Shown here: positions 1 to 52,744 of the stretch, in pieces | Position numbering within the stretch: position 1 is the first letter of the stretch | Layout of the letters: each line of letters begins with the position of its first letter | The notes under the pieces: generated by a model | Told to the model about the DNA's origin: nothing | Seen by the model: the letters and a program-made list of their open reading frames with translations, nothing else | The model's database searches: none | Position numbers and translations under genes: made by a program | Assembly (NCBI GenBank): GCA_013695765.1 | Contig: JACCZW010000070.1 | Coordinates: 1 to 52,744, forward strand | Origin: Gammaproteobacteria bacterium | GTDB taxonomy: Bacteria; Pseudomonadota; Gammaproteobacteria; JACCYU01 | Reading direction: 5' to 3' | Length of the DNA: 52,744 nt

Positions 1-146
1 CCGATGACGGAGGCGACGATCTGTTTGCGCATTTCTCCGCGATTCAGGCCAAAGGCTTCAAAACACTGGCCGAAAACCAGAAAGTGTCTTTTGATGTAAC
101 CACCGGCCCCAAGGGCAAGCAGGCGGCGAACATTCAGCCGATGTAA
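1..146 (+). CDS. Cold-shock protein (CspA family), C-terminal part
   Basis: This open frame enters from the left edge and stops with TAA at 144-146. It encodes the last 48 or so residues of a CspA-type OB-fold nucleic-acid-binding protein. The diagnostic stretch is [17 protein letters not shown], which covers the RNP2-like segment of the family, followed by [20 protein letters not shown] and the usual short C-terminus. Such proteins bind single-stranded RNA and DNA in the cytoplasm and act as RNA chaperones. The N-terminus with the RNP1 motif is outside the window, so the exact paralogue cannot be named. A clear terminator follows 12 bases after the stop. Confidence 0.9.
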
Positions 147-158
147 CCTGATCCATTG

Positions 159-185
159 AAAAGCCCGGCCAAGCCGGGCTTTTTG
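159..185 (+). terminator. Rho-independent terminator after the cold-shock gene
   Basis: The stem AAGCCCGGC / GCCGGGCTT closes on a three-base loop and runs into a T tract (TTTTTG). It lies directly behind the cold-shock stop codon and reads correctly for plus-strand transcription. Confidence 0.85.
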
Positions 186-261
186 TTTCCGCGGCACGCA
201 AGTCCGCAATTCGCACTACAACAGCATACGCGCCCATTCGCGCCGGCACTCGTCCGACGCA

Positions 262-855
262 TCAAGCCAGCAGCGCGCGCTCCAGTTCTGCGAAACTCTG
301 CGCCTTGCCATCCGCTTCGAGAGCCACGCCAAGCAGCTTCGCAATCTGCGTAGTGGAAAAAATGCCGCGCAGAATAGCCTTGCCGCGCTCGTCTTCGTCC
401 AGCACGATCGCGTGCTGACGGCCCGCACCGCGCAAGGTCGCTACAATATCGCCGACGGACGCACGCTCGACATCTTTCATGCGCAGCGCGTCGATTTCGT
501 CGCGTGCGGTCATGATTTTTTCCACGCGAATCGCGCTATGCGGAATGCGCTCGGCTGAACTGACGGCGATCGGACGCTCGCCCATGACGTCGGTAGCCGT
601 GATGACGCCCAGCACCGAGTCCGTGTAATCAGTGACTATCAACAGCCGCACCTCGGCGTGAATCATCTTCTGCAAGGCGTCATCGATCGGTGTTTGCGGC
701 GCGACGGTAAACACCTTGACGCGCAGCAGATCGGTCATCACATCCAGTGCGGTGGCATCCATGTTAACGGAAGCCGGCAATCCCTGGCCGTATCGAAATA
801 CAACGGTATCCGTCGCCAGCGTCTGCGTTGACAACGGGTGAAATGACTGTGACAT
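262..855 (-). CDS. CBS-domain pair protein
   Basis: A 197-residue soluble protein with two CBS motifs. The first covers roughly residues 35-95 (VKVFTVAPQTPIDDALQKM ... SVLGVITATDVMG) and the second roughly 115-185 (EKIMTARDEIDALR ... ILRGIFSTTQIAKLLG). CBS pairs bind adenine nucleotides and act as sensors or regulators, usually attached to other domains; here they stand alone. The ATG at 853-855 was chosen because GGAGGT sits six bases upstream. A longer in-frame start at 975 would add 40 residues of low-complexity sequence with no support. It is convergent with the cold-shock gene and has no obvious operon partner, so its client protein is unknown. Confidence 0.85.
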   Translation of the reverse strand: MSQSFHPLSTQTLATDTVVFRYGQGLPASVNMDATALDVMTDLLRVKVFTVAPQTPIDDALQKMIHAEVRLLIVTDYTDSVLGVITATDVMGERPIAVSSAERIPHSAIRVEKIMTARDEIDALRMKDVERASVGDIVATLRGAGRQHAIVLDEDERGKAILRGIFSTTQIAKLLGVALEADGKAQSFAELERALLA

Positions 856-1037
856 AAGACCTCCGTTCGTTGTTCGAAAGGCGGGGCAAGTGACTCCTCG
901 TCTAAGTGTAGCACCTGGCCAGGCTAACGCCACGACGCGGTTTCCATGGCGTGACGCGCGGGAAGGATGTCTCAAACGGACGCCATCCCTGGCATCCGGA
1001 CACGTTAACTCAACCGTGCAGGAACCTGCAGGTTATT

Positions 1038-3056
1038 TCAGAACCGCGCGTTCAAGCCTACCAGCACCGAGCGCCCGGGCAGCGGCGCTGTCTCTTTCAC
1101 GAACGACGTGTGACGGCGCGCCTCCTCATCCAGCAGATTGGAGCCTTGCACGAAAAACTGATAATCCGCGTTGCTCGCCACCCAATAAGTCAGATTCGCG
1201 TCCAGCATGGTGTAGCCTTGCGTTTCCGTTTCCAGCTCCGCCACCTGGTCCTGCTCTTCGATCTGGATCACATCGATGCCGGCGCTCCAGCGCTCCAGCG
1301 TATAGTCCAGCCCCGCCCCGAAGCGCAGCGGCGTGATACGCGGCAGATCGCCGCCGCCGTCCAGTTTGCCGCGTACGTAGTCGGCGAATACGCGCAGGTC
1401 GAGCCCGCTGCCTGATCCTTGCAGCAGGCCGATCACACCTTCCACCTCGCCGCCGTAGAACTCGGCGTCCTGCTGCTCGTATGCGACGGATACCAGTTCA
1501 CCGACCGGGTCGAATTCGCCTTCTTCGCTCACGCGGTCCACCAGGCCATCGCCGTTACCGTCGATCCCCTCCAGAAAGATGAAGTCATCGATCCGATTGG
1601 CGAACGCGTTGACGCCCCAGGTCAGGCGTCCCTGCGTCTTGCGCAGGCCGATATCGACACTGTGCGCGGTTTCCTCCTCCAGGCCGGCATCGCCCTGTTC
1701 GAACGTCAAAGTGGTAAGGTGTGGGCCGGCGGCGTAAAGCTCCTGTGCCGCCGGCGCGCGTTGCGAACGGGTGGCCGAGATGTTGAGCGCGTAGTTGTCA
1801 GAGAAGTTATAGATAGCGCCGGTCGACACACTGTAAAGATCGTGATCGGCGTCGGGATTGCCGCCGGAGGCGTCGGTCTCTTGACGCTCATAGCGGCTCC
1901 CCAGTTCGAAGGTTAATGGGCCGAACTCCCGTTCCTCGACAACGAACAGACCCAGCGCCCGGGTCTCGGTCGGCGCGACAAACGCTTCTTCGCCGATCGC
2001 CGCGAAATCCTGATCGCGATACTGCACGCCCACCGCGCCCGACCACTTCGCCAGTGGATGGTGCAGCAACTCCAGGCGCGCTTCGTATTCTTCGTTTTCG
2101 AATACGGTGCCGGGTTCTCCGGGGCCTTCAAACTCCGTGTGCGTGTAGTCGTTGTAACCCGCGTCGACCTTCAGCCGCTGGAAGCCGGGCAGCGGCGCTT
2201 GCAATTCGCCCTTGGCATCGTAGCGCGTCTGGTCAGCGTCGATAAAAACACCCTCCGCGCCCGGGATGCCGTACTGACTTAGATAACGGCCGACGGCGGC
2301 GCCGACGAAGCCGCGGTCGCCGACGTAGGAGCCGCCACCCGAAAAATTGTCGGTATCCACGGCACTGTTGACCAGCTTATCGTCGGAGGCAACGGTTTCC
2401 GGGTCGTCCGCGGCATCATCGGGGATCTCGTAGTCGTTGGTTTCGCGGCTGGCGGCGTCCAGGTGCAACGCAACGTTGTCGCCGATGCCGCCGGTGACAT
2501 CGAAACGGCCGGTGCGCTCCTCGGAGACGCTGCCGTAGCGCACATCGACCTCGGTCTCCAGCGTTTCGGGGACATAGTCGAGGATGCGGTTGGTGACGAC
2601 GTTAACGACGCCGCCGATCGCGCCGCTGCCGTAGAGCAAGGTCGCCGGCCCGCGCAGGATCTCGACTTGTCGCGCGCCCAGCGGCTCGATGCTGATGGCG
2701 TGATCCGCGCTTATATTCGAGACGTCCATCGAGCCAATGCCGTTTTCCAGCACCCGCACCCGCGGCGCATCCAGACCTCGAATGACCGGCCGGCTTGCGC
2801 CTTGCGCGACCTCGCTGGCGCTGACACCGGGCTCCTCGGCGAGCGTTTCGCCGATGGTCGGAGCTACTTTCCTTCTCAATTCGTCGCCGTACAGCACCGA
2901 CGCCGGGCGCGCGATCTCCAGCTCCGTCTCCTCCAGCGGACTCGCGGTTATAGTTACCGGGTCCAATTCAACGGTTTGCCCCGGCTCCTGCGCCATTAGC
3001 ACCTGTGCACTCGCGCAGCAGGTGAGCGTAAAACCCATACCTATTCTCGTATTCAT
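1038..3056 (-). CDS. TonB-dependent outer-membrane receptor, probable zinc receptor (ZnuD-like)
   Basis: A 672-residue TonB-dependent receptor. After a signal peptide (about residues 1-22) come a TonB-box-like segment (DPVTITASPL), a plug domain (about 40-170, with VRVLENGIG, ADHAISIEPL and QVEILRGPATLLYGSGAIGG) and a long beta barrel ending in aromatic phenylalanine, as outer-membrane barrels do. The ADHA...QVEILRGPATLLYGSG pattern resembles the ZnuD zinc/haem receptor family. The ATG at 3054-3056 has GGAGCC upstream; the reading frame continues far upstream without support. The gene lies downstream of a small Cys/His protein and a probable Zur operator, which favours zinc as substrate. Iron or another metal complex is the alternative. 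Confidence 0.88.
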   Translation of the reverse strand: MNTRIGMGFTLTCCASAQVLMAQEPGQTVELDPVTITASPLEETELEIARPASVLYGDELRRKVAPTIGETLAEEPGVSASEVAQGASRPVIRGLDAPRVRVLENGIGSMDVSNISADHAISIEPLGARQVEILRGPATLLYGSGAIGGVVNVVTNRILDYVPETLETEVDVRYGSVSEERTGRFDVTGGIGDNVALHLDAASRETNDYEIPDDAADDPETVASDDKLVNSAVDTDNFSGGGSYVGDRGFVGAAVGRYLSQYGIPGAEGVFIDADQTRYDAKGELQAPLPGFQRLKVDAGYNDYTHTEFEGPGEPGTVFENEEYEARLELLHHPLAKWSGAVGVQYRDQDFAAIGEEAFVAPTETRALGLFVVEEREFGPLTFELGSRYERQETDASGGNPDADHDLYSVSTGAIYNFSDNYALNISATRSQRAPAAQELYAAGPHLTTLTFEQGDAGLEEETAHSVDIGLRKTQGRLTWGVNAFANRIDDFIFLEGIDGNGDGLVDRVSEEGEFDPVGELVSVAYEQQDAEFYGGEVEGVIGLLQGSGSGLDLRVFADYVRGKLDGGGDLPRITPLRFGAGLDYTLERWSAGIDVIQIEEQDQVAELETETQGYTMLDANLTYWVASNADYQFFVQGSNLLDEEARRHTSFVKETAPLPGRSVLVGLNARF

Positions 3057-3086
3057 TTCTGGCTCCAATGCATCCCCGCGAAGAAT

Positions 3087-3111
3087 GCCTGACGGATGTC
3101 CGGGGTCAGGC
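3087..3111. repeat. Short inverted repeat between the two metal-module genes
   Basis: GCCTGAC and GTCAGGC form a 7-bp stem around an 11-base loop in the leader of the receptor gene. There is no T tract on either side, so it is not a terminator. It could tune expression of the receptor relative to the small upstream gene. Confidence 0.4.
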
Positions 3112-3208
3112 GTTCGGCGGGAACAGACTCTCGATCGGAAAAGTTCGAGGCGGCGGCCGACAGGGCCGCCGCCATCTGATGTGTCGCAATAGGGGCTTGA
3201 CGCCCAGG

Positions 3209-3496
3209 TCAGGCGAGTTCGATCGGTGGAGCGCGTGCGTGGTGAGAGTGGAACCGCGTCGACGCGGTGTGGCAGGTGAAGGTCGAGGATATCAGGCCAG
3301 GGGAAACCGCTGGATAGCTGACGGTAACGGCGGCGGGAAGCGCGTGGCCGGCGCCCGCCGCATGCGCGCAGAGCTGACAATCGCCTGCGTGAGCGACGCC
3401 ATGCGGCGCGGCATCGTGGACAGCAAGCAAACTCTGCGCGACGAACAGCGCGAGCGCGAGCAGGCAGACGTTCAGGATGCGGCGGTTTGAGGCCAT
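3209..3496 (-). CDS. Small Cys/His-rich metal-associated protein (DUF2946-like)
   Basis: A 95-residue protein with an N-terminal hydrophobic segment (ILNVCLLALALFVAQSLLAV), then a metal-ligand-rich stretch HDAAPHGVAHAGDCQLCAHA with a CxxC pair and several histidines, and a C-terminal FHSHHARAPP. Small proteins of this pattern (DUF2946 and relatives) often sit immediately upstream of TonB-dependent metal receptors. Their biochemical role is not established; periplasmic metal binding is an inference from the ligands. The ATG at 3494-3496 was preferred over one 14 codons upstream because it begins directly at the signal-like segment. It is the first gene after the Zur-box candidate and likely forms an operon with the receptor. 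Confidence 0.7.
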   Translation of the reverse strand: MASNRRILNVCLLALALFVAQSLLAVHDAAPHGVAHAGDCQLCAHAAGAGHALPAAVTVSYPAVSPGLISSTFTCHTASTRFHSHHARAPPIELA

Positions 3497-3534
3497 CGAT
3501 TGGCGGTAATCAGGCGTGTCAATAATCAGTCGTA

Positions 3535-3552
3535 ACACCCGAAGTCGGGTGT
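3535..3552. repeat. Hairpin-forming inverted repeat in the metal-operon leader
   Basis: ACACCCGA and TCGGGTGT are perfect 8-base arms separated by AG. The element lies between the Zur-box candidate and the small Cys/His gene. On the minus strand the T tract precedes the stem rather than following it, so it is not a normal terminator of this operon. Confidence 0.4.
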
Positions 3553-3559
3553 AAAAATC

Positions 3560-3582
3560 GACATGTTATATCGTAACGATTC
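3560..3582 (-). promoter_or_regulatory. Candidate Zur operator
   Basis: Aligned to the 23-bp E. coli Zur consensus GAAATGTTATA-N-TATAACATTTC, this site matches 17 of the 22 defined positions. Both outer ends and the core TGTTATA / TAAC are intact. It lies 64 bases upstream of the small Cys/His gene, in the only intergenic gap available for that operon's promoter. TATAAC within it could serve as the -10 element on the minus strand, which would let bound Zur block polymerase. The match was made by eye. Confidence 0.6.
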
Positions 3583-3631
3583 GATGCGATAGCCGAAGCC
3601 AAGCATTTTTAGCGCGGGTGCGCCACCGCGT

Positions 3632-6469
3632 TCAGCCCGTATTGCGCATGCCGGCTGCAATCGCATTGAGGGTGCGCAGCAGCGGATGCAGTAACTCGTC
3701 TTGCGCCTGCTGCTCCGGCGCGAGCTGCCGGTGTCGCTTGAGCAACATGATCTGGATGTGATTGAGCGGATCGAGGTAAGGGCTGCGGCGCTGCAGAGAG
3801 AGTCTGAGCATGGTGTTGTCGGTCAGCAGTTCCTCGACTTGGGCGACCTCGCGAACCTGTATTACGGTGCGCTCGTATTCCGTTCTTATCATGCCGTAGA
3901 TGTCGTCGGCGACTGACCGCTGACGGCACAGATCGGCGTACTCGCGGGCGATGGCCATGTCCGCCTTCGCGAGCGACATCTGTGTGTTGTCGATCAAGGT
4001 GCGAAAAAAGGGCCATTCCTGGTACATGGCCTGCAAACAACCGATACGGGCCGGGTCCTGCGCGCGCAATTTTTCAAGCGCGTAGCCGATGCCGTACCAG
4101 GCGGGCAGGGTGTGGCGCGACTGCGCCCAGCCGAACACCCACGGGATGGCGCGGATGGAGTGCTTGGAACGATCTTTCTGCTGACGATGCGAGGGCCTGG
4201 AACCGATGTTGAGCTGACCGATCTCGACCACCGGCGTCGCTTCGTAGAAATAATCGAGCAGGCCCTCCGTGCGGTCGGTCAGGTCGCGGTACGCTTGCTC
4301 GCCAAGCTTTGCCAGCGCGTCCATCGCCGTTAAATGTTCTTCCAGATGCTCATCGACAGTCACCAGCAAATGGCTACTGGCCTTGAGCAGCCCGGTGGCG
4401 CCCATCGTCAACTCGTAGGTCGCGGTTTCCTGGTTGCTGTATTTGTAGGACAGCACCTCGCCCTGTTCGGTTATCTTGATCTGGCCCTGCACCGTGCTGG
4501 GCGGCTGCGCCATGATCGCGTCGTGCGTCGGTCCGCCGCCGCGTCCGATCGTGCCGCCACGGCCATGAAACAGATAGCACTTCACGCCAAAGCGTTCCGC
4601 GATCGCCACGATATCCTGTTGCGCGCGGTAGAGGCTCCAGACTGACGCGAGAATGCCGCCATCCTTGCACGAGTCCGAGTAGCCCAGCATGACTTCCTGA
4701 CAGTTGCCCGAAGCGCGCAACAGCTCGCTGTAAGCCGCCTGACTGAACAGCCGGGTCAGCACGTCTTCGGCGTGCGCGAGGTCATCGATTGTTTCGAACA
4801 GCGGCGAGATGCGAATGCGGCAGTGCCAGCCGCCGTCGGCATCGCGTCCCGCGAGCCCCGCCAGACTCGCCAGGAACATGACCTCCAGCACGTGCGAGGC
4901 ACTGTGGGTCATGGAGATCACGTAGCTGCCGAAAGCCTGCGGGCTTATCTCCTCGCGCATTTCGGCCATTACGTAAAAGACTTCCAGGACTTCGCGCGTG
5001 GTTTCGGTGAGACTCATCTCGTCGAGCGGAAACGGCGCCGCCGACTTCGCCAGCAGGTCTTCGAGCAGGCGCAGTTTGTAACCTTCGCTAAGCTCCGTGT
5101 AGTTCTGCGTGCGGCCCGAGCGTTCGAGGATTTCGCCCACCGCCGCGCTGTGCGTGCCCGATTCCTGCCGCAGGTCCAGCCGCGCCAGATAAAAACCGAA
5201 TGTCTCGCCCAGCCGGATCAGATCCTTGAGTTTGCCGCCGGCGAGATTGGCGTCGCCGTGCGAGCGCAGCGAATCGCGAATCACGTACAGATCAGCGAGA
5301 AAATCCTGCTCGGCGGCGTAACCCTCGCCCAGCGAGCCGTGCAGGTAACCCGCCAGACGTTCGTCGGCCAGCAGACTGTTGCGCCGCAACCGGTAGGCCA
5401 TAATGGCGAGCTTGCGCCGGTAAGGCTCTTTCGCAAACTGCTCCGGATTATCCCGAAACGCGGTGCGCGCGATCAGGCGGTCACGCTCAAGCGATGCCTT
5501 GAACGGCGCCGAGGTCGTTACCAGCTGATCGGAATGGGTGAGGATATTGCCTAAACCCTGCACCCGCTCCAGGTAGGCCTGCAGCACCGTGCGGCATTGC
5601 AGGCGCATGGCGGCGCGCGTGACATCGGGCGTGACATAAGGATTGCCGTCGCGATCGCCCCCGATCCAGGAACCGAAGCTCAAGAAACTGGGTACGCGCA
5701 CTCTGGCGTTGTCGTCATCGGTATAAATGCGTTTGATGGCGCGTTCCAGATTGCGATAAACCTCCGGCACGGACTGAAAGATCGCGTTACGAAAGTAATA
5801 AAGCCCATTCTGGACCTCGGCTTCCACGCTGGGCTTGTTGAGCCGCACCTCGTCGGTCTTCCACAGTATCTGGATCTGCGCGTGCAGCCGCTCGATGATC
5901 TCATCGCGCTGATATCCGCTCAGCTGGCCGTTATTCAACTCCTCGCCGACCAGAAATATGCGCCGCAGGCCCTCCATCACCGTGCGCCGCTTAGCCTCGG
6001 TTGGATGCGCGGTGAACACCGGCATGAACGCCAATTCATTCAGCAGCGTCTGCAGTTGTTCGGCGGTCACGCCGCGCTCGTGAAACGCGCGCAGGGTATC
6101 GTCGAAAGAACCGCGCCATAACGGCTTACCGGTGGTGACCTGCACGCGGCGCTGGCGGTGCAGGAACGTCTCTTCGGCGACGTTCACCAGACTGAAATAA
6201 GTAGAAAACGCGCGGATTACCTGCTCCAGGGTGCCGATATCCAGTTCCGCGATCGTATCGAGCAGCCGGCCCCGTTTGACCGCATCGTCGGAATCGTGCA
6301 ACTCCAGATAGCCCTTGCGCAGATTCTCCACAGCCGCATAAACAGCATCGCCCGCCTGCGCGCGCAGCACGTTACCCAGCAGGTTGCCGTACAGCTTCAC
6401 CCGCTGGCGCAATTCCTTGTCCGTGGAAGGCCGGGAGCTGTCCTGGGTATTCCGATCCTGGGTATGCAA
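3632..6469 (-). CDS. ppc: Phosphoenolpyruvate carboxylase
   Basis: A 945-residue cytosolic enzyme that carboxylates phosphoenolpyruvate with bicarbonate to form oxaloacetate, refilling the TCA cycle. All family signatures are present: VFTAHPTEAKRR at 151-162 with the catalytic histidine, GGDRDGNPYVT near 270, GYSDSCKDGG at 596-605, and the glycine-rich FHGRGGTIGRGGGPTH at 634-649. The protein ends in GMRNTG, close to the invariant C-terminus of the family. It is somewhat longer than the 883-residue E. coli enzyme. The first usable codon is TTG (6467-6469): an in-frame stop lies eight codons upstream and no ATG occurs before conserved sequence begins. It is divergent from pgi. Confidence 0.97.
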   Translation of the reverse strand: MHTQDRNTQDSSRPSTDKELRQRVKLYGNLLGNVLRAQAGDAVYAAVENLRKGYLELHDSDDAVKRGRLLDTIAELDIGTLEQVIRAFSTYFSLVNVAEETFLHRQRRVQVTTGKPLWRGSFDDTLRAFHERGVTAEQLQTLLNELAFMPVFTAHPTEAKRRTVMEGLRRIFLVGEELNNGQLSGYQRDEIIERLHAQIQILWKTDEVRLNKPSVEAEVQNGLYYFRNAIFQSVPEVYRNLERAIKRIYTDDDNARVRVPSFLSFGSWIGGDRDGNPYVTPDVTRAAMRLQCRTVLQAYLERVQGLGNILTHSDQLVTTSAPFKASLERDRLIARTAFRDNPEQFAKEPYRRKLAIMAYRLRRNSLLADERLAGYLHGSLGEGYAAEQDFLADLYVIRDSLRSHGDANLAGGKLKDLIRLGETFGFYLARLDLRQESGTHSAAVGEILERSGRTQNYTELSEGYKLRLLEDLLAKSAAPFPLDEMSLTETTREVLEVFYVMAEMREEISPQAFGSYVISMTHSASHVLEVMFLASLAGLAGRDADGGWHCRIRISPLFETIDDLAHAEDVLTRLFSQAAYSELLRASGNCQEVMLGYSDSCKDGGILASVWSLYRAQQDIVAIAERFGVKCYLFHGRGGTIGRGGGPTHDAIMAQPPSTVQGQIKITEQGEVLSYKYSNQETATYELTMGATGLLKASSHLLVTVDEHLEEHLTAMDALAKLGEQAYRDLTDRTEGLLDYFYEATPVVEIGQLNIGSRPSHRQQKDRSKHSIRAIPWVFGWAQSRHTLPAWYGIGYALEKLRAQDPARIGCLQAMYQEWPFFRTLIDNTQMSLAKADMAIAREYADLCRQRSVADDIYGMIRTEYERTVIQVREVAQVEELLTDNTMLRLSLQRRSPYLDPLNHIQIMLLKRHRQLAPEQQAQDELLHPLLRTLNAIAAGMRNTG

Positions 6470-6554
6470 AGTTTCTGGAATATGGTCGGTTCAACGAAAG
6501 CGCCATAAAAAACGAACAATCATGACGGGCACGGGCGGCTTAGGCACGCTTATA

Positions 6555-6582
6555 TTGGCAGACGACAAGGCAAAGGTATATG
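6555..6582 (+). promoter_or_regulatory. Candidate sigma-70 promoter for pgi
   Basis: TTGGCA (6555-6560) and TATATG (6577-6582) are separated by 16 bases and lie 47 bases before the pgi ATG, inside the divergent ppc-pgi gap. Confidence 0.4.
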
Positions 6583-6628
6583 GTGTGGCGCCCTACGCGC
6601 TGACTGTCCCGCAAGCGAGAGCACCGAT

Positions 6629-8269
6629 ATGTCCACCCTGACCGAATCCGCAGCCTGGCGCGCTCTGCTGACGCATCACCAGGCAATTGCGTCAACGCAT
6701 ATGCGCGCGCTGTTCGCCCGGGATTCCGCTCGCTTTAATCGGTATTCAGTGCGACTCGGCGACCTGCTGCTGGACTACTCGAAGAACCGCATCACCGACG
6801 AAACCTTAAGCCTGCTCGTGGCACTGGCCGAAGCGCGCGAAGTGCCCCGGTGGCGCGACCGCATGTTCGACGGCCAGAAGATCAACAACACCGAAGGCCG
6901 CGCGGTGCTGCACGTGGCGTTGCGCAACCGCTCGGGACGCGCCATCGCGGTCGACGGCGAAGATGTGATGCCGGCGGTCAACGGCGTGCTGGCGCGCATG
7001 CGCGCGTTTGCCGATAACTTGCGCGACGGCGCGTGGACCGGCTACACCGGCGAGGCGATTACGGACGTGGTCAATATCGGCATCGGCGGCTCGCATCTGG
7101 GGCCGGGGATGGTGTGCGCGGCGCTTGAACCGTACGCTCACTCCCGGCTGCGCATGCATTTCGTCTCCAACGTGGACGGCGCGGAAATCGTGCGCGTGCT
7201 TGCTCAGGTCAGGCCTGGCTCCACGCTGTTTGTTATTGCCTCCAAGACGTTCACCACGCAGGAGACCATGACAAACGCACATACGGCGCGTGACTGGTTC
7301 CTGCAACACGCGCACGATCAGGCGGCCATCGCGCGGCATTTTGTCGCCGTGTCCACCCATCGCGACAAGGTGGCCGAGTTCGGCATCGATCCGCGAAACA
7401 TGTTCGAGTTCTGGGACTGGGTGGGCGGGCGTTATTCGCTGTGGTCCGCGATCGGGCTGCCAATCGCGCTTTTCGTCGGCATGGATCGCTTCGAGGAACT
7501 GCTGGCCGGCGCGCACACGATGGACGAGCATTTTCGCATCGCGCCGTTGTCGCGGAATATGCCAGTGATCTTGGCGATGCTGGGCGTATGGTATACAAAT
7601 TTTTTCGCCGCCCATACGCACGCAGTGTTGCCCTACGACCAGTCGCTACGCCTGCTGCCGGCTTATTTGCAGCAGGCCGACATGGAAAGCAACGGTAAAT
7701 CGGTCGATAAAGACGGCAGGCGCGTCGACTATGCCACGGGCCCGGTCATCTGGGGCGAACCCGGTACCAACGGTCAACACGCGTTCTATCAGCTCATCCA
7801 CCAGGGTACGCGTCTGATCCCCGCCGATTTTATCGCGCCCACGCAAAGCCAGCGGCCGCGAGGCCGGCATCATCCGATATTGCTGTCGAACTTTTTCGCG
7901 CAGACCGAAGCCCTGATGCAGGGCAGAACAGAGGCTGAGGCGCAAGCCGCGCTGGATAAACAGGATTTAAGCGATGCGGACAGCCGTGCGCGCGTTGCGC
8001 ATACGGCGTTCGAGGGCAACCGTCCCACCAATTCCATCCTGTTGCGCAAATTGACGCCGGCAACCCTGGGATCGCTGATCGCGCTTTACGAGCACAAAAT
8101 ATTCGTCCAGGGCATCATCTGGAACATCAACTCATTCGACCAGTGGGGCGTCGAACTGGGCAAACAACTCGCCGGCACAATACTGCCGGAACTGGAGTCC
8201 GCCGAGCCTGCGGCCGCCCACGATGCGTCCACCAATGGGCTGATGAATTATTACAAGTCTTTGGCATAG
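6629..8269 (+). CDS. pgi: Glucose-6-phosphate isomerase
   Basis: A 546-residue cytosolic enzyme interconverting glucose 6-phosphate and fructose 6-phosphate. Seen in the sequence are [13 protein letters not shown] (phosphate-binding SIS fold), the first family signature [18 protein letters not shown], the conserved [19 protein letters not shown], and the C-terminal signature [14 protein letters not shown]. Length and order match the E. coli type of about 549 residues. The ATG start follows GCGAGAGC at suitable spacing. It stands as a single gene opposite ppc, so the two central-carbon genes share a divergent control region. Confidence 0.97.
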
Positions 8270-8387
8270 CAGGGCGCGATCCTGGCCGGTGGCATGATGT
8301 CGCTGCCCGCGCGAAGCACTGATTTTTTGGCGGCACCGGCCCGTTGCGTTAAGCTAATCGTCAGGTAGCAGCAAGCGGAGCACGAAT

Positions 8388-8957
8388 ATGTCGAGTACAG
8401 CGGAAGAACTGATCGTCCGGCATCGCCTCACGGTGGCCGATTTTCACCGCATGGGCGAGGCGGGCATCCTGCACGAAGATTCCCGCGTAGAGCTGATCGA
8501 AGGGGAGATCATCGATATGGCACCGATCGGTAGCCTGCACGCCGGAACCGTACGTCAATTGAGTAGACTCCTGGAACGTGCGGTGGGCGACCTCGCGCTC
8601 GTTTCGGCTCAGAATCCGTTTATTCTCGACGACCATTCCGAACCCGAGCCTGACATCGCCTTGTTGCGTCCACGCGCCGATTTCTACAAATCCGCGCATC
8701 CGCGACCAAAAGATGTGCTCCTGGCTATAGAGGTTGCGGAATCGTCGTTGCGTTACGACCAGAAGGTCAAAGCGCCGCTTTACGCGCGTCACGGAATACC
8801 GGAGCTATGGGTGGTCGATGTCGAGAATAGTCGATTGATCATCTATCGCCGACCGGAGAACGGCATATATCAGGATGTCGTGACGCCAAGCGCAATAACC
8901 TCGGTCGCACCGGCACTGTTGCCAGTCGCGATCTTGAACCTTTCCGGTCTTTTCTAA
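8388..8957 (+). CDS. Uma2-family (DUF820) restriction-endonuclease-like protein
   Basis: A 189-residue member of the Uma2/DUF820 family, a PD-(D/E)xK-fold group of unknown biological role that is most abundant in cyanobacteria but widely scattered. The core is visible: ELIEGEIIDMAPIG near residue 35, EPEPDIALLRP near 88 (putative metal-binding acid), LAIEVAESSLRYDQKVKAPL near 115 (E-x-K-like active-site segment) and GIPELWVVDVE near 140. The ATG is preceded by GCGGAGCAC. It is monocistronic between pgi and the convergent queG. A second, diverged family member lies at 51238-51810. Confidence 0.85.
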   Translation: MSSTAEELIVRHRLTVADFHRMGEAGILHEDSRVELIEGEIIDMAPIGSLHAGTVRQLSRLLERAVGDLALVSAQNPFILDDHSEPEPDIALLRPRADFYKSAHPRPKDVLLAIEVAESSLRYDQKVKAPLYARHGIPELWVVDVENSRLIIYRRPENGIYQDVVTPSAITSVAPALLPVAILNLSGLF

Positions 8958-8992
8958 ACCTTCAGACCGCTGTGAAAGCAGTGAACTAACCG

Positions 8993-10108
8993 CTATTGAT
9001 ACTGATGGCGCGCCAGCGCCCAGCGCACGTGTTCGCGAACCATTTCATTCGGCTCATCAGTTCGATCGCGTAACGCATCGATGACCTCCGGCGAACCGGG
9101 CGCATTGCCCAGCGCCACTGCAATGTTGCGCAGCCAGCACGCATAACCGATGCGGCGGATGGCCGAACCTTCGGTGCGATGGAGAAAATCCTGCTCGCTC
9201 CAGGCGAATAGATCGACCAGCCGCGGCGCGTCCAGTCCATTTCGCACCGCAAAATCCGCCAGCTCGGAGGTGTGCGCGAACTTGTTCCAAGGACACACGA
9301 GCTGACAATCGTCGCAGCCGTAGATGCGGTTGCCGATCAGCGGTCGCAGGTGTTCGGGGATAGAGCCGCGCAGTTCGATCGTCAGATACGAAATGCAGCG
9401 GCGGGCATCCAGTTCATAGGGCGCGACGATGGCGCCGGTCGGGCACACGTCGATGCAGGCGCGGCATGAGCCGCAGTGAGGGGTCGCTTCGCGATCCATC
9501 GGCAACGGCAGGTCGGTGTAAAGTTCGCCCAGGAAAAACCAGGAGCCCGCCTCACGGCTTAATAAATTGGTATGTTTGCCGATCCAGCCCAGACCCGCTT
9601 TTGCCGCGAGCGCCTTTTCCAGCACCGGCGCGCTGTCGGCGAAGGCACGATAACCGAACGGCCCAATTGCCGCCTCGATGCGCTCTGCGAGACGTTGCAG
9701 CCGTTTGCGCAGGAGCTTGTGGTAATCCCGCCCGAGCGCGTACCGTGAGATGTATGCACGCCCGGACGAACCCAGCACGTCTTCGGGGTCCGCGCCATCT
9801 GGAGGCCAGTAGTCCATTCTGGCCGAGATGATGCGAACAGTGCCAGGCAGCAGATCGTTCGGCCGGCTGCGCTTAACGCCATGGCGCGCCATGTAGCGCA
9901 TTTCCCCGTGACGCCCTTGCGCGAGCCAGTTCAGCAGGTGTGCTTCATGTTCGCCAAGCTCGGTATCCGTAATCCCGATCCTCTGAAAGCCAAGCTCCTG
10001 GCCCCAGGTCTTGATCCGGTCGACCAGATTTTGCAGGTCGGTAGAGGAGAGGCCTGAACGTTCTGTTTCGAAAAACGCCATAGGAAAGAGATCGAACTGG
10101 GTGGGCAT
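8993..10108 (-). CDS. queG: Epoxyqueuosine reductase
   Basis: A 371-residue cobalamin- and iron-sulfur-dependent enzyme that reduces epoxyqueuosine to queuosine in tRNA, the last step of queuosine synthesis. Two 4Fe-4S cysteine sets are clear: CGSCRACIDVCPTG near residue 213 and CDDCQLVCPWNKF near 268. The N-terminal domain (FQRIGITDTELGEHEAHLLNWL, then GEMRYMARHGVKR) and a C-terminal HEAT-like segment match the family. In many gammaproteobacteria queG lies beside the NAD(P)HX repair gene and tsaE, as here, but divergently transcribed. The ATG at 10106-10108 is used; an in-frame ATG nine codons on is possible. Confidence 0.95.
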   Translation of the reverse strand: MPTQFDLFPMAFFETERSGLSSTDLQNLVDRIKTWGQELGFQRIGITDTELGEHEAHLLNWLAQGRHGEMRYMARHGVKRSRPNDLLPGTVRIISARMDYWPPDGADPEDVLGSSGRAYISRYALGRDYHKLLRKRLQRLAERIEAAIGPFGYRAFADSAPVLEKALAAKAGLGWIGKHTNLLSREAGSWFFLGELYTDLPLPMDREATPHCGSCRACIDVCPTGAIVAPYELDARRCISYLTIELRGSIPEHLRPLIGNRIYGCDDCQLVCPWNKFAHTSELADFAVRNGLDAPRLVDLFAWSEQDFLHRTEGSAIRRIGYACWLRNIAVALGNAPGSPEVIDALRDRTDEPNEMVREHVRWALARHQYQ

Positions 10109-10193
10109 GCTTCGTGCAATTCAGTTTGCCCGATTGTAACAGCAGCCCGCTACGCGGATGGAATTGAGCCGCCGGCGTTTTCATTTCTGGCGC

Positions 10194-10199
10194 TATAAT
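10194..10199 (+). promoter_or_regulatory. Consensus -10 hexamer next to the nnr start codon
   Basis: A perfect TATAAT ends five bases before the nnr ATG. A start site 6-7 bases downstream would fall on the start codon itself, implying a leaderless transcript. No well-placed -35 hexamer or Shine-Dalgarno sequence was found. Confidence 0.4.
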
Positions 10200-10204
10200 T
10201 TTGT

Positions 10205-11680
10205 ATGTCCGAGCTACCCGAAAAACTTTACAGCGCGCAAAAGGTGCGCGAGCTTGATCGCATTGCGATCGAGCAGTTCGATATTCCCGGCTACGAGCTA
10301 ATGCGGCGCGCGGGGCGTGCGTCGTTCGAGCTTCTACGCGCGCGCTGGGCAACGGCACGCAATGTCCTTGTCGTGGCCGGTACCGGCAATAACGGCGGCG
10401 ATGGTTACGTGATCGCGCGCCTTGCCAAAGAGGCCGGCATGAACACGCGCGTGGTTCAGCGCGGCAACATCGGTCGCATCCGCGGCGACGCCGGTAGCGC
10501 GCGCGATGATTATCTGGCTGCCGGCGGCCTCGAAGAAGGTTTCGGCAAGCGCCTGCCGGGCGCTGATGTGGTCGTGGACGCCTTGCTCGGCACTGGCCTT
10601 GAAGACAACGTTAGGGGCGCGCCCAAGACGGCGATTGAAGCTATCAACGCGCAGGAGGCGCCAGTGCTGGCGGTGGACGTGCCATCCGGTCTGCACAGCG
10701 ATACCGGCGTGCCGCTGGGTGTAGCGGTGCGCGCGCGTTGTACGATCAGCTTTATTGGGCTCAAACAGGGTTTGTTCACGGGGCTGGCGGCGGATCACTG
10801 CGGCGAGATCGTGTTTGACGGTCTGGGGATCCCGCCGGAAGTGTTCGAAACCGTATCGCCCTCGGCGCATCGAGTCGAATCCGCTCAGTTCGGGGACTGG
10901 CTGGCGCCGCGGCCACGCACCAGTCACAAGGGACACTTCGGTCATGTGCTGGTGATCGGCGGCGAACGCGGCATGGCGGGCGCGCCGCGCATGGCCGCCG
11001 AAGCCGCCGCCCGCGTGGGCGCCGGACTGGTGAGTGTGGCAACAAAACCGGCGCATGCCGCGTTCGTAAATATCATGCGACCGGAGTTGATGGTTCATCC
11101 CGTCGAGCGCGCGGCCGACCTTCGGCCGTTGCTCAAACGCGCCACGGTGGTGGCGATCGGTCCGGGTCTGGGGCAGACCGACTGGAGCCGCGCCATGCTG
11201 GGCGCAATACTCGACTCAACCTCGCCGGCAGTGATCGATGCCGATGCCCTCAATCTGCTTGCCAGCGACCCGTTACGGCGGGAAAACGGGGTGTTGACGC
11301 CGCATCCGGGCGAGGCGGCGCGACTGCTTGGTATGAACACCAAGACAATTCAGCAGGATCGGTACGGCGCGGTAATGCTGCTGCGCGAGCGTTATGGCGG
11401 CGTGTGCGTGCTTAAAGGCGCCGGGACGTTGATTGGCTCCAGTGAGCGCATCGCCGTTTGCACAGGCGGTAATCCCGGCATGGCGAGCGGCGGCATGGGC
11501 GATGTTCTTGGCGGGGTGATCGCCGGTCTGATGGCGCAGGGCTTAAGCGCTCCGCAAGCCGCCGAACTGGGTGTGTGCGTGCACGCGGCGGCGGCCGACC
11601 GCGCCGCGGCTACCCGCGGCGAACGCGGGGTGCTGGCGACGGATCTGTTCGACCATCTGCAATTGCTGGTCAATCCGTGA
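10205..11680 (+). CDS. nnr: Bifunctional NAD(P)HX epimerase / ADP- or ATP-dependent dehydratase
   Basis: A 491-residue metabolite-repair enzyme. The N-terminal half (about 1-215, YjeF_N) epimerises hydrated NAD(P)H, shown by MRRAG near 35, VVAGTGNNGGDGYVIARL near 52 and VVDALLGTGL near 123. The C-terminal half (about 225-488, ribokinase-like) dehydrates it using ADP or ATP, shown by GHFGHVLVIGGERGMAGAP, DADALNLL, TPHPGEAARLLG and the nucleotide motif GNPGMASGGMGDVLGG. This fused arrangement is the usual bacterial one. It opens the housekeeping block and overlaps tsaE by GTGA, so the two are translationally coupled. Confidence 0.95.
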   Translation: MSELPEKLYSAQKVRELDRIAIEQFDIPGYELMRRAGRASFELLRARWATARNVLVVAGTGNNGGDGYVIARLAKEAGMNTRVVQRGNIGRIRGDAGSARDDYLAAGGLEEGFGKRLPGADVVVDALLGTGLEDNVRGAPKTAIEAINAQEAPVLAVDVPSGLHSDTGVPLGVAVRARCTISFIGLKQGLFTGLAADHCGEIVFDGLGIPPEVFETVSPSAHRVESAQFGDWLAPRPRTSHKGHFGHVLVIGGERGMAGAPRMAAEAAARVGAGLVSVATKPAHAAFVNIMRPELMVHPVERAADLRPLLKRATVVAIGPGLGQTDWSRAMLGAILDSTSPAVIDADALNLLASDPLRRENGVLTPHPGEAARLLGMNTKTIQQDRYGAVMLLRERYGGVCVLKGAGTLIGSSERIAVCTGGNPGMASGGMGDVLGGVIAGLMAQGLSAPQAAELGVCVHAAAADRAAATRGERGVLATDLFDHLQLLVNP

Positions 11681-12150
11681 TCGTCGAAGTGCCCGACACG
11701 AAAGCGATGGAGGCGCTGGGTGCGCGGCTGGCTGTGGGCTGCGAGCCGGGCATGTCGTTTTTTCTGCGCGGCGCGCTGGGCGCCGGCAAGACCACCCTGA
11801 CCCGCGGTTTTCTGCGCGCGCATGGTCATGAGGGCGCGGTCAAAAGCCCGACGTATACGCTCGTCGAGCCGTATGAGATGGCCGCGGTCAATGTCTATCA
11901 CTTTGATTTGTACAGGTTATCGGACCCGGAAGAACTGGAATTCATGGGGTTCCGGGATTACTTTCGCGCCGATGCGATATGTCTGGTCGAATGGCCTGAA
12001 CGGGCGCAGGACCGCCTGCCGCGACCCGACGTCGACATCGCCATCACCGTGGCCGTCGAGGGCCAGACGCAAGGCCGCCGCGTCACCCTGCATGCGTCGA
12101 CACCCGCGGGTGTCGACGTGCTGGCGCGTATCAGTGCTCACAAAAGCTAA
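11677..12150 (+). CDS. tsaE: tRNA threonylcarbamoyladenosine synthesis ATPase TsaE
   Basis: A 157-residue ATPase that works with TsaB and TsaD to place threonylcarbamoyl on A37 of ANN-decoding tRNAs. The P-loop is GALGAGKTTLTRG, followed by SPTYTLVEPY, HFDLYRLSDPEELEFMG and CLVEWPER, all family hallmarks. The GTG at 11677 overlaps the TGA of nnr. It gives a protein of normal length starting just before the conserved strand, whereas the longer frame is only nnr read in another phase. The amidase gene follows after 113 bases, the same order as in E. coli. Confidence 0.95.
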   Translation: MIVEVPDTKAMEALGARLAVGCEPGMSFFLRGALGAGKTTLTRGFLRAHGHEGAVKSPTYTLVEPYEMAAVNVYHFDLYRLSDPEELEFMGFRDYFRADAICLVEWPERAQDRLPRPDVDIAITVAVEGQTQGRRVTLHASTPAGVDVLARISAHKS

Positions 12151-12200
12151 TAGAAAAGCATCGTATGCGCCTAAATTCGCTGATAATTAGCTATTGCATT

Positions 12201-12228
12201 TTGTTACGTGCTTGCCACAAACTATAGG
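12201..12228 (+). promoter_or_regulatory. Candidate sigma-70 promoter before the amidase gene
   Basis: TTGTTA (12201-12206) and TATAGG (12223-12228) are spaced by 16 bases in the AT-richer gap between tsaE and the amidase, 36 bases before the TTG start. Confidence 0.3.
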
Positions 12229-12263
12229 CATAGGTAGTTAAAACTACTTGAGGGAGAAGGATC

Positions 12264-13631
12264 TTGGGCGAGATATTCCGGCGTTTTCGCCGTTTGCTAT
12301 GCTGCGGCAGCCTCGGCATAGGTGCAATTCTGTGCCTGGTAACGGCGCCTCTGGGGGCGGAGTGGGGCGTGGCGGTAATGAACATTCGCCTTTCCTACAG
12401 CAGCGACAGCACGCGCGTTGTATTCGATCTCAGCGGCCCGGTGGAGCACCGTCTGTTCTCGCTGCACGATCCCGAACGCATAGTCATCGACCTTGAAAAC
12501 GCCAAGATGGCGGAGCTCGCCCAGCATGTGGATCTGGGCGCGTCCGCGATTGTGGCTATACGCCACGCCGCACGGGACGGCACCGATCTGCGGGTGGTGC
12601 TGGACCTGCAAAATTCATCGACTCTGAAAAGTTTCCTGTTGCCCCCGATCGGCGGCTATGACCACCGACTGGTGGTGGACCTCTATCATCCCGGCGCGCC
12701 GGCACCGACACTCGCGACACCCGTGCCCACGCCGGTGATCGTGGCCGACTTCAACGTCACGTCGCTGCGCGACGTGGTGGTGGCCATCGACGCCGGTCAC
12801 GGTGGCGAGGACGCCGGTGCGGTGGGACTGTACGGAACGTACGAAAAGGACGTGGTCTTGTCCATTGCCAGCCGGCTTGAAGATTTAATCGAAGCGGAGC
12901 CGGGCATGCGGCCGGTGATGATTCGCGATAGCGACGTTTACCTGGAGCTGCGTGACCGCATCGCGCGCGCGCGGGCCCACCAGGCCGACCTGTTTATCTC
13001 GATACACGCAGACGCGGCGCTCAGTTCTTACGCGAGTGGCAGTTCCGTTTACGTATTGTCGCGCACCGGAGCCAGCAGCGAGGCCGCGCGCTGGCTGGCC
13101 GAACGGGAAAACGCTGCGGACCTCATGGGTGGCGTACGTCTGAATGACAAGGACGACACCCTGGCGCGGGTGCTCATGGATTTGTCCCAGACCGCGACCA
13201 TCGATGCCAGCATGAACCTGGCGGAGGACGTGCTCGCGGAACTGGAACTGGTGGGCGATATACACAGCAGCAGCGTTGAACAGGCCGGTTTCGCGGTGCT
13301 GACTTCGCCCGACATTCCTTCCGTGCTGGTGGAGACGGCGTATATCTCCAATTCCGAGGAGGAGCAGCGTCTGCGTAGCTCCTCTTATCAGGAACAGGTG
13401 GCGCTCGCCATGCTGAATGGTCTGCGCGTATATTTCAGCGATCATTCTCCGCCGGGCACCCTGTATGCAAGCGATCTGCGCGATCGGCACGTCATCCGTT
13501 ATGGCGACACCTTGTCCACGATCGCTCAGCGATACAGCGTCAACGTCGAGGCGCTGCGTTCTCGTAATTCGCTGAACGGCGACGTGCTGCACGTCGGCCA
13601 GGTGCTGCTGATTCCAACCAGCGACGGTTAG
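12264..13631 (+). CDS. amiB: N-acetylmuramoyl-L-alanine amidase with AMIN and LysM domains
   Basis: A 455-residue periplasmic zinc amidase that cleaves the peptide stem from murein during daughter-cell separation. The order is signal peptide (about 1-32), AMIN targeting domain (about 37-135), Amidase_3 catalytic domain (about 172-392, with VVAIDAGHGGEDAG, LFISIHADAA and a C-terminal SVLVETAYISN carrying the catalytic glutamate), then one LysM domain (about 410-452, YGDTLSTIAQRYSV). The TTG at 12264 was chosen because AGGGAGAAGG lies at ideal spacing and only this start includes the signal peptide; the first ATG would delete it. The insertion in the catalytic domain suggests an autoinhibitory helix needing an EnvC/NlpD-type activator. 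The symbol rests on gene order; amiC is possible. Confidence 0.92.
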   Translation: MGEIFRRFRRLLCCGSLGIGAILCLVTAPLGAEWGVAVMNIRLSYSSDSTRVVFDLSGPVEHRLFSLHDPERIVIDLENAKMAELAQHVDLGASAIVAIRHAARDGTDLRVVLDLQNSSTLKSFLLPPIGGYDHRLVVDLYHPGAPAPTLATPVPTPVIVADFNVTSLRDVVVAIDAGHGGEDAGAVGLYGTYEKDVVLSIASRLEDLIEAEPGMRPVMIRDSDVYLELRDRIARARAHQADLFISIHADAALSSYASGSSVYVLSRTGASSEAARWLAERENAADLMGGVRLNDKDDTLARVLMDLSQTATIDASMNLAEDVLAELELVGDIHSSSVEQAGFAVLTSPDIPSVLVETAYISNSEEEQRLRSSSYQEQVALAMLNGLRVYFSDHSPPGTLYASDLRDRHVIRYGDTLSTIAQRYSVNVEALRSRNSLNGDVLHVGQVLLIPTSDG

Positions 13632-13869
13632 CCGCGCCGCGGCTCGCGGCCCCTTGCAAGCTTCGCGGCGCGCGTGACCGGCGCTTTCGCAGGGGATTTC
13701 GTCCTGCATCATCCTTAACCGTTTTCCCCTCGTCACGCCGTACATCGCCGCGCCCCGCACGTGCCATGTGACGCGCCCTTACTTTCCGCGGGCGCGCGTT
13801 CCGGCTAGCATAGTCGGGGGTCGCCGCCACGGCTGGATGGCCCGCCGGCACGCGGGAAGCGCAAAAAAC

Positions 13870-15525
13870 ATGACAGAATTGATTCTGGGGCCACTCTTAC
13901 GTTACGTCGGCCCCTGTGACGCAACCGTATGGGTGGAGACCTCAGCGGCCTGCGAGGTCGAGATACTTGACCACCGCGCGCCCACATTTCACGTCGAAGG
14001 CCACCATTACGCGATCGTGTATCTGACCGGTCTTGAGCCCGGCAGCATTTACGAATACGCGGTGTTGCTGGACGGCGAACCCGTATGGCCCGAGCCGGAT
14101 TCGAAGTTTCCGCCCAGCACCATCTACACGCCGCAACCGGATCAGTCGCAGCAGCTGGTATTCGGCTCCTGCCGTATCTCGCTGCCACAGGTGCCGCCGT
14201 TTACCCTGCTCAAGGAGCAAGACGTGCGCGGCCGCGGTATCGACGCGTTGCAGGCGCTGGCGCTGCGTTTGCGACGCGAGCCGCCGGATCAGTGGCCGCA
14301 CGCACTTCTGTTTCTGGGCGATCAGATTTACGCCGACCAGGTGTCGCCGGAAACCCGGCAGTTTATTCGCGGACGCCGCAACACCGATGAGCCGCCCGGC
14401 GAGGAGATCGCGGATTTCGAAGAATATACCCGTCTCTACCGCGAGGCCTGGGGCGAACCGACTATCCGTTGGCTGCTGTCCACCCTGCCCAGCGCGATGA
14501 TCTTCGACGATCACGATGTAAACGACGACTGGAACATTTCGGCGGCCTGGGTCGCGGAGAAGCGCGCGCAGCCGTGGTGGCAGGCGCGCATCGTGGGCGG
14601 TTTCATGTCGTACTGGATTTACCAGCATCTGGGCAATCTCTCCCCGCGTGAACTGCACGATGATGAGATGTTCCGGCAGGTTCAAAAAGCGCGCAATGAC
14701 GCCGGTCCGCTGTTGCGCGAATTCGCGGCGCGCGCCGAACGCGATCCCGCAGCCTGCCGCTGGAGTTTCTACCGGGATTTCGGACGCGTGCGGCTGGTGA
14801 TGATGGACTCGCGCGCCGCGCGGGTACTCGATGGGCCGCGCGCCATGATCGAGGCGGACGAGTGGGCCTGGATCGCGCGTCACGCGCACGGCGATTTCGA
14901 TCATGTGCTGCTGGGCACCTCGCTGCCGATGCTGCTGGCGCCAGCGATCCACTATCTGGAGGCCTGGAGCGAAGCAGTGTGCGACGGCGCGTGGGGAAAA
15001 CGCGCAGTCCACCAGGTCGAAAAACTGCGGCAGGCGCTGGATCTGGAACACTGGAGCGCGTTTGATCGCTCCTTTGTGCAGCTCACCGAACTGCTCCACG
15101 AGGTCGCCAGCGACGCGCGCGGTCATGCGCCGGCCACCATCGTTATGCTCTCCGGCGACGTGCATCACGCGTACCTTGCAAAGGCGTCTTTCCGGCATGG
15201 CGAGGCGCGCAAAAGCGGTATCTATCAGGCGGTGTGCTCACCGCTGCGCAACGCGCTCAGCAGCAGCGAACGCCGGGCGATGCGGTTCGCGTGGAGTGCG
15301 CCGATGGCGCTCGTCGCCAAAGCGCTGGCCCGCGCGGCCGGTGTCCAGCCACCGATCCTGGACTGGCGGCTTATGCATGACGAACCCTGGTTCGGCAACC
15401 AGATCGCCACACTCGAAATGCGGGGGCGCTCGGCGCGGTTTCGGATCGAGAAGCCGGCCTTGGACGAGGCCGGCGAGCCGGTATTGAAAGAGGTATTCGA
15501 GTCCGCGCTGGACAGTCCAGTTTGA
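13870..15525 (+). CDS. PhoD-like metallophosphatase
   Basis: A 551-residue protein of the alkaline phosphatase D superfamily. An N-terminal fibronectin-like segment (about 5-85, ending GSIYEYAVLLDGE) precedes a binuclear metallophosphoesterase domain with VFGSCRIS near 97, FLGDQIYADQ near 147, MIFDDHDVNDDWN near 212 and VMLSGDVHHAYLA near 425. No signal peptide or Tat motif is seen, so it may act in the cytoplasm, unlike classical secreted PhoD. The ATG at 13870 has GGAAG upstream; the longer frame adds 34 residues of poor sequence. Substrate unknown. It is the first of five genes that interrupt the usual amidase-mutL neighbourhood. Confidence 0.85.
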   Translation: MTELILGPLLRYVGPCDATVWVETSAACEVEILDHRAPTFHVEGHHYAIVYLTGLEPGSIYEYAVLLDGEPVWPEPDSKFPPSTIYTPQPDQSQQLVFGSCRISLPQVPPFTLLKEQDVRGRGIDALQALALRLRREPPDQWPHALLFLGDQIYADQVSPETRQFIRGRRNTDEPPGEEIADFEEYTRLYREAWGEPTIRWLLSTLPSAMIFDDHDVNDDWNISAAWVAEKRAQPWWQARIVGGFMSYWIYQHLGNLSPRELHDDEMFRQVQKARNDAGPLLREFAARAERDPAACRWSFYRDFGRVRLVMMDSRAARVLDGPRAMIEADEWAWIARHAHGDFDHVLLGTSLPMLLAPAIHYLEAWSEAVCDGAWGKRAVHQVEKLRQALDLEHWSAFDRSFVQLTELLHEVASDARGHAPATIVMLSGDVHHAYLAKASFRHGEARKSGIYQAVCSPLRNALSSSERRAMRFAWSAPMALVAKALARAAGVQPPILDWRLMHDEPWFGNQIATLEMRGRSARFRIEKPALDEAGEPVLKEVFESALDSPV

Positions 15526-15560
15526 TGCGTGACGTCTTCTGAGTCGGCTTCACCGTATCG

Positions 15561-16445
15561 ATGCCACCTTTGCTGGAAGTCAACGCGCTGGTCAAGCACT
15601 ATCGCGGCGTCAAGGCTGTGAACGGGCTTGGCTTCGTCATCGAATCTGGCCTGTGTTTCGGTTTGCTGGGTCCGAACGGCGCGGGCAAGACCACCACGGT
15701 GGAAATGCTGGAAGGCGTGACGGCGCCCACCGGAGGCGAAATCCTGTACAAAAGCCAGCCGCTCGGACCGCGCTTCCGCGACGAAGCCGGCATCATGTTC
15801 CAGTCCACCGCGCTGCAGGACTTCATCACCGTTCGCGAGACCCTGGAGATGTTCGCCCGGTTTTATCGCGACAGCGCGTCGCTGGACACTGTGATCGAAC
15901 AGTGCTCGTTGCGCGAATTCCTGGATCGCGACACCCGCAAGCTGTCGGGTGGTCAGCGCCAGCGTCTGCTTCTGGCGATCGCGCTGGTCAACGATCCCGA
16001 AGTCATCTTCCTGGATGAACCCACCACCGGCCTGGACCCGCAGGCGCGGCGCAATTTCTGGGCGCTGGTGGAAGGCATAAAGGCGCGCGGCAAAACCGTG
16101 GTGCTGACCACGCATTACATGGAAGAAGCCTACGTGCTGTGCGACGAGATCGCGATTATGGATCACGGCCGCATCATCGCGCAGGGAACGCCCCGACAGC
16201 TGCTCGCCGCCCATTTCGATGACGTGATTCTGCAACTGCCCGAGCAGGACTTTGAGCCCGCGCGCGACGGACTGGAGGTGCCCGTGGTGCATCATCGCGG
16301 CGTGGTCGAAATCGCGACCCCGGACGTGAACGGCACCATTACGCGGCTGATCGAGCGCGGCGTGCCACTCGCGCATCTGCGTATTCGCGAGCGCACTTTA
16401 GAGGATCTGTTTCTGGAACTGACCGGCACGGAACTGCGCGCGTGA
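15561..16445 (+). CDS. ABC-2 type transporter, ATP-binding subunit
   Basis: A 294-residue ATPase of the drug/polysaccharide-export (DrrA/NodI-like) class. Walker A is GPNGAGKTTTVEML, the Q-loop region FQSTALQDFI, the signature LSGGQRQRLLLA, Walker B VIFLDEPTTGLDP, and the H-loop TTHYMEE. About 80 C-terminal residues form the variable domain common in exporters. The partner permease begins 16 bases after its stop, so they form an operon and presumably a homodimeric export complex. The substrate cannot be read from sequence. It lies 35 bases behind the PhoD-like gene and may be co-transcribed. Confidence 0.9.
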   Translation: MPPLLEVNALVKHYRGVKAVNGLGFVIESGLCFGLLGPNGAGKTTTVEMLEGVTAPTGGEILYKSQPLGPRFRDEAGIMFQSTALQDFITVRETLEMFARFYRDSASLDTVIEQCSLREFLDRDTRKLSGGQRQRLLLAIALVNDPEVIFLDEPTTGLDPQARRNFWALVEGIKARGKTVVLTTHYMEEAYVLCDEIAIMDHGRIIAQGTPRQLLAAHFDDVILQLPEQDFEPARDGLEVPVVHHRGVVEIATPDVNGTITRLIERGVPLAHLRIRERTLEDLFLELTGTELRA

Positions 16446-16461
16446 GGATAAGCGTGCCGCA

Positions 16462-17469
16462 ATGATAAGTGTCACGCGTTTCCGCGCGGTGCTGGCGGCG
16501 CGCAATCGGGAGTTCCTGAGGGATCGATCGGCGCTGATATGGAATATCCTGTTGCCGGCGCTGATCGTTTTCGGTTTCGCGTTCGCGTTTTCAGGCGAGC
16601 CGCCCAGCCTTTACAAGGTCGGCGTTTACGGCAAGACCCAAGACCGCGCGGCGGCGGCTTTTACCAGAACCGAGCACATCGACTTTATCCCGGTAGCCCG
16701 TCGCAACGTGGCGATCACCAAGGTGCGGCGGCATCAACTGGATATGCTGATCGATCCGCGAGCGCGGCGTTACTGGGTTAACGACGAATCGCCTAAAGGC
16801 TATATGCTGGAACGGGTGCTGGCCGGCACCCAGCCGGACAGCCTCGAACGTCAGCAGGTCACCGGGCGGCCGGTGCGCTATGTGGACTGGTTGATCCCCG
16901 GCGTGCTGGGCATGAACATGATGTTCAGTTCGCTGTTCGGAGTCGGCTACGTGATCGTGCGCTACCGCAAAAACGGCGTGCTCAAGCGGCTCAAGGCGAC
17001 ACCGCTTTCCGCATTCGAATTCCTGGCCGCGCAGGTCGTCTCGCGGCTGTGGCTGATCATCGCCATCACCGTGCTGGTGTTCACCGGCACCCATCTGGTG
17101 ATCGGTTTCACCATGTACGGCAATTATCTGACTTTACTGCTGGTGTTCGTGCTGGGGGCGGTATGCATGATCAGCCTGGGGTTGCTGGTCGCCGCCCGCA
17201 CCGCCAGCGAGGAGCTCGCGGGCGGCTTGTTGAACATTGTCAGCTGGCCGATGATGGGCTTGTCGGGCGTGTGGTTTTCGCTGGAAGGCATGCACCCGCT
17301 GTTAAAACAGCTGGCGCTTATCTTTCCACTGACCCATGTCACAATCGCTGCGCGCGCGATCATGCTGGACGGTGCGGGCCTCACGGCTATTACGCCGCAA
17401 CTCACGGCCCTTGCCTTGATGAGCGTGGCATTTTTAATTATGGGTTCGTACTGGTTCCGCTGGGAATGA
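16462..17469 (+). CDS. ABC-2 type transporter, permease subunit
   Basis: A 335-residue inner-membrane protein with one N-terminal membrane helix (ALIWNILLPALIVFGFAFAF), a periplasmic domain of about 110 residues, and five helices in the C-terminal part, the layout of ABC-2 permeases with a large first loop (YhhJ/DrrB-like). The conserved LKRLKATPLSAFEFL and GLLVAARTASEE...LSGVWFSLEGMHP segments are seen. It pairs with the ATPase 16 bases upstream, so export is likely. Convergent with the TerC gene, only 20 bases away. Confidence 0.88.
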   Translation: MISVTRFRAVLAARNREFLRDRSALIWNILLPALIVFGFAFAFSGEPPSLYKVGVYGKTQDRAAAAFTRTEHIDFIPVARRNVAITKVRRHQLDMLIDPRARRYWVNDESPKGYMLERVLAGTQPDSLERQQVTGRPVRYVDWLIPGVLGMNMMFSSLFGVGYVIVRYRKNGVLKRLKATPLSAFEFLAAQVVSRLWLIIAITVLVFTGTHLVIGFTMYGNYLTLLLVFVLGAVCMISLGLLVAARTASEELAGGLLNIVSWPMMGLSGVWFSLEGMHPLLKQLALIFPLTHVTIAARAIMLDGAGLTAITPQLTALALMSVAFLIMGSYWFRWE

Positions 17470-17489
17470 CGCTCGGCGATTAACGTCCG

Positions 17490-18440
17490 TCAGCGCCCGG
17501 GCGGAGTCTTGTCGGCATCCGGTTCGTGCATCAGGCTCATCACCACCGTCACGGCGAAGATCGTGGCGATTATGCCAAGGCTCATCAGCGGGCTCGGGTG
17601 CCACAGCCCGTGGATGTTCTCGGTCAAAAGCTTAAGACCGACGAAGGCGAGGATGACTGCCAGGCCGGCTTTCAGATAATGCAGGCGGTCGGCCAGCCCC
17701 GCGATCAGAAAATACAGCGAGCGCAGTCCCATGATGGCGAAGATGTTGGACGTGATGACAATGAAGGGATCGCGCGTGATCGCGAAAATCGCCGGGATCG
17801 AGTCGGTGGCGAAGATCAGATCGACGATGTTGATCACCACCAGCACCATAAACAACGGTGTGGCAAGCAGGCGGCCGTGCTCGCGCACGAAGAAGTGCTC
17901 GCCGCGGTAATCCTCGGTGGTTGGCAGCACACGCCTGACGATCCGCATCAGGCGCATGTCCGAGACGTCCTCCTGTTCCCCGCGGTGCGACCAGGTTTTC
18001 CAGGCCAGGTACAGCAGAAACGCGCCGAACACGTAAAGCAGCCATTCGAAGGCCTCAACCAGCGCCGTGCCGGCGAGGATCACGATCACGCGCATCACGA
18101 TCGCGCCCAACACGCCGTAGAACAGGACACGATGCTGAAACTCCCGAGGTACGGCGAAAGTCTGGAAGATCAGCAGGAACAGCATCACGTTGTCGACCGA
18201 CAGCGACCACTCTATCAGGTACCCCGTAAAATAAAGAACCATGTCCTCGCCGCCGGCGCCATGGTAGAAGTGCGGGATAAACAGGCCGAACACCACCGAT
18301 ACGCTGATCCAGATGCCGGTCCAGATAGCGGCTTCCTTGATCGAGACAGTGTGCGAGTGGCGCTGGACGACAAAAAGGTCGATTGCCAGCAGGACGGTGA
18401 CTATGGCGGCAAACACGCCGTAGAGCGCGAGTTGAGACAT
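17490..18440 (-). CDS. TerC-family integral membrane protein (Alx/YjbE-like)
   Basis: A 316-residue inner-membrane protein with about eight helices. It carries the family hallmarks EWSLSVDNVMLFLLIF near 80 and DLIFATDSIPAIFAIT near 207, each with the conserved acidic residues thought to bind metal inside the membrane. Some family members export manganese (E. coli Alx) or are linked with tellurite resistance and loading of exported metalloproteins. The substrate here is an inference: manganese or calcium. The leader is shared with the divergent DegP/Q-type gene. I looked for a yybP-ykoY manganese riboswitch there and found no convincing one. Confidence 0.9.
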   Translation of the reverse strand: MSQLALYGVFAAIVTVLLAIDLFVVQRHSHTVSIKEAAIWTGIWISVSVVFGLFIPHFYHGAGGEDMVLYFTGYLIEWSLSVDNVMLFLLIFQTFAVPREFQHRVLFYGVLGAIVMRVIVILAGTALVEAFEWLLYVFGAFLLYLAWKTWSHRGEQEDVSDMRLMRIVRRVLPTTEDYRGEHFFVREHGRLLATPLFMVLVVINIVDLIFATDSIPAIFAITRDPFIVITSNIFAIMGLRSLYFLIAGLADRLHYLKAGLAVILAFVGLKLLTENIHGLWHPSPLMSLGIIATIFAVTVVMSLMHEPDADKTPPGR

Positions 18441-18521
18441 GATTATGCGACGCTGAATGGGTGGTTATCGTTGTTGATCGGGCTGTGGCCGGGCCTGTTC
18501 CGAGCGTCTTCATCGCCTTAA

Positions 18522-18550
18522 GGAACTTCCCGCGGACCGCGAGTGTCTCG
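18522..18550 (+). promoter_or_regulatory. Candidate sigma-E promoter for the DegP/Q-type protease
   Basis: GGAACTT (18522-18528) matches the sigma-E -35 element exactly. TCTCG (18546-18550) resembles the -10 element TCTGA, with 17 bases between GAACTT and TCTCG compared with the usual 16. It lies about 170 bases upstream of the protease ATG. DegP and relatives are classic sigma-E targets, so the site fits, but the -10 half is imperfect. Confidence 0.35.
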
Positions 18551-18718
18551 TTCGTTACCGAATCGATCGTCGGAGCGCGCCGGGAAAAACTTATCCCCGC
18601 TTCCAGTTCGGTGTCAGCAGCCTACACGTCAAGGTTGGCCCGGAACATTGCCGGCGGAACAGTAAAGTGCCCGATCGCGGTCGTCAACAGGACAGTCAAC
18701 AAGTATCAGGATAAACCG

Positions 18719-20179
18719 ATGTCACAAAAGTTTTCTGCAAAAAAATTCTTGATTCCGCTCGTTCTGCCGCTGGTGGTTACCGCCTGCGGGCCATCGTCGG
18801 CCAAACCGGAAAGAGGATTCGAGCAGTCAGCTCCCGAATCCGAGGTCAACATTCAACTTCCCAACTTCCGCGAACTGGTGCAAAAAGAAGGGCCGGCTGT
18901 GGTAAATATAAGCACGACGCAAACCGTAACCCGCGAACCCATGATGCCTTTCGGCCCGCAGTTTCCGGGGCTGGACGAAGATCATCCGTTTTATGACTTT
19001 TTCCGCCGCTTCGCTCCTCAACAGCAGCCACCCGGTCCGCAGGAGTTCGAAACCCAGTCGCTGGGCTCCGGATTTGTTATAAGCGACGACGGTTACGTAT
19101 TGACTAACGCGCACGTGATCGGCGACGCGGACGAAATCACGGTCAAGCTTATCGACGGCCGTGAGCTGGAAGCCGAGGTCGTCGGTCAGGACCGTCCCAC
19201 GGACGTGGCGCTGCTTAAAATCGACGCCGAAGGCTTGCCGGTGGTGCCGGTTGGCAAAGCGGACAAGTCGCAGGTCGGCGACTGGGTGGTGGCGATCGGC
19301 TCGCCGTTCGGATTCGACAATACGGTGACCGCCGGCATTATCAGCGCCAAGCGCCGCTCGCTGCCGGGCGACACCTATGTGCCGTTTTTACAGACGGATG
19401 TGGCGCTCAACCCCGGCAACTCCGGCGGACCGCTGTTCAATATGCAGGGCGAAGTCATCGGCATCAACTCGCAGATTTACAGCCGCACGGGTGGATATAT
19501 GGGACTGTCGTTCGCGATCCCCATCCAGCTTGCGATGGACATCGCCGGGCAGTTGCGTGACACCGGCACGGTGAGCCGCGGCAAACTGGGCGTGCAGATT
19601 CAGGAAGTCACGCCGGATCTGGCCGAGTCGTTCGGAATGGACCGGCCGGCCGGCGCCCTGGTCGCGGCCATCGAGAAGGGCAGCGCGGCCGCCAGGGGCG
19701 GGCTGCGGGCGGGTGATGTCATCCTCTCTTACAACGGACAGCCCGTCGAGAGCATGAACGAGTTGCCCATCATGGTCGCGGCAACCAAACCCGGGGAGGA
19801 CGTCGAAGTCGAGGTGTTGCGTCAGGGCGAGACAGAGACCTTCGAGCTGGTCGTGGGCGCGTTCGAGAGCGGGCAGGTGGCAAGCGGCGGCGGCGAGAGC
19901 GAGAGTTCCGGTGGTTTGGGCCTGGTGGTGAGTCCGCTTAACAACATGCAGCGGCAACAGGCAGGCGTTAACGGCGGACTCGTGGTGGAGCGCGCGCAGG
20001 GCGCGGCGGCCAAGGCCGGTATTCAGCGCGGCGACATCGTGCTGGCCGTCAACAACGAGCAGGTACGCAACATTAAGCAGTTCACGTCGTTGGTGGAGTC
20101 GCACAAAGGCGGGTCGATCGCGCTGCTGGTGCATAGAGGTGGTAACGCACTTTATATCTCGGTGCCGAAGCAGGGTTAG
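18719..20179 (+). CDS. DegP/DegQ-family serine endoprotease with two PDZ domains
   Basis: A 486-residue envelope protease and chaperone of the HtrA family. The triad is H132 (LTNAHVIGDADE), D162 (PTDVALLKID) and S235 (NPGNSGGPLFN). PDZ1 covers about 285-380 and PDZ2 about 400-484. The N-terminus is MSQKFSAKKFLIPLVLPLVV followed by TAC-GPSS, a plausible lipobox with Cys23, so it may be anchored as a lipoprotein rather than soluble as in E. coli. The ATG at 18719 was chosen because it starts the signal sequence; the open frame extends to 18461 without support. The DegP/DegQ/MucD paralogues cannot be separated by eye. It stands between the inserted genes and mutL. Confidence 0.92.
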   Translation: MSQKFSAKKFLIPLVLPLVVTACGPSSAKPERGFEQSAPESEVNIQLPNFRELVQKEGPAVVNISTTQTVTREPMMPFGPQFPGLDEDHPFYDFFRRFAPQQQPPGPQEFETQSLGSGFVISDDGYVLTNAHVIGDADEITVKLIDGRELEAEVVGQDRPTDVALLKIDAEGLPVVPVGKADKSQVGDWVVAIGSPFGFDNTVTAGIISAKRRSLPGDTYVPFLQTDVALNPGNSGGPLFNMQGEVIGINSQIYSRTGGYMGLSFAIPIQLAMDIAGQLRDTGTVSRGKLGVQIQEVTPDLAESFGMDRPAGALVAAIEKGSAAARGGLRAGDVILSYNGQPVESMNELPIMVAATKPGEDVEVEVLRQGETETFELVVGAFESGQVASGGGESESSGGLGLVVSPLNNMQRQQAGVNGGLVVERAQGAAAKAGIQRGDIVLAVNNEQVRNIKQFTSLVESHKGGSIALLVHRGGNALYISVPKQG

Positions 20180-20285
20180 ACGGGCACAGCGGACAATAAT
20201 CGATCGAGTCAGGCCGAGCGGGTTGCGTGCCGGCGCAGGGCATATCATGCTTCCTGGCCTGTTGATGCTCGAATAAGAACTATCT

Positions 20286-20912
20286 GTGTCTATCCGCCGG
20301 CTGTCGCCGCAACTGGTTAACCAGATCGCCGCCGGCGAGATTGTCGAGCGCCCGGCGTCGGTGCTCAAGGAACTGCTCGAAAACAGTCTGGACGCCGACG
20401 CCACGCGCATCGCCATTGAGCTGGAGCAGGCCGGGGTCAAACGTCTGCGCGTAACCGACGACGGTCGCGGCATCGCCAGAGACGAATTGACTCTGGCGCT
20501 TAGCCGTCACGCCACCAGCAAGATCGGCACCCTGGACGATCTTAACTCGGTTGCCAGTCTGGGATTTCGCGGCGAGGCGCTGCCCAGCATTGCCTCGGTC
20601 TCGCGCCTGACCCTGACCTCGCGTACGGTGAACGACACGGTTGCATGGCGCATTGGCAGTCGCGGCGACGATGCCGAAGCCGCGATTCTGCCGGCCGCGC
20701 ATCCGGTGGGCACTTCGGTCGAAGTGCTGGATCTGTTTTTCAACGTGCCGGCGCGGCGCAAGTTCCTGCGCACCGAGTGTACCGAATTCGCTCACGCGGA
20801 TACGCTGTTGCGCAGAATCGCCTTGAGCCGCTTCGATGTCGGGCTGGAACTTAACCATAACGGCCGCGGCGTCTCCCGCTTGCGGGCGGCGCCAGACCCC
20901 GCGACGCGCTAA
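20286..20912 (+). CDS. mutL: DNA mismatch repair protein MutL, N-terminal fragment (ends at an in-frame TAA)
   Basis: The 208-residue N-terminal part of MutL, starting with GTG. It contains the GHKL ATPase motifs [26 protein letters not shown] and [15 protein letters not shown], and the segment [12 protein letters not shown]. MutL couples mismatch recognition by MutS to strand removal. Translation stops at TAA (20910-20912), in the middle of the conserved transducer domain, directly before sequence that continues the family alignment in the same frame. As read, this fragment holds the ATP-binding region but lacks the rest of the transducer and all of the dimerisation/endonuclease domain. Either mutL is a pseudogene here or the stop is an assembly error. 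Confidence 0.85.
20910..20912 (+). other. In-frame stop codon splitting mutL
   Basis: TAA follows ...CGC (Arg) and precedes CAG CGC TTG GCG, and the frame on both sides encodes MutL (…PDPATR[15 protein letters not shown]). In E. coli MutL the matching place reads KERRLGAICG, so one sense codon, perhaps GAA or CAA, has become TAA. The stop overlaps the loop of a small inverted repeat, GCGCT-AAC-AGCGC. Confidence 0.9.
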
Positions 20913-20918
20913 CAGCGC

Positions 20919-22076
20919 TTGGCGGACGTATGCGGCGGCCGCTTCGTCGAGCAGGCCGTGTACGTCGAACACGAGCTCGGGGATTTCCGGTTGCACGGCT
21001 GGCTCGGGTTGCCTACGGCGTCGCGCACACAGACCGATTTGCAGTATTTCTACGTCAACGGCCGCACGGTGCGCGACCGTGTGCTGGCGCATGCGGTGCG
21101 GCAGGCGTACGCCGATGTGCTGTATCACGGCCGGCATCCCGCTTACGTACTCTATCTGCGCCTCGATCCCGCGCTGGTCGATGTCAACGTGCATCCGACC
21201 AAGCATGAAATCCGCTTCCGTGACAGCCGCTCGGTGCACGGTTTTCTGTTCACGACTCTGAAACGCGTGATCGCGCAACTGCAACCGGGCGATAGGCCAT
21301 CGCAAGAACCGCCCGCTATCGAGGCGGACGCAGCTAAGGATGCGCCCGTCGCCACGAACGCCGCGTACGCGAATGTCCGCCAGATGCCGCCGCAATCGAT
21401 GCTGGCGCTGCACGTCGCCGAGTCAAGCGGCGGATACACTCATCCCAGCCAGGTGCCGGCGCCTCCGCCGCACGCTGATGCCCAGGATCCGGCGCCGCCG
21501 CTAGGTTACGCGCTGGCTCAGTTGCATGGTGTGTTTGTGCTCGCCCAGAACACGAGTGGGCTGGTGCTGGTGGATATGCACGCTGCGCACGAGCGCATTC
21601 TGTACGAGCAGTTTAAGCAGGTGTTCGAGGGCGAGGGCATTAAAACCCAAGCTTTGCTGGTGCCGCTGAGCGTCAATGTCAGCCGCGCCGAGGCGGATTC
21701 GGGCGAGCAACACGCCGGCGCGTTTCGTGAACTCGGGCTGGATCTGGACAGGCTGGGTCTGGAAACGCTGGTCGTCCGTCAGATGCCTGCCGCGCTGGCT
21801 GGTGTCGATGTGGAGGCGCTGGTGCGGGACGTGCTGGCCGATCTGCTTGCGCATGCGCGCAGCGATCGTATCCGCCTGGCAATCGATGAACTGTTGTCCA
21901 GTGTCGCCTGTCACGGGTCGGTGCGCGCGCGTCGCAATTTGACGTTGCCGGAGATGAATCGGCTGCTGCGCGACATGGAGGCGACCCCGCGCAGCGGCCA
22001 GTGCAATCACGGGCGTCCGACCTGGGTGCAGCTCGGTCTGCGGGAACTGGACAAGCTGTTTTTGCGCGGGCAATGA
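20919..22076 (+). CDS. mutL: MutL, C-terminal fragment with endonuclease motif
   Basis: This frame continues MutL after the stop, with 385 residues from a possible TTG at 20919. The transducer domain resumes with [13 protein letters not shown] and [13 protein letters not shown], then comes a variable linker (about 110-195 of the fragment) and the C-terminal domain. There [12 protein letters not shown] fits the DQHA(x)2E(x)4E endonuclease motif, and [10 protein letters not shown] and QCNHGRPTW supply the other metal-site residues. Such motifs occur in MutL of bacteria without MutH; E. coli MutL lacks them. No good ribosome-binding site precedes the TTG, so independent translation is doubtful. 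The end overlaps miaA by ATGA. Confidence 0.85.
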
Positions 22077-23146
22077 ATACATCGGGACTCGGGACCGGCG
22101 ACTCGGGACTGGGACGAAGGACATTAGCTCATCGAGCCGACATGGCCCCAGCCGCAGTTAACTCAATCGTTACCTCCCGACTCCCGAGTCCCGACTCCCG
22201 GATCCCGATTCCAGAGTCCCGCCTACCACCCGCCATATTTCTCATGGGCCCCACCGCCAGCGGTAAGACCACGCTGGCGGTCGAGCTTGTGCGCTGTCTG
22301 CCGCTGGAGATCATCAGCGTCGATTCGGCGATGGTTTACCGTGGCATGGATATCGGTACCGCCAAACCAGATGCGGAAACCTTGTCGATTGCGCCGCACC
22401 GGCTGATCGATATTCTCGACCCCGCACAGGCCTATTCCGCGGCCCGCTTCCGGGCGGATGCGTTGCGGGAAATGGCCGAGATTACCGCGCGCGGCAAAGT
22501 ACCGCTGCTGGTCGGCGGCACCATGCTATATTTCCGGGCGCTAACCCAAGGCTTGAGCGCGCTGCCGGCGGCCGACCTGGCTGTGCGCGCGCGCATCGAT
22601 GCGCAAGCTATCGAACGAGGCTGGCCGTTCCTGCACGCGCACCTGGGCGAGGTCGATCCGTTTGCCGCCGCGCGTATTCATCCCAACGATCCGCAGCGCG
22701 TGCAGCGCGCTTTGGAAGTTTACGAGATTACCGGCCGGTCAATGACTGAACTTTGCGCGCGGCCCCGGTCGGAAATATTGCAGTACAGCATAAATCGCCT
22801 GGTACTGATGCCTGATAACCGTGAAAAGCTGCGCGCAAGAATTACCGAGCGTTTTTACGGCATGCTGTCGAAAGGGCTCGTGGATGAAGTCGAAACTCTG
22901 CGTCGCCGCGACGATCTGCACCTGGGACTTCCCGCGTTGCGAGCGGTTGGATATCGACAGATATGGCAGTATCTCGACGGCGCAATCAGCTATCCGGACA
23001 TGGTGATAGCGGCGAGGACCGCGAGCCATAAACTTGCGAAACGCCAAATGACGTGGCTGCGCGCCGAGCGTGACGCGAGCATGTTCGATGCCGAAGCTCA
23101 GTCGCTCGCGCGGATTGTCTCGGCAATCGAGTCGCAACTTGTATGA
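22073..23146 (+). CDS. miaA: tRNA dimethylallyltransferase, with an unusual N-terminal extension
   Basis: A 357-residue enzyme transferring a dimethylallyl group to A37 of UNN-decoding tRNAs. The core begins near residue 54 with [19 protein letters not shown] and contains [19 protein letters not shown], the catalytic-region [26 protein letters not shown] and [11 protein letters not shown]. The core matches the 316-residue E. coli protein, but about 45 extra residues precede it. They come from a cluster of simple repeats (see 22083-22222) and are rich in Gly, Ser, Pro and Arg. The ATG at 22073 overlaps the mutL stop (ATGA). No ATG lies between the repeats and the P-loop apart from MAPAAV near residue 24 and the P-loop methionine, so the extension is probably translated at least in part. 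Confidence 0.9.
22083..22222. repeat. Inverted cluster of GACTCGGGA-type simple repeats inside the miaA 5' end
   Basis: The left arm (22083-22115) holds three variants of CGGGACTCGGGA; the right arm (22176-22222) holds five variants of the reverse, TCCCGACTCCCGAG. They flank about 60 unrelated bases. Both arms are in frame within miaA. Similar CCCGACTCCCGA tracts are common between genes in several high-GC gammaproteobacteria, which suggests an intergenic repeat that has been absorbed into the coding sequence. Confidence 0.75.
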
Positions 23147-23278
23147 GTCGCACCTAATGACCGCTATACTTTACGATTATGGCGACGAGTGGTAGAGAAT
23201 TTGCATAGATTTGCTTACCGTGACTGCTTATCTGGCGCGGCATAATAATTATTTAAATCATTGATTAGGAGTAGGATC

Positions 23279-23521
23279 ATGGCAAAAGGGCAAACGTTAC
23301 AAGAACCCTTCCTCAACGCGTTGCGCAGAGAACGTGTGCCGGTATCGATTTATCTCGTCAACGGCATCAAGCTACAGGGACAGATCGACTCGTTCGATCA
23401 GTTTGTGGTTTTGCTGCGTAACAGCGTGAACCAGATGGTGTATAAGCACGCAATTTCGACGATTGTACCGGCCAGGGCCGTCAAGATTGCTTATAACAAC
23501 GAGGAGACCGAGTCGGATTGA
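23279..23521 (+). CDS. hfq: RNA chaperone Hfq
   Basis: An 80-residue Sm-like protein that forms hexamers and pairs small RNAs with mRNAs. It shows [20 protein letters not shown], the Sm1 region [19 protein letters not shown] and the Sm2 region [11 protein letters not shown]. The acidic C-terminal tail is very short (NNEETESD), unlike the 102-residue E. coli form. The start is fixed by TAGGAGTAGG nine bases upstream. It lies in the conserved miaA-hfq-hflX order, 133 bases behind miaA; that gap contains TATACT at 23165-23170, a possible -10 hexamer. Confidence 0.97.
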
Positions 23522-23572
23522 CGTCGATTGTGAATTGCGCGGTCCGCGGGCCGCGCGAGGTGAGCTGCGCCA

Positions 23573-24856
23573 TTGACTGAACATTCGAATGGCGGGGAGC
23601 GCGCCACGCTGATCCACATCGACTTCGGTGCGGTCGCAGGCACGAATGGACACGATTTCACGGAGTTTCGGGAACTGGTCAACTCGACCGGCGTCGAGAC
23701 CGCAGCCGTAATCACGGGCACCCGCAAGACGCCTGATGCCAGGTATTTTGTCGGGAGCGGCAAGGCCGAGGAAATCCGCGATCAGGCGCACGCCACGGGT
23801 GCCGACGTGGCCATTTTCGATCACGCCTTAAGCCCCAGCCAGGAACGCAATCTGGAGAAAGTCTGCGGGTGCCGGGTGCTGGATCGCACCGGTCTTATTC
23901 TTGATATCTTCGCGCGCCGCGCGCGCTCGTTCGAAGGCAAACTGCAGGTCGAACTGGCGCAGCTCAATCACATGTCAACGCGCCTGGTGCGCGGCTGGAG
24001 TCACCTTGAACGTCAGCGCGGCGGTATCGGGCTGCGGGGACCCGGCGAAACCCAGCTCGAAACGGATCGTCGCCTGATCGGAATCCGCATCAAACAGATT
24101 CACAAGCGCCTGGAGAAGGTGCGCAGACGGCGTGAACAAGGTCGCCGCGCGCGCAAGAAGGCGGCGGTACCGACCGTATCGCTGGTCGGTTACACCAACG
24201 CCGGCAAATCGACCTTGTTCAATCAACTCACGAAAGCAGGCGTATTGGCGGCCGATCGTCTGTTTGCAACGTTGGACCCCAGCCTGCGCCGCGTGGATTT
24301 AGGCGATGCCAACGACGTGGTGCTGGTCGATACGGTCGGTTTTCTGCGGCAGCTTCCGCACGATCTTATCGACGCGTTTCACGCGACTTTGCAGGAAACG
24401 CGCGAGGCCGATCTGTTAATACACGTGATCGACGCCAGCGATCCGCAACGCGAATTCCAAGTCGAGCAGGTCAACCGCGTTCTGGACGAAATTGGCGCCG
24501 ATGCGCCGCAGGTGCTCGTGTATAACAAGATCGACCTGCTGGGCATCGAGCCGCGCGTGGAGCATTGCCCGGAAGAACGCGTGATGCGCGTGTGGCTGTC
24601 GGCGGCCAGCGGCGCCGGCGCCGGACTGTTGCGTGATCTTTTGCGCCGGGAACTGCACGGCGAGACGGTGCATGGCTGGCTGGATCTGCCGCCGCAGGCG
24701 GGCCGCGCGCGGGCGCGGCTGTTCGCCATGGGTGCCGTGTTGCAGGAGAAGATCGACGACGGCGGCGCCAGCCATTTGCAGGTGCAGATGCCACGCGGTC
24801 AATTCGAAATGTTTTCGCGGCGCGAGGGGCTGCCGACACAGGCGTTGCGCAACTAA
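23573..24856 (+). CDS. hflX: Ribosome-associated GTPase HflX
   Basis: A 427-residue GTPase that binds the large ribosomal subunit and can split stalled 70S ribosomes. Its N-terminal nucleotide-binding domain (about 10-195) includes YFVGSGKAEEI, the family signature GGIGLRGPGETQLE near 150 and a basic helical stretch. The G domain follows: GYTNAGKST at 206-214, DTVGFLRQLP and NKIDLL. The TTG at 23573 follows GAGGTGA at suitable spacing; no ATG is available before conserved sequence. It is 52 bases behind hfq and probably co-transcribed. Confidence 0.95.
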   Translation: MTEHSNGGERATLIHIDFGAVAGTNGHDFTEFRELVNSTGVETAAVITGTRKTPDARYFVGSGKAEEIRDQAHATGADVAIFDHALSPSQERNLEKVCGCRVLDRTGLILDIFARRARSFEGKLQVELAQLNHMSTRLVRGWSHLERQRGGIGLRGPGETQLETDRRLIGIRIKQIHKRLEKVRRRREQGRRARKKAAVPTVSLVGYTNAGKSTLFNQLTKAGVLAADRLFATLDPSLRRVDLGDANDVVLVDTVGFLRQLPHDLIDAFHATLQETREADLLIHVIDASDPQREFQVEQVNRVLDEIGADAPQVLVYNKIDLLGIEPRVEHCPEERVMRVWLSAASGAGAGLLRDLLRRELHGETVHGWLDLPPQAGRARARLFAMGAVLQEKIDDGGASHLQVQMPRGQFEMFSRREGLPTQALRN

Positions 24857-25029
24857 TCTTATCCCTTTGCTTGCGGGCGCGGAAGGCTGCCCCTAGAATA
24901 TGTGTGTGCGCTGGCCGCGCCTTTTCAACCCGTTTCAATTGCGGCTGTTCGCGTGTAGATAAACGCTGCCACTATCCATCACAGAACAACAATCCGACTA
25001 AATCCTGGCTGCCTGACGGAGTGAAATGA

Positions 25030-26193
25030 ATGCCTTGGAATGAACCGGGTGGCAAAGACCCCTGGGGGAACCGCAAAAAAAATCAGGGTCCCCCGGACCT
25101 CGAGGAATTACTGCGCAAGCTGACTGCCCGCTTTAACGGGCTGTTCGGTGGCGGCTCGGGTGCGAGCAATGGCGCCGGCTCTGGTGGCAGCGGTGGCGGC
25201 AAGGGCGCGGCAATTGGCGCATCGATCGTGGCGGTGGTATTGCTGTTGGTGTGGCTGTTTTCCGGCATCTATATCGTCGATGCGGGTGAACGCGGGCTGG
25301 TGCTGCGTTTTGGTGAATACGTTTACACCACCGGGCCGGGCCCGCACTGGCACATCCCTTATCCCATCGAGACCGTGGAGAGGGTCGCCGTCGATCTGGT
25401 GCGAGACGCTCAGCACGAAACGTCCATGCTTACCAAGGACGAGAATATCGTCACGGTTGACGTGGCGGTTCAATACCGGGTCAAGCGAGCCAGCGATTAC
25501 GCGTTTGAAGTGCGCGTCCCGGACACGACCTTGCGACAGGCGATGGAGGCCGCGACGCGCGAAGCGGTGGGCGCGAATACACTGGAGTATGTGCTGGGCG
25601 CGGGGCGCGCCGAGGTCGCGGACGCGATCAGCGCCCGCATTCAGCAAATGCTGGATCAGTATCAGTCGGGTCTCAGCGTCATTACGGTCAACCTGCAGCA
25701 GGCGCAGCCGCCGGAGCCGGTGCAGCCCGCTTTCGCCGATGTCGTGATGGCGCGGGAAGACCGCATCCGCTTCGTCAACCAGGCGGAGTCATATGCTAAC
25801 GGGATTATTCCGCAGGCGCGCGGCGCTGCGGCCAGAGTCATGCAGCAGGCAAAGGCCTATCGTGACCAGGTCGTCGCGTCCGCCCAGGGCGAGGCCGATC
25901 GCTTTGCGCAGGTGCTGACCGAATACACGCGCTCGCCGCAAGTCACGCGCGACCGGTTGTATCTGGGCGCGATGGAGTCGGTGTTATCCAACAGCAGCAA
26001 GGTTCTGATGGACGCGCAAAACAGTAATAATCTCATGTACCTACCGCTGGACAAGCTGATGCGGCAAAGCGGCGAGGCGTCCGGCGCTAGATCGCTGCCT
26101 GATTTTAACCTGCCTGATACGGGTAGCGGTTTCAGTCAACAGCGCAATATTCGACCGCCTCGTTCGCTGATGAGCGGCCGGGAGGCACGTTAG
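25030..26193 (+). CDS. hflK: HflK, membrane regulator of FtsH
   Basis: A 387-residue SPFH/band-7 protein that with HflC forms a large cage around the FtsH protease in the inner membrane. The N-terminus MPWNEPGGKDPWGNRKK is the typical Gly/Pro-rich cytoplasmic segment. A Gly/Ser-rich linker precedes one membrane helix (AIGASIVAVVLLLVWLFSG, about 61-79). The band-7 domain starts at IYIVDAGERGLVLRFG and is followed by a helical segment with VNQAESYANGIIPQARG and ASAQGEADRF. It is two bases upstream of hflC, so they are co-translated; a 173-base gap separates it from hflX. Confidence 0.96.
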   Translation: MPWNEPGGKDPWGNRKKNQGPPDLEELLRKLTARFNGLFGGGSGASNGAGSGGSGGGKGAAIGASIVAVVLLLVWLFSGIYIVDAGERGLVLRFGEYVYTTGPGPHWHIPYPIETVERVAVDLVRDAQHETSMLTKDENIVTVDVAVQYRVKRASDYAFEVRVPDTTLRQAMEAATREAVGANTLEYVLGAGRAEVADAISARIQQMLDQYQSGLSVITVNLQQAQPPEPVQPAFADVVMAREDRIRFVNQAESYANGIIPQARGAAARVMQQAKAYRDQVVASAQGEADRFAQVLTEYTRSPQVTRDRLYLGAMESVLSNSSKVLMDAQNSNNLMYLPLDKLMRQSGEASGARSLPDFNLPDTGSGFSQQRNIRPPRSLMSGREAR

Positions 26194-26195
26194 TC

Positions 26196-27071
26196 ATGAC
26201 ATTTCGCGCCATCGGCATAATCATCGCAGTGGTGCTGGGCGTGCTCGCACTGTCGGCATACACCGTGCACGAAACGCAGCGGGTCATCCTGTTCAGCCTG
26301 GGCGAAATCAAGCGCATGGACATCGAGCCCGGCCTGCATTTCAAGTTTCCGTTCATTAACAATGTGGTCAAGTACGATGGACGGGTGCTGAGCCTGGACG
26401 GTGAGCCGGATCGGTTTCTGACCGCCGAGCGAAAAAACGTGACGGTGGATTTCTTCATCAAGTGGCGCATCGTGGATACGGCGCTGTTCTATCGGTCGTT
26501 CGGCGCGGACGAGCGCAATGCGTACGATCGTCTCGCGCAGATCACCAAAGACGAAACGCGCAACGCATTCGGCCAGCGCACCATACAGGAAGCGGTGTCG
26601 GGCGAGCGCGGCGAACTCATGCAGGCGGTGCGCTTGGAAGTTAACAAAATATCCCGACAATACGGCGTGCTGGTGGTGGACGTGCGCGTGAGCCGCATCG
26701 ATCTGCCGGGGGAGGTCAGCGAATCGGTATATAACCGTATGCGCACCGAGCGGGCGCTGGTAGCCAAAGAGTTGCGTGCACAAGGACGCGAAGAGGCCGC
26801 GCGTATTCGGGCCAATGCCGACCGCAGACGCACGGTCATTCTCGCCGAAGCCTATCGGGATGCGCAGCGCACGCGCGGCGCGGGCGACGCCACAGCCGCC
26901 GAAGTGTACGCTCAAGCCTATGAAAAAGATCCGGAATTCTACAATTTCTACCGCAGCCTCAATGCCTACATGACCACTTTCAATAACAAGGGCGATGTGC
27001 TGATTCTGGAGCCGCGCGGCAAGTTCTTCCGTTATTTCAATCAGTCTGAACCCGCGCCAGCCGGCAAATAG
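26196..27071 (+). CDS. hflC: HflC, membrane regulator of FtsH
   Basis: A 291-residue partner of HflK with an N-terminal signal anchor (GIIIAVVLGVLALSAYTV, about 7-24), the band-7 domain (VILFSLGEIKRMDIEPGLHFK to about residue 190) and a helical tail that includes RTERALVAKELRAQGREEA and EAYRDAQRTRGAGDATAAE. The complex limits degradation of membrane proteins by FtsH. The start ATG is two bases past the hflK stop. The DUF2065 gene follows after 17 bases, as in E. coli (yjeT). Confidence 0.96.
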   Translation: MTFRAIGIIIAVVLGVLALSAYTVHETQRVILFSLGEIKRMDIEPGLHFKFPFINNVVKYDGRVLSLDGEPDRFLTAERKNVTVDFFIKWRIVDTALFYRSFGADERNAYDRLAQITKDETRNAFGQRTIQEAVSGERGELMQAVRLEVNKISRQYGVLVVDVRVSRIDLPGEVSESVYNRMRTERALVAKELRAQGREEAARIRANADRRRTVILAEAYRDAQRTRGAGDATAAEVYAQAYEKDPEFYNFYRSLNAYMTTFNNKGDVLILEPRGKFFRYFNQSEPAPAGK

Positions 27072-27088
27072 GAAGCAGCGAGCGCGAC

Positions 27089-27277
27089 GTGTGGAAGGAT
27101 TTCCTGGCGGCGGTAGCGCTGGTGCTGATTATCGAGGGGGTGGCGCCGTTTCTGAATCCGGGCGGTCTGCGTCATGCGCTGCAACAGATCGCAAACATGC
27201 CCGATCGCACACTGCGCGCCGTAGGTTTCAGTTGCATGATCGTGGGTGCGCTCCTGTTGTACTTCGTGCGGCACTAG
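27089..27277 (+). CDS. Small membrane protein of the DUF2065 (YjeT) family
   Basis: A 62-residue protein with two hydrophobic helices (about 5-22, ALVLIIEGVAPFL, and 43-60, GFSCMIVGALLLYFV) around a short polar loop. EG.APFLNPGGLRHALQQIANMPDRTLRAVG matches the DUF2065 pattern. E. coli yjeT has the same place after hflC. Function unknown. It starts with GTG at 27089; GGAAG lies upstream. Too short for many gene callers, but position and family agree. Confidence 0.85.
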   Translation: MWKDFLAAVALVLIIEGVAPFLNPGGLRHALQQIANMPDRTLRAVGFSCMIVGALLLYFVRH

Positions 27278-27337
27278 CCGTGGGATTTCGCGTGCCGTTG
27301 CGCTCGCGACCGTAAGCCAACGGTCAGGCATCCTTGC

Positions 27338-29820
<2,483 letters not shown>

Positions 29821-29925
29821 CGGCTCGCAAGCGCTTTCGCTGGTGATGCGGACAGTCGCATTTACCCGTGTACTCTAGTGGGCAACCGGCCTGAGACGAG
29901 TCGTCAGCAGCTTTGATCACGTGAC

Positions 29926-30699
29926 ATGACGGAGCCGCATGACGACGTTATCGGCTTGATTCCGGCAGGCGGCCAGGCGACGCGTCTTGGCCGGCTGCCC
30001 TGCAGCAAGGAACTCTTTCCCGTCGGCTTTCAGACCGATGCCGCGCGCACGCCGAAAGTTGTCAGTCACTACCTGCTGGAGCGGCTGCGGGCCGCCGGCA
30101 TCCGGCGCGTGTTTATCATTCTGCGCGCCGGGAAATGGGATATCCCGGCCTATTTCGGCGACGGCGCCTGGCTGTCGATGGATCTCGCTTATTTGTTGAT
30201 GGGGGCGCCGTTCGGCGCGCCGTGTACTCTGGATCAGGCCTGGCCGTTCGTACGCCATGCGCGCGTGGCGCTCGGCTTTCCGGATATTCTGTTTGAGCCT
30301 GTCGATGTCTACGCTCTCCTGCTTGCGCGTCAAATTCGCACGGGCGCCGATGTCGTGCTGGGCCTCTTTCCGGTGAGCCACCCGCACAAATGCGATCTGG
30401 TCGAATTCGACGATGACGGGCGCGTGCGGCGAATCATCGTCAAGCCGCGTGCAACCGAACTGCGCTTCACCTGGATGACGGCTGTGTGGACGCCGGTTTT
30501 TTCTGAATTCATGCACCATCATCTCGCTGCGCGTTTACGCCTACAGCCCACGCCGTGTCGAGAATTGTTCATTGGCGATGTGCTCCAGGCCGCGATTGAC
30601 GCTGGGTTGTCGGTCGAAGCGGAATGCTTCGCCACGGGTCGGGCGCTTGATATCGGCACGCCGGAAGAGCTTGGCGAAGCGATAATCGCTTATACGTGA
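29926..30699 (+). CDS. Sugar-phosphate nucleotidyltransferase-like protein
   Basis: A 257-residue GT-A-fold nucleotidyltransferase. The N-terminal IGLIPAGGQATRLGRLPCSKELFPV is the signature for binding nucleoside triphosphate and sugar phosphate (RmlA/GlmU class), and CDLVEFDDDGRVRRIIVKP and ALDIGTPEELGEAI complete the fold. It lacks the extra C-terminal domains of GlmU or GlgC. The sugar and nucleotide cannot be told. No sugar-pathway genes are nearby, so context does not help. No clear Shine-Dalgarno precedes the ATG. Confidence 0.8.
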   Translation: MTEPHDDVIGLIPAGGQATRLGRLPCSKELFPVGFQTDAARTPKVVSHYLLERLRAAGIRRVFIILRAGKWDIPAYFGDGAWLSMDLAYLLMGAPFGAPCTLDQAWPFVRHARVALGFPDILFEPVDVYALLLARQIRTGADVVLGLFPVSHPHKCDLVEFDDDGRVRRIIVKPRATELRFTWMTAVWTPVFSEFMHHHLAARLRLQPTPCRELFIGDVLQAAIDAGLSVEAECFATGRALDIGTPEELGEAIIAYT

Positions 30700-30752
30700 A
30701 CTTTAGGGCCTGAGCCGCGGGTGACGCGGCATCGATTTTCCCGATTTCAGAT

Positions 30753-31316
30753 TTAATTTCCCGGCTTGATGCGTACGGGTTCGTGCCAAGGTTCAGCGAG
30801 CGCGACCGACCCGACCTGTCGCCAGCGCTCAGGCGTGCCCGAGGTATCGAATACCGCGATTTCGCGCACGGTAATATGCCCTGGATAACGATGGTTCAGC
30901 CGCGCGACGATCGCGTGTTTGTCCGTCTGCGCGAGCTCGCCATAGAGAAGACTGAGATGGGGCGTGAAGATGTCGGTCGACCGCACGTCGAAGCAACTTT
31001 TTAGACGCTCGTGGGCGGCGAGCAACTCATCGCTTGTGTCCACCCGTGCGAACAGGCAGCGAAAATAATTGTTGGTCATCGCGAGCCTGCCCAGATCAAG
31101 CGTCAATGGCCGCAGTTTCCAGGCGGTTGCCAGTGCTCGCGTTGTCGCCACCACGTCGTGCGCCGGCTGCAAAACGCCCGCAAGCAGCGTCACATGCGCA
31201 GGGAAGCGGGGCGTGCAGTAGGTGTTACTCAGGTCTTCAATGATGCGCTCCAGCCGCGTGCGCGCTGCGTCGTCTGGCATCAGCCATAGTGAATGATTTC
31301 GGATCCGCGCGGTCAT
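30753..31316 (-). CDS. 2H phosphoesterase (2'-5' RNA ligase / cyclic phosphodiesterase-like)
   Basis: A 187-residue protein with the paired HxT/S motifs that define the 2H superfamily: FPAHVTLLAG near residue 40 and TPHLSLLYG near 120. Members hydrolyse 2',3'-cyclic or 2'-5' phosphodiester bonds in RNA or nucleotides; the plant-type cyclic phosphodiesterases are similar in size. The exact substrate is unknown. The start ATG lies inside a perfect 14-bp palindrome. It converges with the nucleotidyltransferase gene and has no operon partner. Confidence 0.75.
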   Translation of the reverse strand: MTARIRNHSLWLMPDDAARTRLERIIEDLSNTYCTPRFPAHVTLLAGVLQPAHDVVATTRALATAWKLRPLTLDLGRLAMTNNYFRCLFARVDTSDELLAAHERLKSCFDVRSTDIFTPHLSLLYGELAQTDKHAIVARLNHRYPGHITVREIAVFDTSGTPERWRQVGSVALAEPWHEPVRIKPGN

Positions 31317-31326
31317 GAATTCATGA
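31313..31326. repeat. Perfect palindrome over the 2H phosphoesterase start codon
   Basis: TCATGAATTCATGA is a perfect 14-bp palindrome that includes the minus-strand ATG at 31314-31316. It could be an operator or chance; there are no other copies that I saw. Confidence 0.4.
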
Positions 31327-31568
31327 GCCGGCTTGCCTGGACATCGCTACGCTCGGCTTAAATCCATGACCGCGGTAAATTGTGCATCCGATTTGTACAT
31401 CGTTGGGTAATTTCTTCATGTTATAAGTTCATGCCATAGTATTTCACTGCTGAATTTTTACGCCGTAGACATGGAAATCAGACGTTTACGCATCTGCCAC
31501 AATGGTATGAAGCTTGCGACTTTACCATTCGTCGGTCGTGGCTGACCTGAATAATAAGCGGAGAGTGC

Positions 31569-32426
31569 ATGAAACGCCGGCATCGTGACGTCAATGGCTT
31601 ATGGATGAACTGGCGAGAGTCCGGTGAAGGTCTTCCCGTTGTCATGGTGCATGGTCTCGGGACCTCGCCCATGCTGTGGCGCAATGTCATGCCGAAAGTA
31701 TCGAGCGCTCGCTGTCTCGCATGGGAACTCGTGGGATACGGGAACTCCATGCCGCAGGGTGCGCGACGCAACATTTCCGTGGCCCAGCAGGCTGTCTATA
31801 TGCTCGACTGGTTACGGGCGTTGCGTATTCGGCGCGCGGTTTTCGTAGGTCACGGGCTGGGCGGCGGCGTGTTGCAGGTCGCGCTCAAGCGCATGCCGAC
31901 GCTGTGTCAGGGGCTGGTGCTGGTAAACAGCATCGGTTACGACGCCTGGCCCACGCCGGCGGTCAACATTGCGAGACGTTTTCCGCGGCTCGTGGAGCGT
32001 CTGCCTAAATCCCTGTTTTGTCTTGCCTTCCGGCGGTTGATGCGAATTTCCCATGTCACCCGCGCCGCGGCCGATGAGGCGTTCACATTGTACTGGCCGT
32101 ATTATGCGGAGGATGGGCCGCGCGCATTTGTCCAGCAGGCGAAAGACCTGCACTTGCGCGATACCCGCAACGTGATTACGGCTCTAAAGCAGATTGCCGC
32201 GCCGAAATGCGTAATCTGGGGTGCCAAGGATCGCATTTTGCCGGTGCGTTATGGTTTTCGCTTTGCGCGAGACTTGGACGCTACGCTTCAATACATTTTC
32301 AAGGGGGGCCACTTCTCGCCGGAAGATCATCCGCAGGTTGTGGCCGACGCGATCAATGATATGCTGGTTCAGGTTCAGGCTGATGCTCATGCTCGCCCGC
32401 CGGAAGCTGTGCGTCGCTATGGCTGA
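31569..32426 (+). CDS. Alpha/beta hydrolase-fold protein lacking the nucleophile serine
   Basis: A 285-residue protein with the fold's usual marks: oxyanion-region VVMVHGLGTSPMLW near 24, a strand-5 elbow VFVGHGLGGGVL near 91, an acid strand VIWGAKDRILP near 217, and a histidine in GGHFSPEDHP near 251. The nucleophile position, normally Ser in G-x-S-x-G, is Gly96 (GHGLG), read directly from GGT CAC GGG CTG GGC. The rest of the triad candidates remain. It may be non-hydrolytic or use another chemistry. GGAGAG precedes the ATG. The 250 bases upstream hold no gene. Confidence 0.8.
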   Translation: MKRRHRDVNGLWMNWRESGEGLPVVMVHGLGTSPMLWRNVMPKVSSARCLAWELVGYGNSMPQGARRNISVAQQAVYMLDWLRALRIRRAVFVGHGLGGGVLQVALKRMPTLCQGLVLVNSIGYDAWPTPAVNIARRFPRLVERLPKSLFCLAFRRLMRISHVTRAAADEAFTLYWPYYAEDGPRAFVQQAKDLHLRDTRNVITALKQIAAPKCVIWGAKDRILPVRYGFRFARDLDATLQYIFKGGHFSPEDHPQVVADAINDMLVQVQADAHARPPEAVRRYG

Positions 32427-32576
32427 CCGTCTGTCGCCGATCCCCAACGGCGCGACATTCCCGATATTCAGCATCTTGATAACCTGATGCTTTTTTCTGT
32501 CACCGCAACACGACGACTGAGCCGCGAGCTCGTTACCCGCACTGACATCTCCGCTCGTACTATATTGAGATGCAGC

Positions 32577-32975
32577 CTATTGAAGGGTGCGGATTTTCTG
32601 CGCCACCTTCTGACCCAGATGCGGATCCTGGTTGATGGTGCGAACAACATAATTGTACTCGTCGGGGCTCATCCCTTCTTCCCTGATGGCTTGCGACATC
32701 TGATCCTCAATTAACATTTGCGCCCTGTAGGCCTGTTCAGAATTGCGCGCCTGTTTGACCTGCGGGGCATGGCGATTATAAATAGCGGCGATCTTTATAT
32801 ATGCGGACGCGAACGCATCCAGCTTTTGCTCCGTAAACTCGTGCGTACCGATTGCCTGCACCTTTTCCTGCGCGGCAGGTGTCATGTGATCGCGTGCCTG
32901 AGCAGTGACGCCAACAACCGACACAATGACGGCCAGCAACCAGCCGGCTCCAGCTTTATAAGTTGAATTTTCCAT
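32577..32975 (-). CDS. DUF4168 periplasmic protein
   Basis: A 132-residue protein with a signal peptide (WLLAVIVSVVGVTAQA, cleaved near residue 27) and a helical domain. In it FTEQKLDAFASAYIKIAAIY and the end motif QAIREEGMSPDEYNYVV...QDPHLGQKV match the DUF4168 family of unknown function. The ATG at 32973-32975 is preceded by AAGGGGG at good spacing, and the longer frame is unsupported. It follows the orphan histidine kinase on the same strand after 153 bases; a link is possible but unproven. Confidence 0.8.
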   Translation of the reverse strand: MENSTYKAGAGWLLAVIVSVVGVTAQARDHMTPAAQEKVQAIGTHEFTEQKLDAFASAYIKIAAIYNRHAPQVKQARNSEQAYRAQMLIEDQMSQAIREEGMSPDEYNYVVRTINQDPHLGQKVAQKIRTLQ

Positions 32976-33128
32976 AGTTTTAACCCCCTTTGATTCAGTC
33001 AGAAAGCTTTTTAGCGCTAACTTAACCACATGCAAAACTAGAATTGCATCGATCATGCCAGCGCGATCGTTAACACGCGGCATCAACCGCAAGCCGGTTC
33101 GCACGCGTGCCGTCGCGCGACCGGAAAA

Positions 33129-34574
33129 CTATTGCGTAGAGATACGGGTAATTTCGGGAGGCGCATCCTGGCGGGCAGTCGGACCCGCTCCGTGCAGCGG
33201 CAACGACAAGATGAATCGGGTACCCGCGCCTGATCTGGAGTTAACGCGGATTTCGCCGCCATGCCGTTGCATCACCGCGCGCGCGACATATAACCCGATA
33301 CCGGTGCCGGTGTCCTTGGTGGTGAAATGCATGTCGAAGATGCTGGCCTGCAGCGACGCCGGAATTCCGGCCCCATTGTCCTCGATCTCGATCAGCGCTG
33401 AAGACGCCTCGGTACGGAGCGAGACCCCGACGCGCCCGTTTTCCGTAACGCACTCCAAAGCGTTCAGAATAATGTTCAGCAAAGCCTGCTTGAGTTGACT
33501 CGCATTACCGAATACCTGCACAACGTCAACCGGCAGATCAATGTCGAACGTGACCTGCTGGTGGCGCGCCTGCGGCGTCAGCAAGATCTCCAGCTCGTCG
33601 ATGAGCCGTGCGAGGTCAACCGTGGTGCGACCCTCCGCGGCCGGCGCGCCCTGCTCCAGCAGCGTATTCAGCAAACGGTTCAGCCGCGCGGATTCTTGGC
33701 TCACTACCTTGAGATAATGCTGCCGCCGCTCACGCGCGTTGCCGTCACCGGCATCCAGGCTGCGTTTGAGCATTTCCATGTTAAGACTCATGGCGTTGAG
33801 CGGCGCCTTGAGGTCGTGCGCCGCGGCCGCATACAGGCGCGACAGGCCGCGCGCCCGCGTGGCCGCGCGCAGATCCTCGTCCAGCGCATCGATCAAATCT
33901 CGATCCTTGACGATAAGCAGGCAACCCCGGTTGTCGGGAGAGCTGAGCGCGTGCAGATGCACCCGCAGCCGTTTAGTAGCACCGGCCTTGCCGGTCGTCA
34001 ATTCAATATTGGCCAGACTCTCCCCCGCACTGTCCTGGCACACTTTGCCGACGGCTTCTTTCAGTTCCGCATACATTTCGGTGAAGCGCGCCTCGAAGTC
34101 GTGCGCGCGATCGCTGATGAGAATCTGGCGCGCGGTCTTATTGATATAGTCAGGGGAGCCGCCCGGCGTTATCAGGATGACGCCAACATCGAAAACGTTG
34201 GCCACCGCGTTTAGCTTGTCCCGCGCCTGCGCCGTCTGGCCGCGCGCCGCCTTGATTTCTTCTCCTAACCAGCCGGCCGCATGACGCACGGCCGCAAACT
34301 CATCGTCCTGCTGCGTCAGCGCCTGATTGTCGCCGGTTGCCACGGCCTCCATCAGCGCCGCCAGCCCCGCGCCCATGCGTTTCAACTGCACCTGCAGCAA
34401 CGCGCCCATGACGATGATCGACGCGAGCCCGGCGAGCGCCGCGAGCAGCATACTAGCGTAAATGCGGTCGAACACAGCGGCGCCAAGTTCGGCCCTGAGC
34501 ACAACGCCGAGGCCGATTACCAGAACGAAATACAGCGCCAGCAGCGCCAGAGTATTTTTGAGGGCAATACGCAT
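33129..34574 (-). CDS. Orphan membrane sensor histidine kinase with a PAS-like domain
   Basis: A 481-residue sensor kinase. Two membrane helices (about 7-25 and 40-60) enclose only a short periplasmic loop, so it probably senses inside the membrane or cytoplasm. A PAS-like domain spans about 118-230 (VFDVGVILITPGGSPDYINKT). HisKA has the phospho-acceptor H253 in AAHDLKAPLNAM, and the ATPase domain has the N box NIILNALECV, EIEDNGAGIP and GTGIGLYVARAVMQRHGGEI. The ATG at 34572 begins the first helix; 59 upstream codons were dropped. No response regulator is adjacent, so its partner is elsewhere. Confidence 0.88.
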   Translation of the reverse strand: MRIALKNTLALLALYFVLVIGLGVVLRAELGAAVFDRIYASMLLAALAGLASIIVMGALLQVQLKRMGAGLAALMEAVATGDNQALTQQDDEFAAVRHAAGWLGEEIKAARGQTAQARDKLNAVANVFDVGVILITPGGSPDYINKTARQILISDRAHDFEARFTEMYAELKEAVGKVCQDSAGESLANIELTTGKAGATKRLRVHLHALSSPDNRGCLLIVKDRDLIDALDEDLRAATRARGLSRLYAAAAHDLKAPLNAMSLNMEMLKRSLDAGDGNARERRQHYLKVVSQESARLNRLLNTLLEQGAPAAEGRTTVDLARLIDELEILLTPQARHQQVTFDIDLPVDVVQVFGNASQLKQALLNIILNALECVTENGRVGVSLRTEASSALIEIEDNGAGIPASLQASIFDMHFTTKDTGTGIGLYVARAVMQRHGGEIRVNSRSGAGTRFILSLPLHGAGPTARQDAPPEITRISTQ

Positions 34575-34969
34575 GCGTGTAGTCGTATCGGATCGTCGGT
34601 CATCGGGCCGGCCGGACCACGCCGAGTGCTGGTTGTATACGCTGTTAACCGGCCGCTGACAAATCAGCTCAAGCCGCGCGAGATCGGGCTCGATTGCGCG
34701 TAGGGCCATGGCAGCGGCTGCCCGCAGCCACCAGAGAAATCCGCCGGCCAAGGCCGCATTAACGCCAACAACTTTCTAAAGCCACGTTTCCCCACCGCTG
34801 AAAAAAATGCGCACGCCGCGCGGCTTGAATGGCGCCGTCCGACGGCGCAAACTTAATTATTCGCGCTGGAAAATGCTCCTTATACGTTTCACCGCGCTCG
34901 TTGCTTTATCTGACACACGTGGAAATTTTGCGTTAACTCCCACTCGTCAACATCCCAGGTTCGATAAAC
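34575..34969. other. Divergent intergenic region without a recognised gene
   Basis: These 395 bases separate the minus-strand kinase from the plus-strand LolD-like gene. They hold an inverted repeat GCGCCGT-CCG-ACGGCGC (34832-34848) followed by AT-rich sequence, but no convincing coding frame or RNA gene. Confidence 0.5.
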
Positions 34970-35653
34970 GTGCAAGGCCCGGAACTCGTTCGTCTGCGCG
35001 GCGTGAGCCGCTCCTATCTTGAAGGTGAACGCTCACGCGCGGTGCTGAGTGATCTGAGCGCGGAGTTTTCACGCGGCGAATTCGTGGCGGTGGTCGGGCC
35101 CAGCGGTTGCGGCAAATCCACCTTGCTGAACCTGATCAGCGGCATCGATCGTCCAGACGCCGGCAGCATAGAGATAGATGGTCGGACCGTTACTGCTCTT
35201 GCCGAGCGCGAGCGCACCGTGTTCAGGCGCTCTTATATCGGCTTCATTTACCAGTCGTTCAACCTGATTCCGACCCTCACCGTGCTTGAGAACGTGTGTC
35301 TGCCGCTGGCGCTGAACGGTCATCGGCCGCCGCATGCGCGAGATCAGGCGCAGGCGATGCTAACGCAAGTCGGGCTATCGGATCGCGACGACAGCTATCC
35401 GGACGTGCTGTCCGGTGGCGAGCAGCAGCGGATCGCGCTCGCCCGCGCGCTGGTGCACAAACCGCGCTTGATTCTGGCGGACGAGCCTACCGGCAATCTG
35501 GACGCGGACAGCGGCGCACGCATTGCAGCACTGCTGGGCAGCCTGGTGCGCGCCGCGGGCGCGACTTTGATTCTGGTGACTCACAGCGAGCAACTCGCAG
35601 CACTTGCCGACCGCGTACTGGTGATGTCTGACGGCCGTTTGCGGCCGGCTTAA
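34970..35653 (+). CDS. LolD-like ABC transporter ATPase
   Basis: A 227-residue ATPase of the LolD/MacB/FtsE class. Walker A is [14 protein letters not shown], followed by the conserved [20 protein letters not shown], the signature [15 protein letters not shown], Walker [13 protein letters not shown] and the H-loop VTHSEQ. These ATPases drive FtsX-type permeases that work by mechanotransmission rather than by simple transport. The start is GTG at 34970 and no ATG lies before the ATPase core. The partner permease begins 164 bases later. The true LolCDE complex is normally elsewhere, so this is probably a separate system. Confidence 0.88.
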
Positions 35654-35817
35654 TGCGCGGGCGAGCGAACCACGTGATCTTCGTATGCGCGTGCGTCCAC
35701 GGTGGCCGAATCTGTCAAATTCGTGCACGCGGCGCAAGCCTTTCCTGCGCTTTCGTGCCGCGTCTTCCCGTAGTGCCTTCAACCGAAGTGACCAATTTTT
35801 TTACGTAATCATCCCCG

Positions 35818-38361
35818 TTGGTTTCTTACTCTGACCATTTGCTGGCGCGGGCGAGCCTGCGTTATCTGCTCCGCTACCCCTGGCAGTTGGGGCTCACGGT
35901 CGCCGGCGTCGCGATCGGAGTGGCCGTGGTGGTCGCGGTGGACGGGGCGACCAGCGCCGCGGAGCGTTCTTTCCAGGATTCCATGGACGCGGTCTCGGGG
36001 CGCGCCACGCATCGCGTTGTCGGCGGCGCGCAGGGGCTTAATGAGGTGCTCTATCGAAAGCTACGTGTCGGGCTGGTAATGCGGCACAGCGCGCCGGTGC
36101 TGGAGGGGTTCGTCAAGGTGCGCGGCGAAACCCTGCGGCTGCTCGGTGTCGATCCTATCGCGGAGGCGCCGATCCGCGATTACGCTGCGTTCGGTGGCGA
36201 TATCCCGGTCGACCGACTGATCACGGAACCCGGCGCGGTATTGCTGGCACGCGCGACCGGCACGCGTCTGGATTTAGCGCTTGGCGACCGATTCAACGTC
36301 ACAGTCAGCGGCCGGATGCGATCGGTTCACCTGCTCGCTCACCTGGCGTCTGCCGGCCAGCCGCGGGCGGCGATCGACGGCCTGATGATCGCGGATATCG
36401 CCACGGCGCAGACGCTGTTGAACCGGTTCGGGCGCCTGAGCGGTATCGACTTGAAGCTGCCGGCGGGCTTGCAGGGCGAGCGACTGCGGACGCGAATCGC
36501 TGCGTTGCTGCCGGCGGATGCCCGCATCGAACCCGCCGCGGCGCGCAGCCAGGCCATGGCGCAGATGACGCACGCGTTCGCTACCAATCTGACCGCGATG
36601 GGTCTGCTGGCGCTGCTGATCGGCATGTTCCTCATCTACAGCACCATGAGCCTCTCGGTATTGCGGCGCCGCAGCCTGATCGCGAACCTGCGGATGCTGG
36701 GTGCTAATCGGATACAGATCTTCCGTCTGGTGCTGATGGAGGCGCTTGGATTGAGTCTGCTGGCGTTGGCGATCGGATTGCCGGGCGGCGCGGTGCTGGC
36801 GCAGGGACTGCTGGCGCTGGTCACCCGCACGATCAACGATCTGTACTTTACGCTCAGCGTCAATATCTGGGCGGTCGATGCGGCCACCTTGACGAAGGGT
36901 GCGGCGCTTGGCATCGGCGCCAGTCTATTGGCTGCGCTGGGGCCGGCGGTGGAAGCGGCGCGCGCCACACCGCTGGAGGCGCGCACCCGCTCACACCTGG
37001 AACGCGGTGCGCGACGGCTGGTCGCGTGGCTGGCACCGGCTGGTGTGGCGGTCATGCTCGCGGGCGCCCTGCTGTTGACCGCGGGTCAATCGCTGTGGCT
37101 GGGTTTTGTTGCGCTGTTGCTGATCAGCGCGGGCTATGCGCTGATCACGCCGGCGGCCGTGGCGATCATGATGAAACTGGCGCAAGCGCCGCTTGCTTCA
37201 TGGTTCGGATTGCCGGGCCGCCTCGCCGCGCGTGGGGCACAGGCCAGTCTAAGCCGCACTGCCGTCGCGATCGCGGCGCTGGTCGTGTCCGTGGCGGCGA
37301 CCGCTGGCGTGACAATCATGATCGACAGCTTTCGCGGCTCGGTCGCGGCCTGGCTGGGCTCGACCCTGCGCGCCGATATTTATGTGACCACACCCGCATC
37401 TGACGTGGAGGGCGCAGAGTCAATTCTGTCGCCGACACTCGTGCGGCGAATCGAAAACGTACAAGGCGTTGCGGACGCCGAGGCGCACCGCTGGGTCACG
37501 GTGCAGGCGCGCACTCATGAGGTACGCTTGCACGTGATTGAAACATCGCCATCCGCGCGACTGGGCTTTCTAATCAAGGCCGGCGATCCACAAGCCGCAC
37601 GGCGTGCGTTCAGGCGCGGAACGGCGGTGCTCGCGTCCGAGCCTTATGCATACAAACATCAACGGATTCCCGGCGATTCCATCGTGTTGCGCACCGATCA
37701 TGGCGAGCGTCGCTTCAGGATTGCGGGCACGTTCTACGATTACGGCTCCGATCAAGGTGTGGTGGCGATGCCGCGCGCGCTGTACACGCGCTGGTGGCGG
37801 GACCGTAATATCTCCTCGCTCGGTGTGCGCTTAAGTCAGAGGGTGCCCGCGCGTCAGGTGCAGGCGCAGTTGCGGGCTGCGGTCCACGGCTCGCAACCTG
37901 TATTGATCCGCGACACCGGCGAGCTGCGCGCGCAGACGATGGCGATCTTCGACCGTACATTCGCGATCACGCAGGTGTTGCGATTGCTGACTGTGGTGGT
38001 CGCCGTGGTAGGTGTCTTAAGCGCCTTCATGGCGTTGTTATTGGAACGCGGCAAGGAGTTCGCGGTGCTGCGCGCGACCGGTTTTACACAAGGTCAGATC
38101 GTCGCGCTGATCACGGGCGAAGCCGGGTTACTGGGCCTGTGCACAGGCTTGCTGGCAATGCCGCTCGGGGTGGTCATGTCGGTGGTGTTGATCGAAGTCA
38201 TCAATCGGCGCTCGTTTGGCTGGAGCATGCCGGTCTCGATCGCGCCAGAGGCGCTATTTCACGCGCTGGCGCTGGCGCTCGCCGCGGCGCTGGCGGCCAG
38301 TATCTATCCTGGCTTCAAGGCGGCGACTTTGCGCCCTGCGGCAGGATTGCGGGCGGAATAA
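35818..38361 (+). CDS. Double FtsX-domain ABC permease
   Basis: An 847-residue inner-membrane protein with the duplicated FtsX layout. An N-terminal helix (LGLTVAGVAIGVAVVVAV) is followed by a periplasmic MacB-like domain (about 40-250) and three helices (about 260-385), then a second set: two central helices near 410-460, another helix-periplasmic domain unit (about 485-720) and three final helices (about 725-840). It resembles the AttG/YbbP type rather than LolC/E. The start is probably TTG at 35818; no ATG precedes conserved sequence. The stop touches the next ATG (TAAATG), so the lipocalin-like gene is co-translated. Function inferred: extraction or release of an envelope substrate. Confidence 0.85.
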   Translation: MVSYSDHLLARASLRYLLRYPWQLGLTVAGVAIGVAVVVAVDGATSAAERSFQDSMDAVSGRATHRVVGGAQGLNEVLYRKLRVGLVMRHSAPVLEGFVKVRGETLRLLGVDPIAEAPIRDYAAFGGDIPVDRLITEPGAVLLARATGTRLDLALGDRFNVTVSGRMRSVHLLAHLASAGQPRAAIDGLMIADIATAQTLLNRFGRLSGIDLKLPAGLQGERLRTRIAALLPADARIEPAAARSQAMAQMTHAFATNLTAMGLLALLIGMFLIYSTMSLSVLRRRSLIANLRMLGANRIQIFRLVLMEALGLSLLALAIGLPGGAVLAQGLLALVTRTINDLYFTLSVNIWAVDAATLTKGAALGIGASLLAALGPAVEAARATPLEARTRSHLERGARRLVAWLAPAGVAVMLAGALLLTAGQSLWLGFVALLLISAGYALITPAAVAIMMKLAQAPLASWFGLPGRLAARGAQASLSRTAVAIAALVVSVAATAGVTIMIDSFRGSVAAWLGSTLRADIYVTTPASDVEGAESILSPTLVRRIENVQGVADAEAHRWVTVQARTHEVRLHVIETSPSARLGFLIKAGDPQAARRAFRRGTAVLASEPYAYKHQRIPGDSIVLRTDHGERRFRIAGTFYDYGSDQGVVAMPRALYTRWWRDRNISSLGVRLSQRVPARQVQAQLRAAVHGSQPVLIRDTGELRAQTMAIFDRTFAITQVLRLLTVVVAVVGVLSAFMALLLERGKEFAVLRATGFTQGQIVALITGEAGLLGLCTGLLAMPLGVVMSVVLIEVINRRSFGWSMPVSIAPEALFHALALALAAALAASIYPGFKAATLRPAAGLRAE

Positions 38362-39504
38362 ATGTCGCCGGCCCGGCTAATTATCTTAATTGTCATTATC
38401 CTGGCGACGCTGATATTTGGCGCTCGCTTTATGCGGGATGACACCACGAAGCTCGTGAGCGAAAACAATCTTGCCGGCGCACTCGGCAACGGCGCGGGCT
38501 ATGCGCAGGCTGATCGGCTGCGTCGCTTCCAGTTTCCGGCCGACTTCGGCCCGCATCCGGATTTCCGCCACGAGTGGTGGTATTTCACCGGCAATCTGAA
38601 GGCCGCCGATGATCGACGTTTCGGTTATGAGCTGACCTTGTTCCGTATTGCACTAATCCCCTCACCCACACCGGGCAAGTCGGCGTGGCGCACCAACCAG
38701 TTGTATACCGCGCATCTGGCAGTAACGGACCGGCAAGGGCAGCGGTTTGAATTTTTCGAGCGTTTCAGCCGCGGCGCGCTGGGTCTGGCGGGCGCGCGGG
38801 CCGCGCCGTTTCGAGTATGGCTGGAGGACTGGCAGGTTGCGGCGCGCAAGGGCGGCGGTTTTCCGTGGCGGCTGGAAGCCAGCGCCGGTAATTTGCGACT
38901 GGCGCTGATGCTGTCGCCACAAAAGCCGTTGGTGTTGCAGGGCGATCACGGTCTGGACCGCAAGAGCGCGCAAGGGCATGCGTCCTACTATTACTCGTTC
39001 ACGCGGCTGACAACCGCCGGCACGCTCACCCTGGGTGATGAAATCATTGACCTTAACGGCTTGTCGTGGCTCGATAGGGAATGGAGCAGCGGCTCGCTTG
39101 CGGACGATCAGCAGGGCTGGGACTGGTTCGCGCTGCAATTGGACGACGGCGCCGACATGATGTTTTATCGCCTGCGCCAGGCGTACGATGCGACCGATCC
39201 CAACAGCGGCGGCGTCTGGGTTGGCGCGGGCGGCAACAGCGTTACGCTGGCTGCAAGCGACGTTCGCATCGAGACGCTGGCGCACTGGGCCAGTCCGCGT
39301 GGCGGTCGATACCCGGCGCGCTGGCGGCTGCTCATACCCACGCGCGACTGCCGTTTGACCGTCACTCCCATCATGGCCGACCAGGAACTGGACGTGCTGG
39401 TGCGCTATTGGGAAGGCGCGGTCGATGTCACGGGCGCGTGCGGCACTCAACGGGTCAGCGGCATGGGTTACGTCGAGTTGACAGGCTATGCAGAGGAAAT
39501 GTGA
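38362..39504 (+). CDS. AttH/CrtC-like lipocalin-fold protein
   Basis: A 380-residue protein with an N-terminal membrane anchor or signal (LIILIVIILATLIFGARFM) and the AttH/hydroxyneurosporene-hydratase-like double lipocalin fold. This is marked by FRHEWWYFTGNLKA near residue 70, YYYSFTRLTTAGTL near 213, NGLSWLDREWSSG near 235 and WDWFALQLDDGADMMFYRLR near 253. In Agrobacterium the attH gene lies with ABC genes attEFG, the same trio as here. The molecular role of these non-carotenoid members is not settled; lipid binding or a hydrolase/hydratase reaction are possible. It directly abuts the permease. Confidence 0.82.
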   Translation: MSPARLIILIVIILATLIFGARFMRDDTTKLVSENNLAGALGNGAGYAQADRLRRFQFPADFGPHPDFRHEWWYFTGNLKAADDRRFGYELTLFRIALIPSPTPGKSAWRTNQLYTAHLAVTDRQGQRFEFFERFSRGALGLAGARAAPFRVWLEDWQVAARKGGGFPWRLEASAGNLRLALMLSPQKPLVLQGDHGLDRKSAQGHASYYYSFTRLTTAGTLTLGDEIIDLNGLSWLDREWSSGSLADDQQGWDWFALQLDDGADMMFYRLRQAYDATDPNSGGVWVGAGGNSVTLAASDVRIETLAHWASPRGGRYPARWRLLIPTRDCRLTVTPIMADQELDVLVRYWEGAVDVTGACGTQRVSGMGYVELTGYAEEM

Positions 39505-39640
39505 AGAATTTCCTGTGGTGGCGCGCAAACCGGGCGTTTTCCCGGTAGGCTCTGGTGCATTATGCTGATTTCTGAAGAAGTTAATTTTGTGAATCGCGCA
39601 GTGCCAACGTTCCGTATCTCGATATACCGATAACCCGCCA

Positions 39641-40693
39641 ATGAGCCTCGCTGTTGCTCGCATAATCGTGCCTATTGACGTTGCGCGGCCGTTTACGCGC
39701 CGTCTTTTCGAGACGGTCCTCGTCCTTCTAATTCTGTTGATCGTTTGCGGCGCGGCGCGAGCCGAGGAACTCGAGCCGGTGCGGGTAGGTGTGCTGCAAT
39801 TCGGCACGGTATCGTGGGAACTGGATGTCGTGGCGCATCATGGGCTCGCCGAGCGCGAGGGCGTGGACATGGAAATCGTACCGCTCAGTTCCACCAGTGC
39901 ATTGAACGTCGCGCTGCAAAGCGGTGATATCGACATGGTTGTGGGCGACTGGATCTGGGTGTCCCGACAGCGTGCCGCCAACCGGAACTTTACCGCGGTG
40001 CCTTATTCGCTCACGGAGGGGTCGTTGCTGGTGCGGCCCGACTCTGGCATCAATTCCCTCGAAGATTTGGCTGGCAAAAGGCTAGGCGTGGCCGGCGGGC
40101 CGGTCGATAAAAGCTGGTTGCTGTTGCGCGCCTACGCACGTCAAACACTTAACGAAGACCTGTCAGACATCGTGGAGCCCACTTATGCCGCGCCGCCGCT
40201 GCTGAACGTGCTGGCGCTACGGGGCATTTTGCCGGCGGTGATTAACTATTGGCATTACGCGGCGCGTCTTGAAGCCGCCGGCATGAAGCCGCTGATTGGT
40301 ATCGATGAGGCGTTAGCCGAGCTGGGGGTTGAAGAACCGGTACCGCTGCTGGTGTGGGTGTTCAGCGAACACTGGGCGGCGGACAATCCGACTCTGGCGC
40401 ATGGGTTTTTGCGCGCGACCTACGCCGCCAAGCGTATTCTGGCTGAGTCGGAGCAGGAATGGGAGCGGATCGCACCGCTCACCCAGGCGCAGGACGAAGC
40501 GACATTGCAGGCGTTACGCAAGGCTTACCGCCAGGGCATTCCGCGACAGTTTGGCGAGGCTCAAGTCGAGGCCGCGAAGCAGGTATTCGCGATACTGGCG
40601 CGCGAGGGTGGCAGGCAGCTTGTGGGGTCCAGCACGTCGTTAAGTCCCGGAACTTTCTGGAACGGTTTCAAGATCGGGTCGCCCGCGCAGTGA
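39641..40693 (+). CDS. Periplasmic substrate-binding protein (SsuA/NMT1-like) of a PQQ-linked ABC system
   Basis: A 350-residue binding protein. A signal peptide (VLVLLILLIVCGAARA, cleaved near residue 41) is followed by RVGVLQFGTVSWELDVVAHHGLAEREGV and ALQSGDIDMVVGDWIWVSRQR, the pattern of the SsuA/ThiY/NMT1 family, which binds sulfonates, pyrimidines and similar small molecules. The ligand is unknown. It is followed by an ATPase and an ABC-2 permease and then, on the opposite strand, by pqqE, an arrangement found around PQQ-dependent alcohol oxidation systems. I infer a role in that pathway. Confidence 0.78.
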   Translation: MSLAVARIIVPIDVARPFTRRLFETVLVLLILLIVCGAARAEELEPVRVGVLQFGTVSWELDVVAHHGLAEREGVDMEIVPLSSTSALNVALQSGDIDMVVGDWIWVSRQRAANRNFTAVPYSLTEGSLLVRPDSGINSLEDLAGKRLGVAGGPVDKSWLLLRAYARQTLNEDLSDIVEPTYAAPPLLNVLALRGILPAVINYWHYAARLEAAGMKPLIGIDEALAELGVEEPVPLLVWVFSEHWAADNPTLAHGFLRATYAAKRILAESEQEWERIAPLTQAQDEATLQALRKAYRQGIPRQFGEAQVEAAKQVFAILAREGGRQLVGSSTSLSPGTFWNGFKIGSPAQ

Positions 40694-40730
40694 TCGCCGC
40701 GCAGGGCGACGTGATCGATAGGAGCAGCGT

Positions 40731-41513
40731 GTGAACGATGTCGGCGCGGCGGTAGCCTCGACGCGGCTGCAGGACAAGGTGCTGAACGTCGTGTCCGCCA
40801 GCAAATCCTACGGTGCCCGCAAGGCGCTGGAGAACGTCAGTCTACACGTGGACACGGGCGAATTCGTCGCGCTGCTGGGTCCGAACGGCGCGGGTAAGAC
40901 CACCCTGTTCCAGCTATTGACCGGACTCTTTGTCGCGGACACCGGCGACATAAATATTCGCGGCCATGACATCCGGCGCAAACCCATTGCCGCGCTGGCC
41001 GGCATCGGCGTGGTGTTCCAACAGTCCACCCTCGACATGGACCTGACGGTACGCGCCAATCTGCTGTTTCACTGCCGGCTGCATGGTATGAACAGGGAGC
41101 GCGCCCGCACGCGTATCGAGGAAGAGTTGCAACGTCTCGGACTCAGAGACCGGGCGGAGGAACCCTGCCGGGCATTGAGCGGCGGCAATCGCCGTAAGAT
41201 CGAGCTCGCACGCGCGCTGCTGCACGACCCCAGGGTGCTGATGATGGACGAAGCGACGGTCGGTCTCGATCCCGCTTCGCGCACCTCGCTGATCAGCTAT
41301 GTCCATGAACTCTGCGCCGCGCGCGGCGTGGCTGTGTTATGGGCCACGCACCTGGTGGACGAGGCGGAACAGGCGGACAGGGTGCTGGTGCTGCATCAGG
41401 GGCGGCTGCTGGCCGCAAAGACGCCGACGGAGTTGCTGCGCGACACGCGCGCCGGCAGCTTGTCGCAGGCTTTCCTGAGCATGACGGGCGTTAATCCAGA
41501 GAAAGAGTGGTGA
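40731..41513 (+). CDS. ABC transporter ATPase, PQQ-associated type
   Basis: A 260-residue ATPase with Walker A GPNGAGKTTLFQLL, VVFQQSTLDMDLTV at the Q-loop, signature LSGGNRRKIELARALL, Walker B VLMMDEATVGLDP and H-loop WATHLVDEAEQ. The variant signature SGGNRRK and DEATVGLD resemble the ATPase family found in PQQ-dependent alcohol dehydrogenase gene clusters (TIGR03864-like). It starts with GTG after TAGGAGCAG at good spacing and lies 37 bases behind the binding protein. The permease follows after 123 bases. Confidence 0.88.
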   Translation: MNDVGAAVASTRLQDKVLNVVSASKSYGARKALENVSLHVDTGEFVALLGPNGAGKTTLFQLLTGLFVADTGDINIRGHDIRRKPIAALAGIGVVFQQSTLDMDLTVRANLLFHCRLHGMNRERARTRIEEELQRLGLRDRAEEPCRALSGGNRRKIELARALLHDPRVLMMDEATVGLDPASRTSLISYVHELCAARGVAVLWATHLVDEAEQADRVLVLHQGRLLAAKTPTELLRDTRAGSLSQAFLSMTGVNPEKEW

Positions 41514-41636
41514 GCGCTAGCATGCGTTGCGAGAATGGATGCCGAACATGCGTTTAAAACGGTTCATCAAGCGCGAGCGATATTGCGTAGTATGTTTCGG
41601 GGTTGCCGCCAGCGCAGATGTTAACGGATCGCACTC

Positions 41637-42446
41637 ATGACGCCCACGCACGCGTTGCACGCCATGCAGGCGCTCGGCAGCCGCGAGGTCATCAAATTCT
41701 GGCATCAGAAAGGGCGTCTGTTTTCCGCACTGGTGCGTCCAGCGTTATGGCTGATCGTCTTCGGTGCGGGCTTTCAAAGTGTTTCTGGCGTGCCCGTCGT
41801 TCCGCCTTACGACACGTACGTCGAGTACCAGGTCTACATCGCGCCCGGTCTGCTGGGGATGGTGCTGCTGTTCAACAGTATGCAGTCTTCGCTGTCGATG
41901 GTTTACGACCGTGAGATGGGCTTGATGCGGTTGCTGCTGACGGCGCCGCTGCCCCGCTGGTATCTGTTGCTGTGCAAGCTTATGGCCGGCACATTGCTTT
42001 CCGTATTGCAGGCGTATGCCTTTCTGCTGTTGTGCGTGCTGTTCGACGTGGACATGCCGCTGATCGGCTGGCTTTACGCATTGCCGGCTCTTGTTCTGGG
42101 CGGCATGATGCTGGGGTCTCTAGGGTTGCTGCTGTCGGTGCACATCAAGCAACTCGAGAATTTCGCGGGCACCATGAACTTCGTTATTTTCCCGATGTTT
42201 TTTATTTCTTCGGCGCTTTATCCTTTGTCGAAGTTGGCAGCGTCCGGCGCCGAGATCATTTATACGCTCGCGCGGTTCAATCCCTTCACCCACACCATCG
42301 AGCTGATCCGCTTCGCGCTTTACGGCCAGCTCAACGCGATCAGTCTGGCCGTGGTTGTGGGCAGCGGAATCGTATTTTTCGTGCTCGCGGTATATGGCTA
42401 CGACCCGCAGCGTGGCATGGCGAGTCGAGCGCCGAATCCCGCCTGA
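41637..42446 (+). CDS. ABC-2 type permease (PedC-like)
   Basis: A 269-residue inner-membrane protein with six predicted helices in the ABC-2 arrangement. VRPALWLIVFGAGFQSV begins the first, with the conserved SSLSMVYDREMGLMRLLLTAPLPRWYLL and FVIFPMFFISSALYPLSKL. It resembles the permease of PQQ/alcohol ABC systems (TIGR03861-like). ABC-2 permeases normally export, whereas the binding protein two genes upstream suggests uptake or sensing. The mixture seems to be a feature of these clusters. Confidence 0.85.
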   Translation: MTPTHALHAMQALGSREVIKFWHQKGRLFSALVRPALWLIVFGAGFQSVSGVPVVPPYDTYVEYQVYIAPGLLGMVLLFNSMQSSLSMVYDREMGLMRLLLTAPLPRWYLLLCKLMAGTLLSVLQAYAFLLLCVLFDVDMPLIGWLYALPALVLGGMMLGSLGLLLSVHIKQLENFAGTMNFVIFPMFFISSALYPLSKLAASGAEIIYTLARFNPFTHTIELIRFALYGQLNAISLAVVVGSGIVFFVLAVYGYDPQRGMASRAPNPA

Positions 42447-42484
42447 ACGGGCGGATACGTTCAGTATTCCGTGGACTCGCTTTT

Positions 42485-43441
42485 GTGTCAGCTCAGTATA
42501 TTTACCCTGCAATAGAGCCATACGCTTCGGGGATGCTCGATGTGGAGCCGCCGCATCGGCTTTACTTCGAACAGTGCGGGAATCCCGACGGCATTCCCGT
42601 GGTGTTTCTGCATGGCGGGCCGGGCTCCGGATGCGCGCCCGGTCATCGGCGCTTCTTTAACCCGGCCGCTTACCGAATCGTGCTGATGGATCAGCGCGGT
42701 GCCGGCCGATCGCAGCCCGTCGGTTGCCTGGAGAAAAACAATACGCAGGCATTGCTCGCGGATTTGGAGCAATTGAGGTCACACCTCGATATCGAACAGT
42801 GGTTGCTGTATGGCGGCTCATGGGGCGCTACCCTGGCGCTGCTTTATCTGAGGCTTTGGCCGCGCCGGGTTTCAGCGCTGGTGCTGCGCGGGGCGTTTCT
42901 CGGGCGATTGCGCGATCTGGCGTGGTTTTACAGTGCGGATGGCGTCGGACGCTTATTTCCACAAGACTACGATTCGTTCATCAAGCATCTTCCTGAGCGC
43001 GCTGAGCCGGTATCCGCGTACCATCGCTTGCTGCACGCGCCTGAGATTAGTGTGCGAATGGACGCCGCGCGTCGCTGGAACGCCTGGGAAACTCGGGTGG
43101 TCATGCAATTTCTGCCGGCGGGGAACCAGGGCGGCAGCATGCAATCGGATGAAATCCTGCGCCGCGCGACGATCGTCAATCACTACGCCCATCATGAGTT
43201 CTTTTTGGGCGGCGAGGGCGTGCCGCTGGATTTCGAAGTTTTAAACGGCAAACCATGCACGATCGTTCATGGCCAGCGCGATCTCGTATGTCCTCTGGAA
43301 TCCGCATGGACGGCGCATTGCGCGTTGCCGGGATCGGAGTTACGCGTTGTGGAAACGGGTGGGCATGTCGCGAATGACCCCGCGATCGGTAAAGTGCTGG
43401 TTGAGGTATTCGATCAGATGGCGGCGCGCTTCGCTGGTTGA
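42485..43441 (+). CDS. pip: Prolyl aminopeptidase (S33 family)
   Basis: A 318-residue cytosolic alpha/beta-hydrolase peptidase that removes N-terminal proline. It starts YIYPAIEPYASGMLDV and HRLYFEQCGNPDG, as the family does, and has VVFLHGGPGSGC (oxyanion region), DQRGAGRS, the nucleophile elbow YGGSWGATLAL, the acid strand VHGQRDLVCP and the late histidine in ETGGHV. The start was set at GTG 42485, two codons before the homologous N-terminus; the open frame runs on upstream only because it shadows the permease. It converges on pqqE with a 21-base gap. A link with maturation of the PqqA peptide is possible but speculative. Confidence 0.9.
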   Translation: MSAQYIYPAIEPYASGMLDVEPPHRLYFEQCGNPDGIPVVFLHGGPGSGCAPGHRRFFNPAAYRIVLMDQRGAGRSQPVGCLEKNNTQALLADLEQLRSHLDIEQWLLYGGSWGATLALLYLRLWPRRVSALVLRGAFLGRLRDLAWFYSADGVGRLFPQDYDSFIKHLPERAEPVSAYHRLLHAPEISVRMDAARRWNAWETRVVMQFLPAGNQGGSMQSDEILRRATIVNHYAHHEFFLGGEGVPLDFEVLNGKPCTIVHGQRDLVCPLESAWTAHCALPGSELRVVETGGHVANDPAIGKVLVEVFDQMAARFAG

Positions 43442-43462
43442 AAGGGTCACGCGAGCTGCTCG

Positions 43463-44629
43463 CTAGCTTAGGTGTTCCGGTGTCGCCCGCTGCTCCGCGG
43501 TAAGCCGTTTGGAGTTGCGCGGATTCCTGAATATCAACGGCTTGGGATCGCCTTGCGCCTCGGGGCTGTTAGCGTGCACGACGGCATTCAGTATCACGTC
43601 GTGATGCGGTGACTTGCCGCATACCGGATCGGTATTCGCCGCATCGCCTGTGAGCATATAGGCCTGACAGCGGCAGCCGCCGAGATCCCGGGTCTTTTCC
43701 GGACAGCTACGGCACGGTTCCTTCATCCAGTCGAAGCCACGAAACTGATTGAATGTCGGCGAGTCGCGCCAGATCCATTCGACACTCGAATCGCGTACAT
43801 TGGGAAGCTCCAGTCCCGGCAATTGTCGCGCCGCGTGGCAGGGCAGGGCGGTGCCATCCGGCGTGATGGTGAGAAATACATTTCCCCAGCCGTTCATGCA
43901 GGCTTTTGGACGGTCCTCGTAGTAATCCGGGATGATGTAGTAAATCTTCATCCGTTGCTTGAGGCGCTCGCGGTATTCGTTGGCGACGACTTCCGCGTTT
44001 TGCAGTTGCTCGCGCGTCGGCAGTAGCTGTTCGCGGTTATGCAACGCCCAGCCGTAATATTGCGTATTCGCTAGCTCGACATAATCAGCATCCAGGGTAA
44101 TCGCCATCTCCAGAATCTGGTCCAACTGCTCGATGTTGTGGCGATGTAGTACCACGTTAAGCACCATGGGATAATCATGACGCTTGACTGCACGCGCCAT
44201 TTCGAGCTTGCGCTCGAACGAGTGGGTGCCGCCCAGAAAATCGTTGAGTTCCTGCGAACTTGCCTGAAAGCTGATCTGGATGTGGTCAAGGCCGGCGCGC
44301 CGAAACGTTTCGACTCGCTCCTCATCCATGCCGATACCCGACGTAATCAGGTTCGAATAGAATCCAAGCTGGCGGCCCTCGGCGATAATTACTTCAAGAT
44401 CGCGCCGTAACAACGGTTCCCCACCGGATAGACCCAGCTGTGTCGCGCCCATGGCGCGCGCCTCGCGCAAGACCTTCAGCCACGTCTCGGTATCAAGCTC
44501 CTTGCCTTGGCGCGCCATGTCGAGCGGGTTACTGCAGTAAGGACATTGAAGTGGGCAGGCATAAGTGAGTTCGGCCAACAGCCACAATGGCATCCCCGGC
44601 TTGGGATCGTGCGCGGAAACCTCATTCAC
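43463..44629 (-). CDS. pqqE: PqqA peptide cyclase (radical SAM)
   Basis: A 388-residue radical S-adenosylmethionine enzyme that joins the Glu and Tyr side chains of PqqA by a carbon-carbon bond, the first step of pyrroloquinoline quinone synthesis. The radical-SAM cluster motif is CPLQCPYC in [19 protein letters not shown], followed by LSGGEPLLR. The C-terminal SPASM region binds further clusters ([29 protein letters not shown]). GTG at 44629 was preferred to GTG at 44686 because AAGGAG lies eight bases before it and the length then matches the family. It is 297 bases downstream of pqqA on the same strand, with hairpins between. PqqD, which PqqE needs, is neither fused nor adjacent. Confidence 0.95.
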
Positions 44630-44763
44630 GGCATCTTCTCCTTGTTGCTCTGGCACCTCAATCACATTGGCGGCTGGCCAGGACACTTATCGTTACCAGG
44701 GCAAATCTAATTGTTGGATCGGTGCGGCGGGAAGAGAGGATTGAGATCGAGCTTAAACGTGAT

Positions 44764-44783
44764 TACCTGCGCCGCGGCAGGTA
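44764..44783 (-). repeat. Second hairpin between pqqA and pqqE
   Basis: TACCTGC and GCAGGTA form a 7-bp stem with a six-base GC loop in the untranslated stretch between pqqA and pqqE. It lacks a T tract, so it may protect or slow the transcript rather than end it. Confidence 0.35.
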
Positions 44784-44890
44784 GGTGCTATAAGCCTGTT
44801 ACATCCTAACTTTGAGACGCTTCAGGACTGATGCGTACGCTTTGCGTTCTGGCTGGCGTTGCGGGTGTCGATCCCGCTGGGCCAAAACAG

Positions 44891-44916
44891 AACCGGGGAC
44901 TTTGTAGTCCCCGGTT
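44891..44916 (-). terminator. Strong hairpin just downstream of pqqA (attenuator or terminator)
   Basis: A perfect 10-bp stem AACCGGGGAC / GTCCCCGGTT with a six-base loop lies 10 bases after the pqqA stop on the minus strand and is followed by TCTGTTTTGG. In many species pqqA is made in large excess over the other pqq genes because of such a partial terminator. The tail is only weakly T-rich, so read-through into pqqE is likely. Confidence 0.6.
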
Positions 44917-44926
44917 ACCGGAGGAA

Positions 44927-45001
44927 TTACCGGTTGTTGATGTACATCGTGATTTCAAAACCAAAACGTACGTCGCTGTATTCTGGGGTTGTCCACTTCA
45001 T
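44927..45001 (-). CDS. pqqA: PQQ precursor peptide PqqA
   Basis: A 24-residue ribosomal peptide that donates all carbons and nitrogens of the cofactor pyrroloquinoline quinone. Reading the minus strand from ATG (44999-45001) gives MKWTTPEYSDVRFGFEITMY and then INNR, closely matching known PqqA peptides. Glu16 and Tyr20, the two residues cross-linked by PqqE and turned into PQQ, are in the exact ExxxY spacing. GGAG lies eight bases upstream. It is too short for ordinary gene calling. A hairpin follows the stop, and a sigma-54 promoter candidate lies about 110 bases upstream. Confidence 0.96.
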   Translation of the reverse strand: MKWTTPEYSDVRFGFEITMYINNR

Positions 45002-45110
45002 GAGTTTATCTCCGTTTGGGTTGAAGTTAAGAGCCAGTAATTATTGCCTAATGTTACGTCTTACATAATGCGAGTTGAGTGTTGCTACAACTTCACTATG
45101 TCATTAATAC

Positions 45111-45127
45111 GAGCAGATTGCGTGCCA
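45111..45127 (-). promoter_or_regulatory. Sigma-54 (-24/-12) promoter of pqqA
   Basis: Read on the minus strand, TGGCACG-CAAT-CTGCT matches the RpoN consensus TGGCACG-N4-TTGCW at every defined base except one (C for the first T of TTGC), with the exact GG-to-GC spacing. Transcription would start near 45101, giving pqqA a leader of about 100 bases. An IHF site and paired half-sites lie upstream, and a sigma-54 activator is encoded next door. Confidence 0.72.
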
Positions 45128-45156
45128 GACATGCTAAGTGGATGACGTGGAATGAA

Positions 45157-45169
45157 CAAGGTTTTGATT
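45157..45169 (-). promoter_or_regulatory. Consensus IHF-binding site upstream of the pqqA promoter
   Basis: On the minus strand AATCAAAACCTTG fits the IHF consensus WATCAANNNNTTR at every defined position. It lies 30-42 bases upstream of the -24 element, the usual place for IHF-assisted looping at sigma-54 promoters. Confidence 0.6.
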
Positions 45170-45234
45170 AATAGACTTTTTTCGGAATTACGGTGCATCT
45201 CGTAACTTACGGAGGCGGGTTCTATTCTGAAAGC

Positions 45235-45268
45235 AACCACAGGTTATCGGTTGATATAAACCACCTGT
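45235..45268. promoter_or_regulatory. Candidate activator-binding sites (AACC/GGTT half-site cluster)
   Basis: Four half-sites occur within 28 bases: AACC (45235), GGTT (45242), GGTT (45249) and AACC (45259). The last pair forms the near-palindrome GGTTGATATAAACC, and ACAGGT / ACCTGT (45239-45268) encloses the set. They lie about 110-140 bases upstream of the pqqA -24 element and 170-200 bases before the kinase gene, typical of enhancer sites for NtrC-type activators. Confidence 0.45.
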
Positions 45269-45438
45269 ATGATTGAAAACAACCATTCCGGGCCGCGCTT
45301 CGGCGCCTAACCGCGTTGGGTAGGCGAGCATCGCGCTCACAAGGGTGCGGTCGATCGATACCCGCTATGAGTATACTGCCCTTTATGCCAGAGCTTGTGC
45401 GCTTGAGATGCGACCGCGGATCACGGCTTCATTAGTTA

Positions 45439-46893
45439 ATGACCCGCACCCGCTCGCTAAAGAAACTGCTGTTCGTTTACCAGACGAGCTTTCTGCTGCT
45501 GGTGATCATCACCGGCGCGATCGGAGGCTTGTGGGCATATTTCTGGCAGCAGACCTCGCACGAATCGGTGCGGATCAACGCCTTGCTGATCGAGGCGCAA
45601 CTGGTGCGCGGGGATTTGTACCGGCAACTCAAGGAAATCACCCGTTCCGGTGCGGGCGGTGATCCCAACGCGCTGGATCAATACTGGCATCGTCTGTATC
45701 TCATCGACAAGCATTTCTATGCATTGCAACAACACGCGAAGACTGCCGCCGAGACGCGCGCCATCGAATCCATGCAGCAGTCATATAATCTGATGCAGGC
45801 GGAGATGAATCAGTTTCTGGCCTCTCCGGTCAACGAGGCAGCGCGCATCAAGCTCCTGGACCCGGCCTACGATCGCATGATGCTGGGCGATTTCGAAGAC
45901 GCTTTTCTGGAATTCTCAAAACTCATAGCGCAGCAACGCCGGGCGCTGGAGCAGACGATTGAATACTGGACGCGGCTGGCGCCCATTCTTATTCCCGCGC
46001 CCATCCTGCTGGCGGCGGCATTGCTGTTTTTTTCGCACCGCAGCTTCCGGCGCGGGTTCCTGGCGCCTATGGCCGAAGTAGTGTCTGGCGCCAAGCGAAT
46101 CAGCGAGGGCCGGCTCGATCATCGCATTCCGACCAGCGGTGTGGAAGAAGTTACCGTGCTGGCGCGTTCGATCAATGACATGGCGAGCGAGCTCGCGGCG
46201 AGCCGTGATGCGCTCGTGGAAAGCGAAAAACAGGCCGCGCTGGGCGCGCTAGTGCCGGTGGTAGCGCACAACATCCGCAATCCACTGGCCTGCATTCGCG
46301 CGACCGCGCAAGTGATGGATGACGCGGAGGACTTGCGGGAGTCGCGGCAGGAGATCATCGACACGGTGGATCGACTGGAACGCTGGATCAAATCGCTGCT
46401 GTCCTATCTGCATCCATTAAAACCGCACAAGACGCGCACCACGCTCGCCGCCGTGGCAGAGGGCGCGCTGGCGCCGCTCAAACCCAAGCTTGAGGCGAAA
46501 AGGCTCAGCATCAGGCGGTCAGCGTGGCAGCCTGATCAGGCGCTTTATGCGGATACCGATCTGCTGGAACAGGCGATTCACGGGCTGGTCAATAATGCCG
46601 CCGAAGCATCACCGCCGGGCGCGCAGATCGGGCTTGGGATTGAGTCGTCGGCAGATGAGATCACGTTGATCATCGACGACCAGGGGCCGGGCATGCCGAT
46701 GAACCCTGATCCTAAAGGGCTGGCGCCGGTACCATCGACCAAACGCTTCGGCACTGGGCTCGGCATTCCGTTCGCGTTCAAGGTGAGTCAGGCGCACGGC
46801 GGCAGGATTGTGTTTGAGCCGGCGCCCGGCGGCGGTACGCGCGTGCGATTGTCGCTGCCCATGCAGGCATCCATCGAGACCGAATCCGTATGA
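45439..46893 (+). CDS. Sensor histidine kinase partner of the sigma-54 activator
   Basis: A 484-residue inner-membrane kinase. Helix 1 (about 10-33) and helix 2 (about 181-198) enclose a periplasmic, largely helical sensing domain of about 147 residues. HAMP follows (about 203-255), then a HisKA domain with H277 in VAHNIRNPLACIRATA (NtrB/ZraS-like H box) and the ATPase domain with QAIHGLVNNAAEASPPG, IIDDQGPGMP and FGTGLGIPFAFKVSQAHGG. Its stop overlaps the regulator ATG (ATGA), so the pair is one two-component system. It is divergent from pqqA across the sigma-54 control region. The signal is unknown; an alcohol or other periplasmic cue related to PQQ enzymes is a reasonable guess. Confidence 0.92.
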   Translation: MTRTRSLKKLLFVYQTSFLLLVIITGAIGGLWAYFWQQTSHESVRINALLIEAQLVRGDLYRQLKEITRSGAGGDPNALDQYWHRLYLIDKHFYALQQHAKTAAETRAIESMQQSYNLMQAEMNQFLASPVNEAARIKLLDPAYDRMMLGDFEDAFLEFSKLIAQQRRALEQTIEYWTRLAPILIPAPILLAAALLFFSHRSFRRGFLAPMAEVVSGAKRISEGRLDHRIPTSGVEEVTVLARSINDMASELAASRDALVESEKQAALGALVPVVAHNIRNPLACIRATAQVMDDAEDLRESRQEIIDTVDRLERWIKSLLSYLHPLKPHKTRTTLAAVAEGALAPLKPKLEAKRLSIRRSAWQPDQALYADTDLLEQAIHGLVNNAAEASPPGAQIGLGIESSADEITLIIDDQGPGMPMNPDPKGLAPVPSTKRFGTGLGIPFAFKVSQAHGGRIVFEPAPGGGTRVRLSLPMQASIETESV

Positions 46894-48335
46894 CCAGCGA
46901 CGAAACAATGCCAGCGTCTGGATCCTCCACGGCCAGTGCGGCAACGGACGTCTACATTCTCATTGTGGAGGACGAGGCGGTGCTGGCCAAGGCCATTGCC
47001 AAGCGCTTTCGAAAAGAGGGCTATGTGAGTGATGTCGCCGGCACACTCGCGGCCGCGCGTGAGCAGATTGCACGGGCCACACCCGACTTGATACTGCTGG
47101 ACATGCGCCTGCCGGATGGCTCCGGGTTGGATTTTCTGGAGCAGTTGCGCGAACGCGATAGCGCGGATATCCCGGTGGTGGTGATGACGGCGTATGGCGA
47201 GTTGGAAGACGCCGTCGCGGCATTAAAACTCAAAGCGCTGGATTATCTGAAAAAGCCGGTGGATCTGGACGAACTGCTGTTGATCGTCGAGAAAGTGTTC
47301 AGGCAGGTGGCGGTGCGGCGCAGCCTGGATTACTCGCGGCAACGCGACGGGCGAGGGCTGGACTCCGCGACCTTGCTTGGCGAAAGCGACGCAATTGTAC
47401 AATTGCGCAAACAGATTCAGCGCATCGGCGCGATCACCGCCAATGCCAGCGCGTCACCGCCTACCGTTCTCATCCTGGGCGAAACCGGCTGCGGCAAAGA
47501 CCTGGCGGCCAAGCTGCTGCACCTGGCAAGCAGCCGCCGTGAGCGTCCGTTTGTGCACGTGGATTGCGCGGCGCTGCCGAAAGATCTCATCGAAGCGGAG
47601 CTGTTCGGTCACGAGAAGGGCGCCTACACCGGCGCCCACACCGCGCGCACTGGTTTGGTCGTCGCCGCCGAGGATGGGACGGTATTTTTGAACGAGATCG
47701 CCGAACTGCCGCTGGAGCTGCAATCCAAGTTGCTGACGGTGCTCGAACGCCGCACGGTCAGGCAGGTGGGCAGCAGCCGTGAACGGAGGGTGCCGGCATG
47801 GTTCATTGCCGCCACGAATCGCAACCTGGAGGAAATGGTCAAACAGGAGCGTTTTCGCTCCGATTTGTTCTACCGGCTGAAGGTTTTGACCCTGACCATG
47901 CCGCCGCTGCGGGAACGGGGCGACGATGTAATCCTGCTCGCGCGTCATTTCGCGAAACAGACCGCGCAGCGTTACGGTCTGCCGCAGCCGGAACTCGCCC
48001 AGGTTCTAATCGCGGCGCTGCGCGGCTATGCGTGGCCCGGCAATGTGCGGGAGCTACAGCATCTGGTCGAGCGCGCGGTATTATTAAGCGACGGCCGGCG
48101 CCTGACCCGCGCGGCCATGAGCCTGGAGAGCAGCGCCGCGGACGATCGTGAGCAGCCCGAGACCGCCGAGGCGCTTAAGGACATGACTCTGGAAGCAGCC
48201 GAATATCAGCTAATCAGACACGCGCTGGATCGCGCGGACGGCAACGTGTCGGAGGCCGCGCGGCGCCTCGGCGTGACCCGCATGGCGCTGCGGTATCGTA
48301 TGCAGAAGTACGACATCCCCACGGATCGCGCGTAG
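46890..48335 (+). CDS. Sigma-54-dependent response regulator (NtrC family)
   Basis: A 481-residue activator. The receiver domain (about 22-135) has acidic residues in IVEDEA, phospho-acceptor D71 (LLDMRLPDGSG) and K121. The AAA+ domain (about 162-395) has Walker A GETGCGKD (197-204), the sigma-54 contact loop GAYTGA (244-249, a tolerated variant of GAFTGA), Walker B-like VFLNEI with Asn in place of the usual Asp, and FRSDLFYRL. The Fis-type helix-turn-helix is at about 453-476 (NVSEAARRLGVTRMALRYRM). It overlaps its kinase gene. The nearest sigma-54 promoter is that of pqqA, so it is the likely activator. A decayed copy of its C-terminus lies at 49621-49695. Confidence 0.92.
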   Translation: MTSDETMPASGSSTASAATDVYILIVEDEAVLAKAIAKRFRKEGYVSDVAGTLAAAREQIARATPDLILLDMRLPDGSGLDFLEQLRERDSADIPVVVMTAYGELEDAVAALKLKALDYLKKPVDLDELLLIVEKVFRQVAVRRSLDYSRQRDGRGLDSATLLGESDAIVQLRKQIQRIGAITANASASPPTVLILGETGCGKDLAAKLLHLASSRRERPFVHVDCAALPKDLIEAELFGHEKGAYTGAHTARTGLVVAAEDGTVFLNEIAELPLELQSKLLTVLERRTVRQVGSSRERRVPAWFIAATNRNLEEMVKQERFRSDLFYRLKVLTLTMPPLRERGDDVILLARHFAKQTAQRYGLPQPELAQVLIAALRGYAWPGNVRELQHLVERAVLLSDGRRLTRAAMSLESSAADDREQPETAEALKDMTLEAAEYQLIRHALDRADGNVSEAARRLGVTRMALRYRMQKYDIPTDRA

Positions 48336-48362
48336 GACGTTGGCCGGGAGTCGAGCTCACGA

Positions 48363-49481
48363 TCACTCGACTGACGGCGTTTCTTGCGCAAGCGCGACAT
48401 CTTTCAGCGCGTCGTCCGGCAGTACGTAGGAAAGCGAGAGCTTTTCGTCCTGCCATTCCAGCAGCTCGGGGAACCGCATGTCGGTCAACACCTGCACGGC
48501 GAAGATCTCCTGTACGCCAGAATCGAAACGCAGAAAACCGACCGTCTCGCCCGTCTCGAGGTGGACGACCCAGACGCCGCAGGTGCGCTCATCAAGCCTG
48601 TCAACCAGTGGAAAGTCGCTGAAGACGGCTTTTTCGCGCACCTGTGAAAGTCCGATAAAGGCCAGCGGCCCATAGAAATCGATCCCGCGCGTGAAGCCGG
48701 GCAACTGCGCGACGGTGCGCCAGTTCTGCGATTCAAAGTCAACGATCGCCACACTGCCCTGACCGGATTCAAGCACCCACAGCTTGCCCTGATACCACCG
48801 CGGCGAATGCGGCATGGACAAACCACGCAGCAGAATCTCGTTTTTCACTACATCAATAAGTATTCCGCCGCTGACCTTGTTCGCGCGCCAGCCGCCTTGC
48901 GTATCGGTCTCGCCAAGTGCTGTGACATACTTTGGGCGACCGTCCACCATCGCCAGTCCGTTCAAATGACACCGATCTTCGGGCGACAGCGCGCTTAAAA
49001 ACTTTGGCCGCCAGCGTGGATAAAAGCTGTGATCGCCATCCAAGGTGCACAGACAGCCAAAGCGCGTGTTGACGATCCACAGTTCGTTGTCGCGATCGTA
49101 GGCCATCTCGTGGATGTCGATGTCGCCGGTGACGTGGATGCGGCGCGGAAGATAACAGGCATCGTGCTTGCCGGCGGGTTCCAGCTTGGGCGCGACCGCG
49201 GGTACGTTGCGGTAATACCAGACGGTGTTGGTGCCGCCGATGGTCAGACGCGCAGCGTCGGCCGCGATGCCCATCGGCCGCATGAACGAACGAAAGTGCG
49301 TATTCAGCGCGCCGCCATCGGCACGCACGAGAATGACCTTGCCGGCCTGATACGTCGATACGACCAGACTGATCCCCAATCGCTCGAAGAGCCCGGGCAG
49401 ATTGCTCGTGTGCACGCTCGTCAGAGGTTCGCTATCTATCTCGGACGCATGATCCGCGGGCTGGTGAGAATTTTTGTCCAT
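48363..49481 (-). CDS. TIGR03032 / DUF4915-type protein of unknown function
   Basis: A 372-residue protein without signal peptide or membrane segment. LVVSTYQAGKVILV near residue 38, RPMGIAADAARLTIGG near 67, HDACYLPRRIHVTGDIDIHEM near 105, and VNTRFGCLCTLD with FYPRWRPKFLSAL near 140 match the TIGR03032 family. It looks like a beta-propeller (repeated strands with GLSMPHSPRWYQGKLWVLESG and GFTRGIDFYGPLAFIGLS). No reaction is known. Convergent with the response regulator after 27 bases. A start ATG at 49479 is preceded by AACGAGCGTCACG, only a weak ribosome site. Confidence 0.85.
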   Translation of the reverse strand: MDKNSHQPADHASEIDSEPLTSVHTSNLPGLFERLGISLVVSTYQAGKVILVRADGGALNTHFRSFMRPMGIAADAARLTIGGTNTVWYYRNVPAVAPKLEPAGKHDACYLPRRIHVTGDIDIHEMAYDRDNELWIVNTRFGCLCTLDGDHSFYPRWRPKFLSALSPEDRCHLNGLAMVDGRPKYVTALGETDTQGGWRANKVSGGILIDVVKNEILLRGLSMPHSPRWYQGKLWVLESGQGSVAIVDFESQNWRTVAQLPGFTRGIDFYGPLAFIGLSQVREKAVFSDFPLVDRLDERTCGVWVVHLETGETVGFLRFDSGVQEIFAVQVLTDMRFPELLEWQDEKLSLSYVLPDDALKDVALAQETPSVE

Positions 49482-49620
49482 CGTGACGCTCGTTTGCCTC
49501 GGCCTAGCTGTTTGCGGAGCGTAATTTCTTAAACGCGGTTGAAGCCGCCGGCTACAACGCCCCTTGACTATTCATGAAATTGCCAAAAAGGTAAAGGAAG
49601 TACTACGCCGCCAACCACGA

Positions 49621-49695
49621 AGTGTGCGCCTGCGCGTAACGCGCGTGCCGCGGCGTTATCGCATGCGGAAGTACGACATCCCGACGGACCGCTGA
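49621..49695 (+). pseudogene. Decayed C-terminus of an NtrC-family regulator
   Basis: This stretch encodes VTRVPRRYRMRKYDIPTDR and a stop. The intact regulator's last residues are VTRMALRYRMQKYDIPTDR then Ala and a stop. The DNA is also clearly related over about 60 bases (GTACGACATCCC is identical). The upstream sequence no longer matches the rest of the regulator, so only the end of the Fis helix-turn-helix survives. The frame runs open back to a TTG at 49564, but nothing supports a functional small protein. Confidence 0.7.
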
Positions 49696-49789
49696 CGCTT
49701 CGCGCCTTAGGGCGGATTACGTCCGTGTAATGCGCCCACTTGGCAACGATAGTCTATGTCGATCGGTGCAATGAGTACTCTGAATCGCG

Positions 49790-50554
49790 CTAGGGCGCGA
49801 CCTCGTTATAGCTGGACGCTGCGTCGCCCACCTTAACCTCATCATAATAGATCGTTCGTTTATTGGCGTCAGTCGCGCCCGAGCGGCTCTTCCACCCCGG
49901 GATGTAAATGCCGACTTTCATGTAAGGGCCGAGCGCGTCGTTGTAGCAGTTAGGTCCCTGGTAGTTAACGATCATGCTGCCGTTCTTCCATATCTCGAGC
50001 AGTCCGTCGCTTTGAAAAGAAAAATCGACATGGATCACCCAATCGGTATATTGACCGTTGTTTAGACTGCCCGCGCTGAAGATCTGGCGACCCTCGGTCG
50101 AAGCAGTGGTCATGGCGTTCGCATCGTAGTTAACATGGATATTGTAGCCGCTCGAGTTGGCTCTCAGGAGTAACGGCTGTCTGCCGCCCTGATCCCCGGC
50201 ATCGGGGCGCTTGTGTAGCTGCATGGTGAAAAAACCGGCGTCCCCTGCACTCGGTATCTGGTTGCTGAAACCGATCCAGTATTCCTTGCCGATGTCGAAA
50301 CTTGGCCGTTGCAGACGAAGCTCGGTGCGCCACGGGACTCTGTCCATTAGCCGGTCGAGTTTAAGCTCCGCCGCATAGTTGCCGCTCCGGATCGGCGAGT
50401 TGACGATCGTTGCGGTGTTATTGCCGGACGGTCGCCAGCCGGAAAAAGACTGTTCGTCGAATTTGTCGCTGAAAAGAATTTCGGCATTTGCCGAAGAGGC
50501 CAGACTCAACGCGCTGGCGAGTAATATTAAGAACTGAGTTTTAATTGGAATCAC
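49790..50554 (-). CDS. Secreted heparin-lyase-like polysaccharide lyase
   Basis: A 254-residue protein with signal peptide MIPIKTQFLILLASALSLAS ending near SANA, so it is exported. The mature part resembles the heparin lyase I-like (polysaccharide lyase, jelly-roll) fold: FSDKFDEQSFSGW, ELKLDRLMDRVPWRTELRLQ, YWIGFSNQIP, FFTMQLHKRPDAG, NGQYTDWVIHVDFSF, LEIWKNGSMIVNYQGPNCYND, and a final TIYYDEVKVGD. The substrate could be a uronic-acid polymer such as glucuronan or alginate. The start was placed at GTG 50554 so that the signal peptide is N-terminal; the longer frame to 50716 has no support. No sugar-use genes are nearby. Confidence 0.75.
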   Translation of the reverse strand: MIPIKTQFLILLASALSLASSANAEILFSDKFDEQSFSGWRPSGNNTATIVNSPIRSGNYAAELKLDRLMDRVPWRTELRLQRPSFDIGKEYWIGFSNQIPSAGDAGFFTMQLHKRPDAGDQGGRQPLLLRANSSGYNIHVNYDANAMTTASTEGRQIFSAGSLNNGQYTDWVIHVDFSFQSDGLLEIWKNGSMIVNYQGPNCYNDALGPYMKVGIYIPGWKSRSGATDANKRTIYYDEVKVGDAASSYNEVAP

Positions 50555-51237
50555 CCCAACAATGTAGCTCACCGAGAAAGCGCCACTAAGCGTAGCTGGC
50601 ACTGATGAAGACCGCGTGTTCCGGCAAGTCCTTATGCTTTCATCCGTATCGGCAATACGCCCAGCAGTTACCGTGGCGCGGGCAACACGCCACCGTGCCC
50701 GAAGTTCAGGCATCAAAACTAAGCCCAGCTTGATGTGCCGACCCTACTGCGGATGTTATTGATGGGTTCCCGTTATGTCGGGATAACGCAGGTCGCTGCG
50801 GAAATTACCATGCTTTGTTTACGGTTGCATGACTAATCTCCCTGTGCGCGGATTCCGTGCCTTGAAGACCCTCTCGCTCAATGCCGAGAGGACGATATCG
50901 GACTGGATGCTCTCGCGTTCCCTACGTCGACTTCTATCATGCTCTCTCCCACAGATCCGTCGCCTCGTTCTCACACGAGAGAGCTTACGCCCCACGAACG
51001 TGTCGATTGCTTACGGATACGAACATTCGCCGGTGAGAATCGACCTTTGCCGCACAGCAGCGATTGAAGGCCTGAATACCTTTGCGAAAGCTGGTAACGC
51101 CTAGGGCGGTTTTGTCTTTCTTTCCGACATCGTCTCGGTCGCCAGCGAGTCTTTGACCACAGCCGGCGCTGTGACAACGAGGCTGCCGCCGTATGTTACG
51201 ATTCGGCATGACCACCCCATCGCTTGAGGAGATCGAC
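50555..51237. other. Intergenic stretch without a recognised gene
   Basis: I see no reliable gene in these 683 bases. An open frame of 91 codons at 50829-51104 has no recognisable motif and low-quality composition. CTCTCG / CGAGAG (50871-50890) is a minor inverted repeat. The final part leads into the Uma2 gene. Confidence 0.5.
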
Positions 51238-51810
51238 ATGGCCTGGGTCAACACGTCGCCGCTGGTCAAGACCTACACCCTCGATGAATTCTGGCGGCTG
51301 CCCGAGCCGCCGGACCGATCCAAGCTTGAACTTATTGCGGGAGTCCTCTACGTGACGCCGCCGCCTGATTGGCCGCACGACAGACTGGTCGCACGCCTTA
51401 ATGAATTGCTTTCCGCTCACCTGCGTACAAACGGCATTCAAGGAACGCTATACGTCCCCCGCGCCGCCATCTGGACGGGCCCCGGCACCTATCTCGAGCC
51501 TGACCTGTTCTACGTCTCGGCTGAACTGGAAGCGCGGCTCGATCCAGGTCATCGCACTACGGCCGATCTGGTGATCGAAGTCGTATCGCCTGGATCGGCG
51601 ATTTATGACCGCAATGCCAAAGCCGACACTTACGCCGCGCTCGGCGTTAAGGAAATGTGGCTGGTAGAGGAGTCTCAGAAGCGGGTAGAGGTGCGCAACC
51701 AAACCGGCAACAGTTTCGGCGAGCGTCGCGTGTTTACCGCTGACGAGCGCATCGTCTGCGCTGTGCTACCGAATGTGAACATTCTTCCCGCGCAACTGTT
51801 CAGCGATTGA
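51238..51810 (+). CDS. Uma2-family (DUF820) protein, second copy
   Basis: A 190-residue Uma2/DUF820 protein, a diverged relative of the one at 8388-8957. The core is TYTLDEFWRLPEPPDRSKLELIAG near residue 13, YLEPDLFYVS near 85, DLVIEVVSPGSAIYDRNAKADTYAALG near 114 (E-x-V and the D-x-x-x-K segment of the active site) and VKEMWLVEES near 141. The ATG at 51238 was chosen over 51193 because GAGGAG stands at ideal spacing before it. No antitoxin or partner gene is evident, so its cellular task remains unknown. Confidence 0.83.
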   Translation: MAWVNTSPLVKTYTLDEFWRLPEPPDRSKLELIAGVLYVTPPPDWPHDRLVARLNELLSAHLRTNGIQGTLYVPRAAIWTGPGTYLEPDLFYVSAELEARLDPGHRTTADLVIEVVSPGSAIYDRNAKADTYAALGVKEMWLVEESQKRVEVRNQTGNSFGERRVFTADERIVCAVLPNVNILPAQLFSD

Positions 51811-52084
51811 AGGGCGGTCGGCGGGATGACGACTTACGCCTGCGCGAGTTGCTCACACCGGCCAGCGACCGCTTCCATTGCCGCTGCATCGCGCGGCGCG
51901 CTGGGCGGGGTAGTATCGACAACTTGCGGTATTGCGCCGCGAAGCGCGGCGACAGCTCGCGTTCCTGATGTAACAGCCGTTGTTTGATGTCCGGGCCATT
52001 CGCCGCCGTGGTTACTTCCTCGCGCCACACCGACAGGACGCGGTCGAAGTGAATGTTGTTGCCAGTTTTTCGTTGCGTTTGCAT
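51800..52084 (-). CDS. Hypothetical protein, possibly the truncated start of a surface protein
   Basis: A 94-residue open frame with MQTQRKTGNNIHFDRVLSVW, EEVTTAANGPDIKQRLLHQE and SPRFAAQYRKL, then RRAMQRQWKRSLAGV. The charged leader ending in KRSLAG resembles the N-terminus of large exported surface proteins, where a hydrophobic signal core follows. Here the hydrophobic core is missing and the frame ends in a basic, low-complexity tail (SRRRKSSSRRPPFNR), overlapping the Uma2 stop region by 11 bases. It could be a truncated remnant or a small intact protein. AGGGAAAAACCT precedes the ATG. The family resemblance is from memory and weak. Confidence 0.45.
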   Translation of the reverse strand: MQTQRKTGNNIHFDRVLSVWREEVTTAANGPDIKQRLLHQERELSPRFAAQYRKLSILPRPARRAMQRQWKRSLAGVSNSRRRKSSSRRPPFNR

Positions 52085-52154
52085 AGGTTTTTCCCTGTTT
52101 GCGTCAATTCAAAAAAGTCATCGTAGACCGCAAGAAGCACAGCGCATTTGGGGA

Positions 52155-52364
52155 CTATCGAACCGGATCCGCCATGCGCTTCCGGGCTGTATTTCTGTAT
52201 CGGGTCGGGTGCTCCGTGAGGATTGCCCACAGCGAACGCATATCGGAAAAGCTTTGCTGCCGCCCATCGTCCGCGTGCTCGACGATCCCGACCACTTGCC
52301 TGGGATCGCGCTCTTCGCGCCAGTAAATGCGGATTACGTAGCTTTCCACCCTTTCGCGTTCCAT
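52155..52364 (-). CDS. Small conserved hypothetical protein
   Basis: A 69-residue protein with YVIRIYWREERDPRQVVGIV near residue 9 and a C-terminal RSLWAILTEHP. This pattern (short beta strands with Y-x-x-R-I-Y, then V-G-x-V-E, then L-W-x-I-L) recurs in small uncharacterised proteins of high-GC proteobacteria. Function unknown. The start is uncertain: ATG at 52364 or 52382, or a later GTG. It lies 70 bases upstream of the 94-residue frame on the same strand and may share its transcript. Confidence 0.5.
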   Translation of the reverse strand: MERERVESYVIRIYWREERDPRQVVGIVEHADDGRQQSFSDMRSLWAILTEHPTRYRNTARKRMADPVR

Positions 52365-52550
52365 TAACACGCGAACGAGCATAAGCCGCGCGGGCCTGCG
52401 GATTACATATCGATTGAGAAGAATGGCAGGAAGGGCGTGACTGGTTGACTGCCTTTGTCAGACACCGCGCAACGCCTGTGTCGGCGGCAGGCCGACCTTT
52501 GCTCATGAGTGAAATGTCGCGGTTTTCTTTTTAAGAGTTGAACGGACACG

Positions 52551-52580
52551 AAAATGGCGGAGAGCATAAGCGCCCCGCCA
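52551..52580 (-). terminator. Probable terminator of the right-edge minus-strand gene
   Basis: On the minus strand TGGCGG, a loop of about 14 bases and CCGCCA are followed by TTTTCG, 31 bases past the stop of the partial gene. The stem is only 6 bp, so confidence is moderate. Confidence 0.45.
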
Positions 52581-52610
52581 GTGTGTGTTAACTGTACTTA
52601 ATCAATTCCG

Positions 52611-52744
52611 CTAGGGAAAGCCAGTTTTGATTTCGCAGTTCTGGGCAACATCCCCGTTGCCGGTACCGCCGTCACAGGTATCCTTGACTGGACTCGAGTT
52701 GCGAGGGCAAGGGCAACCGCCGTCCACGAAATCATTGCCATCTT
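52611..52744 (-). CDS. C-terminus of a Cys-rich, probably extracellular protein (partial)
   Basis: An open frame from the right edge ends with TAG at 52611-52613. Its 43 visible residues are DGNDFVDGGCPCPRNSSPV, KDTCDGGTGNGDVAQNCEIK and TGFP. The Asp/Gly/Asn-rich, four-cysteine composition (possible calcium-binding loops and disulfides) suggests a secreted or surface protein such as those with thrombospondin-type-3-like repeats. It is too short to classify. The frame stays open to the edge and a terminator-like hairpin follows it. Confidence 0.55.
   Translation of the reverse strand, partial: DGNDFVDGGCPCPRNSSPVKDTCDGGTGNGDVAQNCEIKTGFP

Follow-up and report, generated by a model that had tools for sequence, protein, structure and literature searches.

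Genomic islands that lie in the 3' ends of genes are bordered by attL and attR, and in such islands the end of the gene is restored on one side while the displaced end lies on the other. Displaced 3' ends with the geometry that we propose here have been described in the T6SS effector loci of Vibrio cholerae, where new modules have repeatedly replaced the effectors while the immunity genes were kept (PMC5361080). Homology-facilitated illegitimate recombination (PMC3240628) is predicted to leave a homologous border on one side and, on the other, an abrupt one with a short leftover. It has been reported in Streptococcus, Acinetobacter and Pseudomonas (as cited in PMC5361080). Our literature search returned no paper on TIGR03032 or DUF4915, and none on truncated-end duplications.

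In the 52,744-nt stretch of gammaproteobacterial DNA analysed here (the window), the 3' end of a sigma-54-dependent response regulator gene is followed, beyond a TIGR03032 gene, by a second and partial copy of itself. We conclude that this remnant is very probably the original 3' end of the sole sigma-54 regulator, displaced by an insertion of ~1.3 kb that carried the TIGR03032 gene. As in attL/attR islands, a restored gene end would then adjoin the insert and a displaced end would mark its far border; unlike those islands, the insert has no integrase, measures only 1.3 kb, and is flanked by diverged repeats. It also differs from the V. cholerae T6SS loci in that the regulator is whole, one cargo gene appears to have been gained, and a single leftover tail is present. 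For comparison, 3 of 56 genomes gave matches, including that of the window itself (G000); the others were G001, of the same genus, and G002, of the same family and 78% complete. The features of the locus are listed in Table 1.

Table 1. Features around the regulator gene and its displaced tail (positions in the window)
Feature	Position	Strand	Basis
Sensor histidine kinase gene (HAMP, HisKA, HATPase_c), partner of the regulator	45439..46893	+	Pfam; 86% collinear with G001 over 10.1 kb
Sigma-54-dependent response regulator gene (receiver, Sigma54_activat, AAA lid, Fis-type HTH_8), functional copy	46890..48335	+	Pfam; comparison with G001
Duplicated regulator tail, functional copy	48263..48329	+	Repeat search; 4 of 4 own changes at codon position 3
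Insert, missing from the orthologous G001 site	48330..49625		Alignment to G001 contig C159; outer limits accurate to within a few tens of bases
TIGR03032/DUF4915 gene, 372 aa, intact, within the insert	48363..49481	-	TIGR03032, 421 bits (curated cut-off 251.5); DUF4915, 435 (cut-off 35), E = 1.8e-130
Stretch from the TIGR03032 start to the relic (52% G+C), holding the start of a 43-aa frame	49482..49625		G+C content; no match to the regulator
Relic: probable displaced, decaying native regulator tail (67 nt) with native TGA stop	49626..49695	+	55/67 against the functional tail; TGA and downstream flank as in G001
Native intergenic spacer with hairpin sequence, conserved in G001	49696..49789		ORF coordinates; alignment; fold
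Polysaccharide lyase gene (PF14099), which G001 and G002 also have as the native neighbour on the right	49790..50716	-	Pfam; ORFs

A repeat search returned one pair, 48263-48329 and 49626-49692, 67 nt long, 82% identical and spaced by 1363 nt. The first member consists of the 67 bases of regulator coding sequence that immediately precede the final codon, and 55 of the 67 are the same in the second, which keeps the orientation and reading frame of the functional tail. When the tail was searched against the whole genome by BLAST, the remnant was found at E = 7.1e-13, and the further matches were only 14-19 nt long, the best at E = 2.2. The best ungapped 67-nt match between 49564-49697 and the regulator gene scored 55/67, and none of 300 mononucleotide shuffles exceeded 38. 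These comparisons indicate that the remnant is homologous to the sigma-54 regulator tail beyond chance. The initial annotation had placed a duplicate of the activator's C-terminus at 49564-49697; the duplication is a real DNA repeat, and the assignment holds for about 49626-49692 together with the native stop and flank shared with G001, but not for 49564-49625. The latter, the first 62 bases of the interval, could not be matched convincingly to the regulator gene, and a repeat reaching upstream of 49626 was therefore rejected. The 144 nt at 49482-49625, upstream of the TIGR03032 gene, had no match in those loci of G001 and G002 that were used for comparison.

The site without the insert is found in the relatives. 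Contig C159 of G001 aligns to window positions 38285-48329 (86%) and resumes at 49634-50791 (79%), with no gap on the G001 side; the alignment restarts inside the regulator tail and continues into the polysaccharide lyase gene. TIGR03032 is absent from this orthologous site, and the regulator end lies 95 nt from the lyase gene, compared with 94 nt from the TGA of the relic to the lyase gene in the window. In G002, regulator and lyase gene face each other at a distance of 596 nt with no TIGR03032 in between, and no match to TIGR03032 was obtained in that genome at its 78% completeness. A second regulator tail downstream in G002 was represented only by words of 10-16 nt (E = 0.14 or worse), and the idea that the regulator end is a repeated insertion site, with a second relic in G002, was rejected as these words are of chance length only. 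The G002 spacer (L008 1638-2235) holds a 93-aa reverse frame lacking a Pfam match, which suggests that the distance between regulator and lyase gene was altered in another way there. The simplest reading is thus that the window's side gained the stretch separating the tails. The polarity of this event would rest on G001 and G002, the sole other genomes of the family found; a scan of contigs for a close relative returned seven loci, all at 43-46% identity.

Right after the native regulator stop, at 49708-49739, the window has a hairpin-forming sequence (GGGCGGATTACG...GTAATGCGCCC) that is conserved in G001 and may represent either the native terminator or a degenerate copy from a repeat family; by consensus, no promoter or terminator was recognised in the region. 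A dispersed repeat of ~70-80 nt with inverted ends (~GGTGGATA...TATCCACC) occurs elsewhere, at L014 536-606 on contig C112 of G001. A query holding it gave 16 matches in the window's genome, nearly all at the repeat (for example on G000 contigs C76, C17, C56, C106 and C31), and within the window it had no match at a meaningful score.

The relic and the G001 tail agree against the functional tail at four sites, all at codon position 3, and in both of them a TGA stop directly follows the last arginine codon; the functional gene, by contrast, has one more codon and then TAG. Identities are 55/67 between relic and functional tail, 54/67 between relic and G001, and 56/67 between functional tail and G001; the corresponding third-position differences are 7/23, 5/23 and 8/23. 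Since the relic is not markedly closer to the functional tail than to that of G001, a recent copy made in place is unlikely. The divergence of the regulator from G001 does not rise towards the end of the gene, which counts against a foreign origin of the functional tail. Which of the two tails is the newcomer by descent is more than the few sites in 67 bases would settle. The remnant sits where the G001 tail sits, with the same TGA stop and a spacer of 94 as against 95 nt, and is better seen as the native tail of a single regulator, conserved in position and pushed 1.3 kb downstream, than as what is left of an extra gene.

The changes peculiar to each tail differ in kind. Five of the six found only in the relic alter codon position 1 or 2, whereas all four found only in the functional tail are at position 3, a contrast with a Fisher p of 0.048 on small numbers. 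The relic changes affect the TRM-A-L stretch of the HTH and its surroundings. Of 27 loci examined from relatives in the class, 25 have TRM there (L060 and L086 in this count are seemingly one contig); L061 reads SRG, and L087 ends at a contig edge. Along the whole regulator, differences from G001 by codon position number 42, 21 and 119 (480 codons), which points to purifying selection on the functional copy. The relic, on the other hand, has lost coding constraint and is decaying, and probably does nothing. The + strand frame at 49564-49695 encodes the 43-aa peptide VTRVPRRYRMRKYDIPTDR, for which NCBIfam, Pfam and PHROGs gave no family. As far as these data go, it does not appear to be a gene under selection: a functional small gene was rejected, given the lack of a family, the radical changes at HTH residues, and a G001 counterpart that is regulator tail only. 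If the five changes at 44 relic sites in codon positions 1 and 2 are compared with half the third-position divergence of the regulator (119/480), the insertion would date to about 0.9 of the age of the G000/G001 split. The interval is wide, ~0.3 to 1.9 (computed for 5/45), and allows no more than the conclusion that the insertion was not a recent one.

The initial annotation had offered a second regulator, since lost, as one source of the remnant. Two full tandem regulators would once have stood here, the second being deleted down to its last 67 bases, with TIGR03032 entering by the same or another event. The shared orientation and frame of the two tails would be expected from such a pair, and the 7 of 23 third positions that differ between them speak against a recent split. 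G001 and G002, however, have a single regulator ahead of the lyase gene, the relic has the native downstream flank and occupies the native tail position, and a search of 49482-49760 for more upstream parts of a second regulator recovered the tail alone. This history, which also needs two events where one suffices, did not hold up in the comparison, and we give it little chance. About as improbable, on balance, is an insert older than the split of G000 and G001 that G001 lost again through recombination between the tails. Such a loss would account for the G001 tail resembling the relic at four third positions and in the stop, but G002 has neither TIGR03032 nor a second tail, so that absence is the simpler ancestral state; the HTH of the G001 tail is moreover intact, so the loss would have to have come very early. 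That the locus is an assembly artefact, two strain variants having been wrongly joined, is very improbable. The genome is indeed in 164 contigs, but the two tails are only 82% identical and share no long word that would invite a false join, and the relic is changed at residues conserved in the regulators of relatives, unlike the tail of a working strain variant.

A further alternative concerns the mechanism alone and leaves the reading of a displaced tail unaffected: a small element may have integrated site-specifically into the 3' end of the gene, its own copy restoring that end, with its integrase lost or located elsewhere. The geometry fits, with an intact end by the insert, the native end at the far border, and imperfect direct repeats of 67 nt. 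But in the ~1.3-kb insert, for which TIGR03032 is the sole long gene, no integrase, recombinase or other mobility gene was detected with NCBIfam, Pfam and PHROGs; the site-specific recombinase that characterises an integrase-borne island is thus missing from what was detected, and the cargo is a single gene. Nor did the genome contain a second element with the same border, as judged from the other tail matches given above. To our knowledge, 67 nt at 82% identity is not a typical core for site-specific integration. At the borders of the insert, no convincing inverted repeats of transposon type were found, only short pairs, among them a weak one of 23 nt (74%). Altogether, we consider site-specific integration unlikely.

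Under our preferred reading of a displaced native tail, a ~1.3-kb segment with TIGR03032 would have entered exactly at the end of the regulator gene. On the near side, the regulator would have an intact tail, either retained or newly acquired, that ends in a new last codon and stop of its own; on the far side, the old tail would have stayed, followed by the native stop, the spacer and the lyase gene, and would have decayed unconstrained. As the likeliest mechanism, we tentatively infer homology-facilitated illegitimate recombination. The donor would have been DNA of a relative in which the regulator end and TIGR03032 lay side by side, with a homologous crossover within the regulator on one side and an illegitimate joining just inside the resident tail on the other, giving the order intact regulator, cargo, old tail. 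A donor of this type, with the regulator adjoining TIGR03032, was found nowhere in 369 genomes of the class apart from that of the window; kinase and TIGR03032 are both present in four of them (the window's included), and are neighbours only in the window. The proposal that TIGR03032 came by the same event as the duplication is supported by these results: the gene lies in the segment between the tails, and the uninterrupted G001 order, which represents the arrangement before insertion that the initial annotation had suggested looking for, is without that segment.

TIGR03032 is a single-copy gene in the window's genome and is patchy in the class, with matches in 22 of 369 genomes, 16 of them above the cut-off. 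G001 has it at two other places, on contigs C197 and C112. The C197 copy belongs to an open frame, 714 aa long or longer, with TPR-like sequence and stands beside beta-helix-like genes, these neighbours being described from sequence; the C112 copy stands beside a gene that we take to be argG, named from its sequence. In the window's genome, argG is present with no TIGR03032 adjoining it. Among the copies compared, that on C197 is closest to the window gene (tree support 0.88). The two differ at 181 of 369 third positions, as against 119 of 480, about half that rate, for the regulator, and so are not plain orthologues; for the window gene, paralogy or transfer is likelier than a recent move of the same gene. 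In the window, the start of a frame at 51800-52084 resembles the N-terminus of a beta-helix-like repeat protein beside the G001 lyase locus (L011 52-1278), and also the beta-helix-like proteins adjoining TIGR03032 on C197. From the placement of the window copy at the regulator end and of the G001 copies by argG and the beta-helix genes, one might speculate, with little probability, that TIGR03032 genes travel in the genus as single-gene cargo to sites beside conserved genes; if so, a specific, undescribed process of mobilisation could operate.

In summary, the locus is an ordinary insertion scar of the kind that routine genome evolution leaves. For annotators, it is a warning that the 43-aa frame should not be taken for a gene, and for TIGR03032/DUF4915, it would provide a clean record of an uncharacterised gene gained beside a two-component system.
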